Below are positions 1-64,000 of a stretch of 64,000 nucleotides of DNA, one piece after another; position 1 is the stretch's first letter; each line of letters opens with the position of its first letter. A program made the position numbers and the translations under genes. Below the pieces are notes generated by a model. It was not told where the DNA came from and searched no databases. It saw nothing but the letters and a program-made list of their open reading frames with translations. Source of the stretch: Sphingomonas crusticola (GTDB taxonomy: Bacteria; Pseudomonadota; Alphaproteobacteria; Sphingomonadales; Sphingomonadaceae); assembly GCF_003391115.1 (NCBI RefSeq), contig NZ_QTJP01000001.1, forward strand, positions 930,001 to 994,000, written 5' to 3'.

Positions 1-171
1 GAATGCCTGGGGCTAACGCCGATCCACGTCAATCGGACGCTCAAGGAGCTGCGCGATCAGGGCATTGTCCAGTTCAAGAGCGGGCGCGTCACCATTCAGG
101 ATCAGGCGCGGATGGAGCAGATAGGCGAGTTCGACCCGGACTATCTCTACCTCGAACACCGCCGCCACTGA
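1..171 (+). CDS. Crp/Fnr family regulator, C-terminal part (cut by window edge)
   Basis: The reading frame is open from base 1 and stops with TGA at 169-171, giving 56 residues. The segment LTPIHVNRTLKELRDQG is the recognition helix and wing region of a Crp/Fnr-type winged helix; the N-terminal cyclic-nucleotide-like sensor domain lies outside the window. It closely resembles the end of the complete Crp/Fnr protein at 61805-62527 (MTPVHLNRVLKELRQSG there), including the tail motif of the form FDPDYLYL versus FDENYLHR, so the two are probably paralogues. Its effector cannot be judged from this fragment. Confidence 0.85.
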   Translation, partial: ECLGLTPIHVNRTLKELRDQGIVQFKSGRVTIQDQARMEQIGEFDPDYLYLEHRRH

Positions 172-295
172 TTGGTTGGCGATGGCTGACTTGGATGGCG
201 CCTGGCCGCTTGACCTCGCCGGCAGCACCACTTCGGCGTCGACAATCAAATCCTAAAGCGTCATTCGGGAGCCACTTGGCGGGAGGATGGGATCC

Positions 296-1678
296 ATGGC
301 GGTTGTGACGGAAGCAGCCGGAAGCGACGGGCCGATGAACGAACCTTCCCTGCTTCATCCTGGCCTGCTTGCCTGCATCGCCACTGCTGCCCTCGCCGGC
401 CTCCTGTTCGGCTTCGACACCGCGGTTATATCGGGCACCACTGAATCGCTGCGCGCGCAATATGCGCTCAGCGACGTCTGGCTCGGTGTGACGGTGTCGT
501 CGGCCTTGTGGGGCACCTTGGTGGGCGCGCTTGGAGCGGGTATTCCTGGCGACCGCTTCGGCAGCCGCAACACGCTGCGTATCCTTGCGCTCTTCTACAT
601 CGCCGGCGGGCTCGGCTGCGGACTGGCCTGGAACTGGGAGTCGCTGGTCTTCTTCCGGATGATCGCGGGATTGGCGGTCGGTGGTTCGTCGGTACTGGCG
701 CCGGTTTACATCGCCGAGGTCTCTCCTCCGGCGAAGCGTGGTAGGCTGGTCGCATCCTTCCAGTTCATGGTGATCTTCGGCATCCTTGCCGCCTACCTTT
801 CCAATGCAATCATCGCCTCGCTCGCGCTTGGCGCTGAGGATTGGCGGTGGAAGTTCGGTGTATCGGCGCTTCCCGCACTCCTGTTCCTGCTCCTGCTGCT
901 GCGCATCCCCAACAGTCCGCGCTGGCTGGTTGCACGTGGGAGGATCGAGGAGGCGGTGCGGGCGCTGGGCCGGGTTGGCATCGGCGAAGCCGATGCGCGG
1001 CGGGAAACCGAGACGATCGGCGCTTCGCTGGCGGTGCGCACCGATCGCAGCCGGCTGTCCTGGGGGCGGCATCGCAAACCCATCCTGCTCGCCGTCATGG
1101 TTGCCGGCTTCAACCAGCTCTCCGGCATCAACGCGCTTCTCTATTATCTCAATGATATTTTCGCGCATGCTGGCGGCAGCCTCTCGCCCGATGTGCAGGC
1201 GATTATCATCGGCGTGGTCAACGCGATCTTCACCGCGGTGGGCATGGCCTTGATCGATCGTATCGGTCGCCGCACGCTGTTGCTGATCGGCTCGCTCGGA
1301 ATGGCATCATGCCTGGTGGCGGCGGGGCTCGCGATGGGCGCCATGCTGCCCGGCTGGGTGGTGCTGCCAGCGCTCATCGGCTTCATCGCCTTCTTCGCGC
1401 CCAGCACCGGCGCCGTCATCTGGGTCTATATCTCGGAAGTGTTCCCCACTTCGGTACGCGGCCGCGGCAGCGCGGTCGGCGCCTCGACTCATTGGGGACT
1501 GGACGCCGTGATCGCCGCCACCTTCCCGGCCATTGCCGCGATTTCGGTGAGCCTGCCCTTCTTCTTCTTCGCCGCGATGATGCTGGTGCAGTTCATCGTC
1601 GTGCTGAGCTATTTCCCCGAAACCAAGGGCGTTCCGCTCGAGGAGATGGAGCGCCGGCTCGGCGTGGCATTGGAATAG
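296..1678 (+). CDS. MFS sugar porter family transporter
   Basis: Inner-membrane 12-helix transporter of the sugar porter branch of the major facilitator superfamily, expected to import a monosaccharide by proton symport. About 460 residues, the usual length. Family marks in order: GDRFGSR after helix 2 (about residue 85), PNSPRWL near 204, NQLSGINALLYY near 273, DRIGRR near 320 and the closing PETKG near 441. ATG codons at 287 and 296 are in frame; GGGAGG at 281-286 touches the first but lies 9 bases before the second, so I chose 296. The substrate cannot be read from sequence. It stands alone, 124 bases after the Crp/Fnr fragment and convergent with the next gene. Confidence 0.9.
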   Translation: MAVVTEAAGSDGPMNEPSLLHPGLLACIATAALAGLLFGFDTAVISGTTESLRAQYALSDVWLGVTVSSALWGTLVGALGAGIPGDRFGSRNTLRILALFYIAGGLGCGLAWNWESLVFFRMIAGLAVGGSSVLAPVYIAEVSPPAKRGRLVASFQFMVIFGILAAYLSNAIIASLALGAEDWRWKFGVSALPALLFLLLLLRIPNSPRWLVARGRIEEAVRALGRVGIGEADARRETETIGASLAVRTDRSRLSWGRHRKPILLAVMVAGFNQLSGINALLYYLNDIFAHAGGSLSPDVQAIIIGVVNAIFTAVGMALIDRIGRRTLLLIGSLGMASCLVAAGLAMGAMLPGWVVLPALIGFIAFFAPSTGAVIWVYISEVFPTSVRGRGSAVGASTHWGLDAVIAATFPAIAAISVSLPFFFFAAMMLVQFIVVLSYFPETKGVPLEEMERRLGVALE

Positions 1679-1697
1679 CCGCGCCGCCCGCAGCCGT

Positions 1698-2711
1698 TCA
1701 ATAGGCTCGCGCCACCGCGAACTCGACTGCTTCGACTAATGCCGCCTTGGCCGGGCCGGAACCCACGCCGGCCAGCGCATCGATCGCCCGCTGACCATAA
1801 TGGCGCGCGCGGTCGAGCGTATCGGCGATTGCGTCGGTCTGCGCGAGCAGTCCGGTCGCATGGGCGAGATCCGCGTCCGACGTGCGGTGGCCTTCCATCG
1901 CCTCGCGCCAGAAGCGTCGTTCGGCGTCGGAGCCGCGCGCATGGGCCAGGATCACCGGCAGCGTGACCTTGCCGTCACGGAAATCGTCGCCCGCATCCTT
2001 ACCCATCGTCGCTTCGTCCGACGCATAATCGATTGCATCGTCAACCAGCTGGAAGGCGATGCCGAGATTGCGGCCGTAGGAATCGAGCGCATCTTCGATG
2101 GCGAGATCGCGCTCGGCCACGATCGCGGCGATGCGGCAGGCGGCCGCGAACAAGGCCGCAGTCTTCGCGCCGATGATGTCGAGATAGCGTTCCTCGCTCG
2201 TCTCGATCCGGCGCTGCGCGGTCAGCTGATTGACCTCGCCCTCGGCGATCACGGCGCTGGCGTGCGACAAGGTCTTGAGCACACGCAACGACCCGTCTTC
2301 GACCATCAGCTCGAACGCGCGGCTGAACAGGAAGTCGCCGACCAGCACGCTCGCCGGATTGCCCCAGATGATGTTGGCGGTGCGTCGCCCACGCCGCAGG
2401 CCGGAGCCGTCGACGACGTCGTCATGAAGCAGCGTCGCCGTGTGAATGAACTCGACCGCCGCGGCGAGCTTGTGGTGGCGCCCGCCCGGATAATCGAGCA
2501 GCCGTGCGCAGGCGAGCGTCAGCATCGGCCGCATACGCTTGCCGCCCCCGGCGATGAGGTGACCTGCCAGCTCGGGAATCAGCGGCACGTCCGATTGCAT
2601 GCGCGCGAGGATGACTTTGTTGACCTGGTTCATGTCGGCCGCGACCAGCTGGATCATCGGATCGAGCGAGGGCACAGACTTGCGATGCAGCGGCGTTACC
2701 GTGGCGACCAT
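1698..2711 (-). CDS. ispB: Polyprenyl diphosphate synthase (octaprenyl/decaprenyl type)
   Basis: Trans-prenyltransferase that lengthens farnesyl diphosphate with isopentenyl diphosphate to make the side chain of ubiquinone. 337 residues. The two aspartate-rich metal/diphosphate motifs are visible: DDVVD at residues 97-101 and DDAID at 224-228, with GGGKRMRP near 55-62 binding isopentenyl diphosphate. The open frame continues upstream to 3110, but that part is antisense to the chorismate mutase gene and has no family similarity; ATG at 2711 begins the recognisable protein. It is divergent from chorismate mutase (102 bases apart). Chain length (C40 versus C50) cannot be decided here; Sphingomonas normally makes ubiquinone-10. 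Confidence 0.9.
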   Translation of the reverse strand: MVATVTPLHRKSVPSLDPMIQLVAADMNQVNKVILARMQSDVPLIPELAGHLIAGGGKRMRPMLTLACARLLDYPGGRHHKLAAAVEFIHTATLLHDDVVDGSGLRRGRRTANIIWGNPASVLVGDFLFSRAFELMVEDGSLRVLKTLSHASAVIAEGEVNQLTAQRRIETSEERYLDIIGAKTAALFAAACRIAAIVAERDLAIEDALDSYGRNLGIAFQLVDDAIDYASDEATMGKDAGDDFRDGKVTLPVILAHARGSDAERRFWREAMEGHRTSDADLAHATGLLAQTDAIADTLDRARHYGQRAIDALAGVGSGPAKAALVEAVEFAVARAY

Positions 2712-2813
2712 GGCGCCGCGCTTAGGCCTCTCCGCCCCGCAAAGGCAAGCGGGCGACTTGCACCCGACGCGGTCGACCCGCATGAGGGCAACGGGACGAG
2801 GCAGGAGACGACA

Positions 2814-3098
2814 GTGGCCGACGCGCAGCTCGACGAATTTCGCCAGAGCATCGACAATATCGACGCGGCGTTGATCTTCCTGCTCGCCGAGCGGTTCAAG
2901 GTCACCCAGGCGGTCGGGCGCTACAAGGCGACCGCCGGCCTGCCCCCGGCCGACCCCGCGCGCGAGGCCGAGCAGATCGCCCGCCTGCGGGCGCTCGCCC
3001 AGTCGGCGCGGCTCGACCCGGATTTCTCCGAAAAGTTCCTGCGCTTCGTGATCGACGAGGTCATCCGCCACCACGAACGCGTGCGGGATAGCGCCTGA
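2814..3098 (+). CDS. Chorismate mutase (AroQ-type, monofunctional)
   Basis: Converts chorismate to prephenate at the head of the phenylalanine/tyrosine branch. The 94-residue protein is all helical, as in the AroQ fold: an N-terminal helix DEFRQSIDNIDAALIFLLAE is followed by RFKVTQAVGRYKA, with the conserved Arg, Lys and Asp/Glu residues of the active site. The start is GTG at 2814 with AGGAG at 2803-2807, six bases upstream. Length matches stand-alone chorismate mutases (about 90-100 residues); no dehydratase or dehydrogenase domain is attached. It is divergent from the ubiquinone side-chain synthase gene, another consumer-side step around chorismate-derived quinones, though this may be chance. 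Confidence 0.85.
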   Translation: MADAQLDEFRQSIDNIDAALIFLLAERFKVTQAVGRYKATAGLPPADPAREAEQIARLRALAQSARLDPDFSEKFLRFVIDEVIRHHERVRDSA

Positions 3099-3104
3099 CG
3101 TCTT

Positions 3105-3133
3105 CGCCATGCTGAAACAAGTTCAGCATGGCG
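3105..3133. repeat. Perfect 12-bp inverted repeat in the chorismate mutase-thyA gap
   Basis: CGCCATGCTGAA (3105-3116) and its exact complement TTCAGCATGGCG (3122-3133) surround the 5-base loop ACAAG. It begins 7 bases after the chorismate mutase stop. There is no T-run after it, so it is not a classical intrinsic terminator; it resembles the CATGCTGAA-type dyads scattered between sphingomonad genes and may act as a transcript 3' end stabiliser. Confidence 0.6.
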
Positions 3134-3181
3134 ACGCGGTTCGGGTTGGCGCGCACCGATGGGCGGGCTAAGCCCCATCCC

Positions 3182-4102
3182 ATGCATTACGAGCAGCAAT
3201 ATCTCGACCTGCTGCGTCGCGTCTGGGAAACCGGCGACGAGCGCCGCGACCGTACGGGCGTCGGCACGCGCAGCCTGTTCGGGGCACAGATGCGGTTCGA
3301 CCTTTCCGACAATCGCGTGCCGTTGCTCACCACCAAGCGGGTCGCGTGGAAGACGGCGGCGCGCGAATTGTTATGGTTTCTCACAGGCTCGACCAACATT
3401 CAGCCGCTCGTTGCCGACAAGGTCCATATCTGGACCGATTGGCCGCTCGACCGCTATCGCCGGGCGACCGGCGCGACGATCGATCGCGAGGCATTCGAGG
3501 CACGCATCCTTGGCGACGATGCGTTCGCCGCCGAATGGGGCGAGCTTGGCCCGGTCTACGGCAAGCAATGGGTTGATTGGCCGCGTTACGAGGCAGCGGA
3601 CGAGCCTGGGCTTTACAAGCGCGGCGCGGGCATCAACCAGATCGCGGCGCTGGTCGACAGTCTCAAGAACAACCCCGCCTCACGCCGGCACATATTCACC
3701 GGCTGGAATGTCGCGGAGCTGGAGGGGATGGCGCTGCCGCCCTGCCACATGACCTATCAATATCACGTCTCGGACGGGAAATTGTCGGGCATGCTGTGGC
3801 AGCGGTCGTGCGACCTTGGCCTCGGCTTCGCCTTCAACGTCTTTTCGGCCTCCTTGCTGATCGCGATGCTCGCCCAGCAATGCGATCTCGAGCCCGGCGA
3901 GCTGATCTGGAGCGGCGGCGACGTCCACGTCTACCTGAACCATCAACATCTGGTCGAAGAGCAGCTTGCCCGCACCCCGGCGGGCGCCCCCCGGTTGCGC
4001 CTGCTGCGCAAGCCGCCGAGCATATTCGATTATCGGATCGAGGATTTCACCGTGATCGATTACGCGCCCCAGGCTCATATTGCGGCGCCGGTCGCCATAT
4101 GA
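3182..4102 (+). CDS. thyA: Thymidylate synthase
   Basis: Methylates dUMP to dTMP using methylenetetrahydrofolate; cytosolic. 306 residues. Visible family motifs: RRDRTGVGTRS (21-31, phosphate-binding Arg), RELLWFLTGSTN (61-72), GPVYGKQW (123-130), the catalytic loop LPPCHM with nucleophile Cys188, QRSCDLGLGFAFN and HVYLNH near the C terminus. It is about 40 residues longer than the E. coli enzyme, with extra sequence around residues 85-150, common in alphaproteobacterial forms. An in-frame ATG at 3128 would add 18 unrelated residues; ATG at 3182 begins the recognisable HYEQQYLDLLRRV. The stop overlaps the start of the following lipoprotein gene (ATGA). Confidence 0.95.
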   Translation: MHYEQQYLDLLRRVWETGDERRDRTGVGTRSLFGAQMRFDLSDNRVPLLTTKRVAWKTAARELLWFLTGSTNIQPLVADKVHIWTDWPLDRYRRATGATIDREAFEARILGDDAFAAEWGELGPVYGKQWVDWPRYEAADEPGLYKRGAGINQIAALVDSLKNNPASRRHIFTGWNVAELEGMALPPCHMTYQYHVSDGKLSGMLWQRSCDLGLGFAFNVFSASLLIAMLAQQCDLEPGELIWSGGDVHVYLNHQHLVEEQLARTPAGAPRLRLLRKPPSIFDYRIEDFTVIDYAPQAHIAAPVAI

Positions 4103-4587
4103 AGAAGCATCTCGCCCTCGCGCTCCCGTTTTTCGCGGCAGCCTGCTCCACGCCCGCCCCGCAGCTACCGAAGATCGCAGCGCCGGTTCCAGTGATCACG
4201 CCCAATGACACCGAACTCCTGGACTGGCGCGACAAGCCCTACACACCTGGCCTGTGGCGCTACGCCAACCGCACCGCGTCGTTCGGGCCGGCAGGCATTG
4301 CGCCGTTGCTGACCATGCAATGCGATGCCGCACGGCGGCTGATCGTCATTTCCGTATCCGGCGCAACCTCCAGCCTGACCATCCGCACTTCCTATGCAGA
4401 GCGGAGCTGGCCCGCGCAGATCGGCACCGACGGGCGCAGCGTGGTCAGTTTCGCGCCGGCCGACCCGGCGCTCGACCAGATCGCCTTCAGCCGCGGCCGC
4501 TTCTCGATCAGCGGCCCCGGCCTCACCGAGATCGACATTCCGGCCTGGGCCGAGCCGGCCCGCGTGGTCGAGGATTGCCGCAGCTAA
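4099..4587 (+). CDS. Putative lipoprotein of unknown function
   Basis: 162 residues. The N terminus MKKHLALALPFFAAAC is a lipoprotein signal with the lipidated cysteine at position 16, followed by a Pro-rich linker, so the protein should be anchored in the envelope. The rest is a small, probably beta-rich domain ending in a Cys near the C terminus. The ATG overlaps the thyA stop (ATGA, 4099-4102), suggesting translational coupling to thyA. I do not recognise the family and assign no function. Confidence 0.75.
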   Translation: MKKHLALALPFFAAACSTPAPQLPKIAAPVPVITPNDTELLDWRDKPYTPGLWRYANRTASFGPAGIAPLLTMQCDAARRLIVISVSGATSSLTIRTSYAERSWPAQIGTDGRSVVSFAPADPALDQIAFSRGRFSISGPGLTEIDIPAWAEPARVVEDCRS

Positions 4588-4647
4588 GGAACCTGCTCCC
4601 GCGCTTGCCCGTTTTGCGATGTCCAATATTTTCAAGGCGCGCGGATC

Positions 4648-4944
4648 ATGGCGGCGAAGAAATGGTCGCAGGATGTGACCGAGCATAGCGATGCGCTCAA
4701 CCTCGAAGGCGAGGTCTTCAAGAAGGACGATCCGAAGGCGATCGCGGCCTCGCTCAAACGCTCGGCCGAGCACAGCCAGCGCCGCAAGGGCACACCCTTT
4801 CAGTCGGCGATGTCGATGCTCACCTTCTACATCAACCGTGCCGGCGACGGGCTGGATGCCAAGCAGCGTAAGGTGCTGGAAAATGCCAAGGATGAGCTGC
4901 GTGAGGCCTTCGGGCGGAAGCCCGCGCGAAGCCGAGCATCCTGA
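4648..4944 (+). CDS. DUF3175 domain-containing protein
   Basis: Small 98-residue basic, soluble protein. The opening KKWSQDVTEHSDAL and the central SLKRSAEHSQRRK and MSMLTFYINRAG segments are the conserved pattern of DUF3175, a family of unknown function widespread in alphaproteobacteria. No signal peptide or membrane segment. The ribosome binding site is weak (GCGCGG). It lies 60 bases after the lipoprotein gene and immediately before the structured locus at 5020-5190. Confidence 0.8.
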   Translation: MAAKKWSQDVTEHSDALNLEGEVFKKDDPKAIAASLKRSAEHSQRRKGTPFQSAMSMLTFYINRAGDGLDAKQRKVLENAKDELREAFGRKPARSRAS

Positions 4945-4980
4945 CGCGAAAATAGTTGAAATCAAGGCTTGTTCGTAAGC

Positions 4981-5001
4981 GCGGAATGAATCACATTCCG
5001 C
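4981..5001. promoter_or_regulatory. 8-bp inverted repeat upstream of the leader-peptide locus
   Basis: GCGGAATG (4981-4988) and its exact complement CATTCCGC (4994-5001) are separated by AATCA. The dyad lies 19 bases before the strong ribosome binding site at 5020. It could be a regulator operator or a 5' hairpin of the transcript; the sequence alone does not decide. Confidence 0.45.
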
Positions 5002-5033
5002 TTGCTCTTCAACTTGGCGAAAGGAGGTGACCG

Positions 5034-5090
5034 ATGTCTCATGGTTCAGCTTGGGGGTCGGTTCTGTCCGTTCGGGAGACGTGCTTCTAA
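5034..5090 (+). CDS. 18-residue leader-type small ORF
   Basis: ATG at 5034 lies 6 bases after GGAGG in an exceptionally strong ribosome binding site, and the frame runs 18 codons to TAA at 5088-5090, encoding a peptide that starts MSHGSAWGS and ends RETCF. The stop codon is inside the inner stem of the hairpin at 5073-5118, so a translating ribosome would melt that hairpin. Codon content shows no run of one amino acid, arguing against classical amino-acid attenuation. It could be a regulatory leader or a functional micropeptide; translation itself is inferred only from the ribosome binding site. Confidence 0.45.
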   Translation: MSHGSAWGSVLSVRETCF

Positions 5091-5149
5091 CCACGGTTAG
5101 GAGCACCGGGGTCTCCCGGGCCGAACGTTCCGGCCGCTGACCCATGTTG

Positions 5150-5187
5150 GAAGGGTCGCTGGGGTAACCCGGCGGCCCTTCTTCCGT
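5150..5187 (+). terminator. Rho-independent terminator of the 5020 locus
   Basis: GAAGGGTCGCTGGG (5150-5163) pairs along all 14 positions, two of them T-G, with CCCGGCGGCCCTTC (5168-5181) across a GTAA tetraloop of the stable GNRA class. TTCCGTTTT follows directly. Confidence 0.7.
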
Positions 5188-5190
5188 TTT

Positions 5191-5506
5191 GGGACTTCCG
5201 ATGGGCGGCTGGCTTCGTTCCAGGCGCGAACTTCACCGAGCGGGAAAATAAAAAACATCAGAAACGAACTTGATGATTTGCCGCCCGTGCAAGGATGAAG
5301 CCGCCTTGGGCCGCCGGCGAACGGGCACCCCGACGATGCCGTTGCAGATTGTTAAACCTGAGAAATAGCCAGGGCGGCGAGCTGCCGAGGAGGGCATCAA
5401 CGTCGCATCGTGATGCGTACGCTTTGTGCGTACAATTGTCAACACCGATTGGGCTGGTGTGCCTTTGATCGGGCTTGGGCAACGCCAGCTACCACCCGCG
5501 CAGTCG
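5191..5506. other. Gene-free stretch, less GC-rich than its surroundings
   Basis: No reading frame here has a convincing ribosome binding site or family similarity. It contains AT-richer sequence around 5250-5275 and a small dyad GCATC-GT-GATGC at 5405-5416 followed by a direct repeat of GCGTAC. I see nothing I can name; it may carry the 3' untranslated region of the convergent DUF2721 gene. Confidence 0.4.
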
Positions 5507-5974
5507 TCAGCTCCGTTCCAGCAGCTCGTCCCGGATGCGGATCGCGCGCACCGCGACGCGGACCTCGACCAGGAACAGGACCAGGCTCGCGATCAGCAGC
5601 AACAGCGAGGTGGCGAACATCACCGCCAGCGTGCGCGCGAAGCTGAAGCCCGCCAGCCGCGCGACGAACATCATCGCCACCACGGTGCACAGCACGACCG
5701 CGCTGGCCGTTGCCAAGAAGATGGCATTGTTCACGATCCGCATCCGCCGGTCGAGCAGCCGCAATTCATTGACCTGATGCGCGTGCAGCGGATGGTCGCG
5801 CGGCGTGAAATCGGCCTCCACCACCCGCGCCCGATCGACGATGCGCGTCAGCCGTCCGGTCAGCATGCCCAGAATGATGCCGATACCGTTGAGGAGAAAT
5901 GCCGGGGCCAGCGATAGCTGGATCGTATGCGCCAGCCCCGGCAGGCTCGCGACCTGGAAGATATCGTCGAGCAT
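5507..5974 (-). CDS. DUF2721 family membrane protein
   Basis: 155 residues. An N-terminal hydrophobic stretch (IQLSLAPAFLLNGIGIILGM, about residues 18-37) and two further membrane helices near 92-112 and 125-145 fit the DUF2721 family of small inner-membrane proteins of unknown function. The conserved RLTRIVDRAR and LRLLDRRMRIVNNAI segments lie on the loop between helices. The start ATG at 5974 lies 8 bases after the stop of the aminotransferase gene, so the two form an operon. Confidence 0.8.
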   Translation of the reverse strand: MLDDIFQVASLPGLAHTIQLSLAPAFLLNGIGIILGMLTGRLTRIVDRARVVEADFTPRDHPLHAHQVNELRLLDRRMRIVNNAIFLATASAVVLCTVVAMMFVARLAGFSFARTLAVMFATSLLLLIASLVLFLVEVRVAVRAIRIRDELLERS

Positions 5975-5982
5975 CGCGTCGG

Positions 5983-7188
5983 TCAGCCCGCCCGTGCCGC
6001 GGCATTGACCCCCATGCTGGCGAGATATTTTTTCACGTTCCGCGCCGCCTGGCGGATGCGATGCTCGTTCTCGACCAGCGCCAGCCGGACATAGCCCTCG
6101 CCTTCCTCGCCGAAGCCGACGCCGGGGGCGACAGCGACATTGGCGTGGGTCAGCAATTGCTTGGAGAATTCGAGCGCGCCGAGATGCCTGAGCGCGGGCG
6201 GGATCGGCGCCCAGGCGAACATCGACGCCTCCGGCGACGGGATATCCCATCCGGCCCGGCCGAAGCTTTCGACCATCACGTCACGGCGCGACTTGTAGAG
6301 CTGGCGATTGGCCACGACGATATCCTGCGGCCCGTTGAGCGCCGCCACCGCCGCCGCCTGGATAGGGGTGAAGGCGCCGTAATCCAGATACGACTTCACC
6401 CGCGTCAGCGCGCCGATCAGCTGGCGATTGCCGACCGCGAAGCCGATCCGCCAGCCCGCCATCGAATAGGTTTTCGACATCGATGTGAATTCGATCGCGA
6501 CATCCACTGCGCCCGGCACCTGCAGGATCGACGGCGTCGGCGTGTCGCCGAAATAGATCTCGGCATAAGCGAGATCGCTCAGCACCCAGAGTTTGTGCTC
6601 TTTCGCGAAGGCGACGACCTGCTCGTAGAAAGCGAGATCGGCGACATAAGCGGTCGGATTGGACGGATAGCCGATCACCAGCACCGACGGCTTCGGCACC
6701 GTATAGGCCATGGCATATTCCAGCCGCTTGAAGAAATCAGGGCCAGGCGCGGCCGGAATCGAACGGATCGCCGCGCCCGCGATGATGAAGCCGAACGTGT
6801 GGATCGGATAGGATGGGTTGGGCGCGAGCACGACGTCGCCCGGCGCGGTGATCGCCTGGGCGAGGTTGGCGAGGCCCTCCTTCGAGCCCAACGTCACCAC
6901 AACTTCCTTCGCCGGATCCAGCTCGACCCCGAAGCGGCGCGCATAATAGCCGGCTTGCGCCTTCTTCAGGCCGGGAATGCCCGACGAGGCCGAATAGCCA
7001 TGCGCATTGGGGTTGCGCGCGACCTCGCACAATTTGTCGATCACGTGCGGCGCCGGTGCGCCGTCGGGATTGCCCATGCCGAGATCGATGATGTCCTCGC
7101 CCGCCGCGCGCGCCGCCGCCTTCATCGCGTTCACTTCGGCGAACACGTAAGGGGGCAAACGGCGGATGCGGTAGAAATCCTCGGTCAT
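5983..7188 (-). CDS. Class I/II aminotransferase, AlaC-like (alanine/glutamate-pyruvate type)
   Basis: PLP-dependent fold-type I transaminase, 401 residues. Lys239 in TSMSKTYSMAGWRIGF is the Schiff-base lysine; YPSNPTA (174-180) and SDLAYAE (204-210) supply the Asn and Asp/Tyr that hold the cofactor. The opening DFYRIRRLPPYVFAEVN and GMGNPDGAPAPHV match the E. coli AlaC (YfdZ) group, which moves amino groups between alanine and 2-oxoglutarate; relatives are often labelled LL-diaminopimelate aminotransferase. The donor/acceptor pair cannot be fixed from sequence. It is the first gene of an operon with DUF2721 and divergent from phaC. Confidence 0.85.
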   Translation of the reverse strand: MTEDFYRIRRLPPYVFAEVNAMKAAARAAGEDIIDLGMGNPDGAPAPHVIDKLCEVARNPNAHGYSASSGIPGLKKAQAGYYARRFGVELDPAKEVVVTLGSKEGLANLAQAITAPGDVVLAPNPSYPIHTFGFIIAGAAIRSIPAAPGPDFFKRLEYAMAYTVPKPSVLVIGYPSNPTAYVADLAFYEQVVAFAKEHKLWVLSDLAYAEIYFGDTPTPSILQVPGAVDVAIEFTSMSKTYSMAGWRIGFAVGNRQLIGALTRVKSYLDYGAFTPIQAAAVAALNGPQDIVVANRQLYKSRRDVMVESFGRAGWDIPSPEASMFAWAPIPPALRHLGALEFSKQLLTHANVAVAPGVGFGEEGEGYVRLALVENEHRIRQAARNVKKYLASMGVNAAARAG

Positions 7189-7296
7189 CAGATCCTCGGG
7201 TTGAAAGAAGCCTCTTTGCGTGCGGGCGCGTATCGCCCATCGTGCCGGGCGGGGTCGCTATAGCTGCTTTGCGCGTTAAAGGCACCCACGAGGAAG

Positions 7297-9015
7297 ATGA
7301 TGGCCGAAGACGCTAACCTGCTGGATGAAATGGCGCATTGGACCGGCATTGCCGGACGCATGCAGCAATTGCTGATGGAGCATGGCGCGTCCGCCGCGCT
7401 CAAGGCGGTGGACGATACCGCCGCCATCCTCGGCGAGAATAAGAAAGCCGGCAGCGAGTTGCTAGAGACGCAGGCGGCGTGGTGGAAGGACGCCATGGCG
7501 CAGTGGCAGTCGATGTTGCCGGTCGCGGGCGATGCGGCGGCCACGGCGAGCAAAGACCGGCGCTTCAAGGGCGCGCGCTGGGAAGAACCGGTCTTCGACA
7601 TGATCCGCCAGAGCTATGTCGCGATCGCCGATCAGCTGCTCAAGGGCGTGGATGCGCTCGAGGGGATCGATCCCAAGCAGAAGGAGCAGCTTCGCTTCGC
7701 CACGCAGAGCTTCGTCGAGGCGATGAGCCCGGCCAATTTCGCGCTGACCAACCCGCAGGTGCTGGACCGCATCATCGAAACCCGCGGCCAGAATCTGCTG
7801 ACCGGGCTGGAGCGCATGCTGGCGGATGCCGGCGCCGGCCAGATGCGCCATGTCGGCGAGAATGCGTTCGAAGTCGGCAAGACGATCGCGACCACGCCCG
7901 GCAAGGTGATCAAGGAGACCCCGCTCTACCAGCTGATCCACTATGCGCCGACCACCCCCAAGGTGCAGGCGACGCCGCTTTTGATCTTCCCGCCGTGGAT
8001 AAACCGCTTCTACATTCTCGATCTCTCGCCCGAGAAGAGCTTCGTGAAGTGGGCGCTCGACCAGGGCCTGTCGGTGTTCATGGTTTCCTGGAAGTCGGCC
8101 GACGCCGGCATGGCGACGACGACGATGGACGATTATGTGCTGCGCGGGCAGCGCGACGCGATCGATACGATCCGGGAGCTGCTCGACGTGCCGAGCGTGC
8201 ATGTCGTAGGCTATTGCGTCGCCGGCACCGCGCTTTCGATGCTGCTCGCCTGGCTCGCCGCCAAGGGCGAGGCGGACAAGGTCGCCACTGCGACCTTCTT
8301 CACCGCCCAGGTCGATTTCAGCGAGGCCGGCGATCTCAAATTGTTCGTCGACGACGCCCAACTCGCGCTGATCGAGAGCCTGGCGCCCGAGGGCTTCCTC
8401 GACGGCCGCTATATGGGGGCGACCTTCAACCTGTTGCGCGGGCGCGACCTGATCTGGAATTATGTCGTCAACAATTACCTGCTGGCTGACGACTACAAGC
8501 CGTTCGACCTGCTGCACTGGAACAGCGACGTCACCAACCTTCCGGCCGACTGGCATCGCCGGTACCTCGCCGATTTCTACCGCGACAATAAGCTGGTGAA
8601 GGGCGAGCTGACCGTCGACGATATCCCGATCGACCTCTCGTCGATCGAGACGCCGGTCTATGTCCAGGCCGGCCGCGAGGATCATATCGCGCCGCCCGAA
8701 AGCGTGTGGAAACTGACCCATCATTTTTCGGGCCCGCTGCGGTTCGTGCTGGCCGGGTCCGGCCATATCGCCGGCGTGGTCAACCCGCCGGCGGCCGGCA
8801 AATATCAATATTGGATCAACGACGCCAAAGTCGCGACCCTGCCCGAATTCGTCGCCGGCGCGACCGAGCATAAGGGCAGCTGGTGGCCGGACTGGCTTTC
8901 CTGGATCAACGGACGGTCAGGCGGCGAAGTCCCTGCCAAGGGCGCGCGCATCCCCGGCAAGGGCAAGCTCAAGGCGATCGAGGACGCCCCCGGCCGCTAC
9001 GTGCTGACGCGCTGA
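7297..9015 (+). CDS. phaC: Class I poly(3-hydroxyalkanoate) synthase
   Basis: Polymerises (R)-3-hydroxyacyl-CoA to PHA on the granule surface. 572 residues, normal for class I. An N-terminal PhaC_N region is followed by an alpha/beta-hydrolase core. The lipase-like box reads GYCVAG with catalytic Cys307; in most synthases the residue two after Cys is Gly, here Ala. The general acid/base partners are in REDHIAP (Asp) and GSGHIAGVVNPP (His). PPWINRFYILDL near 231 is also conserved. ATG codons at 7297 and 7300 are both possible (GAGGAAG at 7290-7296 favours the second). No phaA/phaB neighbours; the phasin is 37 kb away. Confidence 0.93.
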   Translation: MMAEDANLLDEMAHWTGIAGRMQQLLMEHGASAALKAVDDTAAILGENKKAGSELLETQAAWWKDAMAQWQSMLPVAGDAAATASKDRRFKGARWEEPVFDMIRQSYVAIADQLLKGVDALEGIDPKQKEQLRFATQSFVEAMSPANFALTNPQVLDRIIETRGQNLLTGLERMLADAGAGQMRHVGENAFEVGKTIATTPGKVIKETPLYQLIHYAPTTPKVQATPLLIFPPWINRFYILDLSPEKSFVKWALDQGLSVFMVSWKSADAGMATTTMDDYVLRGQRDAIDTIRELLDVPSVHVVGYCVAGTALSMLLAWLAAKGEADKVATATFFTAQVDFSEAGDLKLFVDDAQLALIESLAPEGFLDGRYMGATFNLLRGRDLIWNYVVNNYLLADDYKPFDLLHWNSDVTNLPADWHRRYLADFYRDNKLVKGELTVDDIPIDLSSIETPVYVQAGREDHIAPPESVWKLTHHFSGPLRFVLAGSGHIAGVVNPPAAGKYQYWINDAKVATLPEFVAGATEHKGSWWPDWLSWINGRSGGEVPAKGARIPGKGKLKAIEDAPGRYVLTR

Positions 9016-9080
9016 GCGAGCATGCAGATTGACGTGAACATAGGTGCCTTGCGGTAGAGCAGCCGCGAAGTCCGCAAGCC

Positions 9081-9992
9081 CTAGCCGATCGATCCGCTGA
9101 ACGTATCGCACTTGCCCGGATCGCCGCTCTCCAGGCCGCGCCTCAGCCAGGCGACACGTTCGGCAGACGTGCCGTGGGTGAAGCTGTCCGGAACCGGCGT
9201 CCGCCCGGCGGACCGTTGCAGCGTGTCGTCGCCGATCGCACTGGCTGCCTTCAGCCCTTCCTCCACGTCGCCCGGTTCCATGACCGGCTGACCCTGCGGC
9301 GTCTTCGCATTGGCGGCATAGACGCCTGCATAACAATCGGCCTGGAGCTCGACCCTGACCTGCAACGCATTGGCCTGCGCCTCGCCCGCCGCCTGCTGGC
9401 GGTCATGCACGCTGCCGAGCGTACCCAGTTGATCCTGGATGTGGTGCCCGAATTCATGCGCGATCACATAAGCCTGGGCAAAATCGCCCGACGCGCCGAA
9501 GCGCGTCTGCAGCTCGTTGAAGAAGCCGGTATCGAGGTAGATGCGTTTGTCGGTCGGGCAATAGAAGGGGCCCATCGCCGACTGGGCGGCGCCGCAGCCG
9601 GAGCTGCCCTGTCCGCCATAGAAAATCAGGGCGGCGGGCGTCAGGCGCTGGCCACTCTGTTGGAATATCGGCGCCCAGACATCCTCCGCGGACGCCAGCA
9701 CCTTGCACGAAAAGGACGATGCGGCATCGACGTTGCAGGCCTTGGTCGCGACGTTGTGGCCGACCTCGGTCTGCTGTTGCGGACTGACGACACCGCTGCC
9801 GCCGCCCCCGAACGGATTGAAGCCGAACAGCATCGCCCCCAGCACAACGACGATCACGCCGCCGATACCGAAACGGCTGCCGACCAATGCCAGGATCATC
9901 CCGAGACCGCCGCCGCCTCCACCCAGGCCGCCGAAGCTCTGCCCGCGCTGATCGCCAACATTGTCGCTTTGCCGGTAATCGTCGAGCCGCAT
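9081..9992 (-). CDS. Neutral zinc metallopeptidase, YpfJ family
   Basis: 303 residues. A short cytosolic N terminus (RLDDYRQSDNVGDQRG) is followed by a Gly-rich linker and one membrane helix (about 42-58), then an extracytoplasmic protease domain. The zinc site HEFGHH (His179, Glu180, His183) and the downstream ELQADCYAG motif supply the expected ligands. Conserved cysteines near 86, 96, 133 and 145 could form disulfides. The family (KPN_02809/YpfJ) has no established substrate. It is convergent with phaC. Confidence 0.88.
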   Translation of the reverse strand: MRLDDYRQSDNVGDQRGQSFGGLGGGGGGLGMILALVGSRFGIGGVIVVVLGAMLFGFNPFGGGGSGVVSPQQQTEVGHNVATKACNVDAASSFSCKVLASAEDVWAPIFQQSGQRLTPAALIFYGGQGSSGCGAAQSAMGPFYCPTDKRIYLDTGFFNELQTRFGASGDFAQAYVIAHEFGHHIQDQLGTLGSVHDRQQAAGEAQANALQVRVELQADCYAGVYAANAKTPQGQPVMEPGDVEEGLKAASAIGDDTLQRSAGRTPVPDSFTHGTSAERVAWLRRGLESGDPGKCDTFSGSIG

Positions 9993-10087
9993 GGCAAATC
10001 CTTTACGTTTCCCCCTTTAACGGCACGGAGGCGGAACGGTTGCAGCAGACCGGCCGCGCGAAGAGCATCGCGTGCCGCGGTGAATGG

Positions 10088-11161
10088 TCAAACCGCGCGA
10101 TCGAGCGTGATATGGCCATCCTTCTGCAGCGCGGCGATGGCACGCTTCACCTCCTGGCTCTCGCCGCGCGGCATGATCAGCACCGCGTCGGGCGTGGCGA
10201 TCACGATCAGATCGCTGACCCCCACCGCCGCCACGACCGGCCCTTCGCTGCGGATCAGGCAGCGCTGCGTATCGATGGCGAACACTTCGCCATGCTGCGC
10301 GTTGCCCGCATCGTCCATGTCGGAAATCGCATGCAGCGCGTCCCAGCTACCGACATCGGACCAGCCCATCTCGACCGGCACGACGGCAACCCGGTCAGCT
10401 TTCTCCATCACCGCATAATCGATCGCCTGGCTGGGCGAGGCGGCAAAGTCATGCGGGTTGGGATACAGGCGATCGCCTTCCCGTTCCGCGCTCTGCATCG
10501 CACGCTCGACCGCGGCGAGGATGGCCGGCGCATGCTTGCCGAGCGCATCGAGATAAGCGCCCGCTCCGAAGAGGAAGATGCCGCCGTTCCAGCTGTAATT
10601 GCCTTCCGCCAGATATTGCTCGGCGGTGGCGCGATCCGGCTTCTCGACGAAATGATGAACGCGGGCGACGCCGGGCACGAGTTCGTCGCCACGCTGGATA
10701 TAGCCATAGCCGGTCTCCGGACCGTCGGGCGTGATTCCGAAAGTGATCAGCCAGCCTTGCTCGACCAGCGGCTTCGCGGCCGCGATCGCCGCGCGGAAAG
10801 CCGGCACGTCGCGGATCACATGATCGCTCGGCATGACCAGCATTATCGCATCGCGGTCCAGCGCCAGCGCGGCCGCGGCGATCGCGGGCGCGGTGTTGCG
10901 CCCGGCCGGCTCGAGGATCAGCAAGGCGTCGTCGATGCCGATCGCGCCGAGCTGCTCCTCGATCATGGCCGCGTGGGCAGCGTTGGCGACCACCACCGGC
11001 GGCGCATAGCCCTCCGATGACGGCGCCCGCTCCGCCGTCAGCTGCAGCATCGTCTCATCCGAGGTGAGGCTCAGCAATTGCTTGGGCTTGCCCGTGCGGG
11101 ACAGCGGCCACAACCGCGTGCCGGACCCTCCGGACAGGATGACGGGCGTAATCAGACTCAT
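10088..11161 (-). CDS. Mannose-1-phosphate guanylyltransferase
   Basis: Makes GDP-mannose from mannose-1-phosphate and GTP for exopolysaccharide or glycan synthesis. The nucleotidyltransferase signature ILSGGSGTRLWPLSR (residues 8-22) followed by KPKQLL and the internal FVEKP are clear. At 357 residues it has only the transferase domain; the C-terminal mannose-6-phosphate isomerase half found in bifunctional ManC/AlgA enzymes is missing. It is not inside an exopolysaccharide cluster here, its neighbours being a protease and msrB on the same strand. Confidence 0.88.
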   Translation of the reverse strand: MSLITPVILSGGSGTRLWPLSRTGKPKQLLSLTSDETMLQLTAERAPSSEGYAPPVVVANAAHAAMIEEQLGAIGIDDALLILEPAGRNTAPAIAAAALALDRDAIMLVMPSDHVIRDVPAFRAAIAAAKPLVEQGWLITFGITPDGPETGYGYIQRGDELVPGVARVHHFVEKPDRATAEQYLAEGNYSWNGGIFLFGAGAYLDALGKHAPAILAAVERAMQSAEREGDRLYPNPHDFAASPSQAIDYAVMEKADRVAVVPVEMGWSDVGSWDALHAISDMDDAGNAQHGEVFAIDTQRCLIRSEGPVVAAVGVSDLIVIATPDAVLIMPRGESQEVKRAIAALQKDGHITLDRAV

Positions 11162-11202
11162 GCGCGCCTCGACAGGCGCTCGAACCGCAGGTGCATCCGC
11201 AA

Positions 11203-11691
11203 TCAGGCTTTCGCTGGAGTGAAACTAAGCGCTACGCCGTCCATGCAATAGCGCAAGCCGGTCGGCTTGGGGCCATCGTCGAAGACGTGGCCGAGATGGC
11301 CGCCGCAGCGGCGGCAATGGACTTCGGTACGCGACATGCCGAGCGAGCCGTCCTCGCGTGTCAGCACGGCATCCTTGAGCGGCGCCCAGAAGCTCGGCCA
11401 GCCGGTCCCGCTCTCGAACTTGGTCGCCGAGGAGAAGTTCGGGAGCCCGCATCCGGCGCAGGCAAAAATACCCTTGCGATGCTCCTTGAGCAGCGGGCTG
11501 CTGAACGGCCGCTCGGTCCCTTCGTGGCGCAGCACGTCATAGGCGGCGGGCGACAATTTCTTGCGCCATTGCGCGTCGGTCAGCGTATATTCGTAATGCG
11601 TGGGCGCGCCGCGGCCTCCCGACGGCCACAGCAGGACCGCAGCCAGCGCACCGGTGCCGCCTCCGATCAATGCCCTCCTCGAAACGTGCAT
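11203..11691 (-). CDS. msrB: Peptide-methionine (R)-S-oxide reductase, Tat-exported
   Basis: Reduces the R epimer of methionine sulfoxide in proteins. 162 residues starting at ATG 11691, which has AGGA about 8 bases upstream. The first residues MHVSRRALIGGG followed by a hydrophobic stretch form a twin-arginine signal, so the enzyme should work in the periplasm. Two CxxC zinc sites (CAGC and CRRC), the GWPSFW motif and the catalytic RYCMDGVALSF are present; the usual Asn after the catalytic Cys segment is Asp here. A longer frame to 11805 lacks a ribosome binding site and overlaps the divergent queG promoter. Confidence 0.9.
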   Translation of the reverse strand: MHVSRRALIGGGTGALAAVLLWPSGGRGAPTHYEYTLTDAQWRKKLSPAAYDVLRHEGTERPFSSPLLKEHRKGIFACAGCGLPNFSSATKFESGTGWPSFWAPLKDAVLTREDGSLGMSRTEVHCRRCGGHLGHVFDDGPKPTGLRYCMDGVALSFTPAKA

Positions 11692-11798
11692 CCCGATCCT
11701 TTCGCGCCGCATTCGTGATGAACGCGTAACGAGCCAAAAAATGTGCATCGCCGGTTCGCGATACAAGCGCCAGCGCGACGATGTGGTAATAGGAGCCC

Positions 11799-12953
11799 GT
11801 GACACTGCCCCTCAATCTGGAACAGGCGATCAAGCAGGAAGCGCGCGCGCTCGGCTTTGCCGCGTGTGGCATCGCGCGTGCCGATGCCGCGCCGCATGCC
11901 GCTCCGCGGCTCCAGACCTGGCTCGACGAGGGTGCGCATGGCGACATGCTGTGGATGGAGGAACGCTCGCACCAACGCGGCAGCCCCGCCTCCTTGTGGC
12001 CCGAGGTCCGCTCGGTGATCATGCTGGGCATGAGCTACGCACCCGCGGCGGATCCGCTGCTGCTGGCGGGCGAGCCGGACGTTGGCCGCATCTCCGTCTA
12101 CGCCCAGGGCCAGGATTATCACGATGTCGTCAAGAAAGCGCTCAAGGCGCTGGCACGCTGGCTGGTCGCTACCGTGCCCGACAGCAATCTCAAGGTGTTC
12201 GTCGATACCGCCCCGGTGATGGAAAAGCCGCTCGCCGAGGCGGCCGGCATCGGCTGGCAGGGCAAGCATACCAACCTCGTCAGCCGCAAAGACGGCAGCT
12301 GGCTGTTGCTTGGCGCGATCATGACGACGCTCGATCTTGCGCCCGACGCTCCGGGCGACACACGCTGCGGCTCATGCGACGCCTGTCTCGCCGCCTGCCC
12401 CACCAACGCCTTCCCCGCCCCTTTCCGGCTCGATGCGCGGCGCTGCATCTCCTACCTCACGATCGAGCATAAGGGCCCGATCCCGCTCGAATTCCGGCGG
12501 CCGATCGGCAATCGTATCTATGGTTGCGACGACTGCCTCGCAGTCTGCCCCTGGAACAAGTTCGCCGACGCCGCGCACGCCAATCGCGCCTTTGCCGCCC
12601 GGGCAGAGCTGGCGGCGCCCGAGCTCGCCGACCTGCTTCAGCTGGACGATGCCGCCTTCCGGCAAATCTTCTCGGGTTCGCCGATCAAGCGGATCGGCCG
12701 TGACCGAATGGTCAGAAACGCGCTGATCGCGGCGGGCAATAGCGGCCGGCGCGACCTGCTGCCGCACGTGCTGGCGTTGCTGGACGACGAGGCGTCCGTC
12801 GTCCGCGGGGCCGCCGCCTGGGCCTTGTCCTGCCTCGATCAGACGCGCTTCGAGGCGGAAAGCCGTCGCCGGATTGCGATTGAAAAAGACGGGGACGTGC
12901 GCGCTGAATGGACGGACCTGGATTGCCTCGCGCCGCTCGCACTGACGATCTAG
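11799..12953 (+). CDS. queG: Epoxyqueuosine reductase
   Basis: Last step of queuosine synthesis in tRNA: cobalamin- and iron-sulfur-dependent reduction of epoxyqueuosine. 384 residues with two ferredoxin-type clusters, [12 protein letters not shown] (about 189-200) and [12 protein letters not shown] (about 246-257), and the N-terminal FAACGIARA and [17 protein letters not shown] segments of the family. The C-terminal 80 residues resemble HEAT-like repeats that contact tRNA. The start is GTG at 11799 just after AGGAG (11791-11795, short 3-base spacing); no better start is in frame. Confidence 0.93.
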
Positions 12954-13049
12954 AATTCTCCGTCGCTGCGAGCCGCAAAGCGGCGAGGCAGTCCCGATCC
13001 GCACGCGAGTGCTTCCACCAACGCCAATCAGCTCCTACACGCTCCAGCC

Positions 13050-13976
13050 ATGAGCGAAGCGGCGATCAGCCTTCAGGGCCTGTGCAAGACGTACAAGGGT
13101 GGCAAGCAGGCGCTGACGGACGTCACGCTCGACGTGCCGCAGGGTCAGATATTCGGGCTGCTCGGGCCCAATGGCGCGGGCAAGTCGACCACGATCAACA
13201 TTCTCGCCGGCCTGGTGACGAAGACGTCGGGCAAGGCGTCGATCTGGGGCTTCGATATCGACGAGCACCCGCGCAACGCCAAGCGCTCGATCGGGATCGT
13301 GCCGCAGGAGATCGTGTTCGATCCCTTTTTCACCCCATTCGAGATGCTGGAGCTTTATGCCGGCCTCTATGGCGTGCCGAAGAAGGAACGCCGTTCGATG
13401 GAGCTGCTGCGCGCGGTCTATCTCGACGACAAGGCCAATGCCTATGCGCGCTCGCTGTCCGGGGGCATGAAGCGCCGCCTGCTGGTGGCCAAGGCCCTGG
13501 TCCATAATCCGCCGGTGCTGGTCCTCGACGAGCCCACCGCGGGCGTCGATGTCGAGCTTCGCCAGCAGCTCTGGGAATATGTGCGCCGGTTGAACGGGGA
13601 TGGCGTGACCGTCGTCCTCACCACCCACTATCTCCAGGAAGCCGAAGAGCTCTGCGATCGCATCGCGATCATCAACCACGGCCAGGTCATCGCCAACCGG
13701 CCGACGCCCGAATTGCTGGCCATGGCGCAGGAGAAAGCGGTGACGGTTACGCTGGACCGCGACCTCAGCGCCGCCCCGCAGGCTGCCTGCTTCGAGCGGA
13801 TCGAGCTCAAGAATGAGCGCACCGTGGTGATCACCTATTCCAAGGACAAGGTGAATGCCGGCGAAGTGCTCGCCGCGCTGCAAGCCGCCGGGCTCGGCAT
13901 CGTCGACGTCTCAACCCACGAGGCCGATCTGGAGGATGTGTTCCTCAACCTGACCCGGGCGCCGGCGGCTGCCTGA
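13050..13976 (+). CDS. ABC transporter ATP-binding protein (ABC-2 exporter type)
   Basis: 308-residue ATPase. Walker A GPNGAGKST (about 38-46), signature LSGGMKRR (about 138-145), Walker B VLVLDEPTAG (about 158-167) and switch His in TTHYLQEAEEL are complete, so it should be active. The C-terminal domain and overall layout match the DrrA/CcmA-like ATPases of ABC-2 exporters. No permease gene lies next to it: the following gene, nadB, starts 4 bases after the stop. The partner permease is therefore elsewhere, and the substrate unknown. Confidence 0.88.
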   Translation: MSEAAISLQGLCKTYKGGKQALTDVTLDVPQGQIFGLLGPNGAGKSTTINILAGLVTKTSGKASIWGFDIDEHPRNAKRSIGIVPQEIVFDPFFTPFEMLELYAGLYGVPKKERRSMELLRAVYLDDKANAYARSLSGGMKRRLLVAKALVHNPPVLVLDEPTAGVDVELRQQLWEYVRRLNGDGVTVVLTTHYLQEAEELCDRIAIINHGQVIANRPTPELLAMAQEKAVTVTLDRDLSAAPQAACFERIELKNERTVVITYSKDKVNAGEVLAALQAAGLGIVDVSTHEADLEDVFLNLTRAPAAA

Positions 13977-13980
13977 TCCG

Positions 13981-15585
13981 ATGGCCCACGCATATGACGT
14001 CCTGATCATCGGCTCAGGCGCGGCCGGTCTCACCGCTGCGCTCAATCTCGCCTACACGCGCAAGGTGGCGGTGCTCGCCAAGGGCGGACTGTCGGAAGGA
14101 TCGACCGCTTGGGCACAGGGCGGCATCGCGGCGGTGCTGGAACCGGGCGACACGTTCGAAAGCCATATCGAGGATACGATGGTGGCGGGTGCGGGCCTCA
14201 ACGACCGCAAGACCGTCGAATTCGTGGTCGAGCATGCCCCGGCCGCGATCGAGCGCCTCGCCGCGCTCGGCGTGCCGTTCAACCCCACCGACGGAGCAGC
14301 GGCGGACGGCGGCCACGATCGGTGGCATCTCACGCGCGAGGGCGGGCATAGCCACCGCCGCATCGTCCATGTCGACGACGCCACCGGCTGGGCGGTGCAG
14401 CAGGCGCTGGAACGGGCCGCCCACGCCCATCCCAACATCAGCCTCATCACCGACATGGTCGCGATCGACCTCGTCACCGGCCGCCATGCGCTACGCTATT
14501 CGGGCGACGGCCGGGTGCGCGGCGTCTACGCGCTTCATCGCGCCACCGGCCATGTCGCCTTGTTCACCGCGCGCGCGACCATCCTCGCCACCGGCGGCGC
14601 CGGCCGCGTCTATCAATATTCGACCGCGCCGCGCGGTGCATCGGGAGACGGCATCGCCATGGCGTGGCGCGCGGGTTGCCGCGTGTCGAACATGGAATTC
14701 AACCAATTCCACCCGACCTGCCTCTACAATCTGGAGGTCAAGAATTTCCTGATCACCGAGGCGATGCGCGGCGAAGGCGGGCTGCTTAAGCTGCCGACTA
14801 ACGGCCACCGCTTCATGCCCGATTTCGATGCGCGCGCCGAACTGGCGCCGCGCGACATCGTCGCCCGCGCGATCGACCACGAGATCAAGCGGCTCGGCCT
14901 CGATTATGTCCACCTCGACATCAGCCATAAGCCGGCCGACTTTATCGAGCATCATTTCCCGACCATCTACGCGAAGCTGCTGACGCTCGGCATCGACATC
15001 ACGAAACAGCCGATTCCGGTCGTGCCGGCGATGCATTATACCTGCGGCGGCGTGATGATCGATCGCGACGGCTGCACCGATCTGCCCGGCCTCTACGCCG
15101 CTGGCGAGGTCACCCAATCCGGGCTGCATGGCGCCAATCGCCTCGCTTCGAACTCCCTGCTCGAATGCTTCGTGTTCGGCGAGGCGGCCGCCAGGCATAT
15201 CGAGGCCCATTGGGCGGACATGCCCGAGCCCGATCCGATCCGCCCGTGGGACGAAAGCCGGGTGCGCGATTCCGACGAGGATATCGTCGTCCAGCATAAT
15301 TGGCGCGAGATCCGCCGCTTCATGTGGGATTATGTCGGCATCGTCCGCACCACCAAGCGGCTGGAACGCGCGCTGCACCGCGCTACCCTGCTTCAGCAGG
15401 AGGTCGAGGATTATTACGGCAATTACCGGATCACGCCCGACCTGATCGAGCTGCGCAATCTGGTGGTGGTGGCAACCCTGATCGTGCGCTCGGCGTTGAA
15501 GCGCAAGGAAAGCCGCGGCCTCCATTACACGCTCGACTTCCCCGAGACCAAGGCCCGCGCGGTCGACACGATCCTCATGCCCTGA
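13981..15585 (+). CDS. nadB: L-aspartate oxidase
   Basis: FAD enzyme that oxidises L-aspartate to iminoaspartate, first step of de novo NAD synthesis. 534 residues. GSGAAGLTAAL (residues 11-21) binds the FAD ADP moiety; STAWAQGGIAAVL, HRRIVHVDDATGW, FHPTCLY and ASNSLLECFVFGEAAARHI are hallmarks of NadB and distinguish it from succinate dehydrogenase flavoproteins together with the short C-terminal domain. nadA and nadC are not in the window. It begins 4 bases after the ABC ATPase and is followed 9 bases later by a hydrolase gene, so the three may be cotranscribed. Confidence 0.92.
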   Translation: MAHAYDVLIIGSGAAGLTAALNLAYTRKVAVLAKGGLSEGSTAWAQGGIAAVLEPGDTFESHIEDTMVAGAGLNDRKTVEFVVEHAPAAIERLAALGVPFNPTDGAAADGGHDRWHLTREGGHSHRRIVHVDDATGWAVQQALERAAHAHPNISLITDMVAIDLVTGRHALRYSGDGRVRGVYALHRATGHVALFTARATILATGGAGRVYQYSTAPRGASGDGIAMAWRAGCRVSNMEFNQFHPTCLYNLEVKNFLITEAMRGEGGLLKLPTNGHRFMPDFDARAELAPRDIVARAIDHEIKRLGLDYVHLDISHKPADFIEHHFPTIYAKLLTLGIDITKQPIPVVPAMHYTCGGVMIDRDGCTDLPGLYAAGEVTQSGLHGANRLASNSLLECFVFGEAAARHIEAHWADMPEPDPIRPWDESRVRDSDEDIVVQHNWREIRRFMWDYVGIVRTTKRLERALHRATLLQQEVEDYYGNYRITPDLIELRNLVVVATLIVRSALKRKESRGLHYTLDFPETKARAVDTILMP

Positions 15586-15594
15586 GGCCCGCTA

Positions 15595-16488
15595 ATGCCG
15601 ACGATCAAGACCGACCTGCTGGAAATCGACTATCGCGACGAAGGCCCTGTGGAGGCGCCGGCGGTGCTGCTGCTCCACGGATGGCCCGACGATGCGAGCA
15701 CCTGGGACGCGGTCGGCCAGCGGCTGAACGAGGCGGGGTTCCGCACGATCGCGCCGAGCCTGCGCGGGTTCGGCAATACCCGCTTCCTCTCGCCCGAAAC
15801 GCCCCGCACCGGGAACGCCGCTGTGCTCGCGCTCGACACGATGGTCATGATGGACCGACTCGGGATCGTGCGCTTCTTCGTCGCCGGTCACGATTGGGGC
15901 TCGAACGTCGCCGAGGCGCTGGCGGTCGGCTGGCCCAACCGCGTCGCGCGCCTGGCGATGCTGTCATCGCCGCCCCGGCTCGGCGGCGTGGCGACGCCGC
16001 CCTTCTGGCACGCGCGGCTGCTATGGTATCAGTGGTTCCAGGCGACGCAGCTCGGGGCAGACGCAGTGCGCGAGGATCCCAAGGGGTTTGCCCGCACCAT
16101 GTGGGAAAATTGGTCACCGGCAGGCTGGTTCGATGACGCATTGTTCGATCGCGTCGCGCAATCCTTCGAAAATCCCGATTGGGCGGAGATTACGATCCAT
16201 TCCTACCGCGCCCGCTGGGGAGAGACCGCGGTCGACCCGCGCAGCGAATGGCTCGAGGAGAATGTCAGGAAGGCGAAGACTTTGACCCTGCCCTTCCTGT
16301 ATATCCAGGGTGAAGCCGACGGCGTGGACCCGCCGTCCGTCAGCGCGAATATCGCCGCCAAATTCACCGGGCCGTTCGAGCGGATCGTCCTGCCCGGCGT
16401 CGGCCATTTCCCGACGCGCGAGGCGCCGCAGGAGGTCGCCTCGCGCCTGATCGCGCTTTATTCCTCGACCACGCTTACCGAGGTTTGA
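15595..16488 (+). CDS. Alpha/beta hydrolase with Asp nucleophile (epoxide hydrolase/dehalogenase-like)
   Basis: 297 residues. HGWPDD (28-33) forms the oxyanion hole, the nucleophile elbow is VAGHDWGS with Asp100, and GVGHFPT gives His271. An Asp nucleophile followed by Trp is typical of epoxide hydrolases, haloalkane dehalogenases and related fluoroacetate dehalogenases, rather than Ser esterases. Which substrate it uses cannot be read from the sequence. It follows nadB by 9 bases and its last 14 bases overlap the convergent methyltransferase gene. Confidence 0.85.
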   Translation: MPTIKTDLLEIDYRDEGPVEAPAVLLLHGWPDDASTWDAVGQRLNEAGFRTIAPSLRGFGNTRFLSPETPRTGNAAVLALDTMVMMDRLGIVRFFVAGHDWGSNVAEALAVGWPNRVARLAMLSSPPRLGGVATPPFWHARLLWYQWFQATQLGADAVREDPKGFARTMWENWSPAGWFDDALFDRVAQSFENPDWAEITIHSYRARWGETAVDPRSEWLEENVRKAKTLTLPFLYIQGEADGVDPPSVSANIAAKFTGPFERIVLPGVGHFPTREAPQEVASRLIALYSSTTLTEV

Positions 16489-17281
16489 CGAACCGCAAGG
16501 TCATGCGATCGCTTTCGCCGATCGCCAGATATTTGGCTCGATCCTGCTCCCCCAGCTGCAAAGACGGCGGCAGCGTCCACACACCCTTCGGCCAATCGGT
16601 CGTGTCCTTGGGATTAGCGTTGATCTCGCTTTCGCCATCCAGCCTGAAGCCCGCGGCGGTGGCAAGGCGTACCACCGTCGACTTTTTGACGTATCCGCTT
16701 GTCTCCTCGCGTCGCGCCGTCGCTCCTTCCGGCAGGCGGTGATCGACGACCCCGAGCACGCCGCCGGGTTTGAGCGCCTTGTAAGCGGCTCGGAAAAAGG
16801 CGAGCGCGACCTTGCCGTCCTTGTCCCCGCCATCCTCCGCCATCAGCAGATTGTGGACGTTCCGGAAGGTCAGCACGCGATCCGCGCTATTGGGAGCGGC
16901 CATGGTCGCGGTGGCAGGATCGAACGTCGTCACGAACGCCGCGGCCCCACCCGGCAGGCCGGCGACCAGCTTGCGCGCATTCTCGGTCGAGCGCGGATCG
17001 TTCGACACTACAGCGACATAACGGCCGTTGCCGGCCAGCAGCGGCATCAGGATGCGCGTATACCAGCCGCCACCGGGGGAATATTCGATCAGCGTCTGGC
17101 CCGGCGCCACGCCAAAGAAATCGAGCGTCTCGGCCGGGTGCCGATAGCGATCGCGCAGGCGCTCTGCGTCCTGCCGGGCCGGATTGGCAATGGCGGCCTG
17201 GATTGCGGCGCCAGGCGCGGCATAGGCCGGGGCAGTAAGTACCACCGACGCGATCAATGTAGCAAAGCTGGCGGTTCGCAT
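16475..17281 (-). CDS. Exported class I SAM-dependent methyltransferase-like protein
   Basis: 268 residues from ATG 17281, which lies 9 bases after AAGG; a second ATG at 17290 is in frame. The N terminus MRTASFATLIASVVLTAPAYA is a Sec signal peptide, so the protein is predicted to be periplasmic. The core has a methyltransferase layout: LIEYSPGGGWYTRIL replaces the usual motif I, and KPGGVLGVVDH resembles motif IV/VI. A SAM-dependent enzyme in the periplasm is puzzling because SAM is cytosolic; the family is nevertheless widespread in proteobacteria. Activity is unproven. Confidence 0.8.
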   Translation of the reverse strand: MRTASFATLIASVVLTAPAYAAPGAAIQAAIANPARQDAERLRDRYRHPAETLDFFGVAPGQTLIEYSPGGGWYTRILMPLLAGNGRYVAVVSNDPRSTENARKLVAGLPGGAAAFVTTFDPATATMAAPNSADRVLTFRNVHNLLMAEDGGDKDGKVALAFFRAAYKALKPGGVLGVVDHRLPEGATARREETSGYVKKSTVVRLATAAGFRLDGESEINANPKDTTDWPKGVWTLPPSLQLGEQDRAKYLAIGESDRMTLRFVKPR

Positions 17282-17383
17282 GCACGGCATCCTTATCTTA
17301 TTGTCAGCGGCCTTGTGCCCGATACGGACGTTTCGTGAAAGGGAGGCTGTGCACGCCCCTGCAGGCTGCTAGAACGGCGCCGC

Positions 17384-20131
17384 ATGCCTTCCAATCATCT
17401 CTATCTCGTCGACGGCTCCGGTTATATTTTCCGGGCTTATCATCGGCTTCCGCCGCTCACCAACAAGCATGGCCAGCCCGCGGGCGCGGTCTATGGCTTC
17501 ACCACCATGATGTGGAAGCTGGTCGAAGACCTGCACGCCGCCGATGGCCCGACCCACATGGCGGTGATCTTCGACGCGTCGTCCAAGACGTTCCGCAACG
17601 ACATGTACGATAAGTACAAGGCGCACCGTCCGCCCCCGCCTGAGGATCTGGTTCCCCAATTCCCGATGATCCGCGACGCCACGCGCGCCTTCTCGCTGCC
17701 CTGCATCGAGGAGGAAGGGCTCGAGGCGGACGACATCATCGCCTGCTACGCCAAGGCGGCGCTGGCGGAGGATTGGAAAGTCACCATCGTCAGCTCCGAC
17801 AAGGATCTGATGCAGCTGATCGAGCCCGGCCGGCTCGATCTGTTCGATACGATGAACAATCGCCGGCTCGGCCGCGAGCATGTGCTGGAGAAGTTCGGAG
17901 TCGAGCCCGAGCAATTGGGCGACGTGCTCGCGCTGATGGGCGACAGCGTCGACAATGTCCCCGGCGTTCCCGGCGTCGGCCCCAAGACCGCGAGCGAGCT
18001 GATCCGCACTTACGGCGATCTCGAAGGCGTGCTTGCCGCCGCGCCCGACATCAAGAAGCCCAAGCTCAGCCAGAGCCTGATCGAACATGCCGACGCGGCC
18101 CGCCTCAGCCGCGAGCTGGTGCGGCTGGTGTGCGATCGCGCGCTGCCGCAGCCGTTGGACGATTTGATCCTCAAGGGCCTGCCCAAGGCGCCACTGCAGG
18201 AATTCCTGACCCACCAAGGCTTCCGCTCGCTGCTGATGAAATTGGGCGGCGACGAAGCCAGCGCGGCGCTGCCTGCGCGGGTCGCGGACGCGGTCCCGTT
18301 CGTCCACACGGATTATGAGACGGTCACGACCGAGCCCGATCTCGATCGCTGGATCGCACAGGCTTATGCGGCCGGCGTCGTCGCGATAGATACCGAGACC
18401 GACCATATCGATTGCATCCGCGCCAATCTGGTCGGGGTCAGCCTCGCCACCGCCCCCGGCAAGGCCTGCTATATCCCGGTTGGCCATGGCCGCGCCGGCG
18501 AGGATCTGTGGACCGAACGGCCGGAGCAATTGCCCCATCCGCTGGTGCTGGCCAGGCTCAAGCCATTGCTGGAGGACCCGGCAATCCTCAAGATCGGGCA
18601 GAACCTCAAATATGACCTGATCATGTTCCGCCGCAGCGGCATCGACGTCACGCCCTATGACGACACGATGCTGCTGTCCTACGATCTCGACGCGGGGCTC
18701 GGTAGCCACGGCATGAGCGATCTTGCCAAACGTCACCTCGATCATGCCTGCATCGAGTTCAAGGATGTGTGCGGCAGCGGTAAGAACCAAGTCAGCTTCG
18801 ATCTCGTGCCGCTCGACCGGGCGACGGAATATGCCGCCGAGGATGCCGACGTCACCCTGCGACTGTGGCACCGGCTCAAGCCGCGGCTGGTGCCGGAGCA
18901 GGCCAATCGCGTCTACGAATTGGTCGATCGCCCGCTCGTCCCGGTGGTGGCGGAGATGGAGCGCGCCGGCATCCTGGTCGATCGCGGCGAGCTGCATCGC
19001 CTCTCGACCGAGTTCGGCGAGGAGATTATCCGGCTCGAAGCGAAGGTTCACGAAGCCGCGGGCGGTCCGTTCACGATCGGCAGCCCCAAGCAATTGGGCG
19101 AGGTCCTGTTCGACCGGCTCGGCCTGGCCGGCGGCCGCAAGGGCAAGACCGGCGTCTACTCGACCGACGTGAACGAACTCGAACGGCTTGCCGCCGACGG
19201 CGTCGAGGTCGCCCGGCTGGTGCTCGACTGGCGCCAGCTATCCAAGCTCAAGTCAACCTATACCGATGCGCTGCAGCAGCAGATCAACCCCGCCACCGAC
19301 CGCGTCCACACCTGCTTCAGCCTTGCCATCGCCCAGACCGGGCGCCTGTCCTCGACCGATCCCAACCTCCAGAACATCCCGATCCGCAGCGAGCATGGTC
19401 GGCGCATCCGCCACGCTTTCGTCGCACCTCCGAGCCACGTCCTGCTCGCGGCCGATTATTCGCAGATCGAGCTTCGCCTGGCGGCGCACATGGCCGACGT
19501 GCCGCAATTGCGCGAGGCGTTCGCACAGGGGCAGGACATACATAGCCTGACCGCCGAGGAATTGTTCGGCGTGGTCGACCGCGACACGCGCGGCAAAGCC
19601 AAGACGATCAACTTCGCCATCCTCTACGGCATCTCCTCATGGGGCCTTGCTGGGCGGCTAGGGGTCGACCGCGCCGAGGCGCAGGCGATCATCGACCGCT
19701 ATTTCGAGCGTTTCCCGGGAGTGAAAAATTACATGGCCGAGACCATCAACCAGCTGCGCGAGAAAGGGTTCGTCACCACCCTGTTCGGGCGCAAGACCCA
19801 CCTCCCGGGCATCAAGGGCAAGACCGTCGGCGAGCGCCAGAGCGCCGAACGCCAGGCGATCAACGCCCCGATCCAGGGTACTAGCGCCGACATCATCAAG
19901 CGGGCGATGGTGCGCATGGACCCGGCCTTGGAGGCGGCAGGCTTGGGCCATGTGCGCATGCTGCTCCAGGTTCATGACGAACTGGTATTCGAACTGCCCG
20001 AGGAGGATGTCGCGGCGGCCAAGCCGGTGATCGAACGCGTCATGGCCGACGCCGCCGGGCCGCACGTCACCTTGTCGGTGCCGCTCGGCATCGAGATCGG
20101 CACCGGCCGCAGCTGGGGCGACGCGCATTGA
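17384..20131 (+). CDS. polA: DNA polymerase I
   Basis: 915 residues, full length, with three domains. The N-terminal 5' nuclease (about 1-290) shows LVDGSGYIFRAYH and GDSVDNVPGVPGVGPKTA. The proofreading 3'-5' exonuclease (about 310-500) keeps AIDTETD, so proofreading should be active. The polymerase domain carries motif A ADYSQIELR (near 690), motif B KTINFAILYG (near 740) and motif C QVHDELVFELPE (near 863). Functions in repair and Okazaki fragment processing. The TGA stop overlaps a TTG start of the next gene, an unusual coupling. Confidence 0.96.
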   Translation: MPSNHLYLVDGSGYIFRAYHRLPPLTNKHGQPAGAVYGFTTMMWKLVEDLHAADGPTHMAVIFDASSKTFRNDMYDKYKAHRPPPPEDLVPQFPMIRDATRAFSLPCIEEEGLEADDIIACYAKAALAEDWKVTIVSSDKDLMQLIEPGRLDLFDTMNNRRLGREHVLEKFGVEPEQLGDVLALMGDSVDNVPGVPGVGPKTASELIRTYGDLEGVLAAAPDIKKPKLSQSLIEHADAARLSRELVRLVCDRALPQPLDDLILKGLPKAPLQEFLTHQGFRSLLMKLGGDEASAALPARVADAVPFVHTDYETVTTEPDLDRWIAQAYAAGVVAIDTETDHIDCIRANLVGVSLATAPGKACYIPVGHGRAGEDLWTERPEQLPHPLVLARLKPLLEDPAILKIGQNLKYDLIMFRRSGIDVTPYDDTMLLSYDLDAGLGSHGMSDLAKRHLDHACIEFKDVCGSGKNQVSFDLVPLDRATEYAAEDADVTLRLWHRLKPRLVPEQANRVYELVDRPLVPVVAEMERAGILVDRGELHRLSTEFGEEIIRLEAKVHEAAGGPFTIGSPKQLGEVLFDRLGLAGGRKGKTGVYSTDVNELERLAADGVEVARLVLDWRQLSKLKSTYTDALQQQINPATDRVHTCFSLAIAQTGRLSSTDPNLQNIPIRSEHGRRIRHAFVAPPSHVLLAADYSQIELRLAAHMADVPQLREAFAQGQDIHSLTAEELFGVVDRDTRGKAKTINFAILYGISSWGLAGRLGVDRAEAQAIIDRYFERFPGVKNYMAETINQLREKGFVTTLFGRKTHLPGIKGKTVGERQSAERQAINAPIQGTSADIIKRAMVRMDPALEAAGLGHVRMLLQVHDELVFELPEEDVAAAKPVIERVMADAAGPHVTLSVPLGIEIGTGRSWGDAH

Positions 20132-20913
20132 GCCGCGTCCGCGCAGTTTGGGCCGCGTGCCTGATCGCGGCATTATCCGGCGCGGCTTGGTCGCCCGCCG
20201 TCGCGCGGACGGCGATGCGCATTCCGATCGCGCAGGCGCAGACTATGCCTCCAGCCGCGCTCGCGGATCTGGTTCTCGGCAAGAGCCGGCCGAAGATCGT
20301 CGCCGCGCGCCCGGCCTTATTCGCCGACCCCACCCCAGGCCGTGCCCAGCTGACGGACATGATCGAGTTTGCAGAGGCGCCGCGCCGCACGGCTTTTGCC
20401 GAATTATGCTCATTGCGCGTGATCACGATGGTCTTTGACCATCGCACCTCGAAAACGGAGCGGGTGGACGGACTTTATTTCAGGCGAACCCCGGCGGGTG
20501 CCGCGCAGGCCTGCCCCGCCGACCATCTGCTCCCAGTGGAAACATCGGGATATTTCGAGGTGCGCAACCAGACCGGCACGGACCCGTCGCCGGCCGAAGT
20601 GCATTTCGCCGTCGCCGCGCTCGATCGTGCGGCACGCGGGGCGGCGCGCATCGACTGCGACGACGCAGCCTCGCCGGCGAAATTCTGCGCGCGCAAGACG
20701 GAGCTGCTTCTTCCCGATCCCCTGCCGGGCATGAACGGGGTCGATCTGGGGCGGTGCGGCGTGAAGGGCGCCTTTGTTTGTGTCGCGATCGACCGGACGG
20801 ACGGCCGTGGAACGTTCGTGCGGGAAGAATTGGCAACCGACGCTTCTTCGATCGATGCGACGGCCTTCTCGATACCGCTCGTCAAGCTTTCGAGCGGGCT
20901 CGCTTCGCGGTGA
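20128..20913 (+). CDS. Hypothetical exported protein
   Basis: 261 residues beginning with TTG at 20128, overlapping the polA stop (TTGA). The first 26 residues (SRVRAVWAACLIAALSGAAW then an A-x-A site) look like a Sec signal peptide. Six to seven cysteines after the signal (for example in ELCSL, AQACPAD, RIDCDD, AKFCARK, RCGVKGAFVCVAI) suggest disulfide bonds in the periplasm. I recognise no family. The alternative ATG at 20215 would remove the signal. The stop overlaps the following flippase start (GTGA). Confidence 0.65.
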   Translation: MSRVRAVWAACLIAALSGAAWSPAVARTAMRIPIAQAQTMPPAALADLVLGKSRPKIVAARPALFADPTPGRAQLTDMIEFAEAPRRTAFAELCSLRVITMVFDHRTSKTERVDGLYFRRTPAGAAQACPADHLLPVETSGYFEVRNQTGTDPSPAEVHFAVAALDRAARGAARIDCDDAASPAKFCARKTELLLPDPLPGMNGVDLGRCGVKGAFVCVAIDRTDGRGTFVREELATDASSIDATAFSIPLVKLSSGLASR

Positions 20914-22460
20914 GCGGCGCGAAGGCGATCGACGCAACGGGTCCGGGCGATATCGAGACGCTGGCCAAGGGCGGGCGGACTAATTTCTTGGGTTTCCTGC
21001 TGCGCCTGGCGGCACGTCTGCCGTTCCTGTTCATCGCCGGGCGCTGGTACGGCGCCGACGCGCTCGGCCGTTTTGCCTATGCCACGATCATCGTCGAATT
21101 TGCCGGCCAGCTCGCGACCATGGGGCTTAAGCGCGGGCTCGCGCAGCAGCTTGCCAACACCAAACGCGATCCGAGCTCGGTCGTGTGGGACGGACTGCTG
21201 GTCGGCATGATCGCGTCGGTCATTGCCGCCGGCGTGCTGATGGCGATGCCGCAACTGATGTTCCCCAATAGCGAGATCAACCACCGCGACTATCTGTTGC
21301 CGCTGACCATCTTCGGCTGGGCGGGATCGGACATCGCACTCGCCGCGCTCGCCTATCGCGGCGATATCGGCGCGACCCTGAAGGCACGCTCGCTGATCGA
21401 GCCATGGGTGATCAGCATCGCCGCCTTCGGCCTTGCCTGGTATTCGCTGCGCGACGGATTGATCATGGCCTATGCCATCTCGGCCGCGGCGGCGTTCGCC
21501 GCCTCGCTTTACCCGTTGCTCCGGACCTATGGCCGCCCGCGCGGCTGGCGGCCCGAGCCGATCCAATTGTCGCGCACCGCGCTCAAGAATCTGCCGCTGG
21601 CGGGCGCGGACGCGATCGAATGGGGCTCGCGCCGGCTCGATATCGCCATGCTCGGCCTGTTCTTCGCGCCCGCGATCGTCGGCATCTATTATGTGGCGCA
21701 ACAGGTCGCGAGCCTGCCGCAAAAGCTCAAGACCAGCTTCGATCCGATCCTGGGGCCGGTCATCACCCAGAATCTGGCCGAAGATAATAAGAAGGCCGTC
21801 GCCAAGCAGGTCCGCCAGGTCGGCTTCTGGATCATCGCCGCCCAAATCGGCATCGCGCTGGCGCTGTCGATCCCCGGCAAGGCCGTGATGGGTCTGGTCG
21901 GGCCGAGCTTCGTCGGCGGCACGGGAGCGCTCGCCGTCCTGCTGGCCGCGGAGGCGATCGCCGCGACCGCAGTTGTGAGCGAAGCGGCTCTGATCTACGT
22001 CGCGCCTTGGCGTAACCTTGCCATATCGGTCGCCATGATCGTGCTCCAGGCGGCTTTGTCGGTCGCCTTCGTCTACCTGCTACGGGCGCTTCTCCCTGCC
22101 CTGGCGGACGCCGGCTGGGTCAAGCCCCGGCCCGACCCGCGCGAGGACGCGATCGCCGCCGCCGGCCCGGCAATCGCGCTGATGGTCGGGCTTGGCCTGG
22201 CTGCGATCGCCAAGGCCTTGCTGCTGCGCCGGATGCTCGGCGCACGCGTCAACGGCTGGCGCTGGTCGCTGATCTGGGCCGCGCTGATCGCGGGCACGCT
22301 CGGCTGGGGCGTGACCCGCCTGCCGCACAGTTTCGAGTGGTTCGAGCTGGTGGTCGGCGTACCTTTGATCCTTGGCACATTCGGCGCGATCATCTGGTTC
22401 AAGGGTTTCAACCAGGACGACCGCGCCCTTTTCCGCAGCCACGAGGCGGCGGCGACCTAG
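20910..22460 (+). CDS. Polysaccharide flippase / O-antigen translocase-like membrane protein
   Basis: 516 residues beginning with GTG at 20910 that overlaps the preceding TGA. About 12-14 hydrophobic segments are spread along the protein, with the layout of the MATE/MOP superfamily polysaccharide transporters (Wzx-like), expected to flip lipid-linked glycans across the inner membrane. Upstream in-frame codons to 20754 are antisense/out-of-frame coding of the preceding gene and were excluded. No glycosyltransferases are adjacent. Assignment rests on topology and the N-terminal KGGRTNFLGFLLRLAARLPF type motif. Confidence 0.75.
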   Translation: MSGAKAIDATGPGDIETLAKGGRTNFLGFLLRLAARLPFLFIAGRWYGADALGRFAYATIIVEFAGQLATMGLKRGLAQQLANTKRDPSSVVWDGLLVGMIASVIAAGVLMAMPQLMFPNSEINHRDYLLPLTIFGWAGSDIALAALAYRGDIGATLKARSLIEPWVISIAAFGLAWYSLRDGLIMAYAISAAAAFAASLYPLLRTYGRPRGWRPEPIQLSRTALKNLPLAGADAIEWGSRRLDIAMLGLFFAPAIVGIYYVAQQVASLPQKLKTSFDPILGPVITQNLAEDNKKAVAKQVRQVGFWIIAAQIGIALALSIPGKAVMGLVGPSFVGGTGALAVLLAAEAIAATAVVSEAALIYVAPWRNLAISVAMIVLQAALSVAFVYLLRALLPALADAGWVKPRPDPREDAIAAAGPAIALMVGLGLAAIAKALLLRRMLGARVNGWRWSLIWAALIAGTLGWGVTRLPHSFEWFELVVGVPLILGTFGAIIWFKGFNQDDRALFRSHEAAAT

Positions 22461-22486
22461 CCAAACCCGCCTGTTACCTAGCCAGA

Positions 22487-22591
22487 CCCGCTCATCCTGA
22501 GTAGGCAGTAAGCCAGACGAAGTGCCGTATCGAAGGACGCTCCCTCGAGACGAGGCTTCGGCAAGCTCAGCCTCTCCTCAGGATGAGCGGG
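22487..22591. repeat. Intergenic hairpin repeat, copy 1 (inverted relative to copy 2)
   Basis: 105 bases bounded by CCCGCTCATCCTGAG (22487-22501) and its exact complement CTCAGGATGAGCGGG (22577-22591). The inner part contains GACGAGGCTTCGGCAAGCTC. The reverse complement of the element at 23826-23927 aligns with it along most of its length, so the two copies face each other across the UbiH-type gene. This is the type of sphingomonad intergenic dyad with TCATCCTGAG ends. Confidence 0.85.
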
Positions 22592-22600
22592 AAGGATGCA

Positions 22601-23818
22601 GTGCATAACGCAGATATCATCATCCTCGGCGGCGGCTTAGTCGGCCTGACGCTCGCGCTCGCGCTTGACGCGCATGGCCTGTCCAGCGTCGTGATCGATC
22701 CGGCCGAGCCTGCGGACGTGCTCGCGCGCGGCTTCGACGGGCGCGCCTCCGCCGTGGCAAGCGCCAGTCACCATATGTTGGATGCGATCGGCATTGGTGC
22801 GCGCCTCGCCGGTCAGGGATGCCCGATCCACAGCATCAAGGTCAGCGACGGCCTCACGCCCCGCGCCCTGCTCTTCGACGCCGATCCGGCGTCAGGCCCG
22901 CTGGGTGTGATGTACGAGAACCGGCTGCTGCGGCGGACCTTGCATGCCGCGGCGTCCGAAGTCGCCAACATCAACTTACTGATGCCTGCCCGGCCGGCGA
23001 CGGTCGAGCGCGATGCGGTGTCGGCACGCGTCACGATCGACGACGGCCGCGTCTTCACCGCGGCGCTGCTGATCGGCGCCGAGGGGCGCAATTCGCCGAC
23101 GCGCGCCGCCGCCGGGATCAAGGTCGCGCGCTGGAGCTATGATCACACCGCGATCATCGCCACGCTCGGCCATGCCCGGCCGCACACCGGGATCGCCCAT
23201 GAAATCTTCTATCCGAGCGGCCCGTTCGCCTTGCTGCCGATGCTGGACGATCAGGAGGGTCCGCGCTCGGCGATCGTGTGGACGGTGGCCGCCGAGCATG
23301 GCGCGGCCATGCTCGGCCTGCCCGATCGCGCTTTCCTCGCCGAGGCGGAAAAACGGATGGGCGGCATGCTGGGGCCGCTGCGTTCGGTCAGCCCGCGTTC
23401 TTCCTATCCGCTCGGCTTCCACCATACCGCGCGCATCACCGCCGAGCGGCTCGCGCTGATCGGGGATGCCGCGCATGGCATCCACCCGATTGCGGGCCAG
23501 GGCCTCAACCTTGGCTTCCGCGATGTCGCGGCACTCGCCGAGGTGCTGGTCGAAGGTGCCAGGCTGGGGCTCGATCTCGGCGACGCGCAATTGCTGGCGC
23601 GTTACGAGCGCTGGCGCGCGCTCGACAGCTTCCTCGTCGCTGCCACGACCGACGGCCTCACCCGCCTGTTCGGCCTGCCTGGCAAGGCTCCGCGTGCGAT
23701 ACGGCGCTTCGGGCTCGACATGGTGGGACGCATCCCCCCGCTCAAACGCGCCTTCATGGCCGAAGCGCGCGGCGAATCCGGTGCCCTGCCGAAATTGCTG
23801 CAGGGGTTGGAAGTTTAG
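22601..23818 (+). CDS. UbiH/UbiF/COQ6-family FAD-dependent monooxygenase
   Basis: Aromatic-ring hydroxylase expected to act in ubiquinone synthesis at the membrane. 405 residues from GTG 22601, preceded at 22591-22596 by GAAGGA. An in-frame ATG at 22583 is formed by the end of the repeat and has no ribosome binding site. Motifs: IIILGGGLVGLTLA (FAD-binding GxGxxG), DGRASAVA, GAEGRNSPTR and GDAAHGIHPIAGQGLNLGFRD (about 288-308), the UbiH-family signature. Which ring position it hydroxylates cannot be decided. It stands alone between two inverted repeat copies. Confidence 0.88.
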   Translation: MHNADIIILGGGLVGLTLALALDAHGLSSVVIDPAEPADVLARGFDGRASAVASASHHMLDAIGIGARLAGQGCPIHSIKVSDGLTPRALLFDADPASGPLGVMYENRLLRRTLHAAASEVANINLLMPARPATVERDAVSARVTIDDGRVFTAALLIGAEGRNSPTRAAAGIKVARWSYDHTAIIATLGHARPHTGIAHEIFYPSGPFALLPMLDDQEGPRSAIVWTVAAEHGAAMLGLPDRAFLAEAEKRMGGMLGPLRSVSPRSSYPLGFHHTARITAERLALIGDAAHGIHPIAGQGLNLGFRDVAALAEVLVEGARLGLDLGDAQLLARYERWRALDSFLVAATTDGLTRLFGLPGKAPRAIRRFGLDMVGRIPPLKRAFMAEARGESGALPKLLQGLEV

Positions 23819-23825
23819 CCCATTA

Positions 23826-23927
23826 CCCGCTCATCCTGAAGAGAGGCTGAGCTTGCCGAAGCCTCGTCTTGAAGGATCCTTCGATACGCCACTTCGACAA
23901 GCTCAGTGGCTACTCAGGATGAGCGGG
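23826..23927. repeat. Intergenic hairpin repeat, copy 2
   Basis: About 102 bases, bounded by CCCGCTCATCCTGA (23826-23839) and CTCAGGATGAGCGGG (23913-23927). It includes two internal arms, GAGGCTGAGCTTGCCGAAGC and CCACTTCGACAAGCTCAGTGG. It lies 7 bases after the monooxygenase stop and 9 bases before the end of the convergent Lon-N gene, where it may also serve as a two-way transcript end. Confidence 0.85.
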
Positions 23928-23936
23928 TAAGTACAG

Positions 23937-24569
23937 TTATTGCAATGTGATCCCGTCGCCGTCGCCCGCGGCGGAGAAGCGCAGCAACTCCGCCAGCAGG
24001 TCGGCGCGCACTTCCAGATTGGCCGCCTCCAGCAACGCCTGCTTGGCGGCGACGTCGAACGGAATCACCTGCGCCAGCCCGTTGACGAGCGATTGGTCGT
24101 CCAGCCGCGCCACCTGATCCCAGTCGATGTTATAGCCCTTGGCCTCGGCAAAGCGCCGCGCTTCCTGCTCGATCCCCGCGCGGGCCGCGCTCGCCAGCAC
24201 CAGCTCGTCGCCGGCATCTTCGCCGAAGCTTTCGAGATCGGCCTGGATCTGGCGAAAGGGTGTGGTGACATCCAGCTCGCGCAACAGCCGAAACCGCGAC
24301 TGCCCTTCGAGGATCAGGTTGAAGCGGCCGTCGGGCAGCGCCTCGACATGGCCGATCTTGCCGACGCACCCCACGTCGAACAAGGCGGGATGCTCCTCGC
24401 TCTCGCCCGGCAGCGGCTGGATCATTGCGATCTGCCGGTCGCGGGCCAGCGCGTCGCTGACCAGCGCACGATAGCGCGGCTCGAAGATGTGCAACGGCAG
24501 ATAGGCCCCCGGCAGCAGCAGCGCGCCGCTGAGCGGAAAAATCGAAAGGCGGGTGCCAGTCTTGAGCAT
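23937..24569 (-). CDS. Lon N-terminal-domain (LON substrate-binding) protein
   Basis: 210 residues from ATG 24569, which overlaps the stop of the upstream thioredoxin gene (TGATG). FPLSGALLLPGAYLPLHIFEPRYRALV is the opening of the LON substrate-binding domain (longest part quoted is the conserved LPLHIFEPRYR), and the domain runs to the end without ATPase or protease parts. Stand-alone Lon-N proteins are common in alphaproteobacteria; their role is not settled, but they are thought to bind unfolded polypeptide. Coupling to the CnoX-type chaperone gene supports a proteostasis role. Confidence 0.85.
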   Translation of the reverse strand: MLKTGTRLSIFPLSGALLLPGAYLPLHIFEPRYRALVSDALARDRQIAMIQPLPGESEEHPALFDVGCVGKIGHVEALPDGRFNLILEGQSRFRLLRELDVTTPFRQIQADLESFGEDAGDELVLASAARAGIEQEARRFAEAKGYNIDWDQVARLDDQSLVNGLAQVIPFDVAAKQALLEAANLEVRADLLAELLRFSAAGDGDGITLQ

Positions 24570-25480
24570 CAGCCGAACAGAACCGCGGAGAGCTTGCGCC
24601 GCGCGGCTGCAACCCATGGATCCTCAAGCCCCGTAGCCTCGAACAGGGTCAACAATCGCTTGCGCGCGGCGCTCTCATTCCATTCGCGATCGCGTTCGAT
24701 CGAGCCGAGCAGCAGCTCCGCCGCGCCATCGCGGTCGCCGCTCGCCATCAGCCCGCCGGCAAGTTCGTAGCGCGCGTCCTGATCGTCGGGATCGGCCGCA
24801 ACCCTGGCCTTGAGCCCGGCAAGATCGTCGACCGGCCCTGCTTCGTCGGCCAAGGCCAGCGCCGCTTTGGCCCGCGCAATGCCGGCGTCCCTGGCCTTGT
24901 CGTCGGGCACCGCTTCCAGCACCGCGCGCGCCTCGTTCTTGCGGCCGGCTGCGAGCAAGGCGCGCGCGTGGCCGGCAATCACCTGCAAATCCTCCGGCGC
25001 CATTTCAACGAGCTGGGCAAAGATCGACACCGCGCGCTCGGCATCTCCCGCCTCCAGCACCTCCTCGCCCATCGCGATCAGCGGGGCGATGTCCTGGTGG
25101 GCCGCATCGTCGGCACCGCGGATCGGAAGCTGGCGCAATATATCGTCCAGCATCTTGCTGACCTGGCTCTCGGTCCGTGCCGGGGTCAGGTCGGCGACCA
25201 GCTGGCCCTGGAAAATGGCGTAGACGGTCGGGATGGATTGAACGCGAAATTGCGCCGCGATCATCTTCTGCTCGTCGACGTTGATCTTGACGAGCTTGAC
25301 GCCCTTGCCCGCATAAGTGGCCGCGACCTTTTCCAGGACCGGCGTCAGCTGCTTGCACGGCCCGCACCATTCCGCCCAGAAATCGAGGATGACGAGCGCA
25401 TCCATCGACGGCTCGATCACGTCGCGCTTGAATGCCTCGATCGCCTCGCGCTCCGCCGCGCTCATTCCCAACGTCGCCAA
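24569..25480 (-). CDS. CnoX/YbbN-type thioredoxin-TPR protein
   Basis: 303 residues. An N-terminal thioredoxin domain (about 12-115) with the active-site motif EWCGPCK (Cys39, Cys42) is followed by a helical tetratricopeptide-like region (about 130-300), the layout of E. coli CnoX (YbbN), a chaperedoxin that protects proteins from oxidation and hands them to folding machinery. E. coli CnoX has SxxC and lacks redox activity; here both cysteines remain. The start is TTG at 25480 with GGAGA 8-12 bases upstream; ATG 25465 is an alternative. Confidence 0.85.
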   Translation of the reverse strand: MATLGMSAAEREAIEAFKRDVIEPSMDALVILDFWAEWCGPCKQLTPVLEKVAATYAGKGVKLVKINVDEQKMIAAQFRVQSIPTVYAIFQGQLVADLTPARTESQVSKMLDDILRQLPIRGADDAAHQDIAPLIAMGEEVLEAGDAERAVSIFAQLVEMAPEDLQVIAGHARALLAAGRKNEARAVLEAVPDDKARDAGIARAKAALALADEAGPVDDLAGLKARVAADPDDQDARYELAGGLMASGDRDGAAELLLGSIERDREWNESAARKRLLTLFEATGLEDPWVAAARRKLSAVLFG

Positions 25481-25665
25481 GTGTGTATCTCCAGATTGAT
25501 CGCAGGCTTATGTGGGCCCTTCGCGCAGTCGCACAAGCCCGAAAGCCGCATCGTCATGGCGGCAGGAAAGCGCGACGGCCAATGGCGCTTGGGGGTTGCG
25601 GCACCGCAAAACGGTTGCTAACAGCCGCCCCTCACCCCCGGGGTCTCTTCCCCGGATGCACGCGA

Positions 25666-25740
<75 letters not shown>

Positions 25741-25819
25741 GTTCTCATGGGTCGATCTGGGTTTTCCCAGCGGCCGGCGGCCATGACAATTCCGATCGTT
25801 GATGCCTCTGCGCGGCCAG

Positions 25820-26329
25820 TCAGGATGCGGGCTTGGGCCGGGGCTTCGCGCGCACCGTGCGCTTCGCCGCTCCGGATTTTCCGGCTGCAGGCTTCGCGGC
25901 CGCAGTCTTCGCCGCGACTGGCTTGGCACCCGCGGGCCGGGCGGCCGAACGCGCGACGCCGCCCTTGGAAGCAGCGGGCTTGGCCGACGCCGGATCTGAC
26001 GGAGCCGGCGCCTTTTCCGCAGGTTTCAGCAGCTCGCCGAAAAACGCACTTACGCCCTGCGCGAACATGTTGCCGATGTCCTTGCCTTGGGCAACCAGGC
26101 TGTCGAGTTCGCCGCCCGGCTTTCTCGCATTGGCAGATGCGGGCGTGCCGCTGATCCTGCGCTTGGCGAGCGCGGCTGCTCCAGCCACAAGCGCGGCCGA
26201 CACGACCTCCCGCGCGATCGGGTTCTGGGCGAGCTCGGCCACAACACCCGCCGACTTGCGGAATTGCTTGGGCAGCTTCACGCCGCCGACCTTCTTCGGC
26301 AGCCGCGCCGCCTTGTCCTTCTTCGCCAC
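25820..26329 (-). CDS. Basic Ala/Lys/Pro-rich protein with histone H1-like tail
   Basis: 169 residues from GTG 26329, which has AAGGAG about 10 bases upstream; a longer frame to 26386 has no ribosome binding site. Three parts: a basic N terminus (AKKDKAARLPKKVGGVKLPK), a central helical region with ELAQNPIAREVVSAALVAGA and a second amphipathic segment, and a C-terminal 50 residues made of A, K and P repeats (for example AAKTAAAKPAAGKSGAAK). The tail resembles histone H1 and the DNA-binding tail of the phasin PhaF. Nucleoid or polymer-granule association is inference; I do not recognise the family. Confidence 0.7.
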   Translation of the reverse strand: MAKKDKAARLPKKVGGVKLPKQFRKSAGVVAELAQNPIAREVVSAALVAGAAALAKRRISGTPASANARKPGGELDSLVAQGKDIGNMFAQGVSAFFGELLKPAEKAPAPSDPASAKPAASKGGVARSAARPAGAKPVAAKTAAAKPAAGKSGAAKRTVRAKPRPKPAS

Positions 26330-26476
26330 CGATGGTCTCCTTGCCCGCGAGAAGGCCTGTTTCGGCCTCGTTCGCCTTGCTGGCAAGAGGTGCCGCTAAT
26401 ATCCCAGCGTCACTATAGGGATTGCGGGGGGAGAATCGGGTAGCTATCCTGCCCGCCCCAACAGGAGGGAATACCC

Positions 26477-26695
26477 ATGAAGAAGCTTATCGTTCTGCCG
26501 CTTATCGCCATTACCGCACTGGGCCTGTCGGCTTGCACCAGCAAGACCGAGAATACGAACGTCACGGTCAATGACACCAGTGCCGATCTGAACGCGACCG
26601 ATCTCAATGCCACCGATCTCGGCGCCACCGACAATGCCGTCGATGCCACGCTCGACAACGGCAGCAACACCTCGGACGCGCTGACCAACGGCTGA
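26477..26695 (+). CDS. Small lipoprotein with Asn/Asp/Thr repeats
   Basis: 72 residues. AGGAGGGA precedes the ATG. The signal MKKLIVLPLIAITALGLSAC ends in a lipobox with Cys20. The mature part is low-complexity, acidic, with the repeated unit ATDLNATDLGATD. It is probably an abundant small envelope lipoprotein; no function is recognisable. Confidence 0.75.
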   Translation: MKKLIVLPLIAITALGLSACTSKTENTNVTVNDTSADLNATDLNATDLGATDNAVDATLDNGSNTSDALTNG

Positions 26696-26815
26696 GCCGG
26701 CACCGCGACGGCCGAAGCTGAGCTATCGGCCGCGCAAGCAGCTTTTCTATTTCCTATAGCTAAAGTAGGGAATATATCGGGACCAACGCCATGTTGACTC
26801 CCTGGCGGATCCTCC

Positions 26816-26850
26816 GGCCCGATGGCGCAAGCCATCGGGCCTTCTTTTAT
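26816..26850 (+). terminator. Rho-independent terminator
   Basis: GGCCCGATGGC (26816-26826) pairs perfectly over 11 bp with GCCATCGGGCC (26831-26841) around a GCAA tetraloop, followed by TTCTTTTAT. It ends transcription of the lipoprotein gene 120 bases upstream, or of a small RNA encoded between 26700 and 26850, and protects the convergent gene at 26861. Confidence 0.85.
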
Positions 26851-26860
26851 CCGGCGGCCG

Positions 26861-28252
26861 CTACAGGCCCTCGCCGCCGACCCAATGGGCGTTGGAAAGC
26901 TTGCGCGCGACCGCCCACGTCTGACGTCGGATGTCCGGCACCGCCACGATTTCCCAGAATGTCCCACGCGTCATCGGCCCGACCGCGAGCAAATTCGGCC
27001 GCGGCGCCCCATCGGCGCCGATCACCTCGGATTGCTGCGTGACCTCGATTCCCAGATGAAGCGGGTCCGGGCGGATCAGGCCGCGCCCGATCAGCCGGCG
27101 CAGCAGTGGCTCCTCGCTACGGAGCAAGTCGCCCTGCGGACCGCTCGCATTGATGATGCGACGTACCGTGAGCGTTTCCAGCGCATCCTGACCGCGCGGG
27201 CGATAGCGGACGCGCAGGCCATTGCCCGATGCCGCCACCTCGGCCAGCTTGCCGGCAACGATTTCGAGCCGCCCCGCCGCGCGCATCGAGGCAATCCTCT
27301 CAGCCACCTGCGGTGCAATGCGGTGGCGGTGAACGTCCCACCAGGCCCGCAGATGGCGCAGAAAGCGGCGGCGCTCGGCCATATCCGCCGCGATCCACAA
27401 GCCTTCGGTATAGGGGCGGACCTCATCGACCGCCGCGCGCCAGCCGACCGCTCGGGAGCGCACCCGCATGTGCCGCAACAAAGCCACGGCGTTCGGCGGC
27501 GGACGCATGTCCAGCGTCGAAGGCGCCACGGCGGCATGCGCGCGCGGGCTGAGGCCGCGCCGCGACAAAGCGACGATCCGGCCCGCAAAGCCCCGCGCAT
27601 CCAGCAACAAGGCGATATCGATCATAGTCAGCCCGCTGCCGATCACGAGCACGACGTCATCGGCGGACAATCCGGCGGCGATGTCGCCGCCCCAGGGCTC
27701 GGCCACGAATGCGTCAGCGGGCAGCGCCGCGGCGTCGATGCCGCCTGGTATATGGGGTGGCAGGTTGCCCGGCGCGAGCACTACCGCATCGGCCTCGATC
27801 CGCGCACCGTCGGCCAGTGCGATCTGCCACCCCTCCCCCACGGCGACGAGATCGACTGCCTCGCCCTGCACCACCCGCAGCCGGTCGGGCGCCAGCGCGC
27901 GTGCTTGCGCCAGCAATTCCGCAAGATAGTCGCCATAGATCAAGCGCGGCGCGAAGCCGCCGACCAGGCCGGGATGGCGCCGTTCAAGCCAACGTTCGAA
28001 ATGGCCCGGATCCTGCGGCAGCGCGCTCATATTGCCGGTGCGCACGTTGAGCAGGTGGTCGGGATGCGCCGCAGAATAAGCGACCCCCCGCCCCGCCACG
28101 CCGCGGCGCTCGATCAAGGTCGCGCGCGGCCCCTGATGGCGCAGCAGGTTGATCGCCTGCAACGCGCCGGAAAAGCCGCCGCCGATGATGGCCACATGAT
28201 CGGTCGTCAAATCGCAGGGCTCCGCCGGTTGATCGGACCCGATAGCGAGCAA
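26861..28252 (-). CDS. FAD/NAD(P)-binding oxidoreductase
   Basis: 463 residues. Two Rossmann motifs are visible: HVAIIGGGFSGA (residues 19-30) for FAD and VVLVIGSGLTMIDIALLL (near 200) for NAD(P). AGRGVAYSAAHPDHLLNVR is typical of the NAD_binding_9/HpyO-type FAD-NAD(P)-binding family, whose reactions are mostly unknown. The start is uncertain: TTG at 28252 is the longest option, GTG at 28195 begins directly at the Rossmann strand, and neither has a good ribosome binding site. It lies 12 bases after the KTSC gene. Confidence 0.8.
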   Translation of the reverse strand: MLAIGSDQPAEPCDLTTDHVAIIGGGFSGALQAINLLRHQGPRATLIERRGVAGRGVAYSAAHPDHLLNVRTGNMSALPQDPGHFERWLERRHPGLVGGFAPRLIYGDYLAELLAQARALAPDRLRVVQGEAVDLVAVGEGWQIALADGARIEADAVVLAPGNLPPHIPGGIDAAALPADAFVAEPWGGDIAAGLSADDVVLVIGSGLTMIDIALLLDARGFAGRIVALSRRGLSPRAHAAVAPSTLDMRPPPNAVALLRHMRVRSRAVGWRAAVDEVRPYTEGLWIAADMAERRRFLRHLRAWWDVHRHRIAPQVAERIASMRAAGRLEIVAGKLAEVAASGNGLRVRYRPRGQDALETLTVRRIINASGPQGDLLRSEEPLLRRLIGRGLIRPDPLHLGIEVTQQSEVIGADGAPRPNLLAVGPMTRGTFWEIVAVPDIRRQTWAVARKLSNAHWVGGEGL

Positions 28253-28264
28253 CAGGCAGGGACG

Positions 28265-28462
28265 CTAACGCATCCGTTCGAACGGATAATGATCGCGGAT
28301 CGCTGCGTTGAAATATTCGCCCTTGGAAAATGCCTTGCGGAAATCGCTCACGACATCTTCGGGCACCCCAAGATAGGCATAGCGCCTGCCGGTAACGAAC
28401 GTGACCGCGAGCTTTGCCTCGGCGGGGTCATATTCGAACTTCCGGATGACGGACGACGGCAT
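28265..28462 (-). CDS. KTSC domain-containing small protein
   Basis: 65 residues comprising only the KTSC domain: SVIRKFEYDPAEAKLAVTF, YAYLGVPEDVVSDFRKA and SKGEYFNAAIRDHYPFERMR match the family pattern. The domain is found alone or fused to lysyl-tRNA-synthetase-like or other proteins and has no assigned biochemical role. Probably cotranscribed with the downstream FAD protein gene. Confidence 0.8.
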   Translation of the reverse strand: MPSSVIRKFEYDPAEAKLAVTFVTGRRYAYLGVPEDVVSDFRKAFSKGEYFNAAIRDHYPFERMR

Positions 28463-28559
28463 GCCCCAGGAACGCGCATGGTTTCACGACGATCCTTCGA
28501 CACGCGCCGTTGCGCTCAAGAAACCTCCGCGCAACGGCCGTGACAAAACCGGGGCGATT

Positions 28560-28964
28560 TTAGGCCGCGGCGACCGCCTTTTCGATGTCGGCGACGCTGT
28601 GGCCCGTAAGGTCCTTGGAAATTTCACCCACCAGCTTCGCTTCCAGGCTCTTGTGATAATGCTTGCGCAGCTCGCCCAGCGTGCGGGGCGCCGCAATCAC
28701 GATCAGATCGTCGATTTGACCATCGAGCACGCGCTTGTTGAGAAGGGCAGCGATACCGGCAGCAAAGCTATCTTCATCCTGCTGGCTATCGCTCGGATTA
28801 GCGGAACTGCTCTGGTGCCGATTGCCCGACCCTTTGTTGGAGGTCGAAACGTCGGCATCCGGCATGGCCGTGAGGGCAGGAGCATTCTCCTCGCCGCTAT
28901 TGCGATACAGGCCGAGTATCTCGCCGTCGGCGACGGCGACGATAGCGTTCTTGGGAAGCTTCAT
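28560..28964 (-). CDS. Host attachment protein family (baeRF-type fold)
   Basis: 134 residues from ATG 28964 (AAAGGA upstream). The C-terminal half, VIAAPRTLGELRKHYHKSL followed by VGEISKDLTGHS and DIEKA, is characteristic of the proteobacterial family named after a protein required for attachment to host cells, which is related to release-factor-1/Pelota-like domains. The central 40 residues are polar and low-complexity. The name is historical; a ribosome-related role is predicted for this fold but not demonstrated. Confidence 0.8.
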   Translation of the reverse strand: MKLPKNAIVAVADGEILGLYRNSGEENAPALTAMPDADVSTSNKGSGNRHQSSSANPSDSQQDEDSFAAGIAALLNKRVLDGQIDDLIVIAAPRTLGELRKHYHKSLEAKLVGEISKDLTGHSVADIEKAVAAA

Positions 28965-29059
28965 GGTTTTCCTTTGGGGGCAGCTTGCCCCACCGACCCA
29001 ACGCACGCTTCGACCGTAATGATCCTGAATTGCCGCCCGAGGCCGGATCAAACAAGCTT

Positions 29060-29635
29060 TTACTTGTTCGGGACGAAGATCGCGGTTTTGCCGTCGGCAC
29101 CGTTACGGAAGATCGGTGTCGCTCCGCCGCCCAGCATTTCGGCCATATCGCGCTTCAGGGCTGCCGGATCGGGCAGGCCCGAATAATAGCGCCACCCGGT
29201 AAAGTCGGTCTTTGTCAGGGTGGCCAGCAGATAGCCCTCGACCGGAGCCTGTTTGCCCTGCTTGGACGCTTCGATCATCTTCACCATGTCCGTGACGGGC
29301 ATGATCTCGGCGATCGGATCGCCCTTCTTGGCAGGGATCGCCTTGCGCACGCGGCCCGCTTTGTCCTCGCCGTAGAGCGCGTAGGAGGAGGTGCCGGCGG
29401 TGAAGGAGCCCAAATCGCAAGACGGCCGATTTGCGGCCTCGTGCGCATAATCGAGGTGCATCAGCTTGGGGAGCAGGCTCATCGAGGCAACGATGCTCGC
29501 GTCGGCCTGAACGGTCATGTCGATCGGCCTTGCCGCCGCCCCGGCGTCGGAGGACACGATACATTCGGCCGAAGCCCCGCCCGCCAGGCCTAACGTCGCC
29601 GCCACGCCAATGATCAACCGGCTGCGCATAGCCAT
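29060..29635 (-). CDS. Hypothetical periplasmic protein
   Basis: 191 residues beginning with a Sec signal peptide (AMRSRLIIGVAATLGLAGGASA). AGGTGGAG precedes ATG 29635; an in-frame GTG and a second ATG are nearby. The mature part has two cysteines (AECIV and PSCDLG) that could pair. No recognised domain. It lies between the host-attachment protein gene and murA on the same strand. Confidence 0.65.
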   Translation of the reverse strand: MAMRSRLIIGVAATLGLAGGASAECIVSSDAGAAARPIDMTVQADASIVASMSLLPKLMHLDYAHEAANRPSCDLGSFTAGTSSYALYGEDKAGRVRKAIPAKKGDPIAEIMPVTDMVKMIEASKQGKQAPVEGYLLATLTKTDFTGWRYYSGLPDPAALKRDMAEMLGGGATPIFRNGADGKTAIFVPNK

Positions 29636-29724
29636 CACTCCACCTAACCTTTGTCGCCTAGGTCTGCGGCTGCGCTTGACCAGTCAACCTCAATCCGGTC
29701 CGCTTCGGCGGCCGTTTCAGCAAC

Positions 29725-31008
29725 TTAGCCGCCGCTGTCGCGCTCAATATTGGCGCCGACCGCGGACAATTTTTCCTCAAGCCGCTCATAGCCGCGATCG
29801 AGATGATAGACGCGCAGCACCTGCGTCTCCCCCTCCGCCGCCAGACCCGCCAGCACCAGGCTCATCGACGCGCGCAGATCGGTCGCCATCACCGGCGCGC
29901 CGGCGAGCCTGTCGACGCCTTTGACGATTGCGGTGCGGCCATGGACCTGGATGTCGGCCCCCATGCGAATGAGCTCGGGCACGTGCATGTAGCGGTTCTC
30001 GAAGATCGTCTCGGTGAGCACGCTCGTGCCTTCCGCCAGCGTCAGCATCGCCATGAACTGCGCCTGCATGTCGGTCGGGAAGCCGGGAAAGGGCGCGGTC
30101 GAAAGCGTCAATGGCGACAACCGGCCGTTGGCCGAAACGCGGATGCCGTCCGGCTCTTCGGTGATGACGAGGCCCGCCTCGGACAGGCTGGCGATGATCG
30201 CCGCCATATCCTCCGCATCGGCGCCCTCCAGCAAGAGGTCACCGCCGGTGATTCCGGCCGCACAGGCATAGCTGCCCGCCTCGATCCGGTCGGGCATCAC
30301 GCGATGGGTGGCGCCGTGCAGGCTGCTCTTGCCCTGCACCACCAGCCGTTCGGTGCCGATGCCGGAGATCTCCGATCCCATCGCCACCAGGCATTTGCAG
30401 AGATCGGCGATTTCAGGCTCGCGCGCGGCATTTTCGATCACCGTTTCGCCGTCGGCGAGCGCGGCCGCCATCAGCGCATTCTCGGTGGCGCCGACCGACA
30501 CGATCGGGAAGACGATATGCCCGCCCTTAAGCCCACCCGCCGGTGCCGTGGCACGGACATAGCCCGCGGCCAGCTCAATCTCGGCGCCGAGCGCTTCGAG
30601 CGCCTTCAAATGGAGGTCGATCGGCCGGTTGCCGATCGCACAGCCGCCGGGCAGTGAAACCGTCGCCTCGCCCTCGCGTGCGAGCAGCGGCCCCAGCACC
30701 AGGATCGACGCGCGCATCTTGCGCACGATCTCATAAGGGGCGGTTGTCGAAGAGATATGGTCGGCGTTGAGCGTCATCGCCCGCACCGGCGAATTGCCGC
30801 GCTGGCCGGCCATGGTCGTCGAAACGCCGAGTTCGTTCATGAGGTGGCCGAAGCCCTCGACATCGGCCAGCCGCGGCAGATTGGTCAGCGTCAGCGGCTG
30901 ATCGGTCAGCAGCGCGCACGGCAGCAAGGTGAGCGCCGCATTCTTGGCGCCTGAAATGGGCACGCGGCCCTCGAGCCGGTTGCCACCGCGAATGACGATC
31001 CTGTCCAT
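29725..31008 (-). CDS. murA: UDP-N-acetylglucosamine 1-carboxyvinyltransferase
   Basis: First committed enzyme of peptidoglycan precursor synthesis, transferring enolpyruvate from PEP to UDP-GlcNAc in the cytosol. 427 residues, the normal length. [13 protein letters not shown] (18-30) carries the conserved Lys22-Asn23, and [17 protein letters not shown] contains the active-site Cys123 that is alkylated by fosfomycin in sensitive enzymes. The C-terminal GYERLEEKL is also typical. It has its own promoter region, divergent from the Crp/Fnr gene at 31166. Confidence 0.95.
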
Positions 31009-31165
31009 GGCGTCGCTGTAATGGCTCGTCCCGGACGCGCAAGCCGCTGCTATCCATCCGCTTTGAATGCAATCGTTACATCCCCGCGAAATGCTTGATG
31101 CGTGTTAGCGTCACGTGCGCGGCCGGCGGAGTAGACGGTCCCCACCAGGGGGGACGTTAGACCGG

Positions 31166-31900
31166 ATGGGCGAAACTTGCCTGGCTGAGCATCTCGGCCG
31201 TTACGTAGATTTGAGTGCAGAAGAAAAAGCGGCGCTGGACGGCCTCGCTGCCGGCATTCGCCACTATCGGCGGGGCGCGGTCATTCGATCGGACCATGGG
31301 CCGCCGGGCGAAATCTACGTCGTCCGCAGCGGCTGGCTATTCTCTTCCGCCCTGCTTGAGGATGGCCGGCGCCAGATCGTCCGCCTGCATTTCCGCGGCG
31401 ACCTGCTCGGCCTCGACAGCCTTGTTTTCACCGAGGCGCCCGATGCGGTAACCGCGCTCACCGACGCCGAAATATGTATGATCGACCGCAGCAAGCTCGG
31501 CGCCTTGTTCGCCGAGCGCCCACGGCTTGGCGCGCTGCTATTCGCGGTCCAGCAAGTCGATCGGGTCGCGCTGATCGACCGGCTCATCTCGCTCGGCCGC
31601 GGCTCGGCACGCGGGCGGGTTGCCGCACTACTGCTGTGGATCGCCAGCCGCCTGCGCTTTGCCGGTCTTGCGGTCGATGAAGGCTTCGCGCTGCCGCTGA
31701 CGCAGGAAGAGATTGGCGACTTGACCGGGCTGACCGCTGTTCACGTCAACCGCACCATGCGCGTGCTGGCCGAACAGGGGCTGATCGCGCGCTCGGGGAA
31801 CATGTTGCGGATTCCGCAGCCGGGGCGTCTGGCCCGCGTCGCGAACCATAATGAGCGGATCGAGGCAATCGACCTCGCCTGGTTGGGGGCCAACCCATAG
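31166..31900 (+). CDS. Crp/Fnr family transcriptional regulator
   Basis: 244 residues from ATG 31166. N-terminal cyclic-nucleotide-binding-like beta-barrel (about 20-130; GEIYVVRSGWLFSSALLEDG, RLHFRGDLLGLDSL) and C-terminal winged helix (about 155-225; LTQEEIGDLTGLTAVHVNRT). No N-terminal cysteine cluster like that of FNR is visible, only a single Cys near the start, so an oxygen-sensing iron-sulfur cluster is unlikely; the effector is unknown. Divergent from murA, with 157 bases between them. Confidence 0.88.
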   Translation: MGETCLAEHLGRYVDLSAEEKAALDGLAAGIRHYRRGAVIRSDHGPPGEIYVVRSGWLFSSALLEDGRRQIVRLHFRGDLLGLDSLVFTEAPDAVTALTDAEICMIDRSKLGALFAERPRLGALLFAVQQVDRVALIDRLISLGRGSARGRVAALLLWIASRLRFAGLAVDEGFALPLTQEEIGDLTGLTAVHVNRTMRVLAEQGLIARSGNMLRIPQPGRLARVANHNERIEAIDLAWLGANP

Positions 31901-31939
31901 GCATTCGCGGAACGGCGCGGCGCCGCGTGGCGGGCTAGG

Positions 31940-32290
31940 TCAGGCCTTTTCCAGCGTGCATTGCAGCGGATGCTGATTCTGGCGCGCAAAGTCGGTGACT
32001 TGCGACACCTTCGTCTCGGCAACCTCGTAAGTGAAGACGCCGCACACGCCGACGCCCTTCTGGTGGACATGGAGCATCACGCGCGTCGCATCCTCCAGCC
32101 CCATGCGGAAGAAGCGCTGCAGGCACAAAACGACGAATTCCATCGGCGTATAATCGTCGTTGAGCATCAGCACCTTGTAGAGCGACGGCTGCTTGGTGCG
32201 CGCGCGCGTGCGCGTCGCGACACCCAGGCCGGTGCCTTCGTCGTCGCCGTCCTTGTTGGCGGCCATCGTGATGGGATCAGTGCGGATCAT
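31940..32290 (-). CDS. clpS: ATP-dependent Clp protease adaptor
   Basis: Delivers N-degron substrates to ClpAP. 116 residues from ATG 32290. The domain begins at [18 protein letters not shown] (38-55), where NDD and the nearby Met line the N-degron pocket, and includes HVHQKG (74-79) and [12 protein letters not shown]. The N-terminal 35 residues are flexible, as expected for the segment that inhibits ClpA processing. A second start at 32266 is possible. clpA is not in the window. Confidence 0.92.
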
Positions 32291-32378
32291 GCGTGAAGCC
32301 GAGAATATGGCATCGACGATGCCTGCGGCAAGGTCTCTCCGTGAGAATTTCAATATCCCGATCGGCCGCTGCGTCTGA

Positions 32379-33980
32379 TTACGGCGCCTGTCCGGGGGCC
32401 GCGTCGTTGACTGCAAACGGCAGGATGCGGCCATAGGCGGCGATTGCCGCCCTCAATTGCGGATCGCTGCGCAAAGCGTCGCCGCGGCTGCGCTCCCGCC
32501 GGCCGTAATCTGTCGGGATTGTCGGTGTGCGATCGGGTTGCATTAAAGCCAGGACGGCATCGCGCTCATCAGGGCGGGACAGCGCAGCGATCAAGGCGGC
32601 GCGCGCGCCCGGCAGATCGTCCATGCAGAGACGGACCCGCGCCTGCGACCTAGCGTGACCTGCGCCGGCTGCGATCGCTGCTGATATGGCTGCGTCACCG
32701 TCGCGCTGCAGGGCATGAAGTGCGCAAGCTCGCAACAAATGCATCTGGGCGCGCGCGTCGGAATTCACCTCCGCGCCCCACTTACGGCTGTCCGCTATGG
32801 CCACGTCGAATTGGGCGAGCGCCTCCGCCGGCCGGTCCGCGGAGAGGAGCGCATTCCCGCGGTTGAGAGAAATGTTCAGCGCATTGGCCGAGCTCCCGAT
32901 TGGCCAGGTTCGAGCCGCATGGTCGAACACGCCGATCGCCTGATCGATACGTCCTTGAACCAGCAGCGCATTCGTCACGGGCGCCACAAGGAATACCAGG
33001 GGCCAGTCGCGTTCCCGGTCCGGCGTGCCCATCAGGAGCGGCAGGAAGGTGTCGATGAGGCGCTGGTAGTCGCCCGCCTCGCGGAGTGCGGTCGCATAGT
33101 CGACCGCCCGCTCCAAATCGTGCCCGGCCTCCCAGCGCGCACGCGCCTCGTTGAGATAAGCCGGCCACTGTCTTTCGAGGCGCAATCCCGCAGATGCTTC
33201 GATGTCCGCCCAGATGGGCTGATAATCCGCCATCGTCAGGAGTTCGTAAGCGTCTTTCGGCACTGTGAGATAGGGCACATATCCCCGCGCATGCGCCAGG
33301 TCGCCATCCTGCGCGGACTGTCCGATCGCAACCTTGGCCAGCGCCGACCGGCTTTGCACGCCTTTCCCGACCCACCCGATGGTAAGCAATCGCTCGCTGA
33401 AAAGTCGCGCCGTTCTCCTGTCGTTGATCGCCTCGAGACGGCGCAGGACCCCGTTTATCTCGTAATCATCGAGCAGGCGTATGGATGCGGGATCGATTGC
33501 GCTCGCGCGCAGGATTGCATCCGCTGCCTGTTGGGGGCGGTTTGCATATAGGTAGATATGGGCCGCCACCAACAACGGTCCACTATAGCCGGGGAGCAGC
33601 TCGACACCGCTTTCCGCCGCCTGCACTGCTTCTGAATCTCCCCGCAGTTGCTGGAGCAGCGGAGCTCGCGAGACCTGCACCCGGCCCCGCAAAGGGGTCG
33701 GCCCAGGTAGCGCCGCCAAAGCCTTGTCGAATTGCGCGAGTTGCGCCGCCGCATCATTGGGACGCAACTTGGCCAAGGCTGCCACCAGCGCCTTCAATAC
33801 CGGCACTTCTTCCGGCAGTACGACGGCATTGGCCGGCGGCATGAGCCGCGCAGGCGCCCCCGCGTCCGCTTGGCCCAGCGAGGCGGTAATGGGCGATTTC
33901 ATATCCCTCACGGGAATGGCGGCTGCTGGCGCAAAGATCATGGCGACCGCGGCGGTCAATGCCCTCCGACCTAAGCGCAT
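32379..33980 (-). CDS. Exported TPR-repeat protein
   Basis: 533 residues with a signal peptide ([19 protein letters not shown]) and then helical repeats throughout. The pattern (for example [35 protein letters not shown] and [20 protein letters not shown]) is that of tetratricopeptide repeats. GGGAG precedes the ATG. A periplasmic scaffold or substrate-binding role is likely, but no partner is evident; clpS lies 88 bases downstream on the same strand. Confidence 0.75.
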
Positions 33981-34067
33981 TCAGCACTCCCGCACGTTTA
34001 CGGCCTTACTCGCTTTCAATCTAAAGCAAGCATTCGCGCTGTCGAGTGAGACGCGGTAATCCTCCGA

Positions 34068-34973
34068 TCATCGCTCTCGCGTTTCACGACTGGGTATGAC
34101 CGCCTCCAGAAAATGGCGGGCGGGCTCCGACAGTCGCTCCTGCTGATGAACGATCCACATGGCGGAATTGGCGTCGGGCGCGTCGAAGTCGCGATAGACC
34201 AAACCTGCGGACTGCAGCGCCTGCAGCGAGCGCGCGACGATGGTGATACCGATTCCCGCCGCTACCAGCCCAAAAAGGGTGGAGACCTCGCGCACTTCCT
34301 GGGCGATGATCGGCTCGGCACCGCCCGCGCTTAGCAACCGCAACAGATCCTCGGTAAAGCCGCCGATCAGTCCGCGTTGATAGACCACCATCGCCTGGCC
34401 ATCGAGATCGCACGCACCGATCGCCTTGCGCGCGGCGAGCGGATGGTCGGGACGCATGACGACCACCAGCCCCTCCCGCATCAGCAGGCGGGTTGCCGCG
34501 CCGGGCGGGAGTTCGGGTTCGCGCAGACTGCGCAGGAAACCGATCTCGATCGAGCGGGCCGCCAGCGCGCTGCGCAGGCCGTCTTCCGAAAGCTCCGACA
34601 GCGTCATATGCACTTCCGGATAGGCGATGCGGAAATCGTGGATCGCACGCGCCACCGCCGGCACGAATGGCGCCGACGCGTTGAAGCCGATCGCTAGCTC
34701 GCCCAATTCGCCAAGCGCCGCACGCCGCGCCACGATCACCGCCCGCTCGGCCTGCGCCAGCGTTGCGCGCGCCTCACGCAGGAACAACGTGCCAGCATCG
34801 GTCAAAGTGACGGCGCGGCTGGTGCGGTCGAACAGCTGCACGCCGAGCTCGCTTTCCAGCGCCATGATCTGCTGGCTGAGCGGCGGCTGGGATATACCCA
34901 GCCGCGCCGCCGCCCGGCCGAAATGCAAGTCTTCGGCTACACCAACGAAGTAGCGCAGATGCCGCAATTCCAT
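34068..34973 (-). CDS. LysR family transcriptional regulator
   Basis: 301 residues, standard length. The N-terminal helix-turn-helix (LRHLRYFVGVAEDLHFGRAA, ARLGISQPPLSQQIMALE) is followed by the two-lobe effector domain with ELAIGFNASAPFVPAVARA. It is divergent from the RND efflux operon with 161 bases between the starts, the usual position for a LysR regulator controlling its neighbour. The inducer cannot be predicted; aromatic acids are common ligands of this type. Confidence 0.9.
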   Translation of the reverse strand: MELRHLRYFVGVAEDLHFGRAAARLGISQPPLSQQIMALESELGVQLFDRTSRAVTLTDAGTLFLREARATLAQAERAVIVARRAALGELGELAIGFNASAPFVPAVARAIHDFRIAYPEVHMTLSELSEDGLRSALAARSIEIGFLRSLREPELPPGAATRLLMREGLVVVMRPDHPLAARKAIGACDLDGQAMVVYQRGLIGGFTEDLLRLLSAGGAEPIIAQEVREVSTLFGLVAAGIGITIVARSLQALQSAGLVYRDFDAPDANSAMWIVHQQERLSEPARHFLEAVIPSRETRER

Positions 34974-35134
34974 AGGAACGATATCTACAACGTCTTAATC
35001 AAGCTGCAATCGATATTGGACTGAGCGGTAGCTTAGTCCGATTCGGCAGGCGGCCCAGGTCCGCATCGCTGGCGTGCGCCTCCGCTTCCTGCCCAGAGCT
35101 CGCCGCCTGGGGTTCATTCCGCCGAAAGCTCCCC

Positions 35135-38100
35135 ATGATCGGCATAGTTCGCATCGCCCTGCTTCGACCGTTGACGTTCATTGTCATGGCGATCCTGATC
35201 CTGATCGTGGGGGTGCTCGCCGCCATCCGCACGCCGGTCGACATTTTCCCGAACATCGGCGTGCCTGTCATCGCGACCGCCTGGCAATTTCAGGGCCTGT
35301 CGCCGGGAGAGATGTCGGGCCGGATCATAACACCCTTTGAGCGCGTGCTGACGACCACGGTCAACAATATCGACCATATCGAAAGCCAGTCGCTGCCCGG
35401 CATCGGCGTCGTGAAAATCTATTTTCAGCCGGGCGCCGACATCCGCACCGCCACCGCCCAGGTGACATCCGTCTCGCAGAGTGTCTTGCGGCAATTGCCG
35501 CCGGGCATCACCCCGCCACTGATCCTCAACTATAATGCCTCGACCGTCCCGATCCTGCAGCTCGCTTTGTCGGGCAAGGGCCTGTCGGAGGGGCAGATGT
35601 TCGACATCGGCCAGAACCAGGTTCGCACCGGGCTGGTGACCGTGCCGGGTGCGGCGATTCCCTATCCGTCGGGCGGGCGCACCCGCCAGGTGCAGATCGA
35701 TCTCGATCCCCAGGCGCTGCAGTCCAAGGGTCTGTCCGCTCAGGATGTCGGTACCGCGATCGCCGCGCAGAACCAGATCACGCCGGCCGGCTTCGCCAAG
35801 ATCGGCGGCTTTCAATATGTCGTCGCGCTCAATAACGCGCCCAATTCGATCGAGGCTTTGAACGATCTGCCGATCAAGCAGGTCGAAGGCGCCACCGTGT
35901 TCATGCGCGACGTCGCCCACGTCCGCGACGGCTCCGCGGTGCAGACCAACGTCGTCCATGTCGACGGCTCGCGCTCGGTGCTGATCACCATCCTCAAGAA
36001 CGGCGCGACCTCCACGCTTGCGATCGTCCAGGGGATCAAGGACGCGCTGCCCAAGATCCAGGAAACGCTGCCGGCCGCGCTCAGGATCGTGCCGATCGGC
36101 GATCAGTCGCTGTTCGTGAAGGCGGCGATTTCGGGCGTGGTCAAGGAAGGCGCCATTGCCGCCGCGCTGACCAGCGCGATGATCCTGTTGTTCCTGGGAT
36201 CATGGCGCTCGACCGTGATCATCGCCATCTCGATCCCGCTCGCCATCCTGAGCGCGATCATCGCTTTGTCGGCGACCGGCAACACGCTGAACATCATGAC
36301 ATTGGGCGGCCTCAGCCTGGCGGTCGGCATCCTCGTCGACGACGCCACCGTCACGATCGAGAATATCAACTGGCACCTCGAACAGGGGAAGGGCGTCAAG
36401 CAGGCGATCCTCGATGGCGCCGCGCAGATCGTCACGCCGGCGTTCGTGTCGCTGCTGTGCATCTGCATCGTCTTCGTGCCGATGTTCTTCCTGCCGGGGG
36501 TCGCCGGTTTCCTGTTCGTACCGCTGGCGCTGGCGGTGGTGTTCGCGATGATCGCCTCGTTCATCCTGTCGCGCACGCTCGTGCCGACGATGGCAATGTA
36601 TCTGCTCAGGCGGCACCAGCCGGGCGAGGATGAGCATGCCGCCGGCAGCGCGACGTCGACCAATCCGCTGGTGCGCTTCCAGCGCGGTTTCGAGGGGCGC
36701 TTCGAACATGTCCGCACCCGCTATGGAACCCAGCTGGAACGCGCGCTGGGCACGCCCAAGCCGTTCGTGATCGGCTTCATGGCAATCGTGTTGCTGTCGT
36801 TTTTGCTGGTGCCGTTTCTCGGCCAGAATTTCTTTCCGACCGTCGATGCCGGCCAGATCGCCATGCATGTGCGCGCGCCGATCGGCAGCCGGATCGAGGA
36901 TACGGCCGCCCAATTCGATCGGATCGAGCGCCGCATCCGCCAGGTCATCCCGGCCGACGAACTGGTGTCCGTGGTCGACAATATCGGCCTGCCGGTCAGC
37001 GCGATCAACACGACCTACAATAATTCGGGTACGATCGGCCCGCAGGACGGCGACGTGCTGATCCAGCTTACCAAGCATCATCGTCCGACCGCCGATTATG
37101 TCCGCAAGCTGCGCGAGGCGCTGCCCGGCGCCTTCCCGGGCTCGACCTTCAGCTTCCTGCCGGCGGATATCACCAGCCAGATCCTCAATTTCGGCGCGCC
37201 GGCGCCGATCGATATCCAGGTCACGGGCAAGGATGGCGATGCCAATGCCGCCTTCGCGCAGACGATCCTCAAGCGGATCGCGGCTATCCCCGGCGTCGCC
37301 GACGCGCGCATCCAGCAAAGCACGCGCTATCCCCAGCTCAACGTCGCGATCGACCGCAGCCGCATCGGCCCGCTCGGCCTGACCGAGCGCGACGTCACCA
37401 ACAGCCTCGGCAGCTCGCTCGCCGGCACGCAGCAAAGCGCGCCGGTCTTCTTCCTCAATCCCGAGAATGGCGTGTCCTATCCGGTTGTGGCGCAGACCCC
37501 CGAACGCCAGGTCGCCTCGATCAGCGACCTTTCGAACGTGCCGATCACCGGCGCCACCGGCAGCACGCCGCAAGTGCTGGGCGGCATCGGCACGATCACG
37601 CGCGGCACCTCGCCGGCGGTCGTATCGCATTACAATATCGCGCCCGCGGTCGACATCTTTGCGACCCCCAACGGGCGCGATCTGGGCGCAGTCGCGGGAG
37701 ATATCCAGCGGGTGATCAAGTCGCTCAAGGCGCAGACCCCCAAGGGGACGACGGTCACGCTGCGCGGCCAATATGCGACGATGAAGACCGCTTTCTCGGG
37801 CCTCGGCTTCGGCCTGATCGGCGCGATCGTGCTGATCTATCTGCTGATCGTGGTGAACTTCCAGAGCTGGCTCGATCCGTTCGTGATCATCACCGCTTTG
37901 CCGGGCGCGCTGGCGGGCATCATCTGGATCCTGTTCACCACCGGCACCACCCTGTCGGTGCCGGCGCTCACCGGCGCGATCATGTGCATGGGCGTGGCCA
38001 CCGCCAATTCGATCCTGGTGGTCAGCTTCGCGCGCGAGAAACTCGCCGAACATGGCGAGGCGGTCCGCGCCGCGCTGGAAGCCAGCATGACCCGCTTTCG

Positions 38101-38338
38101 TCCGGTTCTGATGACCGCGCTGGCGATGATCATCGGCATGCTGCCGATGGCGCTCGGTCTGGGCGAAGGCGGCGAGCAGAATGCGCCGCTCGGCCGCGCC
38201 GTGATCGGCGGCCTCGCGGTCGCGACCTTCGCCACGCTCATGTTCGTGCCGGTGATTTTCAGCCTCGTGCACAAGAACCGCCGCGTCGCCGCCGCGCCGA
38301 CGCTGGATGACCATCCCCTGGAGGACGCCCATGCCTGA
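35135..38338 (+). CDS. RND efflux transporter permease
   Basis: Inner-membrane proton-driven pump of the AcrB/HAE1-like RND superfamily, 1067 residues with 12 membrane helices and two large periplasmic loops. The helix-4 motif GILVDDATVTIEN holds the paired Asp residues of the proton relay; IFPNIGVPV near the N terminus and FNPVLMTALAMIIGMLPMALGLGEG-type helix-11 sequence (quoted part: TALAMIIGMLPMALGLGEG) are typical. First gene of a three-gene operon with adaptor and outer-membrane channel. Substrate unknown; sequence groups it loosely with MdtBC/acriflavin-type pumps rather than metal pumps. Confidence 0.92.
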   Translation: MIGIVRIALLRPLTFIVMAILILIVGVLAAIRTPVDIFPNIGVPVIATAWQFQGLSPGEMSGRIITPFERVLTTTVNNIDHIESQSLPGIGVVKIYFQPGADIRTATAQVTSVSQSVLRQLPPGITPPLILNYNASTVPILQLALSGKGLSEGQMFDIGQNQVRTGLVTVPGAAIPYPSGGRTRQVQIDLDPQALQSKGLSAQDVGTAIAAQNQITPAGFAKIGGFQYVVALNNAPNSIEALNDLPIKQVEGATVFMRDVAHVRDGSAVQTNVVHVDGSRSVLITILKNGATSTLAIVQGIKDALPKIQETLPAALRIVPIGDQSLFVKAAISGVVKEGAIAAALTSAMILLFLGSWRSTVIIAISIPLAILSAIIALSATGNTLNIMTLGGLSLAVGILVDDATVTIENINWHLEQGKGVKQAILDGAAQIVTPAFVSLLCICIVFVPMFFLPGVAGFLFVPLALAVVFAMIASFILSRTLVPTMAMYLLRRHQPGEDEHAAGSATSTNPLVRFQRGFEGRFEHVRTRYGTQLERALGTPKPFVIGFMAIVLLSFLLVPFLGQNFFPTVDAGQIAMHVRAPIGSRIEDTAAQFDRIERRIRQVIPADELVSVVDNIGLPVSAINTTYNNSGTIGPQDGDVLIQLTKHHRPTADYVRKLREALPGAFPGSTFSFLPADITSQILNFGAPAPIDIQVTGKDGDANAAFAQTILKRIAAIPGVADARIQQSTRYPQLNVAIDRSRIGPLGLTERDVTNSLGSSLAGTQQSAPVFFLNPENGVSYPVVAQTPERQVASISDLSNVPITGATGSTPQVLGGIGTITRGTSPAVVSHYNIAPAVDIFATPNGRDLGAVAGDIQRVIKSLKAQTPKGTTVTLRGQYATMKTAFSGLGFGLIGAIVLIYLLIVVNFQSWLDPFVIITALPGALAGIIWILFTTGTTLSVPALTGAIMCMGVATANSILVVSFAREKLAEHGEAVRAALEASMTRFRPVLMTALAMIIGMLPMALGLGEGGEQNAPLGRAVIGGLAVATFATLMFVPVIFSLVHKNRRVAAAPTLDDHPLEDAHA

Positions 38339-39512
38339 ACATGTGCCTGAACAGGGCAGCACCGGATCGCTCAAGAAAATCGGCATCGTCGCGCTGTTGG
38401 TGGCGCTGGCGATCGTCGCCTGGGGCTTGTTCAGCCGCTGGCATAGCGACCGGCAGCTGGCGACCTGGACCGAGGCGCAATCCGAGCCGGCCGTTTCGGT
38501 GATCCACCCGACCGGCTTGGCCACCGGCGATGGGTTGACCCTGCCGGGAACGCTCCAGGCCTATAACAGCGCGCCCATCTTTGCGCGCACCAACGGCTAT
38601 GTCCGTCGCTGGCTGGTGGATATTGGCGATCGGGTGAGCGCCGGCCAGGTGCTCGCCATCCTGGATGCGCCCGAGGTCGATCAGCAGCTCGCAGCCGCCC
38701 GCGCCGACCTTCAGACCGCGCGCGCAAACCAGGAATTGGCCCGCTCGACCGCCGCCCGCTGGAGTAATTTGCTGTCCAAGGATGCGGTCTCGCGCCAGGA
38801 GGCTGACGAGAAATTGGGTGACCTCAAAGCCAAGTCCGCCGCCGCCAATGCGGCGGCCGCCGATGTCGCCCGGCTGGGCGCGACCCAGGGCTTCACCCGC
38901 CTGGTCGCGCCGTTCGCCGGCACTATCACCAGCCGATCGACGCAAATTGGCCAGCTCGTTTCAGCGGGCACGGCCGGCTCGGCGCCGTTGTTCACGGTGT
39001 CGGACATCAGCCGCATCCGTATCTATGTGCGCGTGCCGCAGAATTATTCCGGGCAGATCCATGTCGGCATGGAGGCGAATTTGACCCTTCCCGAATATCC
39101 CGGGCGGACCTTTACCGCCGTGCTGACCCGCACCGCCGGCGCGGTCGATCCCGCCTCGGGTACCGTACTGGTCGAATTGCAAGCCGCCAACGGCGACCGC
39201 GCGCTCAAGCCCGGCTCCTACGCGCAGGTGAGTTTCCCGCTCCACGGCAGCACCGGCACGGTCCAGCTGCCGGCAAGCGCGCTCATCGTCGGCCAGAGCG
39301 GGACGCAGGTCGCGCTGCTCGGCCGCGACGGCAAGGCAGTGCTCAAGTCGGTGACGGTCGGCCGCGACAATGGCGCCACGGTCGAGATCACCGCCGGCCT
39401 GTCGCCGCAGGATCGCGTGATCGACAGCCCGCCGGATTCGCTCCAGGCGGGCGACAAGGTGCGGATCGCCCCCGCCGCCCCGGCGGCAGGAAAGCCCGAT
39501 GCGAAGGGCTAG
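38331..39512 (+). CDS. RND efflux periplasmic adaptor (membrane fusion protein)
   Basis: 393 residues from ATG 38331 (GGAGG 7 bases upstream), overlapping the permease stop by 8 bases. One N-terminal membrane anchor (IGIVALLVALAIVAWGLF), then lipoyl/hairpin/beta-barrel domains: IFARTNGYVRRWLVDIGDRV and VGMEANLTLPEYPGRTF are the paired biotinyl-lipoyl-like and barrel segments. It bridges the pump and the outer-membrane channel. Confidence 0.9.
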   Translation: MPEHVPEQGSTGSLKKIGIVALLVALAIVAWGLFSRWHSDRQLATWTEAQSEPAVSVIHPTGLATGDGLTLPGTLQAYNSAPIFARTNGYVRRWLVDIGDRVSAGQVLAILDAPEVDQQLAAARADLQTARANQELARSTAARWSNLLSKDAVSRQEADEKLGDLKAKSAAANAAAADVARLGATQGFTRLVAPFAGTITSRSTQIGQLVSAGTAGSAPLFTVSDISRIRIYVRVPQNYSGQIHVGMEANLTLPEYPGRTFTAVLTRTAGAVDPASGTVLVELQAANGDRALKPGSYAQVSFPLHGSTGTVQLPASALIVGQSGTQVALLGRDGKAVLKSVTVGRDNGATVEITAGLSPQDRVIDSPPDSLQAGDKVRIAPAAPAAGKPDAKG

Positions 39513-40896
39513 GCGCGCTCTCTTGGCGGCGACCGCAATTTCCCTCGCCGGCTGTTCGCTTGCGCCGGATTATCGCCCGCCGGCAGTGCCGACCGCGGCC
39601 GCCTACAAGGAAGTCACCGGCTGGCAGCCGGCTGGCACGGCGGTCGCGCCATCGGGACAATGGTGGCAGGCGTTCGGCGATCCGACGCTGAACGCGCTCG
39701 AAGCGCGCATCGAGGCCGCCAATCCCAGCCTCGCCGCCGCCGCGGCGCGCTATGCCCAGGCACGCGCGTTGGTGGGTGAGGCGCGCGCCGATCTGTTTCC
39801 GCAGGTCGATGCGCAGGTGAATAGCGGCCGCAGCCGCGAATCCGCCAACCGGCCCTTCTCGCCCGGCACCACCAGCACCTTCACCACCACCCAGCTCGGC
39901 GCCTCCTTGTCCTACGAGCTCGATCTGTTCGGGCGGGTCCGCAACAATATCCGCGCGGCAGAGGCAGGCGCGCAGGCGAGTGCGTCCGATCTGGCGGGCG
40001 TCCGGCTCGGCCTGCAGGCGTCGCTCGCCAGCGATTATTTCGACATGCGCGGGCTCGACGCGCGGATCGTGCTGCTGCGGCAGACGGTCGACGCCTATGG
40101 CCGGGCGTCGGACCTGACCAACACGCGGCATGCCGGCGGGATCGCCTCCGGCATCGACGTGAGCCGCGCCGACGCCCAGCTCGCCAGCGCACGCGCCGAA
40201 CTCGACGCCGTGCTGGCCGACCGCGCCAATCTGGAACATGCGATCGCGATCCTGGTCGGCGAGAGCCCGTCGACATTCGCGCTGCCGGTGCTCGACACCA
40301 ACATCGCCCCGCCCGAAGTGACCGCCGGCCTGCCCTCGACCCTGCTCGAGCGCCGCCCCGACATTGCCGCCGCCGAACGCCGCATGTTCGAGGCCAATGC
40401 CCGCATTGGCGTCGCCCGCGCCGCCTTGTTTCCCAGCATCTCGCTCGGCGCTTCGGGCGGGTTCGAAAGCACCGGCCACAGCCTGCTGTCCGCCTCCAGC
40501 GGCTTCTGGGCGTTGGGCCCGATCGGGGCCGCTTTGTCACTGTTCGACGGCGGCGCGCGGCGCGCCCAGGTGCGGCTGACCCGCGCCCAATATGAGGAGG
40601 TCGCCGCCGATTATCGCGCGACCGTGCTCACCGCCTTTCGCGAGGTCGAGGATAATCTGGCGCTGGCCCGTCAACTGGCCAAGCAGGAGCAGAATCTGCA
40701 GGCTGCGGTGCGCGCCGCGGAGCGCACGCGCGACTTGTCGTTGATCCGCTACCGCGACGGCGCGTCCGATTATCTCGAGGTCGTCACCGCCCAGACCGCC
40801 GCGCTCGATGCCGAGCGCGCCTTGTTGCAGGCGCGCACTCGCCGGCTGAACGTCCAGGTCGATCTGGCGCGCGCCCTCGGAGGGACCGCCGGTTAG
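39499..40896 (+). CDS. Outer-membrane efflux lipoprotein, NodT/OprM family
   Basis: 465 residues. AGGAAAG precedes the ATG; the start overlaps the adaptor gene by 14 bases. The signal RALLAATAISLAGC ends in a lipobox Cys, and the mature protein begins SLAPDYRPP, as in OprM-type channels. Two OEP repeats follow (about 70-260 and 280-460), with GLPSTLLERRPDIAAAER as the signature. Completes the tripartite pump. Confidence 0.92.
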   Translation: MRRARRALLAATAISLAGCSLAPDYRPPAVPTAAAYKEVTGWQPAGTAVAPSGQWWQAFGDPTLNALEARIEAANPSLAAAAARYAQARALVGEARADLFPQVDAQVNSGRSRESANRPFSPGTTSTFTTTQLGASLSYELDLFGRVRNNIRAAEAGAQASASDLAGVRLGLQASLASDYFDMRGLDARIVLLRQTVDAYGRASDLTNTRHAGGIASGIDVSRADAQLASARAELDAVLADRANLEHAIAILVGESPSTFALPVLDTNIAPPEVTAGLPSTLLERRPDIAAAERRMFEANARIGVARAALFPSISLGASGGFESTGHSLLSASSGFWALGPIGAALSLFDGGARRAQVRLTRAQYEEVAADYRATVLTAFREVEDNLALARQLAKQEQNLQAAVRAAERTRDLSLIRYRDGASDYLEVVTAQTAALDAERALLQARTRRLNVQVDLARALGGTAG

Positions 40897-40970
40897 CAAC
40901 CCCACCTCTCTACAGGGGTTGAGGAAAAGGGTCCGATGCGGTACCTTCTCCCAAGCAATGGGGGAAGGCA

Positions 40971-41411
40971 ATGGACGAGCTATCCGTAAGGACGCCGTGG
41001 CATCTTTGGCTGATCGGCACGGTCGCCCTGCTGTTCAACGCGATCGGCGTGTTCGATTTCGTCATGAGCATGGCGCGGGGCGCACAATATATGGCCAGCG
41101 CCGGGATGACGCCGCAGCAGATCGCGCATTACCAGGCCATGCCCGGTTGGATGACGCTCATCTGGGCGGTCGGCGTGTTCGGCGCCTTCCTGGCATCGAT
41201 CCTGCTGTTGCTGCGCCGGGCGCTTGCTTTCCCGCTGTTCGCGATCTCGCTGGCCGCGTTCCTCGTCAGCCTGCTCTACACCTATGTCCTTACCGACGGC
41301 GGCGCGATCATGGGCCGGGCGATGGCGATCACCAGCACGATCATTGTCGTCCTGTTGGTCTTCTTCACGGGCTATGCGCGCGCCATGTCGGCCCGGGGCG
41401 TGCTGCGCTGA
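40971..41411 (+). CDS. Small membrane protein of unknown function
   Basis: 146 residues with four predicted membrane helices (about 11-31, 66-84, 88-108, 114-136). GGGGGAAGG precedes the ATG. The pattern HYQAMPGWMTLIWAVGVFGA resembles small sugar-transport-associated or unnamed inner-membrane proteins common in sphingomonads. It follows the efflux operon by 74 bases but has its own ribosome binding site; no function assigned. Confidence 0.7.
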   Translation: MDELSVRTPWHLWLIGTVALLFNAIGVFDFVMSMARGAQYMASAGMTPQQIAHYQAMPGWMTLIWAVGVFGAFLASILLLLRRALAFPLFAISLAAFLVSLLYTYVLTDGGAIMGRAMAITSTIIVVLLVFFTGYARAMSARGVLR

Positions 41412-41444
41412 GCTAAGCGTCGAGCCTGGTCGGGAGCGCCGCCC

Positions 41445-41891
41445 TTACTGGGGCGCGGGCTCCCACAGCTCGATCTTCGTCCCGTCGGGATCAACGATCC
41501 AGGCGAACTTGCCGCTCGCATCGTCGTTGCGCGCCAGCACGGCGACGCCCTTCGCCTTCAGCCGATCAAGGAAGGCGGAGAGGTCGTCCACCGCGAAATT
41601 CAGCATGAACTCGCGCGTCGAGGGGTCGAAATATTTGCTCGTGGGACGGAAGGCGTTGAGGGTCACCACGGCCGGGTGGTCGGGCGCATCATAGGCCAGC
41701 GCCGCGCCACCCCATGCCTCAACCTTGATGCCAAGCACGTCGCGATACCAGGCCATCAGGGCCTTGGGATCTTTGCTTTTGAAGAAGACACCGCCGACGC
41801 CCGTGATCCTGCCGGCAGGCTCGGCCGCCCGGGCGACGGGCGCAAATGCGGCGCAGAGCGCCAGAAGCGGCAACAGGCGACGCGCATTCAT
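41445..41891 (-). CDS. Exported VOC (glyoxalase/dioxygenase-fold) protein
   Basis: 148 residues from ATG 41891. A signal peptide (NARRLLPLLALCAAFAPVARA) precedes one VOC module: GVGGVFFKSKDPKALMAWYR at its start and FAWIVDPDGTKIELWEP at its end, the second holding a metal-ligand Glu. The family covers lyases, dioxygenases and binding proteins, so the reaction is open. It follows the hypothetical gene at 41899 by 7 bases, an evident operon. Confidence 0.8.
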   Translation of the reverse strand: MNARRLLPLLALCAAFAPVARAAEPAGRITGVGGVFFKSKDPKALMAWYRDVLGIKVEAWGGAALAYDAPDHPAVVTLNAFRPTSKYFDPSTREFMLNFAVDDLSAFLDRLKAKGVAVLARNDDASGKFAWIVDPDGTKIELWEPAPQ

Positions 41892-41898
41892 CACGGCA

Positions 41899-42288
41899 TC
41901 ATACTCCCTGATCGGCAAGCGCATCCTCACCGGCGATCCGCACGTCGAACGCGAACCAGGCGTTCTGGCTGTGATCGAACAGCTGCACCAGCCGATCGCT
42001 GACATTCGCCACATAGAAACCTGCCGAGCCGCGGTCATAGCCGCGCGCGGCCCTGCCCTCGAACTCGAGCGACACGAACGCCTTGTCGCCTTCGTCGAAC
42101 AATTCGGGCAGCGTGCCGCCGAATTTGGCACCGCGCTCGCCGTCGAAGGCCTGCACCCGATCGCCGCGGCATTCCGCCGCGATCTTCAGATGCCGGCCGG
42201 CGGCGTGATCATAGAGACCGGCGACTTTCCGGCCGGTGATAACCGCATGCGCTGCGGCGGCGACGATCGCGCGTGTGTGAGCTTGCAT
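41899..42288 (-). CDS. Conserved hypothetical protein
   Basis: 129 residues from ATG 42288, preceded by AGGGAAG. A soluble protein with HAVITGRKVAGLYDHAAGR, ECRGDRVQAFDGERG and SAGFYVANVSDRLVQLFDH as its most regular segments. No signal peptide; a longer frame upstream to 42357 is unsupported. I do not recognise the family. It is cotranscribed with the VOC gene. Confidence 0.6.
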   Translation of the reverse strand: MQAHTRAIVAAAAHAVITGRKVAGLYDHAAGRHLKIAAECRGDRVQAFDGERGAKFGGTLPELFDEGDKAFVSLEFEGRAARGYDRGSAGFYVANVSDRLVQLFDHSQNAWFAFDVRIAGEDALADQGV

Positions 42289-42403
42289 ATGCTTCCCTGG
42301 CGCCTGCGGCGCTCGGGAATCAAGTGCCGGCTGTCTTCGCGATTGCGCGGCTTGCATGCCGCCCCTCCTGTCGATAGCCCCCGATCAAACAGGAGGATCA
42401 CCC

Positions 42404-44299
42404 ATGAAGAGGATCGCTGCCGGCCTTGCCGCCGTCTCGCTCATTGCCGTTCAGCTTTCCGCCGCCGTCCCCGCTCAGGATTATGCCAAATATACGCCCG
42501 AGGCCTTGGAAAAGGAGCTGGCCCAGATCGGCGTCTCGCGCCTAGGAGTGATGGTGCCGATGCGCGACGGGGTCGGCCTGTCGACCGACATCTACACGCC
42601 TAAGGATGCCAAGGGGCCGCTTCCCACCATCCTGTGGAAGACGCCCTATAACGAGCACAAATTGCGCGGGAGCACCTTCCGCTACGTTCTGGAATCGGTG
42701 AAGCGCGGTTATGTCTTCATCGTTCAGAACGAGCGCGGCCGTTATTTCTCGCAGGGCAAATGGGAGATATTGGGCCGTCCCCAGACCGACGGCTATGACA
42801 CGCTGAGCTGGATCGCCAAGCAGCCCTGGTCCAACGGCAAGGTCGGCACGCTCGGCTGCTCCTCCTCGGCCGAATGGCAATTGGCGCTGGCCGGCATGAA
42901 CCATCCCGCGCACGCGGCGATGGTGCCGATGTCGGCGGGCGCGGGCATCGGCAAGGTCGGCCGCTTCCAGGAGCAAGGCAATTGGTACACGGGCGGCGTG
43001 CCCCGCAATCTCTTCTTCGTGTGGCTGTACGGGGTCGACAATCCGTTGCGCGCGGAGCTGCCCGCCTCACTCACCGATGAGAAGATGCGCGCGCGGATCG
43101 AAGCCTATAACGATCTCGACGCGAGCAAGCCGAAGGTCGACTGGAACAAGCAGATCAAGCATCTCCCGGTCGATCAATTGCTCTCCGATCTGGGCGAGCC
43201 GCCGGCCACGTTCGAGCAGTTCATCGATCGCACGCCGGCCGATCCCGGCTGGCGCCAGGGTGGCCTGTACCACGAGGATATGGGCTGGGGCGTGCCGGCA
43301 CTCTGGTTCAACACCTGGTACGACGTCTCGATCGGGCCGAACCTGGAATTGTTCAACGCCGCCCGCGCCGCGACCACCGACAAGGAAGCGAGCGCCAACC
43401 AATATGCGGTGGTCGCGCCGGAGCCGCATTGCCAATATGCCAGGCTCGGGCCCAACACGATCGTCGGCGAGCGCGACATGGGCGACACCAGCTTCGATGT
43501 CGATGGCGCCATCTACGGCTGGTTCGATCGCTGGCTGAAGGGAGATGCGAAGGCCTTCCCGACGTCGACGCCGCGCGTGCGTTATTATCTGATGGGCGCC
43601 AACCGCTGGCAGACGGCGAGCCAATGGCCGCCGAAGGATGCCCAGCCGCTGCGCCTCTATCTGCGCTCGGGCGGCCATGCCAATTCGCTCAATGGCGATG
43701 GCCGGCTCGCCGCCGAGGCGCCGCCCGCGACCGAGGCGGCCGACCGCTATCGCTACGATCCGATGAACCCGGTGCAGACGATCGGCGGCGGCGATTGCTG
43801 CAACGGCGGCATCGTCGTGCCGGGCGCGTTCGACCAGCGCCCGATCGAGGCGCGCGGCGATGTGCTCGTCTACACCAGCGATCCACTCCCCAAGCCGATC
43901 GACGTCGTCGGCTTCGTCGACGCCGTGCTGAAGGTCTCGTCCAGCGCGAAGGACACGGACTTTGCGGTCAAGCTGGTCGACGTTGCCCCTGACGGGACCG
44001 CCTGGATCATCGGCGATACCATCCTGCGCGCCCGCTATCGCGACGGCTTCGACAAGCCGGCGCTGATGGCGCCGGGCCAGGTCTACACGCTTCACCCGAC
44101 ACCGATCGCCACCGCCATTCAGTTCGGTGCCGGCCACCGTATCCGGGTGGAGGTGACCTCCTCCAACTTCCCCAAATTCGTGCGCAACCTCAACACCGGC
44201 GGACCCAATGAAAGCGAGAAGACCGGGGTTGTCGCCGACAATGCGGTGCATCATGCCGGCGACGACCGCAGCTATATCGAGCTGCCGGTCATCCGTTAG
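42404..44299 (+). CDS. CocE/NonD-family serine hydrolase, exported
   Basis: 631 residues. AGGAGG (42391-42396) sets the ATG at 42404. The signal peptide RIAAGLAAVSLIAVQLSAAV is followed by the peptidase-S15-type alpha/beta hydrolase domain (VPMRDGVGLSTDIYTPK, LWKTPYN, RGRYFSQG) and a C-terminal beta-jellyroll (about 390-631). The elbow reads GCSSSAEWQ with probable nucleophile Ser153. Relatives include cocaine esterase, alpha-amino-acid ester hydrolases and glutaryl-7-ACA acylases; the native substrate is unknown. Confidence 0.88.
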   Translation: MKRIAAGLAAVSLIAVQLSAAVPAQDYAKYTPEALEKELAQIGVSRLGVMVPMRDGVGLSTDIYTPKDAKGPLPTILWKTPYNEHKLRGSTFRYVLESVKRGYVFIVQNERGRYFSQGKWEILGRPQTDGYDTLSWIAKQPWSNGKVGTLGCSSSAEWQLALAGMNHPAHAAMVPMSAGAGIGKVGRFQEQGNWYTGGVPRNLFFVWLYGVDNPLRAELPASLTDEKMRARIEAYNDLDASKPKVDWNKQIKHLPVDQLLSDLGEPPATFEQFIDRTPADPGWRQGGLYHEDMGWGVPALWFNTWYDVSIGPNLELFNAARAATTDKEASANQYAVVAPEPHCQYARLGPNTIVGERDMGDTSFDVDGAIYGWFDRWLKGDAKAFPTSTPRVRYYLMGANRWQTASQWPPKDAQPLRLYLRSGGHANSLNGDGRLAAEAPPATEAADRYRYDPMNPVQTIGGGDCCNGGIVVPGAFDQRPIEARGDVLVYTSDPLPKPIDVVGFVDAVLKVSSSAKDTDFAVKLVDVAPDGTAWIIGDTILRARYRDGFDKPALMAPGQVYTLHPTPIATAIQFGAGHRIRVEVTSSNFPKFVRNLNTGGPNESEKTGVVADNAVHHAGDDRSYIELPVIR

Positions 44300-44314
44300 C
44301 GGACCAACGCAAAA

Positions 44315-44345
44315 CGGCCGCCCTTCCCAAAAGGAAGGACGGCCG
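44315..44345. terminator. Hairpin terminator between convergent genes
   Basis: CGGCCGCCCTTCC (44315-44327) pairs with GGAAGGACGGCCG (44333-44345) with one C/A mismatch and a CAAAA loop. A-rich sequence on the left (CAAAA) and ATTGTTT on the right give T-runs for both strands, so it can end both the hydrolase and the phasin transcripts. Confidence 0.75.
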
Positions 44346-44388
44346 ATTGTTTACGTCACCTTATACGGCCGGGCATGCCCGGCCCGGA

Positions 44389-45105
44389 TTACAGCGCCGT
44401 CGACTTGATCTTCTCGGCGGCGAGCGCGTAGCGGGTCGAGATCGGCTGGGCGACGTCGCCGGCAACCTTCATCAGCGTCTCGCTGACGCGCGACGCTTCG
44501 GCGACCATCGAGTCGAACGACGCCTTGGCGAAATCGCTCTGCAGCTGGAACAGCTCGGTCGGCGACTTGACGGTGGCGAAGCTCTTGAAGGCAGCGGTCG
44601 CGGCTTCGAAATGCTTCTTGCCATATTCGGCGGCGTCCTGGCCGAGCGACTCGCTTGCCTTGGCGGCAACCTTGGACGAAGCGATCACCGCCTCGACATT
44701 GCCCTTGGCGAAATCGACCAGCTCTTCACCGATCTTGGTCGACTTCTCGAACGCGGTCTTGAAGCGGTTCGACACGTCGCCGAAAGCGGCCTGGGCCTGG
44801 TTGGCGGCGTCGGTGGGCGAAGTTACGGTAGCCATTTTGATGTCTTCCTCAATGATGGTTGCGGGCTCGACTGTGTCGGCGGCCGGCGCAACGATGGGGT
44901 CGCTTTCAATGGCCGGCGACGTCACGGCCTCAAGGTTTTCTGCAAGCTGCGCCGGCGACGGCGTCAACTGCTTCGCCACGGCTTCCCCGGCCGCGGCGAG
45001 TTCGATAGCGGCCTTTGCGGCCTTGCTTTGGGCGACCGGCTTCGACACTGCCCGCTTGCGCGGCTTGGCAGCCACTTTGGCTTTGGCGATGTCCTTGTCG
45101 GTCAC
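44389..45105 (-). CDS. Phasin family protein
   Basis: PHA-granule surface protein. 238 residues starting at GTG 45105, seven bases after GGGAG (45113-45117); an upstream GTG at 45141 lies inside the operator. Domain layout: a basic Ala/Lys-rich N terminus (residues 1-30), a variable linker, and the phasin_2 helical domain in the last 140 residues (AFEKSTKIGEELVDFAKGN, KSPTELFQLQSDFAKASFD). ATG 44838, preceded by GAGGAAGA, begins a plausible short form comprising only the phasin domain. PhaC is encoded at 7297. Confidence 0.88.
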   Translation of the reverse strand: MTDKDIAKAKVAAKPRKRAVSKPVAQSKAAKAAIELAAAGEAVAKQLTPSPAQLAENLEAVTSPAIESDPIVAPAADTVEPATIIEEDIKMATVTSPTDAANQAQAAFGDVSNRFKTAFEKSTKIGEELVDFAKGNVEAVIASSKVAAKASESLGQDAAEYGKKHFEAATAAFKSFATVKSPTELFQLQSDFAKASFDSMVAEASRVSETLMKVAGDVAQPISTRYALAAEKIKSTAL

Positions 45106-45130
45106 CTTTTTGCTCCCACTCTCAATGATG

Positions 45131-45188
45131 TTGCACTGCACAATATAAAAGCCTTGCGCTTATTGCAAGTGCTTTTTGTGCAGTGCAA
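45131..45188. promoter_or_regulatory. PhaR-like operator: two inverted copies of TTGCACTGCACAA
   Basis: TTGCACTGCACAA (45131-45143) and its exact complement TTGTGCAGTGCAA (45176-45188) flank an inner dyad CTTGC-N7-GCAAG (45153-45169). Each copy carries the TGC/GCA pattern recognised by the PHA-responsive repressor PhaR in other bacteria. It sits 26 bases upstream of the phasin start, where PhaR is known to act. Binding is inferred. Confidence 0.65.
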
Positions 45189-45230
45189 CATATCATACAA
45201 ATGGGGGGTGGCGATCAGGCCATGACAAAC

Positions 45231-45354
45231 ATCCGTTCGCGTCGACTAGGCTTCGAGCGCAGTCGAGAAGCCGTATCGAGACACCCACCAAGCCCTCGAT
45301 ACCCGTCTCAATAGGCTGCTATGCAGCTACGACGACTAGTCGGGACGAACGGAT
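45231..45354. repeat. 124-bp inverted-repeat element (MITE-like)
   Basis: The end ATCCGTTCGCGTCGACTAG (45231-45249) matches the complement of CTAGTCGGGACGAACGGAT (45336-45354) in 16 of 19 positions, and GTATCGAG (45273-45280) pairs exactly with CTCGATAC (45295-45302). The inner sequence TCGAGCGCAGTCGAGA is of the type found in sphingomonad intergenic repeats. It encodes no protein. Confidence 0.65.
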
Positions 45355-45372
45355 TATCGGAATCGGCACTCG

Positions 45373-46047
45373 TCAGAAATCGACCTTGTCATAATGATCC
45401 GGCGGCGCGATCACTTCCATCCGCTCGCCCAGCAGCGAGCGGAAGCTCGGCCGGCTTTTCATCCCCGAATACCAATGACGTGTATGTTCGTGTCCGCGCC
45501 AGTCGATCCCTCCGAGATAGTCCGCGACCGAAATATGTGCCGCCGCCGCCAAATCGGCGAGGCTGAACAACGGTCCGCCGATCCATCGCCGATGGTCGAG
45601 CAGCCAGTCGACATAATCGAGATGGCTGTTGGCCAGTCGCATCGCCTCACGCAAAACCTTGGCGTCGGGCGAGATGCGGTGGACCAGCCTTTTCTCCATT
45701 CGCTCGTACAGCAACGGCCGCCCGACCTCGTCGTGGAATTTCTGGTCGAACCAGGCGACCAGCCGGCGCACCTCGGCGCGGTTGGCGGCGGTGCCGGGGA
45801 GCATCGTCGATTTCTCGACCGTCTCTTCCACATATTCGCAGATCGCCGTCGAATCGAGCAGCACCAGATTCTGCGCGCGATCGACCAATACCGGCGTCTG
45901 CCCCGCCGGATTCATGTCGATATATTCGTCGCGCTGCTCCCACGGGCTCTCGCGCACCAGCTCGCACCCCTCCCCCTTTTCGCCCAATAATAGGCGAACC
46001 TTGCGGGAAAACGGACAGAGCGGGAATTGATAGAGCTGCCAGGCCAT
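45373..46047 (-). CDS. Glutathione S-transferase-fold protein, FzlA-like
   Basis: 224 residues. N-terminal thioredoxin-like domain (LYQFPLCPFSRKVRLLLGEK, NPAGQTPVL, DSTAICEYVEE) and helical C-terminal domain. The closing residues DHYDKVDF resemble the conserved C-terminal tail of FzlA, the GST-like partner of FtsZ in alphaproteobacteria, which would make it a cell-division protein rather than a detoxifying enzyme. This assignment is from memory of the family and needs alignment. The Cys in CPFSRK could be a catalytic thiol if it is an enzyme. Confidence 0.8.
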   Translation of the reverse strand: MAWQLYQFPLCPFSRKVRLLLGEKGEGCELVRESPWEQRDEYIDMNPAGQTPVLVDRAQNLVLLDSTAICEYVEETVEKSTMLPGTAANRAEVRRLVAWFDQKFHDEVGRPLLYERMEKRLVHRISPDAKVLREAMRLANSHLDYVDWLLDHRRWIGGPLFSLADLAAAAHISVADYLGGIDWRGHEHTRHWYSGMKSRPSFRSLLGERMEVIAPPDHYDKVDF

Positions 46048-46058
46048 GGACGCTCCTG

Positions 46059-47657
46059 TTAGGGGCGCCCGCGCCCGGGCGAAAGGGGAACGAAACGGGG
46101 TCGCCGATCCGTGTCGGGCGCCAGGCCGAACTGCCGATCGAGCCAGTCGCCGACACGGCCGATCATCTCCGGCGCGGAATTGGGCGGACCGAGCGCCGCA
46201 ATATTGGCAAGGCTGCTCGTCGTGGCATGTTGAAAGGCGTGGTTTAGGCCCGGATAAACAACGACTTCAGCGGCCGGATTGCCGGCCAGGGCGGCGCGCG
46301 CGGCCGGAGCATGGAGCGCCGCCGGCACGAGCACATCGAGCGTCCCGAACATTGCTAATACGGGCACGCGAACGCTGCCGAGAACGCGGTCGAAACGATA
46401 ATTCCACACGGCCAGGGCGACGTCGGAATCCAGCGTGGCGACGGCGGTCTCGGCTGAGTCAGGTGGCGCGAGCTTGGTGGCTACCAGATCGTCGCTCAAG
46501 CGTTGCCGCAAGCTTGCCATCGTCGCCGCGTCGGCATGCGCGGCGTGCGCCTCGATCAGGCGCCGTATCGCCGCCTGCTGCCGCGCGACTGCCGTCGCAT
46601 CGACACCGGCCGCGCGCACTTGCTCACCATATTGCGCAAGCACCATCTCATCACCGGGGACCGTCGGACCGGCGAGCATCACGATCCCCCGCAAGTGCGG
46701 GTCGGCCGCCGCGACGGCGGAGGCGACCGCGCCGCCCTGACTATGCCCCACCAGCGCGACGCGCTTCGCGTCCACGTCGCGCCGCTGCCGCAGGAATGCA
46801 ACCGCAGCCGCGGTGTCGCGCGCCATCAGCGGTACCGTGTCGATCAATGTGCCGGTCGACTGGCCCACGCCGCGTTTGTCATATTCCAGGGTAGCGATGC
46901 CGTCCGCGAGCAGCCGGCTCATCAGCAGGTCGAACCCGCCGCGTCCGTTCGCACCCGATCCAGCGATGACCACGACCGTTGGAAATGGGCCGCGCCCACG
47001 GCCGAGCGGAAGTCGCAACGTGCCGGCGAGCACTACCCCGGCGTCCGATCTGATCCGCACGTCCTGCGCCACGCGGTCCGGATGGAAGGCGGCGACCGCG
47101 CGATCGATCGACTTGGCAGCGGGCCTGTCCCTGAAAAACAGCACCGGTCCCAGCAGAACCGCCGTGCCCGCCTGTCCCAGCTGGACGCTCACTATCTGTG
47201 CGCCGGCGGCAGGATCGGTCGGCATATTCCCCGCGATCGTGACACGCTGCCACTGCCGGGTCAGCGCAATCGCGCGTTCGGCGAAGCGGGCATAGGGCGC
47301 CGCATTCGCCTGCAATGTCACGGGCACGGTCACCGGCTGCTCGGCCCGCGCCCAGAAAACTGCCTCGACCCGCGCGCCCGGCCGGTACGTGCTGGGGAGC
47401 GCTGCCACCGCACCGCTTGCCCACGGCTCGCCCCGCTCCGGCCGCGCCGCCACGCGTACCGCGCCCTGGCCCGGAACCCGCGGATCGATCATCAGCCGCC
47501 GTTCACCCCCATAGATCGTCCAGCCATCAGCGGTTATCGCGCTTGCCGGCGCGTCCGTGGCGATCGCCTGAGCAGGACTCGATGGAGGCATGGCCGGAGC
47601 GCCGACGGCCAGCATGATCGCGCCCAGCCCGGCGATCGCGGATCGAACCATCATCAT
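46059..47657 (-). CDS. Exported alpha/beta hydrolase with N-terminal accessory domain
   Basis: 532 residues starting with a signal peptide (MVRSAIAGLGAIMLAVGAPA). An N-terminal beta-rich domain (about 40-180) precedes an alpha/beta hydrolase: VVVIAGSGANGRGG (oxyanion region), VALVGHSQGGAVAS with nucleophile Ser, and catalytic His in GLNHAFQ. Relatives are periplasmic esterases of unknown substrate. Three consecutive ATG codons at 47657, 47654 and 47651 follow GAGGAA; the second or third has the better spacing. Follows the HAAS gene by 4 bases. Confidence 0.82.
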   Translation of the reverse strand: MMMVRSAIAGLGAIMLAVGAPAMPPSSPAQAIATDAPASAITADGWTIYGGERRLMIDPRVPGQGAVRVAARPERGEPWASGAVAALPSTYRPGARVEAVFWARAEQPVTVPVTLQANAAPYARFAERAIALTRQWQRVTIAGNMPTDPAAGAQIVSVQLGQAGTAVLLGPVLFFRDRPAAKSIDRAVAAFHPDRVAQDVRIRSDAGVVLAGTLRLPLGRGRGPFPTVVVIAGSGANGRGGFDLLMSRLLADGIATLEYDKRGVGQSTGTLIDTVPLMARDTAAAVAFLRQRRDVDAKRVALVGHSQGGAVASAVAAADPHLRGIVMLAGPTVPGDEMVLAQYGEQVRAAGVDATAVARQQAAIRRLIEAHAAHADAATMASLRQRLSDDLVATKLAPPDSAETAVATLDSDVALAVWNYRFDRVLGSVRVPVLAMFGTLDVLVPAALHAPAARAALAGNPAAEVVVYPGLNHAFQHATTSSLANIAALGPPNSAPEMIGRVGDWLDRQFGLAPDTDRRPRFVPLSPGRGRP

Positions 47658-47661
47658 TTCC

Positions 47662-48252
47662 TCAGGCCGCCCGCGGCGCGCGCTGCCGCGCCAGCAGCCG
47701 CCGGCCCGCCAGCCGCAGCAGCTTACTCCCGCCGAGAAAGCACAACGTGGCCAGCATCACCGACAGCGGGACGATCCAATAGCCGAGCAGTTCGGTCTGC
47801 GTTGGCGGCGGCCTGTCCAGGATGGCGAAGGCGAACCCCCCGTGGCCCAGTTGCCAAGCACCGACTTTGTCCGGTTCGACCAGCTTCATCACCGCCATCA
47901 GCGCGAAGGCGCCCGAGACGAGATAAAGGAGCACGGCCGCGAAGCTCCCGAAGAAGGCAAGGCCGGAACGCCCGGCGCGGTTGAGCACGCTCAGCAGCAG
48001 GGTCACCGGCGACGCGCGGTTGATCGCGCCTGCGAGCTCAAATTCTTCGACATAGGATCGGGCCAGCGCATCGGGCGAGCCCATTCCGGCCATCGCCCGC
48101 TCCAGTTCGCTCGGACCCCTCCCGGCGCGTTCCGACAGGTGGCCATGGATCTCGCTCGCGATGTTGAGCCGGTCGTCGTGCGGCAGCGCCTGCAATGCCC
48201 ACAACAGCCGCCGGACATAGGCGTCGATCTCTTGCTCGCTCTGCGTCGCCAT
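47662..48252 (-). CDS. HAAS-domain membrane protein (DUF1700-like)
   Basis: 196 residues from ATG 48252 after GGGGAGAAG; ATG 48270 overlapping the PadR stop (ATGA) is another option. The soluble N-terminal domain YVRRLLWALQALPHDDRLNI with EIHGHLSERAG and MGSPDALARSYV is a HAAS-type domain, followed by membrane helices near 98-122 and 150-172. HAAS membrane proteins are regularly encoded next to PadR regulators, which fits the gene directly upstream. Function otherwise unknown. Confidence 0.8.
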   Translation of the reverse strand: MATQSEQEIDAYVRRLLWALQALPHDDRLNIASEIHGHLSERAGRGPSELERAMAGMGSPDALARSYVEEFELAGAINRASPVTLLLSVLNRAGRSGLAFFGSFAAVLLYLVSGAFALMAVMKLVEPDKVGAWQLGHGGFAFAILDRPPPTQTELLGYWIVPLSVMLATLCFLGGSKLLRLAGRRLLARQRAPRAA

Positions 48253-48266
48253 GGTCGCTTCTCCCC

Positions 48267-48608
48267 TCATACCAGCCCGTCCATCATCGCCCGGAACCCG
48301 CCCCACAGCAGGCGCATCTCGCCCAGCATCGCCCCGCCCTCGGCCGTCAGCCGGTAATATTTGCGGGGATTGCCGCCTTCGCCCGCTTCCCAGCGGGCAG
48401 CGAGCTTGCCGGCTTTTTCCAGCCGCGTGAGCAAGGGATAGAGCGCGCCATCCGCCACCAGCTCACCCCCCTTGTTGGCGCGATCGAGTATCTCGAGCCC
48501 GTAGGCTTCGCCGCGCCCGAGCACTGCCAGGATCGCCAGTTCGATCGCGCCCTTGCGCAATTGCGACTGCCACGAATTCAGCTCGGGGTTCGGCTCCATA
48601 GCTAGCAT
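48267..48608 (-). CDS. PadR family transcriptional regulator
   Basis: About 113 residues; ATG codons at 48608 and 48599 are in frame and neither has a clear ribosome binding site. SQLRKGAIELAILAVLGRGE, YGLEILDRA and LYPLLTRLEKAGKL form the PadR winged helix. Likely represses its own operon with the HAAS protein and the exported hydrolase, a PadR-HAAS-effector arrangement seen in envelope-stress loci. Confidence 0.85.
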   Translation of the reverse strand: MLAMEPNPELNSWQSQLRKGAIELAILAVLGRGEAYGLEILDRANKGGELVADGALYPLLTRLEKAGKLAARWEAGEGGNPRKYYRLTAEGGAMLGEMRLLWGGFRAMMDGLV

Positions 48609-48613
48609 GTATC

Positions 48614-48627
48614 GCAAGCTATCTTGC
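48614..48627. promoter_or_regulatory. Dyad GCAAG-N4-CTTGC upstream of the PadR gene
   Basis: GCAAG (48614-48618), CTAT, CTTGC (48623-48627) forms an exact inverted repeat 6 bases before the first ATG of padR, a suitable autoregulatory operator. PadR sites are usually ATGT-N8-ACAT; ATGT at 48607-48610 precedes the dyad. Confidence 0.35.
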
Positions 48628-48655
48628 TATGCAAGTCACCATGTTATGCATGCTC

Positions 48656-49051
48656 TCAAGCGTTAGTTCGCTGCCATTCGTCGCGTTCGGCGAAGATGCG
48701 CATGACCTCGGCCTGATTTTCCGTGCCCCAGAGGCACAATGGCGTGAGCGCGTCGGCGAGACTGCGGCCAAGCGGGCTGAGCGCATAATCCACCCGCGGC
48801 GGCACTTCCTTATAGTCGGTACGCACCACGATGCCGTCGGCTTCGAGCTCCTTCAACTGCTGGATCAGCACCTTGTCGCTGACGTCCCGGATTGCGCGCT
48901 TCAACGCGCCATAGCGATTGGGCTCTTGCAGCAGGAAGTACAGGATCAGCGGTTTCCACTTGCCGGCGATCACGCGCAGCGTGGCATCGAGCCCGCATGT
49001 GAAGCTGGAGGGACAAGCTGGTGCGGCGTCGGATTTCGTAAGCATAGTCAT
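48656..49051 (-). CDS. HxlR family transcriptional regulator
   Basis: 131 residues from ATG 49051 (ATG 49045 also possible). The HxlR pattern is clear: FTCGLDATLRVIAGKWKPLILYFL, then RYGALKRAIRDVSDKVL, LKELEADGIVVR and PPRVDYALSPLGRSL (longest part cited is within 24 positions of residue 18). The Cys in TCGLD corresponds to the redox or aldehyde-sensing Cys of HypR/YodB-type members. Divergent from the SDR gene, its probable target. Confidence 0.88.
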   Translation of the reverse strand: MTMLTKSDAAPACPSSFTCGLDATLRVIAGKWKPLILYFLLQEPNRYGALKRAIRDVSDKVLIQQLKELEADGIVVRTDYKEVPPRVDYALSPLGRSLADALTPLCLWGTENQAEVMRIFAERDEWQRTNA

Positions 49052-49052
49052 A

Positions 49053-49092
49053 TTGGTACTTACCAAAAGGTGCATACTTGTCAAAAAGTATG
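49053..49092. promoter_or_regulatory. Two palindromes in the HxlR-SDR divergent promoter
   Basis: TTGGTA-CT-TACCAA (49053-49066) and CATACTT-GTCAAA-AAGTATG (49073-49092) are both exact inverted repeats. Both lie between the divergent starts at 49051 and 49136 and contain TACTT/AAGTA half sites typical of HxlR operators. Confidence 0.6.
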
Positions 49093-49135
49093 TGCCCGAC
49101 CAGCTACGGGCCTCCTGCATATAAGGAGGCACGAC

Positions 49136-49870
49136 ATGACCAGATTGAATGGCAAGATTGCGGTGATCACCGGCGGCGCGACCGGCATCGGCCTTGCCGC
49201 CGCCAAACGCTTCATCGACGAAGGCGCCTTCGTCTACATTTTCGGCCGGCGTCAGGACAAGCTCGACGCCGCGCTCGCGCAACTGGGCGCCAACGCCCGC
49301 GCGGTCGCCGGCTCGGTCACCGACCTCGCCGATCTCGACCGGCTGTTCGCCACGGTAAAAGCGGAGCACGGCAAGCTCGATATCCTGCTCGCCAATGCAG
49401 GCAGCGGCGAATTCGCCGCACTCGGCGAGATCACGCCCGAACATTATAACCGAACCTTCGACATCAACGTCAAGGGCGTGCTGTTCACGGTTCAGCAGGG
49501 CCTGCCGCTGATGGCGAAAGGCGGCTCGATCATCCTGACCGGCTCGAGCACCAGCGTGATGGGGACGCCGCGCTTCAGCGTCTACAGTGCCACCAAGGCC
49601 GCGATCCGCAATTTTGCCCGCAGCTGGGCGCAGGACCTGCGCGGCACGGGCATCCGCGTCAACGTATTGTCGCCCGGGCCGACGCTGACCGAACTGGCGA
49701 TCGAGGTCGTCGGCGAGGATGCGATGAGGGCGATGGGTGCCGACACGCCGATCGGCCATATCGGCGACCCCGCCGAGATTGCGGGCGCCGCGGCCTTTCT
49801 TGCCTCGGACGACAGCAGCTTCATGACGGGCAGCGAAATGTTCGTCGACGGCGGCCTCGCCCAGATCTGA
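49136..49870 (+). CDS. Short-chain dehydrogenase/reductase
   Basis: 244 residues from ATG 49136, six bases after AAGGAGG. NAD(P)-binding GGATGIGLA (about 13-21), NAG in LANAGSGEF, catalytic Ser in TGSSTSVMG and YSATK (catalytic Tyr, Lys) are all present, so it should be active. The Arg in FGRRQDK after strand 2 favours NADPH. Substrate unknown; control by the adjacent HxlR regulator suggests a role against electrophiles or aldehydes. Confidence 0.88.
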   Translation: MTRLNGKIAVITGGATGIGLAAAKRFIDEGAFVYIFGRRQDKLDAALAQLGANARAVAGSVTDLADLDRLFATVKAEHGKLDILLANAGSGEFAALGEITPEHYNRTFDINVKGVLFTVQQGLPLMAKGGSIILTGSSTSVMGTPRFSVYSATKAAIRNFARSWAQDLRGTGIRVNVLSPGPTLTELAIEVVGEDAMRAMGADTPIGHIGDPAEIAGAAAFLASDDSSFMTGSEMFVDGGLAQI

Positions 49871-49896
49871 CCGGCATCGTCCGGCACCTGACCAGG

Positions 49897-49924
49897 AGCG
49901 CTCCGGTGAATTCGCCGGAGCGCT
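49897..49924. terminator. Hairpin between convergent SDR and hypothetical genes
   Basis: AGCGCTCCGG (49897-49906) pairs perfectly with CCGGAGCGCT (49915-49924), and the loop can extend the stem almost to the centre. No strong T-run follows, so it may be a weak terminator or stabiliser. Confidence 0.5.
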
Positions 49925-49942
49925 TCGCCGCCTTTGCCGCGC

Positions 49943-50512
49943 TCAAGGTACGCCGACGGCGTCCGCAGGCTGGGCCGGATAGCTGCGCAACACTGCCTGG
50001 CTGAGGTCGGACGCAACCAGTGCATCTGCGCCCCTGCGCGAGCCGACTGCCCGCACGGTCACCGCCGCGCCGTCCCACACGACAGCGGCATCGCCGCGCT
50101 TGCGGATGCGCATCTCCAGCCGGGTGCGCTGCAACGGGACCAGTGTCGATTGCCCGGTCGACAGCGGAATGGTGATGCCCGCCCCGACGCTGCCGCCGAC
50201 ACCGCCCGGCATCATCGCCGACTTGCCGGTGGCCACCTTCGCCGTGCCGGTGCCGACCGCTTCCCGGCTCAGGATCAGCTCGACGACATAAGCCGAATGG
50301 CCCGGATCCTCCAGGATCGTAAAGCCCCGCGCGGCGAGCGCTTCGGTCGCGGCGCTGACGAAGGCGGGTGTCGAGGGGTCATATTCGCCATCGCCGGTCT
50401 TGGGCTCGATCGAGATCGTCCCGCCAGGCGGAGCTGCCGCCGACAGCGCTCCGCCCCAGATCGCGGTCACCGCCAGGACGGCTGCTAGGATCCAGACCGG
50501 GCGTTTCGTCAT
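49943..50512 (-). CDS. Hypothetical exported protein
   Basis: 189 residues from ATG 50512, with GGGAG upstream. A signal peptide (KRPVWILAAVLAVTAIWGGAL) precedes a soluble domain with EALAARGFTILEDPGHSAYVV, suggesting the fold of small periplasmic or lipoprotein-like proteins that bind ligands. A Gly-rich segment (GGVGGSVGAG) is in the middle. The family is not recognised. Confidence 0.65.
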   Translation of the reverse strand: MTKRPVWILAAVLAVTAIWGGALSAAAPPGGTISIEPKTGDGEYDPSTPAFVSAATEALAARGFTILEDPGHSAYVVELILSREAVGTGTAKVATGKSAMMPGGVGGSVGAGITIPLSTGQSTLVPLQRTRLEMRIRKRGDAAVVWDGAAVTVRAVGSRRGADALVASDLSQAVLRSYPAQPADAVGVP

Positions 50513-50715
50513 CGATGCTCCCTTCGGCGCCGCGTCAACCGCCGCGTGTCGCGACAAGCAACCGGTGCGCTTAAGCCCGCGTGAATGGTGCCGCACATAT
50601 TGACGCGCGAGCCGGCGGGGCTTCCCTTTCCACGCGCGCGCCATTTCACCGAGCACGAAACCATCCATCGCGTTTTTCGGCAGCGGAGGGCCGCCAATGC
50701 CGTTAGGAGTGGCCG

Positions 50716-50973
50716 ATGTCCGAAGATTATGCCCATGGCCGGCGCGACGGCCTTCGCCTCGCCTTGGCCATCCTCGCCGCGGAGGAGGCCAAGTGGGCGG
50801 CCTTGCTCGGCGAAAGCGCGTCCTGGCGCACCAACGGCATCCGCCAGGTCCGCCACAAGACGCTGCAAGTCGCCCAGCAGCGCGTGCGGACCGCCCTCAA
50901 CCGTCTGACGCCCAAGGGGGAGGCGGGGATGAACGAAGAGCTGGCGTCCGCGCTGGATAAGATCGGGCTGTAG
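50716..50973 (+). CDS. Small hypothetical protein
   Basis: 85 residues starting at ATG 50716, AGGAG six bases before. Helical and charged, with HGRRDGLRLALAILAAEEAK and RQVRHKTLQVAQQRVRTALN. No membrane segment. Function unknown. Confidence 0.65.
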   Translation: MSEDYAHGRRDGLRLALAILAAEEAKWAALLGESASWRTNGIRQVRHKTLQVAQQRVRTALNRLTPKGEAGMNEELASALDKIGL

Positions 50974-51035
50974 ATGCTGCTCTTTCCCCGCTCGCCGGCA
51001 CCATGCGGCGATGCCGGCGAGCGGTGGAGCGTAGA

Positions 51036-54000
51036 TCAGAACCTGAAATTGACCGCCAGCGCGTAGGTGCGGCCGAAATAGGCGGTGTAGAGCGGGTCCT
51101 GCCGGACCGTGTCGGTATAGAGCCGGTTGGTTTCGTTGGTGATGTTGGTCACCTCCGCGATCAGCTTCAGATTTTCGCTGATATTGTACGATGCCGAGGC
51201 GTCGACGAAGATCGAGCTCGCATTGCCGTTGGCGTCGCTATCGGTCGGTCCCGGAATGCCCGTAAGGAACGAGGAACGGTAATTGATCGTCGAGCGGATG
51301 CTGAATTTGTTGTCCTCGTAATAAAGCGTGCCGCTGGCGGTCTCCGGCGACAGGCCGACCAACGGGGCGGTGCGGGTGGTCGTCGGCGAGATGATGTAGT
51401 TGATGTTCGAGCGCACCCGGGTGAAATTGGCGAGCGCGCCGAAATTCTTCAGGATTCCCGGCAGGAAGCGGAACGGCAGCTGCACATTCACTTCCACCCC
51501 GTTGAGCGGCCCGCCTGGCGTGTTGGTGCTGCGCGTGACGCTGAACAATTCGTCCGGCGTGACGCCCGTGCCCGTCCCCTGCAGCAGCGACAGCGGCAGG
51601 CCCAGATCGCGGAACGGCACCAGCTGGCTGGTATTCTGAATGTAGGTTTCGATATCCTTGTGGAAATACGCGACCGAGATGAGCGAGCCCGGCGCGAAAT
51701 ACCATTCGAGCGAGGCGTCGAGTGTGTCGGCGCGGATCGGATCGAGATAGGGGTTGGTGATCGAGGCGGTGCGGATAACGATGTTGGCGCTGCCGCTCGG
51801 GATCAATTGTCCATAAGCAGGCCGCGACATGACGCGTGCGGCCGAGAAGCGCGCGACCAGGTCATGCGTGACGTCCAGGGCAAGGTTCATCGACGGCAGC
51901 CAGTCCGAATAGGACCGCTTCACCTGCGAGATCACATAGACGGACGGGTAGGTCGACCCTGCCGGCGCGGCGGCGGGGATCGGGCCATAGGTGTCGAGCC
52001 CGGTATGAACGTAGCGGACGCCGGCATCGCCACGCAGCGTGAACGGCAGGATATCCTCGGTGCTGAACTTCACCATCAGATAGCCGGAACGGTACTTCTC
52101 ATCGACCCCGCCATAGGTGCCCTTGGCGCATTCGACGCTGCAATAGACATAGCTGTCGAGGTTCGCCGCGCTGCGGAACTTGTCCGGGTCGATCGCCGCG
52201 AAATTCTGCATGTGCCCGTCGAGATTCTTGCCGACGCCGCTGGTCACGAAGGTGATCGACGGGAGCGAAACACCGGCCGGCAATGCCAGCGGCGTGCTGG
52301 TCGCGAGCTGCTTCTCCCGTGCCTTGTACCGGTTGGTGCGATATTGGCCGCCGACCTGCACGGTGAAGTGCGGCGCCGCTTCCCATTCGCTGTTCAGCTC
52401 GAACGTCTTGCTGACGATCGTGTTGGTGCGGATGAAGTTCGACAGCTGGCCACGCTGCGTCCCGTCGGCAAGCGGCGGGCCGTAGAGGAAGTTGGCCGCG
52501 TTGGCCGTGTCGATACCGTAAGTGAGCAGCGGCAAATCGTGGCTGTTGCGGAAGTCGATCGCGAAATTGTCGGTGTCGTTCGAATCCATCGCGACTTGCA
52601 GGCGGTTCACGTGGAGCCGCGATTCGTTGATGCCGGCGAGGCCGAACAGCCGGAAATTATCCGAAAAGCGCTGATCGAAATTGAGGTTCACCTGGCGATA
52701 AGTCGAGGTGAAATGCTCGTCCTGCATCTCCGAACGCAGGTCGACGCCGTCCCACAGGCCATAGACCAGCGAGCCATTGTCATCGACCTGGATGTCGCGG
52801 ACCGACATCATCGGCTGGCCATTATTGGATGCCGTCCGCCCCATCGATCGCGCATCGAGCATCGTATCGAGCCGGTTGACCTTGAACCGCGAATAGAGGC
52901 CGTCGAGCGACACGTCGGTATTGTCGCTCGGCTTCCATTGCAGGGTCAGCGAGCCGGCCAGCCGGTCCTGATTCTGGCTGCCCTTCACCGGGCGCGGCAG
53001 GCGGGGCAGGAACACGCCGCCGCCCGGCCGGCCCGAGGGGCCCGTGCGGCTCATGATATAATCATAGGCGGTCTTGCTGCTCGTGCGCGGATTGCCGGTG
53101 CTGCAATTGTTGGCGTCCGCGCCGACCGACACGCCGCTATTGGCGTAGCCGGGCGCGGGGCTCGTCACCGGCACGCCTTGATAGGTGTAACCGATCGGCG
53201 TGCAGTACGGGAAGATGATGTTGGTCGCGCTCGTGGCGCCCGGCAAGGTCACCGGCCGCGACTGGCCGGCGACGTAGGTCGGCAGGATATCGACCGCCGA
53301 ATAGGCATATTCGTCGATGTGGCGCTTCGAATAAGCGACGCTGCCGAGAATGCCGAACGTGTCGCCGAACTTCTTCGACACCAAAGCCGAAACCCGCGGA
53401 TCGGCCTTCTTGCGGATGTCGTTATAGATCGCGCGCGCCGTGCTCGAGAAGACGAAGTCCTGCTTCTGGTCGAACGGCTTGGGTGCGCGCAGGTCGACCG
53501 TGGCGCCGAGCGAACCCTCCTCGACATCCGCGGACACGGTCTTGCGCACCGCCAGGCTGGAGAAGATTTCGGTCGGAAAGGTCACGAAATCGAACGAACG
53601 GCCGGTGGCGACGCCGCCGCGAATGTCGCTGCCGCTGACCTGCGACACACCTTCCATCCCGTTGATGCGCACGCGCGTGAACTGCGCGCCGAGCCCGCGG
53701 ACCGAAATGTTGCGGCCCTCGCCGCCGTCACCGCGCGACAGCGCCACGCCGGGAATGCGTTGCATCGATTCCGCCAGGTTCGAATCGGGGAATTTGCCGA
53801 TATCCTCCGCGACGATGCTGTCGACCGCGGCGGTCTCGTTACGCTTGGCGTTGAGCGCGCTGTTCAGCGAGGCGCGAAAGCCGGTGACGACGATCTCGTC
53901 CTCCTGCAGGGCGTCGGCGGGAGCCTGCGGCGGCGCGACCGCACCGGCCTGGCCACTCGCCGCCGGCGTCTGGGCCGTCGCGATCGTCGCCACGAACATG

Positions 54001-54056
54001 CCGGCCAGGCCGGTCGATACGAGCAGTGGGTATTTGTTCGCGCGATTAAGCGTCAC
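51036..54056 (-). CDS. TonB-dependent receptor, Caulobacter/Xanthomonas carbohydrate type
   Basis: 1006 residues from GTG 54056 (GGGAGAGGGAC directly upstream). Signal peptide (NRANKYPLLVSTGLAGMFVA) is followed by the TonB box region DEIVVTGFRASL, a plug domain (IPGVALSRGDGGEGRNISVR, RVRINGMEG) and a 22-strand outer-membrane barrel ending in a terminal Phe (LAVNFRF). The layout matches the TonB_Xanth_Caul group linked to uptake of sugars and plant polysaccharide fragments. It is downstream of the GntR gene and faces the DUF1080-oxidoreductase-uxuA cluster across that regulator. Confidence 0.93.
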   Translation of the reverse strand: MTLNRANKYPLLVSTGLAGMFVATIATAQTPAASGQAGAVAPPQAPADALQEDEIVVTGFRASLNSALNAKRNETAAVDSIVAEDIGKFPDSNLAESMQRIPGVALSRGDGGEGRNISVRGLGAQFTRVRINGMEGVSQVSGSDIRGGVATGRSFDFVTFPTEIFSSLAVRKTVSADVEEGSLGATVDLRAPKPFDQKQDFVFSSTARAIYNDIRKKADPRVSALVSKKFGDTFGILGSVAYSKRHIDEYAYSAVDILPTYVAGQSRPVTLPGATSATNIIFPYCTPIGYTYQGVPVTSPAPGYANSGVSVGADANNCSTGNPRTSSKTAYDYIMSRTGPSGRPGGGVFLPRLPRPVKGSQNQDRLAGSLTLQWKPSDNTDVSLDGLYSRFKVNRLDTMLDARSMGRTASNNGQPMMSVRDIQVDDNGSLVYGLWDGVDLRSEMQDEHFTSTYRQVNLNFDQRFSDNFRLFGLAGINESRLHVNRLQVAMDSNDTDNFAIDFRNSHDLPLLTYGIDTANAANFLYGPPLADGTQRGQLSNFIRTNTIVSKTFELNSEWEAAPHFTVQVGGQYRTNRYKAREKQLATSTPLALPAGVSLPSITFVTSGVGKNLDGHMQNFAAIDPDKFRSAANLDSYVYCSVECAKGTYGGVDEKYRSGYLMVKFSTEDILPFTLRGDAGVRYVHTGLDTYGPIPAAAPAGSTYPSVYVISQVKRSYSDWLPSMNLALDVTHDLVARFSAARVMSRPAYGQLIPSGSANIVIRTASITNPYLDPIRADTLDASLEWYFAPGSLISVAYFHKDIETYIQNTSQLVPFRDLGLPLSLLQGTGTGVTPDELFSVTRSTNTPGGPLNGVEVNVQLPFRFLPGILKNFGALANFTRVRSNINYIISPTTTRTAPLVGLSPETASGTLYYEDNKFSIRSTINYRSSFLTGIPGPTDSDANGNASSIFVDASASYNISENLKLIAEVTNITNETNRLYTDTVRQDPLYTAYFGRTYALAVNFRF

Positions 54057-54195
54057 GTCCCTCTCCCTTTATTATCCCCGGCTCATCTTCGAAGCCGTGC
54101 GCCGATGAACGGTCTGTTCATCATGGGATAACATCTCGAAAGATGCATGACAATATGCCTAGAAGTGGTCAGGCATGTTTGGAGGATTGATCGCG

Positions 54196-54207
54196 TTGCA
54201 GCTGCAA
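54196..54207. promoter_or_regulatory. 12-bp palindrome TTGCAGCTGCAA before the TonB receptor
   Basis: A perfect 12-base palindrome 140 bases before the GTG start of the receptor gene and 24 bases after the GntR stop. Compact palindromes of this size are typical operators of LacI- or GntR-type regulators; the protein that binds is unknown. Confidence 0.4.
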
Positions 54208-54230
54208 TTGGTCATCCGCCGGCGGTCAGA

Positions 54231-54974
54231 TCAGACCGCCCGCCGGGCAAAGGCGCGGCGGCGCTGGGCGATTTCGGCGCGCGCCCGCTCCACCGCTTCG
54301 GTTTCGTCGACATGGAGCAGATGGTCGATCACCCGCGAAAGATGGCCGCGCATCGCCAGGCGCGCCTCGGCCGGGTCGCGCGCTTCGAGCGCGCGCAGGA
54401 TGCGGCCATGCTCTTCCAGCCGCTCGCGCGTGCCGAGGCTGCCCGCCTTGACCAGCACCTGCCGCGCGAGCGGGGAGCGGAAGCGCATGTCCCAGAAATC
54501 GGTCACCACCGCGATGATCGCGGAATTGCGCGTCGCCTCGGCGATCGCGATGTGGAAGCGGCGGTCGGCATCCTCCGCCGCCGCGACATCCTCTTGCGCC
54601 ATTTCGTCGAGCAGGAGGCGCAACTGTACTAGCTCCTCCTCGTCTATCTCGGTCGCCGCGACCGCCGCGACTTCGCCCTCGATCAGGCGGCGCGCCTCGG
54701 TGATCTCGAACGCGCCGACATCCAGTTCCTCGTCGACATTGCCGCTGGTGGAGGCGAGCACGAACACGCCGGAACCCTTGCGGGCTTCGACCAGTCCCTG
54801 CATCTCCAGCGCGATCATCGCCTCGCGTATGGTCGGACGGCTGACGCCGAAGCGCTCGGTCAGGTCGCGCTCCGCGGGCAAGCGCGAGCCGATCGGGAAG
54901 ACCCCGCTGGCAATGTCCGTCACGATGGCCTGCACGATCCTGCGGTAAAGCTTACCCCCGCCCTCGCCTTGCAT
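54231..54974 (-). CDS. GntR family regulator, FadR/FCD subfamily
   Basis: 247 residues. N-terminal winged helix (LYRRIVQAIVTDIASGVFP, LPAERDLTERFGVSRPTIRE, GSGVFV; about 8-75) and a C-terminal FCD ligand-binding domain (about 95-225) with the metal-binding His/Asp pattern RRFHIAIAEATRN. FCD regulators of uronate genes (UxuR/ExuR) share this layout. Lying between the TonB receptor and the uxuA cluster, it is the obvious candidate regulator of both. Confidence 0.9.
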   Translation of the reverse strand: MQGEGGGKLYRRIVQAIVTDIASGVFPIGSRLPAERDLTERFGVSRPTIREAMIALEMQGLVEARKGSGVFVLASTSGNVDEELDVGAFEITEARRLIEGEVAAVAATEIDEEELVQLRLLLDEMAQEDVAAAEDADRRFHIAIAEATRNSAIIAVVTDFWDMRFRSPLARQVLVKAGSLGTRERLEEHGRILRALEARDPAEARLAMRGHLSRVIDHLLHVDETEAVERARAEIAQRRRAFARRAV

Positions 54975-55173
54975 CAGTCTTTTCCTGTTCGATCGAACGG
55001 CTGCACCGGGTTGCAGCCGCTGCTCCCTCTTGCATCGTGGCGCATGGCGTCAAGTACGTCGGCCCGTCCGCCAAGTCAAAGAAATGTCTGACAAGCTATT
55101 GCAAGTGGCCCGACCACATTTTACCGTGATGGCAGACGCCCGCGCACGATCGGGCGCGTCAATGGGGAAGGTC

Positions 55174-56580
55174 ATGAAGGCAACACGCGCCAGCCGGACG
55201 GGCGGTATCCTACGGCTGATCCCACTCTCCGCCCTGCTCGCGCTCGGCGCGCCCGCCACGCGGGCGACCTTGACAGCCTCCCCCAAAGCGGCGCCCGCCG
55301 CCCACGCGCAATGGCGCGCGATCGCGCTCCGGCCCGGCCTGCCCGGCTTTCACCGCACCGGCGGCGATGCCGTTTACGAAGTCGTCGGCGGCGAGCTGGT
55401 CGGCCGCGCCCGCCCGGGCAAGACCAACAGCTGGCTCGTCTCGGACGCCCTCTACGGCGACTATATCATGGAATTCGACGCCAAAACCGATCCGGTGCTC
55501 AATTCCGGGGTGATGGTGCGCGGGCAGAGCCGGCCCGATTACCGCAACGGCGTGGTCCATGGCTATCAGGCGGAGATCGACCCGAGCGCGCGCCGCTGGA
55601 GCGGCGGCATGTACGATGAGCAGCGCCGCCAGTGGCTCTACACGCTCGGTCGCAACGAGCCGGCGCGGCGCACCTTCCGCTCCGGCGACTGGAATCATTA
55701 TCGCATCGAGGCGATCGGCAATCGGCTGCGCACCTGGATCAACGGCGTTCCCGCCACCGACATTGTCGACGACACCGACGCGCGCGGCTTCATCGCCTTC
55801 CAAGTGCACGCCATCCCGGACGAGCAGGCGCGCAAGGGCCCGGAGGTGCGCTTTCGCGGCGTCCGCATCATCACCGATAATCCTGCGCGCTACGCGTTGG
55901 CCGAGAGCGGGCTTGCCCAGCAAGGATATCTGACCAACCGGCTGAGCCCCGGCGAGCGCCGGGCCGGCTGGGCATTGCTGTGGGACGGGTCGAGCGGCAA
56001 GGGCTGGCGCGCGGTTGCCGGGCCGGGCTTTCCGGCGCGCGGCTGGACGATCGCCGACGGCACGCTGTCGGCCGCCGGCGGCGGAGACATCGCCACCCTC
56101 GCGTCGTATCGCGACTTCGAACTGTCGGTCGATTTCCGGCTGGCCCAAGGGGCCAACAGCGGCATCAAATATCGCATCGCACCGGGCACGCGCTCGCTCG
56201 GGCTGGAATATCAATTGCTCGACGATGAGCGGCACCCCGACGCCAAAATGGGGCGCGACGGCAACCGCACGCTCGCCTCGCTCTACGATCTCATCCCGGC
56301 GCGCAACCTGTCCGACCCGGCAAGTCCCGGCAAGCGGATCAACCCGCCCGGGGAGTGGAACCGGGCGGTGATCGTGGTGCGCGGCAACCATGTCGAGCAT
56401 TGGCTGAACGGCTTCAAGATGGTCGACTATGATCGCGGCTCGCCTGAATTCCGGGCTTTGGTCGCGGCGAGCAAATTCGCAGGCGAGCAGGGCTTCGGCA
56501 CATGGGCCCAGAGCCCGATCCTGCTGCAGGATCATGGCGATCGGGTGGACTTCCGCTCGATCAAACTGCGCAAATTCTAG
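55174..56580 (+). CDS. Exported protein with two DUF1080 (3-keto-disaccharide hydrolase) domains
   Basis: 468 residues from ATG 55174 (GGGGAAGG just upstream). A signal sequence (ILRLIPLSALLALGAPATRA) precedes two concanavalin-like beta-sandwich DUF1080 domains: residues about 46-235 (LVSDALYGDYIMEFDAKTD, GVMVRGQSRPDYRNG, YQAEIDPS) and about 267-468 (WALLWDGSSGKGWRAVAG, GANSGIKYRI, GLEYQLLDDERHP). Characterised members cleave 3-keto glycosides, often by beta-elimination, after a dehydrogenase has oxidised C3. Two dehydrogenase-type genes follow directly, which fits that chemistry. Confidence 0.88.
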   Translation: MKATRASRTGGILRLIPLSALLALGAPATRATLTASPKAAPAAHAQWRAIALRPGLPGFHRTGGDAVYEVVGGELVGRARPGKTNSWLVSDALYGDYIMEFDAKTDPVLNSGVMVRGQSRPDYRNGVVHGYQAEIDPSARRWSGGMYDEQRRQWLYTLGRNEPARRTFRSGDWNHYRIEAIGNRLRTWINGVPATDIVDDTDARGFIAFQVHAIPDEQARKGPEVRFRGVRIITDNPARYALAESGLAQQGYLTNRLSPGERRAGWALLWDGSSGKGWRAVAGPGFPARGWTIADGTLSAAGGGDIATLASYRDFELSVDFRLAQGANSGIKYRIAPGTRSLGLEYQLLDDERHPDAKMGRDGNRTLASLYDLIPARNLSDPASPGKRINPPGEWNRAVIVVRGNHVEHWLNGFKMVDYDRGSPEFRALVAASKFAGEQGFGTWAQSPILLQDHGDRVDFRSIKLRKF

Positions 56581-56593
56581 GGAGATCGGGTCG

Positions 56594-57907
56594 ATGATGG
56601 ACCGTCGCACATTAATCAAGGGAGCAGGCGCCGCCGTCGGTGTCGCGATGAGCGCCAGCAGCTATGCGCGGATCAAGGGTGCCAATGATCGCCTCAACGT
56701 CGCGGTGATCGGCGTCAACGGTCGCGGCCAGGCGCATATCGCCGCCTTCTCCAAAGTCCCCAACGTCTCGCTCAGTCACATCGCCGATTGCGACTCCGCC
56801 GTGCTGGCGAAACGCGGCGCCGCCTTTGCCGCGCGCGGGCTTCCGACGCCGAAGATGGAAAGCGACTATCGCCGCCTGCTCCAGAACCGGGACGTCGATA
56901 TCGTCACCGTCGCCACCCCCGATTTCAGCCATGTGAAGGTCGCCACCGACGCGATGGACGCGGGCCACCATGTCTATTGCGAGAAGCCGGTCGGCCTGGC
57001 GCCCGCCGAAGGCGAGGCGATGATCGCCATGCAGAAACGTACCGGCCGCAAGCTCCAGATCGGCAATCAGCAGCGCTCCAGCCCCGAGACGCGCCAGCTC
57101 GGCGAGCTGATCAAGGCGGGCGAGCTCGGCCATGTCTATGAGGCGCAGACATGGTATGCCATGGCGCGCCGCCCGATCGGCCGCGGCCACACCGCGCCAC
57201 CGCCCGCAACGCTGAACTGGGATATGTGGCAAGGCCCGCGCCCGCGCGCGCCCTATCGCTCGAACCTGGTGCCCTACAATTGGCACTGGGTCTGGCAGTA
57301 CGGCACCGGCGAGATCTGCAACAACGGCATGCACGAGATCGACGTGGCGCGCTGGCTGATGGGGCTCGAATATCCCCGGCGGGTGACCGCGCACGGCACG
57401 CGCCAATTCTTCAAGAACGACGATTGGGACATGTACGATGCCATGGATCTGACGCTCGCTTATGATGGCGATCGCACGATCCGGTGGGAGGGGCAGAGCG
57501 GCAACGCGATGGAGCGCTACGGGCGCGGCCGCGGCGTGCTGCTGCTCGGCACCAAGGGCTCCGCGGTCGTCGATCGCAACGGGTTCGAACTGTTCGATCT
57601 CGCCGGCAAGCAGGTTCGGGTGGTGAAGGCCGCGGCGGATTCGGCGACCACCAACACCGTCGGCGAGGGCATCCTCGACATATATCATGCCGGCAATCTG
57701 GTGGATGTTATCCGCGGCAAGGCGAGCACGCTGAATTCGCCTATTGCGGAGGGGCATATCAGCACGACCATCTGCCACCTCGGCAACATGGCCTATCGCA
57801 CCAATGCGACCCTGACGATCGATCCCGCGACCGGGCGTCCCGCGAGCGCGGAAGCGATGAAGCTTTGGTCGGTGGACTATGAGCCCGGCTGGGAGGTCAA
57901 GGCCTGA
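56594..57907 (+). CDS. Gfo/Idh/MocA oxidoreductase with Tat signal
   Basis: 437 residues from ATG 56594, 13 bases after the DUF1080 stop, with GGGAG upstream. DRRTLIKGAGAAVGVAM is a twin-arginine signal, so the enzyme is exported with its NAD(P) cofactor bound. Rossmann start LNVAVIGVNGRGQAHI, then VYCEKPVGL with the catalytic EKP motif, and GEICNNGMHEIDVARWLMGL with the conserved His-x-x-Asp region. Family members oxidise sugar hydroxyls, including C3 of glycosides. Confidence 0.9.
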   Translation: MMDRRTLIKGAGAAVGVAMSASSYARIKGANDRLNVAVIGVNGRGQAHIAAFSKVPNVSLSHIADCDSAVLAKRGAAFAARGLPTPKMESDYRRLLQNRDVDIVTVATPDFSHVKVATDAMDAGHHVYCEKPVGLAPAEGEAMIAMQKRTGRKLQIGNQQRSSPETRQLGELIKAGELGHVYEAQTWYAMARRPIGRGHTAPPPATLNWDMWQGPRPRAPYRSNLVPYNWHWVWQYGTGEICNNGMHEIDVARWLMGLEYPRRVTAHGTRQFFKNDDWDMYDAMDLTLAYDGDRTIRWEGQSGNAMERYGRGRGVLLLGTKGSAVVDRNGFELFDLAGKQVRVVKAAADSATTNTVGEGILDIYHAGNLVDVIRGKASTLNSPIAEGHISTTICHLGNMAYRTNATLTIDPATGRPASAEAMKLWSVDYEPGWEVKA

Positions 57908-58057
57908 GCGGCAGGCGTTCCCGCCATGGCTGCGGATCGAACTCTATGCCCCCCGACGAGACGCGGGACGCGTTGCCGGCGTCGTCCCCTGCCCGGCGAT
58001 CCGTCTCGGCGTGACCCGGTCCGATTTCGCCCGACAGCATGAAGAGAGGAAGTGCAT

Positions 58058-59215
58058 GTGAAGGACACCAGCCGCCGCGACCTGATCGGCCTTGCCCTTG
58101 GCACCGGCCTGTCGGCCATGGCCGCCGAAGCGCTCGCCCAGTCGACCACGCGGGGCGACGCCCCCACGGAGAGTGCGCCCGCGCGCCCGGTGCCGGAGGC
58201 AAAATATCGCGTTCCGTTCGGGGTGATCGGGCTGGATCACGGCCATATCTACGCGATCACCGATGCCATGATCCGCGGCGGAGGCGTACTCACCGCCTTC
58301 TATGCCGGCGATCCGAAACAGGTCGCGGCTTTTCAGAAGCGCTATCCCGGCGTGCCGTTGGCCCGCTCCGAGGACGAGATCGTCGAGAATCCGGCGATCA
58401 AGCTGGTGTGCAGCGCCGCCATCCCGGCGCTGCGCGCGCCGCTCGGCATCAAGGTGATGCGCGCGGGCAAGGACTATCTCAGCGACAAGGCCGCGGTGGT
58501 GACGCTGAAGCAGCTCGCCGAGGTCCGCGCCGCGATCAAGGCCACGGGCCGCAAGTTCGGGATCATGTATTCCGAGCGGCTGGAGGTGCCGGCCGCCGTG
58601 ATGGCGGGGCAGATGGTGCACGAGGGCGCGATCGGTCGCGTCATCCAGACGATCAACCTTGCCCCGCATCGTGTGTCCGCACCGACCCGGCCCGCCTGGT
58701 TCTGGGATCCGGCACTCAACGGCGGCATCCTGACCGACGTCGGCAGCCATCAGGCGGATCAGTTCGTGTACTTGACCGGCAGCAAGCGCGCGACCGTGCT
58801 CGCGGCGCAGGTCGGCAATTTCGGGCACCCCGAACATCCCGGATTCCAGGATTTCGGCGACATGATGATGCACGGCGACGGCGGCGCCGGATATGTCCGT
58901 GTCGACTGGTTCACGCCGGACGGGCTGCCGACCTGGGGCGACGGCCGCCTCTTCATCCTCGGCACCGAGGGCTATATCGAGCTGCGCAAATATGTCGATA
59001 TTGCGGGCCGGCCGGGCGGCAACCACCTGTTCGTCGCCGACCGGAAGGGCACGCGCTACCTTGATTGTTCGAAAGTGCCGCTGCCGTTCGGGCCGCAATT
59101 CATCACCGATCTGGTCGAGCGCACCTCGCTTGCGCAGGATCAGGACGGTGCATTGCTTGCGGCTGAATTGGTGTTGAAGGCTTCGGCCAGGGCGACGCGG
59201 GCGACGGCGGGATAG
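58058..59215 (+). CDS. Second Gfo/Idh/MocA oxidoreductase with Tat signal
   Basis: 385 residues from GTG 58058, seven bases after GAGAGGA; GTG 58052 is too close to the site. SRRDLIGLALGTGLSAMAA is a twin-arginine signal. FGVIGLDHGHIYAITDA replaces the usual GxGxxG of the Rossmann fold, and the EKP motif is DKA here (YLSDKAAVV), keeping only the lysine. NGGILTDVGSHQADQFVYL is the conserved C-terminal domain segment. It may differ in cofactor handling from the gene before it. A 150-base gap separates the two. Confidence 0.87.
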   Translation: MKDTSRRDLIGLALGTGLSAMAAEALAQSTTRGDAPTESAPARPVPEAKYRVPFGVIGLDHGHIYAITDAMIRGGGVLTAFYAGDPKQVAAFQKRYPGVPLARSEDEIVENPAIKLVCSAAIPALRAPLGIKVMRAGKDYLSDKAAVVTLKQLAEVRAAIKATGRKFGIMYSERLEVPAAVMAGQMVHEGAIGRVIQTINLAPHRVSAPTRPAWFWDPALNGGILTDVGSHQADQFVYLTGSKRATVLAAQVGNFGHPEHPGFQDFGDMMMHGDGGAGYVRVDWFTPDGLPTWGDGRLFILGTEGYIELRKYVDIAGRPGGNHLFVADRKGTRYLDCSKVPLPFGPQFITDLVERTSLAQDQDGALLAAELVLKASARATRATAG

Positions 59216-59247
59216 GGAAGTATCCGCGCGGTATCTGGCCGGGCGGG

Positions 59248-60465
59248 ATGGGCGAAAATGAGGCAATGGTGCTGACCCAGAAGAATGATCCGGTGCTGAT
59301 GACGCAGACGATGCGCTGGTTCGGCCCGGCGGACCCCGTGTCGCTGCGCGACATCCGCCAGGCCGGCGCCAGCGAGGTCGTGACCGCGCTGCATGACATA
59401 CCGAACGGGATGGTTTGGGATCGGCCGGCGATCGCCGCGCGCCGTGCCGAGATCACGCGCGCCGGCCTCGGCTGGAGCGTCGTCGAAAGTCTGCCTGTCC
59501 ATGAATCGATCAAGCTCGGCGCGCCGGACTGCGATCGCTATCTCGCCGCCTATCGCGAAAGTCTCCGCCACCTCGCCGCTGAGGGCGTGCGGGTCGTCAC
59601 GTACAATTTCATGCCGCTGCTGGACTGGACGCGGACCGATCTGCGCTACGAGATGCCCGACGGGGCGCTGGCATTACGCTTCGAGCCCGTCGCGCTCGCC
59701 GCTTATGACATCTACATCCTGCGCCGCCCCGATGCCGCGCGCGACTATGACGAGGCGACGTGCGCGGCGGCGGAGCGGCGCGTGCATGCCATGGACGCCG
59801 CCGCGCGCCTCGAGCTCGAGCAGACGATCATCGCCGGCCTGCCGGGCAGCGAGGAGAGTTTCACGTCGGCCGAGCTGCTGCGCGCGGTCGAACAATATGG
59901 CGACGTCGGCGCCGATCGCCTGCGTGAACATCACGCGGCTTTCCTCGAAGCGGTCTGCCCGGTGGCGGAAGAGGTCGGCATTCGCCTCGTCGTCCACCCC
60001 GACGATCCGCCCTTCCCGATTTTCGGACTACCGCGCGTGGTCAGCACCGAGGCGGACGTGGCCGCGATTTTTGCCCGCGTGCCCAGCGTCGCCAATGGCC
60101 TGTGTTTTTGCGCCGGATCGTTCGGCGCGCGGCAGGACAATGATCTTCCCGGCATGGTGGAGCGGCTACAGGATCGGATCGGCTTCGTGCACCTGCGTTC
60201 GGTGCAGCATGAGCCCGACGGCTCGTTCCACGAGGCGGCGCATCTCGAGGGCGACGCCCGCATGGCCGAGATCGTCGCCGCGCTTTACAATATCCAGCAG
60301 CGCTCCGGGCGCTCGATCCCGATGCGACCCGATCACGGCCATCAGATGATGTACGACCTCACCCGCACCACCAACCCGGGCTATTCGCTGATCGGCCGCA
60401 TGCGCGGCCTGGCCGAGCTGCGCGGGCTCGAACGGGGTATCGCGCACGCGGCCGCCGCCGCCTGA
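59248..60465 (+). CDS. uxuA: Mannonate dehydratase
   Basis: Dehydrates D-mannonate to 2-keto-3-deoxygluconate, joining uronate and mannonate breakdown to the Entner-Doudoroff/KDG route. 405 residues. MRWFGPADPVSLRDIRQAGA near the start and HPDDPPFPIFGLPRVVST, with metal-ligand His and Cys in LCFCAGSFGA and final MRPDHGHQMMYD, identify UxuA. ATG codons at 59248, 59266 and 59299 are in frame; none has a strong ribosome binding site, and I kept the longest. Last gene of the cluster. Confidence 0.92.
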   Translation: MGENEAMVLTQKNDPVLMTQTMRWFGPADPVSLRDIRQAGASEVVTALHDIPNGMVWDRPAIAARRAEITRAGLGWSVVESLPVHESIKLGAPDCDRYLAAYRESLRHLAAEGVRVVTYNFMPLLDWTRTDLRYEMPDGALALRFEPVALAAYDIYILRRPDAARDYDEATCAAAERRVHAMDAAARLELEQTIIAGLPGSEESFTSAELLRAVEQYGDVGADRLREHHAAFLEAVCPVAEEVGIRLVVHPDDPPFPIFGLPRVVSTEADVAAIFARVPSVANGLCFCAGSFGARQDNDLPGMVERLQDRIGFVHLRSVQHEPDGSFHEAAHLEGDARMAEIVAALYNIQQRSGRSIPMRPDHGHQMMYDLTRTTNPGYSLIGRMRGLAELRGLERGIAHAAAAA

Positions 60466-60497
60466 GCGACGAGCGACAGCCCATCAAGCGTGGCGAA

Positions 60498-60516
60498 CCG
60501 GCCGAGGAACGGCCGG
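60498..60516. terminator. Short GC hairpin between convergent uxuA and TetR genes
   Basis: CCGGCCG (60498-60504), loop AGGAA, CGGCCGG (60510-60516). No T-run follows; it fills the gap between the two stops and may act as a weak two-way terminator. Confidence 0.4.
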
Positions 60517-60518
60517 CA

Positions 60519-61097
60519 TTACCGGATTCGGACTATTCGGGAGAGCAAGGTCTCGACCACCGCCCCGAACCGTTCCGGATCGCCAAAAGCGCGCGCCGAC
60601 AGCATCGCCCCGTAAATTGCCGACATGAAGGCGTCCGCTTCCTCCTCGGGCGATCGGGCGAGCGTCACGCTCCCCTGTTTCACGCCCAATTTGAGCAAGC
60701 CTGTCAGCCAGCCGGTCAGGTCGGCGAAGTGGGCTCGCACCGACGCCGCCAGGTCGTCCGGCAGGCTCGGCAATTCGGCGGCGAGCATGCCCGCCACGCA
60801 GAAGGGCGCACTATTGTCGGCGATGCAGCGTTCCCAATAGCCGGCATAGCTGCGCAGCTGGTCGCCCGCGTCGGGGTCGGCCGTCGCCAGCATCTCCGTC
60901 TGCGCGTGGATCACCGCGCGCGTTTCCTCGACCACGGCTTTCGCCAAATCGCTCTTCGCCGGGAAATGATGGTGAATGCTCGCCTTCCGGATTCCCACCG
61001 CCTCGGCGATGTCGGCATAGCTGAAGCCATTATAGCCGCGAGTCATGATCAGGTCGCGTGCCGCGCGCACGATCTTCTCGGCCGTCGATCCATTCAT
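60519..61097 (-). CDS. TetR/AcrR family transcriptional regulator
   Basis: 192 residues. N-terminal helix-turn-helix YNGFSYADIAEAVGIRKASI and HHFPAKSDLAKAVVEE, then an all-helical ligand-binding domain. It resembles the AcrR-like group that senses small lipophilic compounds. The promoter region contains two palindromes, one of them covering its own ribosome binding site, so autoregulation is likely. Divergent from the membrane protein at 61206. Confidence 0.9.
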   Translation of the reverse strand: MNGSTAEKIVRAARDLIMTRGYNGFSYADIAEAVGIRKASIHHHFPAKSDLAKAVVEETRAVIHAQTEMLATADPDAGDQLRSYAGYWERCIADNSAPFCVAGMLAAELPSLPDDLAASVRAHFADLTGWLTGLLKLGVKQGSVTLARSPEEEADAFMSAIYGAMLSARAFGDPERFGAVVETLLSRIVRIR

Positions 61098-61104
61098 CGC
61101 ATTC

Positions 61105-61124
61105 TACCTTCCACTAGGTAGGTA
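61105..61124. promoter_or_regulatory. TetR operator 1 (overlaps regulator's own leader)
   Basis: TACCTTCC-ACTA-GGTAGGTA is an inverted repeat with one mismatch, 8 bases before the TetR ATG at 61097. It contains the same ACCT/AGGT half sites as operator 2. Confidence 0.6.
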
Positions 61125-61165
61125 AGCGCTTGCTATCCGCCGCACAACCGCCTAGCTGGCAAAGC

Positions 61166-61183
61166 CTACCTACTGGTAGGTAG
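61166..61183. promoter_or_regulatory. TetR operator 2
   Basis: CTACCTAC-TG-GTAGGTAG is a perfect 18-base palindrome 22 bases before the start of the divergent membrane protein gene, in position to control it. Confidence 0.7.
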
Positions 61184-61205
61184 CTAACAGCTCAAGGAGG
61201 CCCCT

Positions 61206-61766
61206 ATGACTGCTCAAGTCACGATCGATCGCCCGTCCGCCAGCAGCGCGTCGCTCCGCAACTATTACTTCACGCGTGGCCTTGTAGCCGCCGGCTGGGT
61301 CGCCGGCGCCTTCACGATCGGCAAGGATGTACCCGCCGTCGCCGCCATCCTGCTCGTCGCCTATCCGGCGTGGGATGCGGCCGCAAATCTGATCGACGCC
61401 CGGCGCAGCGGCGGTCTCGCCCGCAATCGCAGCCAGACGATCAATGCCGTTGTCAGCGGCATCGCCGCGCTCGCCATTCTGGCGTCGCTGAACGACACCA
61501 TAGCCGTCGTCGCAATCTTCGGGGCATGGGCGATCGTCGCCGGCCTGCTCCAGCTCGCCACCGGCCTGCGCCGTTGGAAAAGCTATGGCGCGCAATGGAC
61601 AATGCTTTTGAGCGGCGCGCAATCGGCGCTCGCCGGCGGCTTCTTCATCAGGCAAGCGCTCGGCGCCCCCGTCCACGGCATTACCGATGTCGCGCCCTAT
61701 GCCGCCTTCGGCGCCTTCTACTTCCTCGTCTCGGCGCTGTGGCTGACGGTGCGGCGCGGCCGTTGA
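61206..61766 (+). CDS. Small membrane protein, HdeD/DUF308-like
   Basis: 186 residues. AAGGAGG lies 5 bases before the ATG. Four or five membrane helices are evident (about 24-44, 47-60, 78-95, 98-120, 160-180). The repeated pattern of helices with short loops and WRFIxx-type elements is loosely that of DUF308/HdeD proteins; assignment is tentative. It is the probable target of the divergent TetR regulator. Confidence 0.65.
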   Translation: MTAQVTIDRPSASSASLRNYYFTRGLVAAGWVAGAFTIGKDVPAVAAILLVAYPAWDAAANLIDARRSGGLARNRSQTINAVVSGIAALAILASLNDTIAVVAIFGAWAIVAGLLQLATGLRRWKSYGAQWTMLLSGAQSALAGGFFIRQALGAPVHGITDVAPYAAFGAFYFLVSALWLTVRRGR

Positions 61767-61804
61767 CCCGTTCCCGCGGAGCGTGGCAGGATCGCCCGTC
61801 GCTG

Positions 61805-62527
61805 CTAAGCCGCCGTTCGCAGCCTGCGGTGAAGGTAATTTTCGTCGAACCCGGCGACATGGACCAGCTTTTTGGGATCGGTGATGAGCAGGCTGCCGCG
61901 CTGCAGGGTCATGGCCCCGCTTTGCCGCAATTCCTTGAGCACGCGATTGAGATGGACCGGCGTCATCCCGAGCGAATCAGCCAGCAAGATTTGCGCCAGC
62001 GGCAAGGCAATCTGATTGTCCGACGCGAGGCCGATATTGCGGGCCCGGATATAGAGTTCGCACATCAGATGGGCAACGCGCTCGACGCTCGTCCGCCGTC
62101 CCATGCTTGTGATCCAGGAACGCATCGTCCCTTCATCGACCAGCTGCGCGATATACATCGCCTTCGCCACGGCACGGTGCCGGTCCATGATCGCATCCAT
62201 CTCGTTCCGCGCGATGGTCGCGACAACCGCCGGCGTGATCGTCTGGATGCCGTGATCCATCTCCGCCAGCAGCCCGATATGCAGGTCGCAGCAATCGCCC
62301 GGCATCAGAAACGCCAGCACCTGCCGCGAGCCGTTCGGCAGGATTTTGTAACGGCATGCCCATCCTTCGAGCATGACGAACACCGGGCCTGGACGATCGC
62401 CCTCCCGGATCAGGTCTTTCCGCGCCGCGATCTTGCTCGGCCTGGCCGTCGCCCCGGCAAGAGCAGCTTCATCATCCGGGCTTAATATGCCGAAATTACG
62501 CAGCTTTTCGACGAAGCGATTGCCCAT
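61805..62527 (-). CDS. Crp/Fnr family transcriptional regulator
   Basis: 240 residues. Sensor domain (about 20-140) with RKDLIREGDRPGPVFVMLEG and LMPGDCCDLHIGLL; winged helix at 150-215 with ADSLGMTPVHLNRVLKEL. Closely similar at its C terminus to the fragment at 1-171. No FNR-type cysteine cluster. A partial FNR-like half site, TTGAT-N4-ATAAG at 62585-62598, lies 58 bases upstream and may hint at autoregulation. Confidence 0.9.
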   Translation of the reverse strand: MGNRFVEKLRNFGILSPDDEAALAGATARPSKIAARKDLIREGDRPGPVFVMLEGWACRYKILPNGSRQVLAFLMPGDCCDLHIGLLAEMDHGIQTITPAVVATIARNEMDAIMDRHRAVAKAMYIAQLVDEGTMRSWITSMGRRTSVERVAHLMCELYIRARNIGLASDNQIALPLAQILLADSLGMTPVHLNRVLKELRQSGAMTLQRGSLLITDPKKLVHVAGFDENYLHRRLRTAA

Positions 62528-62701
62528 GGGTCATCATCCCACGGCCGAGAATAGTTTAATATTGTCGAAAGTTATAGTCGAATGTTGATATGGATAAGGA
62601 TCGTGGCGGTTTCTTCCGCTATAGCGGACCATCGCTGGCCCGTTTCCAGGCTCCGGCGGCTGAGAGATACGCGCGCTCTCGCCTGACCCGGAGACCCCGT
62701 C

Positions 62702-63040
62702 ATGGGCGCGCGCAATTCGAACGATAACAGCCCGCCGGGCAAGGAACCGCCGCACCGGCCGGACCCCCACGGCCAGGCCGCGATCCTGCTGGTGGAAAGC
62801 CTGATCCACGGGCTGGTGGCGCGTTCGGTCCTGACCGTGGCGGACGCGGTCGAGATCGTCGCGACGGCCGCCGCGGTGAAGGAGGATGTCGGCGCCGATA
62901 TGGGCGACACGCCCGCGACGCTGGCGCGATCGCTCGCCATTCTTGAGGCGATCGAAGCGAGCCTCGCCTTGGATCTGCACACGGCGGACGCGTCGGGGCC
63001 CGCGGGTCCGCCCATGCCAATATGGCCGGACTCCCCCTGA
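62702..63040 (+). CDS. Hypothetical protein
   Basis: 112 residues; GGAGA precedes the ATG. A polar, Pro-rich N terminus is followed by one long helical stretch (AAILLVESLIHGLVARSVLT, VADAVEIVATAAAVKEDVG), suggesting a helical, possibly dimerising protein without membrane insertion. Family not recognised. Confidence 0.65.
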   Translation: MGARNSNDNSPPGKEPPHRPDPHGQAAILLVESLIHGLVARSVLTVADAVEIVATAAAVKEDVGADMGDTPATLARSLAILEAIEASLALDLHTADASGPAGPPMPIWPDSP

Positions 63041-63123
63041 TGCCTGCCCTTAATGCGTCGGCCCCGTGCGGCCATAGCCGGCGGAGAAAGGGGCCGACCC
63101 CTTTGAATGCGACGGAGAAGTCA

Positions 63124-63312
63124 ATGCGGCCGATAGAAGAGACGGAATTGGTCTACCTGCTCCGCCGCGAGGCAGAAGAGCGAGCCCGCGCCGTCCAGGC
63201 GAGCGTGGGGGCAAGGCCGCTTCACTGCCGGCTGGCGGACGGCTATGCCGCGAAGATCGTCGGGTTGATGGGCGAACCGCGCTTCGAACGCGACAAACAA
63301 CGCGGGAAATGA
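63124..63312 (+). CDS. Small hypothetical protein
   Basis: 62 residues from ATG 63124, with GGAGAAG upstream. A charged helical start (EETELVYLLRREAEERARAV) and a basic tail. It is separated from the previous gene by 83 bases. No recognised family. Confidence 0.6.
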   Translation: MRPIEETELVYLLRREAEERARAVQASVGARPLHCRLADGYAAKIVGLMGEPRFERDKQRGK

Positions 63313-63516
63313 TCAGGCCGTCTGGTCCGGCATGACCTGTGCCAGGCCGGCCGCGCGCAGCGACCGCGCCAGCTGCCGCCGCCGCGCGGTTGCGGTGTCG
63401 TATCGCTCCAGGCGCTCCTCCGCCTTCTCCGCCAGCAACCGCAGCGCGATCGCGTCGACGTCTGGTTCGTCCGTGAGCAGCGCCACGCCGCGCATCCGGC
63501 AGGGTTCCAGGCTCAT
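63313..63516 (-). CDS. Small hypothetical protein
   Basis: 67 residues from ATG 63516. Charged and helical (ALRLLAEKAEERLERYDTAT, RRRQLARSLRAAGLAQ). Its stop abuts the stop of the convergent gene at 63312. It shares the leucine/Glu/Arg-rich style of its neighbour; no function known. Confidence 0.5.
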   Translation of the reverse strand: MSLEPCRMRGVALLTDEPDVDAIALRLLAEKAEERLERYDTATARRRQLARSLRAAGLAQVMPDQTA

Positions 63517-63793
63517 CGCCCACGCCCCCCGGTAGGACGATCCGTCATGATACCCCGAGAATATGCGCCAAATCGGCCGGATGGGTCCACGAAGTTTCTC
63601 CACGAGGTGACAGCTAGAACAGCAAGAAAAAGCGTCACGAACCGGCCGCCGTTGCCACCTTTCGACCGAAGAAATATAGATTTGGATTAATAAATAGCGC
63701 CCGGCCCTGCGTTACTATTTCATCGCGCTTGATTCGGGCGTCGGTGGCGGCGAGCCGATGTGAAGCTCCCGCACGAAGTTGCAGGGGGCTCTT

Positions 63794-64000
63794 ATGACGC
63801 ATTACCGTCTTTATTTCATGAATCCCCGCTCAGGGCATATTGATCGAGCCCAGGATCTTGACGCTCCCGACGATCAGGCGGCGCTTCGCTTGGCCAGCAC
63901 TTATGATGGCATCCATCCGCTGGAGCTTTGGTGCAATTCCCGCAAGGTTTACCGGATCGAGCGACCGAGCTCGGGGGTGATCGTCCGGTTCGGCACGGCT
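63794..64000 (+). CDS. Hypothetical protein, cut by window end
   Basis: 69 codons are visible from ATG 63794 (GGGGG a few bases upstream); no stop is reached. It begins THYRLYFMNPRSGHIDRA and contains AALRLASTYDGIHPLELWCN, a pattern I associate with short sphingomonad proteins of about 70-80 residues, so only the last few codons may be missing. Function unknown. Confidence 0.6.
   Translation, partial: MTHYRLYFMNPRSGHIDRAQDLDAPDDQAALRLASTYDGIHPLELWCNSRKVYRIERPSSGVIVRFGTA

What the first reader, a model, noticed from the sequence alone, without database searches (positions are those of the whole stretch)
5020..5190. Unexplained locus: perfect Shine-Dalgarno, 18-codon ORF and interlocking hairpins
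The ribosome binding site is an 11-base exact complement of the 16S 3' end, far stronger than any other in the window. The 18-codon frame ends inside the stem of a 46-base hairpin, and a GNRA-loop terminator follows. No gene lies downstream, so the classical leader-peptide explanation fails. It could be a translated small RNA, a ribosome-decoy RNA or a micropeptide whose termination remodels RNA structure.
Basis: partly seen in the sequence, partly recalled or inferred. Interest (0 to 1): 0.75.

Follow-up and report, generated by a model that had tools for sequence, protein, structure and literature searches.

The report
Translated small RNA without conserved peptide
This stretch looks like a small stand-alone RNA, related to a family found in many alphaproteobacteria, that carries an almost maximal ribosome-docking site and a tiny reading frame kept by evolution as a frame but not as a peptide, which suggests that being translated, rather than the protein made, is what matters.

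Summary
Window 5019-5190 (+) holds a 12-nt complement of the 16S 3' tail, an 18-codon ORF (5034-5090), nested helices and a GNRA-loop terminator. It is not an orphan. Rfam's CC2171 model (RF01867, a Caulobacter sRNA) aligns end to end at 41 bits, below its 75-bit cut-off. The own genome has a second, closer copy. The 5' core occurs once in 197 of 249 genomes of the window's family. Homologues lie across Alphaproteobacteria.

Relatives share the 16S complement (usually 15 nt), start, in-frame stop, and a helix joining early codons to the bases before the terminator; the helix covaries between clades. Peptide selection is not seen in the window's clade (pN/pS 1.33; two neighbouring genes 0.6) and is weak or absent elsewhere (0.75-1.05). 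Frame controls show that the ORF itself is kept.

Best reading: a translated sRNA in which ribosome loading and the closing helix exclude each other, so translation is the signal. Decoy and stabiliser variants stay open. Expression of this copy is untested.

The parts
4968..4997 (+). probable promoter: CTTGTT 4968-4973, CACATT 4992-4997, 18-nt spacer
   Evidence: by eye and by weak positional conservation upstream of the SD in relatives; the consensus scan found no promoter here. Inference.
5004..5190 (+). proposed transcript (about 185 nt); 5011-5179 is the full-length RF01867 match
   Evidence: 41 bits, E 1.6e-7 for 311 bases, model 1-159; E 4.2e-7 in the own genome. The 5' end is inferred from the probable promoter.
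5019..5030 (+). extended Shine-Dalgarno, 12-nt exact complement of the 16S 3' tail (relatives mostly 15 nt; this copy lacks one U after the GA)
5034..5090 (+). 18-codon ORF MSHGSAWGSVLSVRETCF, stop TAA 5088-5090
5040..5050 (+). P1, 5' strand (codons 3-6 of the ORF)
   Evidence: invariant within the window's clade, covaries between clades
5136..5146 (+). P1, 3' strand, two bases before the terminator stem
5056..5135 (+). P2: 5056-5061 with 5130-5135
5070..5121 (+). P3 hairpin (5070-5080/5111-5121 and 5081-5091/5096-5106) that holds the stop codon
   Evidence: pair changes kept on both sides (columns 68/115: C-G 24, G-C 13 of 41)
5149..5190 (+). intrinsic terminator, stem 15 bp, loop GUAA, tail TCCGTTTT
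   Evidence: stem covaries in the clade

Best explanation
The locus is an independently transcribed, terminated RNA of about 185 nt, a diverged homologue of the alphaproteobacterial CC2171 sRNA (shown by comparison). It recruits 30S subunits through an extended complement of the 16S 3' tail and is translated over a short ORF (inferred from selection on start, frame and stop). The peptide is a by-product; the conserved output is ribosome occupancy. A 30S at the start codon would cover codons 3-6, which otherwise close helix P1 with the bases just before the terminator, so 30S loading and P1 exclude each other (geometry; inferred). Free or initiating ribosomes would hold the RNA open, exposing its 3' arm and protecting its 5' end; scarce ribosomes would let it close. 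That the open and closed states differ in target pairing or stability is a hypothesis.
For: Homology: RF01867 matches end to end; second copy in the own genome at 63.5 bits; 5' core once per genome in 197 of 249 family genomes, 79 of 96 genera, reversed-pattern control 0. SD: 115 of 128 CM-found loci are within one mismatch of GAAAGGAGGTGATCC (86 exact; one place counted twice; the CM itself scores this region); GAAAGGAGGTGATCCNRTG occurs in 55 of 385 class genomes, one per genome, 48 of them inside an RF01867 hit (lists compared by eye). Translation kept: window clade 72 of 79 loci stop at exactly codon 18, using TAA 36, TGA 25, TAG 4 in 65 distinct ORFs, while the other two frames scatter; type A 89 of 91 stop at codons 18-27 against 8 and 15 of 91 in the other frames. 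Peptide not kept: pN/pS 1.33 against 0.59 and 0.60 for two neighbouring genes. P1: own partner -12.1, other loci's partners -8.8 kcal/mol over 86 classes; four Watson-Crick types at one P1 position, 30 of 34 paired, 0 of 2000 shuffles.
Against: No RNA-seq or Ribo-seq for this strain was seen. RF01867 cut-off not reached (41 of 75 bits). P1 is invariant within the window's clade, so support there is only between clades, and only 19 of 86 classes put their own partner in the best 5%. Two further P1 positions are not beyond shuffles by themselves (264 and 178 of 2000 reach). The window copy's 16S complement is shortened. One clade shows weak peptide constraint (0.75). The internal anti-SD mimic seen in other clades is not enriched in the window's clade (mean z -0.22). 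The promoter is not confirmed.
Confidence: 0.5

Rival explanations
1. Ribosome decoy or brake: the RNA pairs with the whole free 16S 3' tail and titrates 30S subunits, lowering initiation elsewhere; the short ORF recycles the bound ribosome.
For: Complement of 15 nt in most relatives and 17 nt where the start is AGTG; it is nearly confined to this RNA in the class (48 of 55).
Against: A decoy must be very abundant; no abundance data seen. It does not explain the covarying P1 helix. The window's copy and four other loci shown (L002-L004, L015) have lost a base of the complement.
Confidence: 0.15
2. Ordinary base-pairing sRNA whose extended SD works as a 30S-dependent 5' stabiliser (like STAB-SD); translation itself is incidental.
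For: Short 5' region, SD at the RNA's 5' end, intrinsic terminator; STAB-SD precedent (passages of PMC4113751).
Against: An incidental ORF would not need a kept frame and stop: 72 of 79 and 89 of 91. STAB-SD by definition does not start translation.
Confidence: 0.17
3. Micropeptide or dual-function RNA: the 18-25 aa peptide has a function.
For: Codon 2 is Ser in 56 of 59 CM-found loci, with all four third bases (TCT 38, TCG 11, TCA 4, TCC 3). pN/pS 0.75 in one family-level clade. S. meliloti SEP1 (23 aa, highest TE) is a possible but unverified relative.
Against: pN/pS 1.33 in the window's clade, 0.94-1.05 in four type A length classes; third positions are not the most variable. Strong GC bias at third positions can raise such ratios, hence the neighbour-gene calibration.
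Confidence: 0.12
4. Relic or detached attenuator leader whose structural gene was lost.
For: Small ORF, nested hairpins and terminator are leader-like.
Against: No shared downstream gene in the 26 loci; stand-alone in widely different genomes; no run of one amino acid.
Confidence: 0.03

Closest known systems
CC2171 RNA (Rfam RF01867, 'caulobacter sRNA CC2171'; first list in Landt et al. 2008, cited in papers seen, not itself seen)
   Same: Full-length alignment; same 5' core CGAAAGGAGGUGAUCC-start-UCUCAU; outer helix; terminator.
   Different: 41 bits against a cut-off of 75; AUG for GUG; 18 codons; different body helices; no internal anti-SD mimic enrichment. Rfam lists CC2171 as an sRNA gene; a coding frame is not mentioned in the entries seen here.
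STAB-SD of Bacillus cry3A mRNA (passages of PMC4113751)
   Same: SD-like element near the 5' end pairing with the 16S 3' end and able to hold a 30S.
   Different: STAB-SD does not start translation and protects a long mRNA; here a start codon at normal spacing and a kept ORF follow.
rnTrpL / peTrpL dual-function RNA of Sinorhizobium (passages of PMC10117765)
   Same: Small translated RNA with a terminator in an alphaproteobacterium.
   Different: rnTrpL is leaderless, an attenuator product of trpE, and its peptide is reported functional; here there is a strong SD, no operon and no peptide conservation.
S. meliloti SEP1, 23 aa, pI 4.18, highest TE of 54 Ribo-seq sORFs (passages of PMC10117765)
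   Same: In an unnamed family that is probably Rhizobiaceae, 12 of 28 homologous ORFs have 23 codons and several pI values are 4.4-4.8.
   Different: Its sequence was not seen, so identity is only a lead.

Membership tests
CC2171 (RF01867) | bit score at or above the gathering score (75) | tested here: not met
   41 bits; 13 of 385 class genomes reach it at all. Hence filed as a homologue, not as a member.
CC2171 (RF01867) | full-length alignment with significant E-value | tested here: met
   model 1-159, E 1.6e-7 (311 bases), 4.2e-7 in the own genome; 1 of 14 control genomes rings, Caulobacter
CC2171 (RF01867) | outer helix closing before the terminator | tested here: met
   P1 5040-5050/5136-5146; consensus helix; covariation
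STAB-SD 5' stabiliser | SD-like element that does not direct initiation | tested here: not met
   start codon 3 nt after the complement and a kept frame
STAB-SD 5' stabiliser | 30S binding protects the RNA from decay | not testable with these tools
   needs half-life measurements
Leader-peptide attenuator | regulated gene downstream on the same strand | tested here: not met
   antisense DUF2721 next; no shared downstream gene in 26 loci
Dual-function sRNA | functional, conserved peptide | tested here: not met
   pN/pS 1.33 in the clade, 0.94-1.05 in type A, 0.75 in one clade
Dual-function sRNA | base-pairing with target mRNAs | not tested
   no target search was run

The most novel reading that the evidence does not exclude
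A class-wide RNA whose conserved product is translation itself: it carries the complement of the whole single-stranded 16S tail, and ribosome occupancy of a peptide-neutral ORF switches it between closed and open states, making it a sensor (or sink) of free 30S subunits in Alphaproteobacteria.
Probability: 0.3. Interest if true: 0.9.

Novelty: new variant of a known kind. Interest (0 to 1): 0.74.

Why it matters
A listed 'non-coding' RNA family of unknown function would turn out to be translated in most of its range, with the frame but not the peptide under selection. That would separate 'translated' from 'protein-coding' in a clean natural case, bear on how free ribosomes are sensed in Alphaproteobacteria, and explain some of the sRNA-located reading frames that Ribo-seq surveys report as small proteins.

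Tried and rejected
Micropeptide: tested by pN/pS, per-position entropy and neighbour-gene calibration; not supported in the window's clade. Leader peptide: no downstream cistron. Internal anti-SD switch as the general mechanism: enriched in type A (mean z -0.83, 35 of 70 below -1) and other clades (mean z -1.16, 28 of 56), not in the window's clade (-0.22, n 51), so rejected as the mechanism here. Mobile-element origin: no match in 72,556 plasmid records; 27 viral contigs carry the 19-base pattern, and by my reading 5 hold this RNA (L283, L284, L291, L295, L304), the rest other ORFs. Rfam search with the curated cut-off missed the family in the window and in 20 relatives. Literature: CC2171 (9 papers, 2 about the RNA), RF01867 (2 papers), the core letters (2 papers, neither on this RNA from their listings), Sphingomonadales sRNA (none), small-protein/sRNA terms, Bradyrhizobium sORF papers (no match found). 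Only open-licence papers are held, and supplements could not be read, so 'not described as translated' is limited to those searches.

Rows dropped: pN/pS used 65 distinct 18-codon ORFs, leaving out 7 of 79 loci of other lengths, and 76 type A ORFs of 22-25 codons, leaving out other lengths. The P1 test kept 241 of 253 sequences with an ORF and a detected terminator, then 223 unique, then one per 86 classes. Of 60 fetched CM hits one (L253) is a false hit. One search's controls include one false ring (Deinobacterium chartae) at E <= 0.01. In one search the window and L001 are the same sequence counted as two rows.

Full report
1. What is there. On the + strand of a gap between DUF3175 (4648-4944 +) and DUF2721 (5507-5959 -) lies an SD of 12 nt exact complement (5019-5030), ATG 5034, an 18-codon ORF ending TAA 5088-5090, helices P1 5040-5050/5136-5146, P2 5056-5061/5130-5135, P3 5070-5121 around the stop, and a terminator 5149-5182 with loop GUAA. 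The fold of 5020-5200 is 6.3 s.d. below shuffles. AAAGGAGGTGA occurs once in the own genome. The 16S tail was read in a same-family genome because RF00177 found no 16S in the own genome, which is either missing or withheld.

2. Relatives. blastn found the region in 28 of 59 related genomes: 28 of 35 in the window's own family and 0 of 24 in other families of the order; all 28 carry the SD-start core. An exact 5' core pattern occurs in 197 of 249 genomes of the family (79 of 96 genera), once in each as listed, control 0. Rfam's curated cut-off gave nothing, but the permissive search gave CC2171, RF01867, over its full length. RF01867 at E <= 0.001 rings in 85 of 385 class genomes, 13 over the cut-off, and in the own genome twice: the window copy (41 bits) and C1:3055750-3055904 (63.5 bits, 24-codon ORF; L052). 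In a phylum sample 78 of 398 ring at E <= 1e-4, all 78 listed as the same class; how many of the 398 lie outside the class is not shown. In the family of G611, which I take for Rhizobiaceae from its genome sizes (names are not given), 58 of 81 ring at E <= 0.01, with one false control. Named records with the exact 25-base core include Sphingomonas, Novosphingobium, Erythrobacter, Bosea, Methylobacterium, Microvirga, Roseomonas, Brevundimonas (capped list, selected by the motif).

3. What is kept. (a) The 16S complement. Among 128 loci found by the covariance model, 86 have GAAAGGAGGTGATCC and 29 have one mismatch; the model scores this region, and one place is counted twice, so this is not wholly independent. 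The pattern GAAAGGAGGTGATCCNRTG occurs in 55 of 385 class genomes, one each, control 0; by comparing lists, 48 fall inside an RF01867 hit and 7 do not (G186, G189, G415, G337, G266, G160, G163). Two of the 48 (G436, G405) and one of the 7 (G189) head 55-57 aa ORFs that look like exported proteins. The window copy has lost one base after the 12-mer, like L002, L003, L004 and L015. (b) The frame. In the window's clade 72 of 79 unique loci stop at codon 18; frames +1 and +2 give 38 and 29 different values. In type A 89 of 91 stop at codons 18-27, against 8 and 15 of 91. Over 194 mixed units 94.8% stop at codons 14-30, against 22.7% and 35.6% in the other frames. All three stop codons are used (36/25/4 of 65). 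(c) P1. Own 5'/3' duplex energy averages -12.1 against -8.8 kcal/mol for partners from other loci (86 classes, Wilcoxon p 1e-14, relatedness not removed; 19 of 86 in their best 5%). Anchored on CAU...AUG, one position pairs in 30 of 34 distinct combinations with all four Watson-Crick types (0 of 2000 shuffles reach it); the next two alone do not exceed shuffles (264 and 178 of 2000). Within the window's clade P1 does not vary, while P3 and the terminator do change on both sides (9 of 32 pairs).

4. What is not kept. pN/pS of the ORF is 1.33 (codons 2-18) and 1.37 (7-18), with shifted frames 0.90 and 0.76. In the same genomes DUF2721 gives 0.59 and DUF3175 0.60, the small ORF 1.39 and 3.02 (10 and 4 rows). 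Type A classes of 22-25 codons give 1.04, 1.05, 0.98, 0.94; the 12 ORFs of 23 codons from the G611 family give 0.75, shifted frames 0.92 and 0.89. So peptide selection is absent here and at most weak elsewhere. Ser at codon 2 is the one exception: 56 of 59 CM-found loci, four synonymous codons.

5. Expression evidence from print. In Mesorhizobium huakuii, MH_s33 is annotated as CC2171, and 34 of 35 predicted sRNAs, all but MH_s6, had RNA-seq products (passages of PMC5596092). In Caulobacter, ribosome profiling found two of the 27 earlier ncRNAs to be translated (passages of PMC4117421); which two I could not see. The same paper says that most ncRNA regions are not translated. In S. meliloti the sORF with the highest TE of 54 is SEP1, 23 aa, pI 4.18 (passages of PMC10117765); 12 of 28 ORFs of the G611 family have 23 codons, pI 4.4-12. 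Both are leads, not proof.

6. Mechanism. Shown by comparison: homology to CC2171, kept SD, start, frame, stop and P1. Inferred: transcription from a sigma-70-like promoter (weak positional support, none from the consensus scan), translation, and mutual exclusion of a 30S on codons 1-6 and P1. Hypothetical: that open and closed states differ in target pairing, stability or ribosome titration. An internal anti-SD mimic that could close the SD is enriched in other clades and not in the window's, so it is not part of the explanation here.

7. Novelty. By Rfam's cut-off it is not a member of CC2171, but it is its homologue. The family is known by name only in the papers found; translation, peptide neutrality and the near-complete 16S-tail complement were not found described in the searches, which cover open-licence papers only. 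I rate it a new variant of a known kind.

Noticed in passing
L098, L125, L136 (Azospirillum), L221, L258, L201: The same extended SD and start precede 55-59 codon ORFs that look like small exported proteins (hydrophobic N-terminus, then Cys/Ser-rich), not the short peptide-neutral ORF. Either a separate use of the SD or a derived branch.
   Followed up: partly
L052:1501-1655 (own genome C1:3055750-3055904): Second copy in the own genome, type A like, ORF MSHCLTPTAAQFAGIASIAGVRLV (24 codons), between a tRNA-like stretch and a glutaredoxin-like gene as judged by eye.
   Followed up: partly
window 4981-5001: Palindrome GCGGAATGAATCACATTCCGC overlaps the proposed -10 and scores as a terminator-like hairpin; TGANTCACA recurs upstream in many relatives.
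   Followed up: no
L234, L246 (unnamed family f29); L270: An RF-1-domain gene that looks like ribosome-rescue factor ArfB (name recalled) lies next to the RNA: downstream on the same strand in L234 and L246, upstream and opposite in L270.
   Followed up: partly
L006, L007, L011 and others: Insertions of up to about 100 bases lie just after the stop codon, inside the apical loop, while the ORF before it is free of them.
   Followed up: no
G000: No 16S rRNA is found in the own genome although it is rated 99.99% complete; missing from the assembly or withheld.
   Followed up: no
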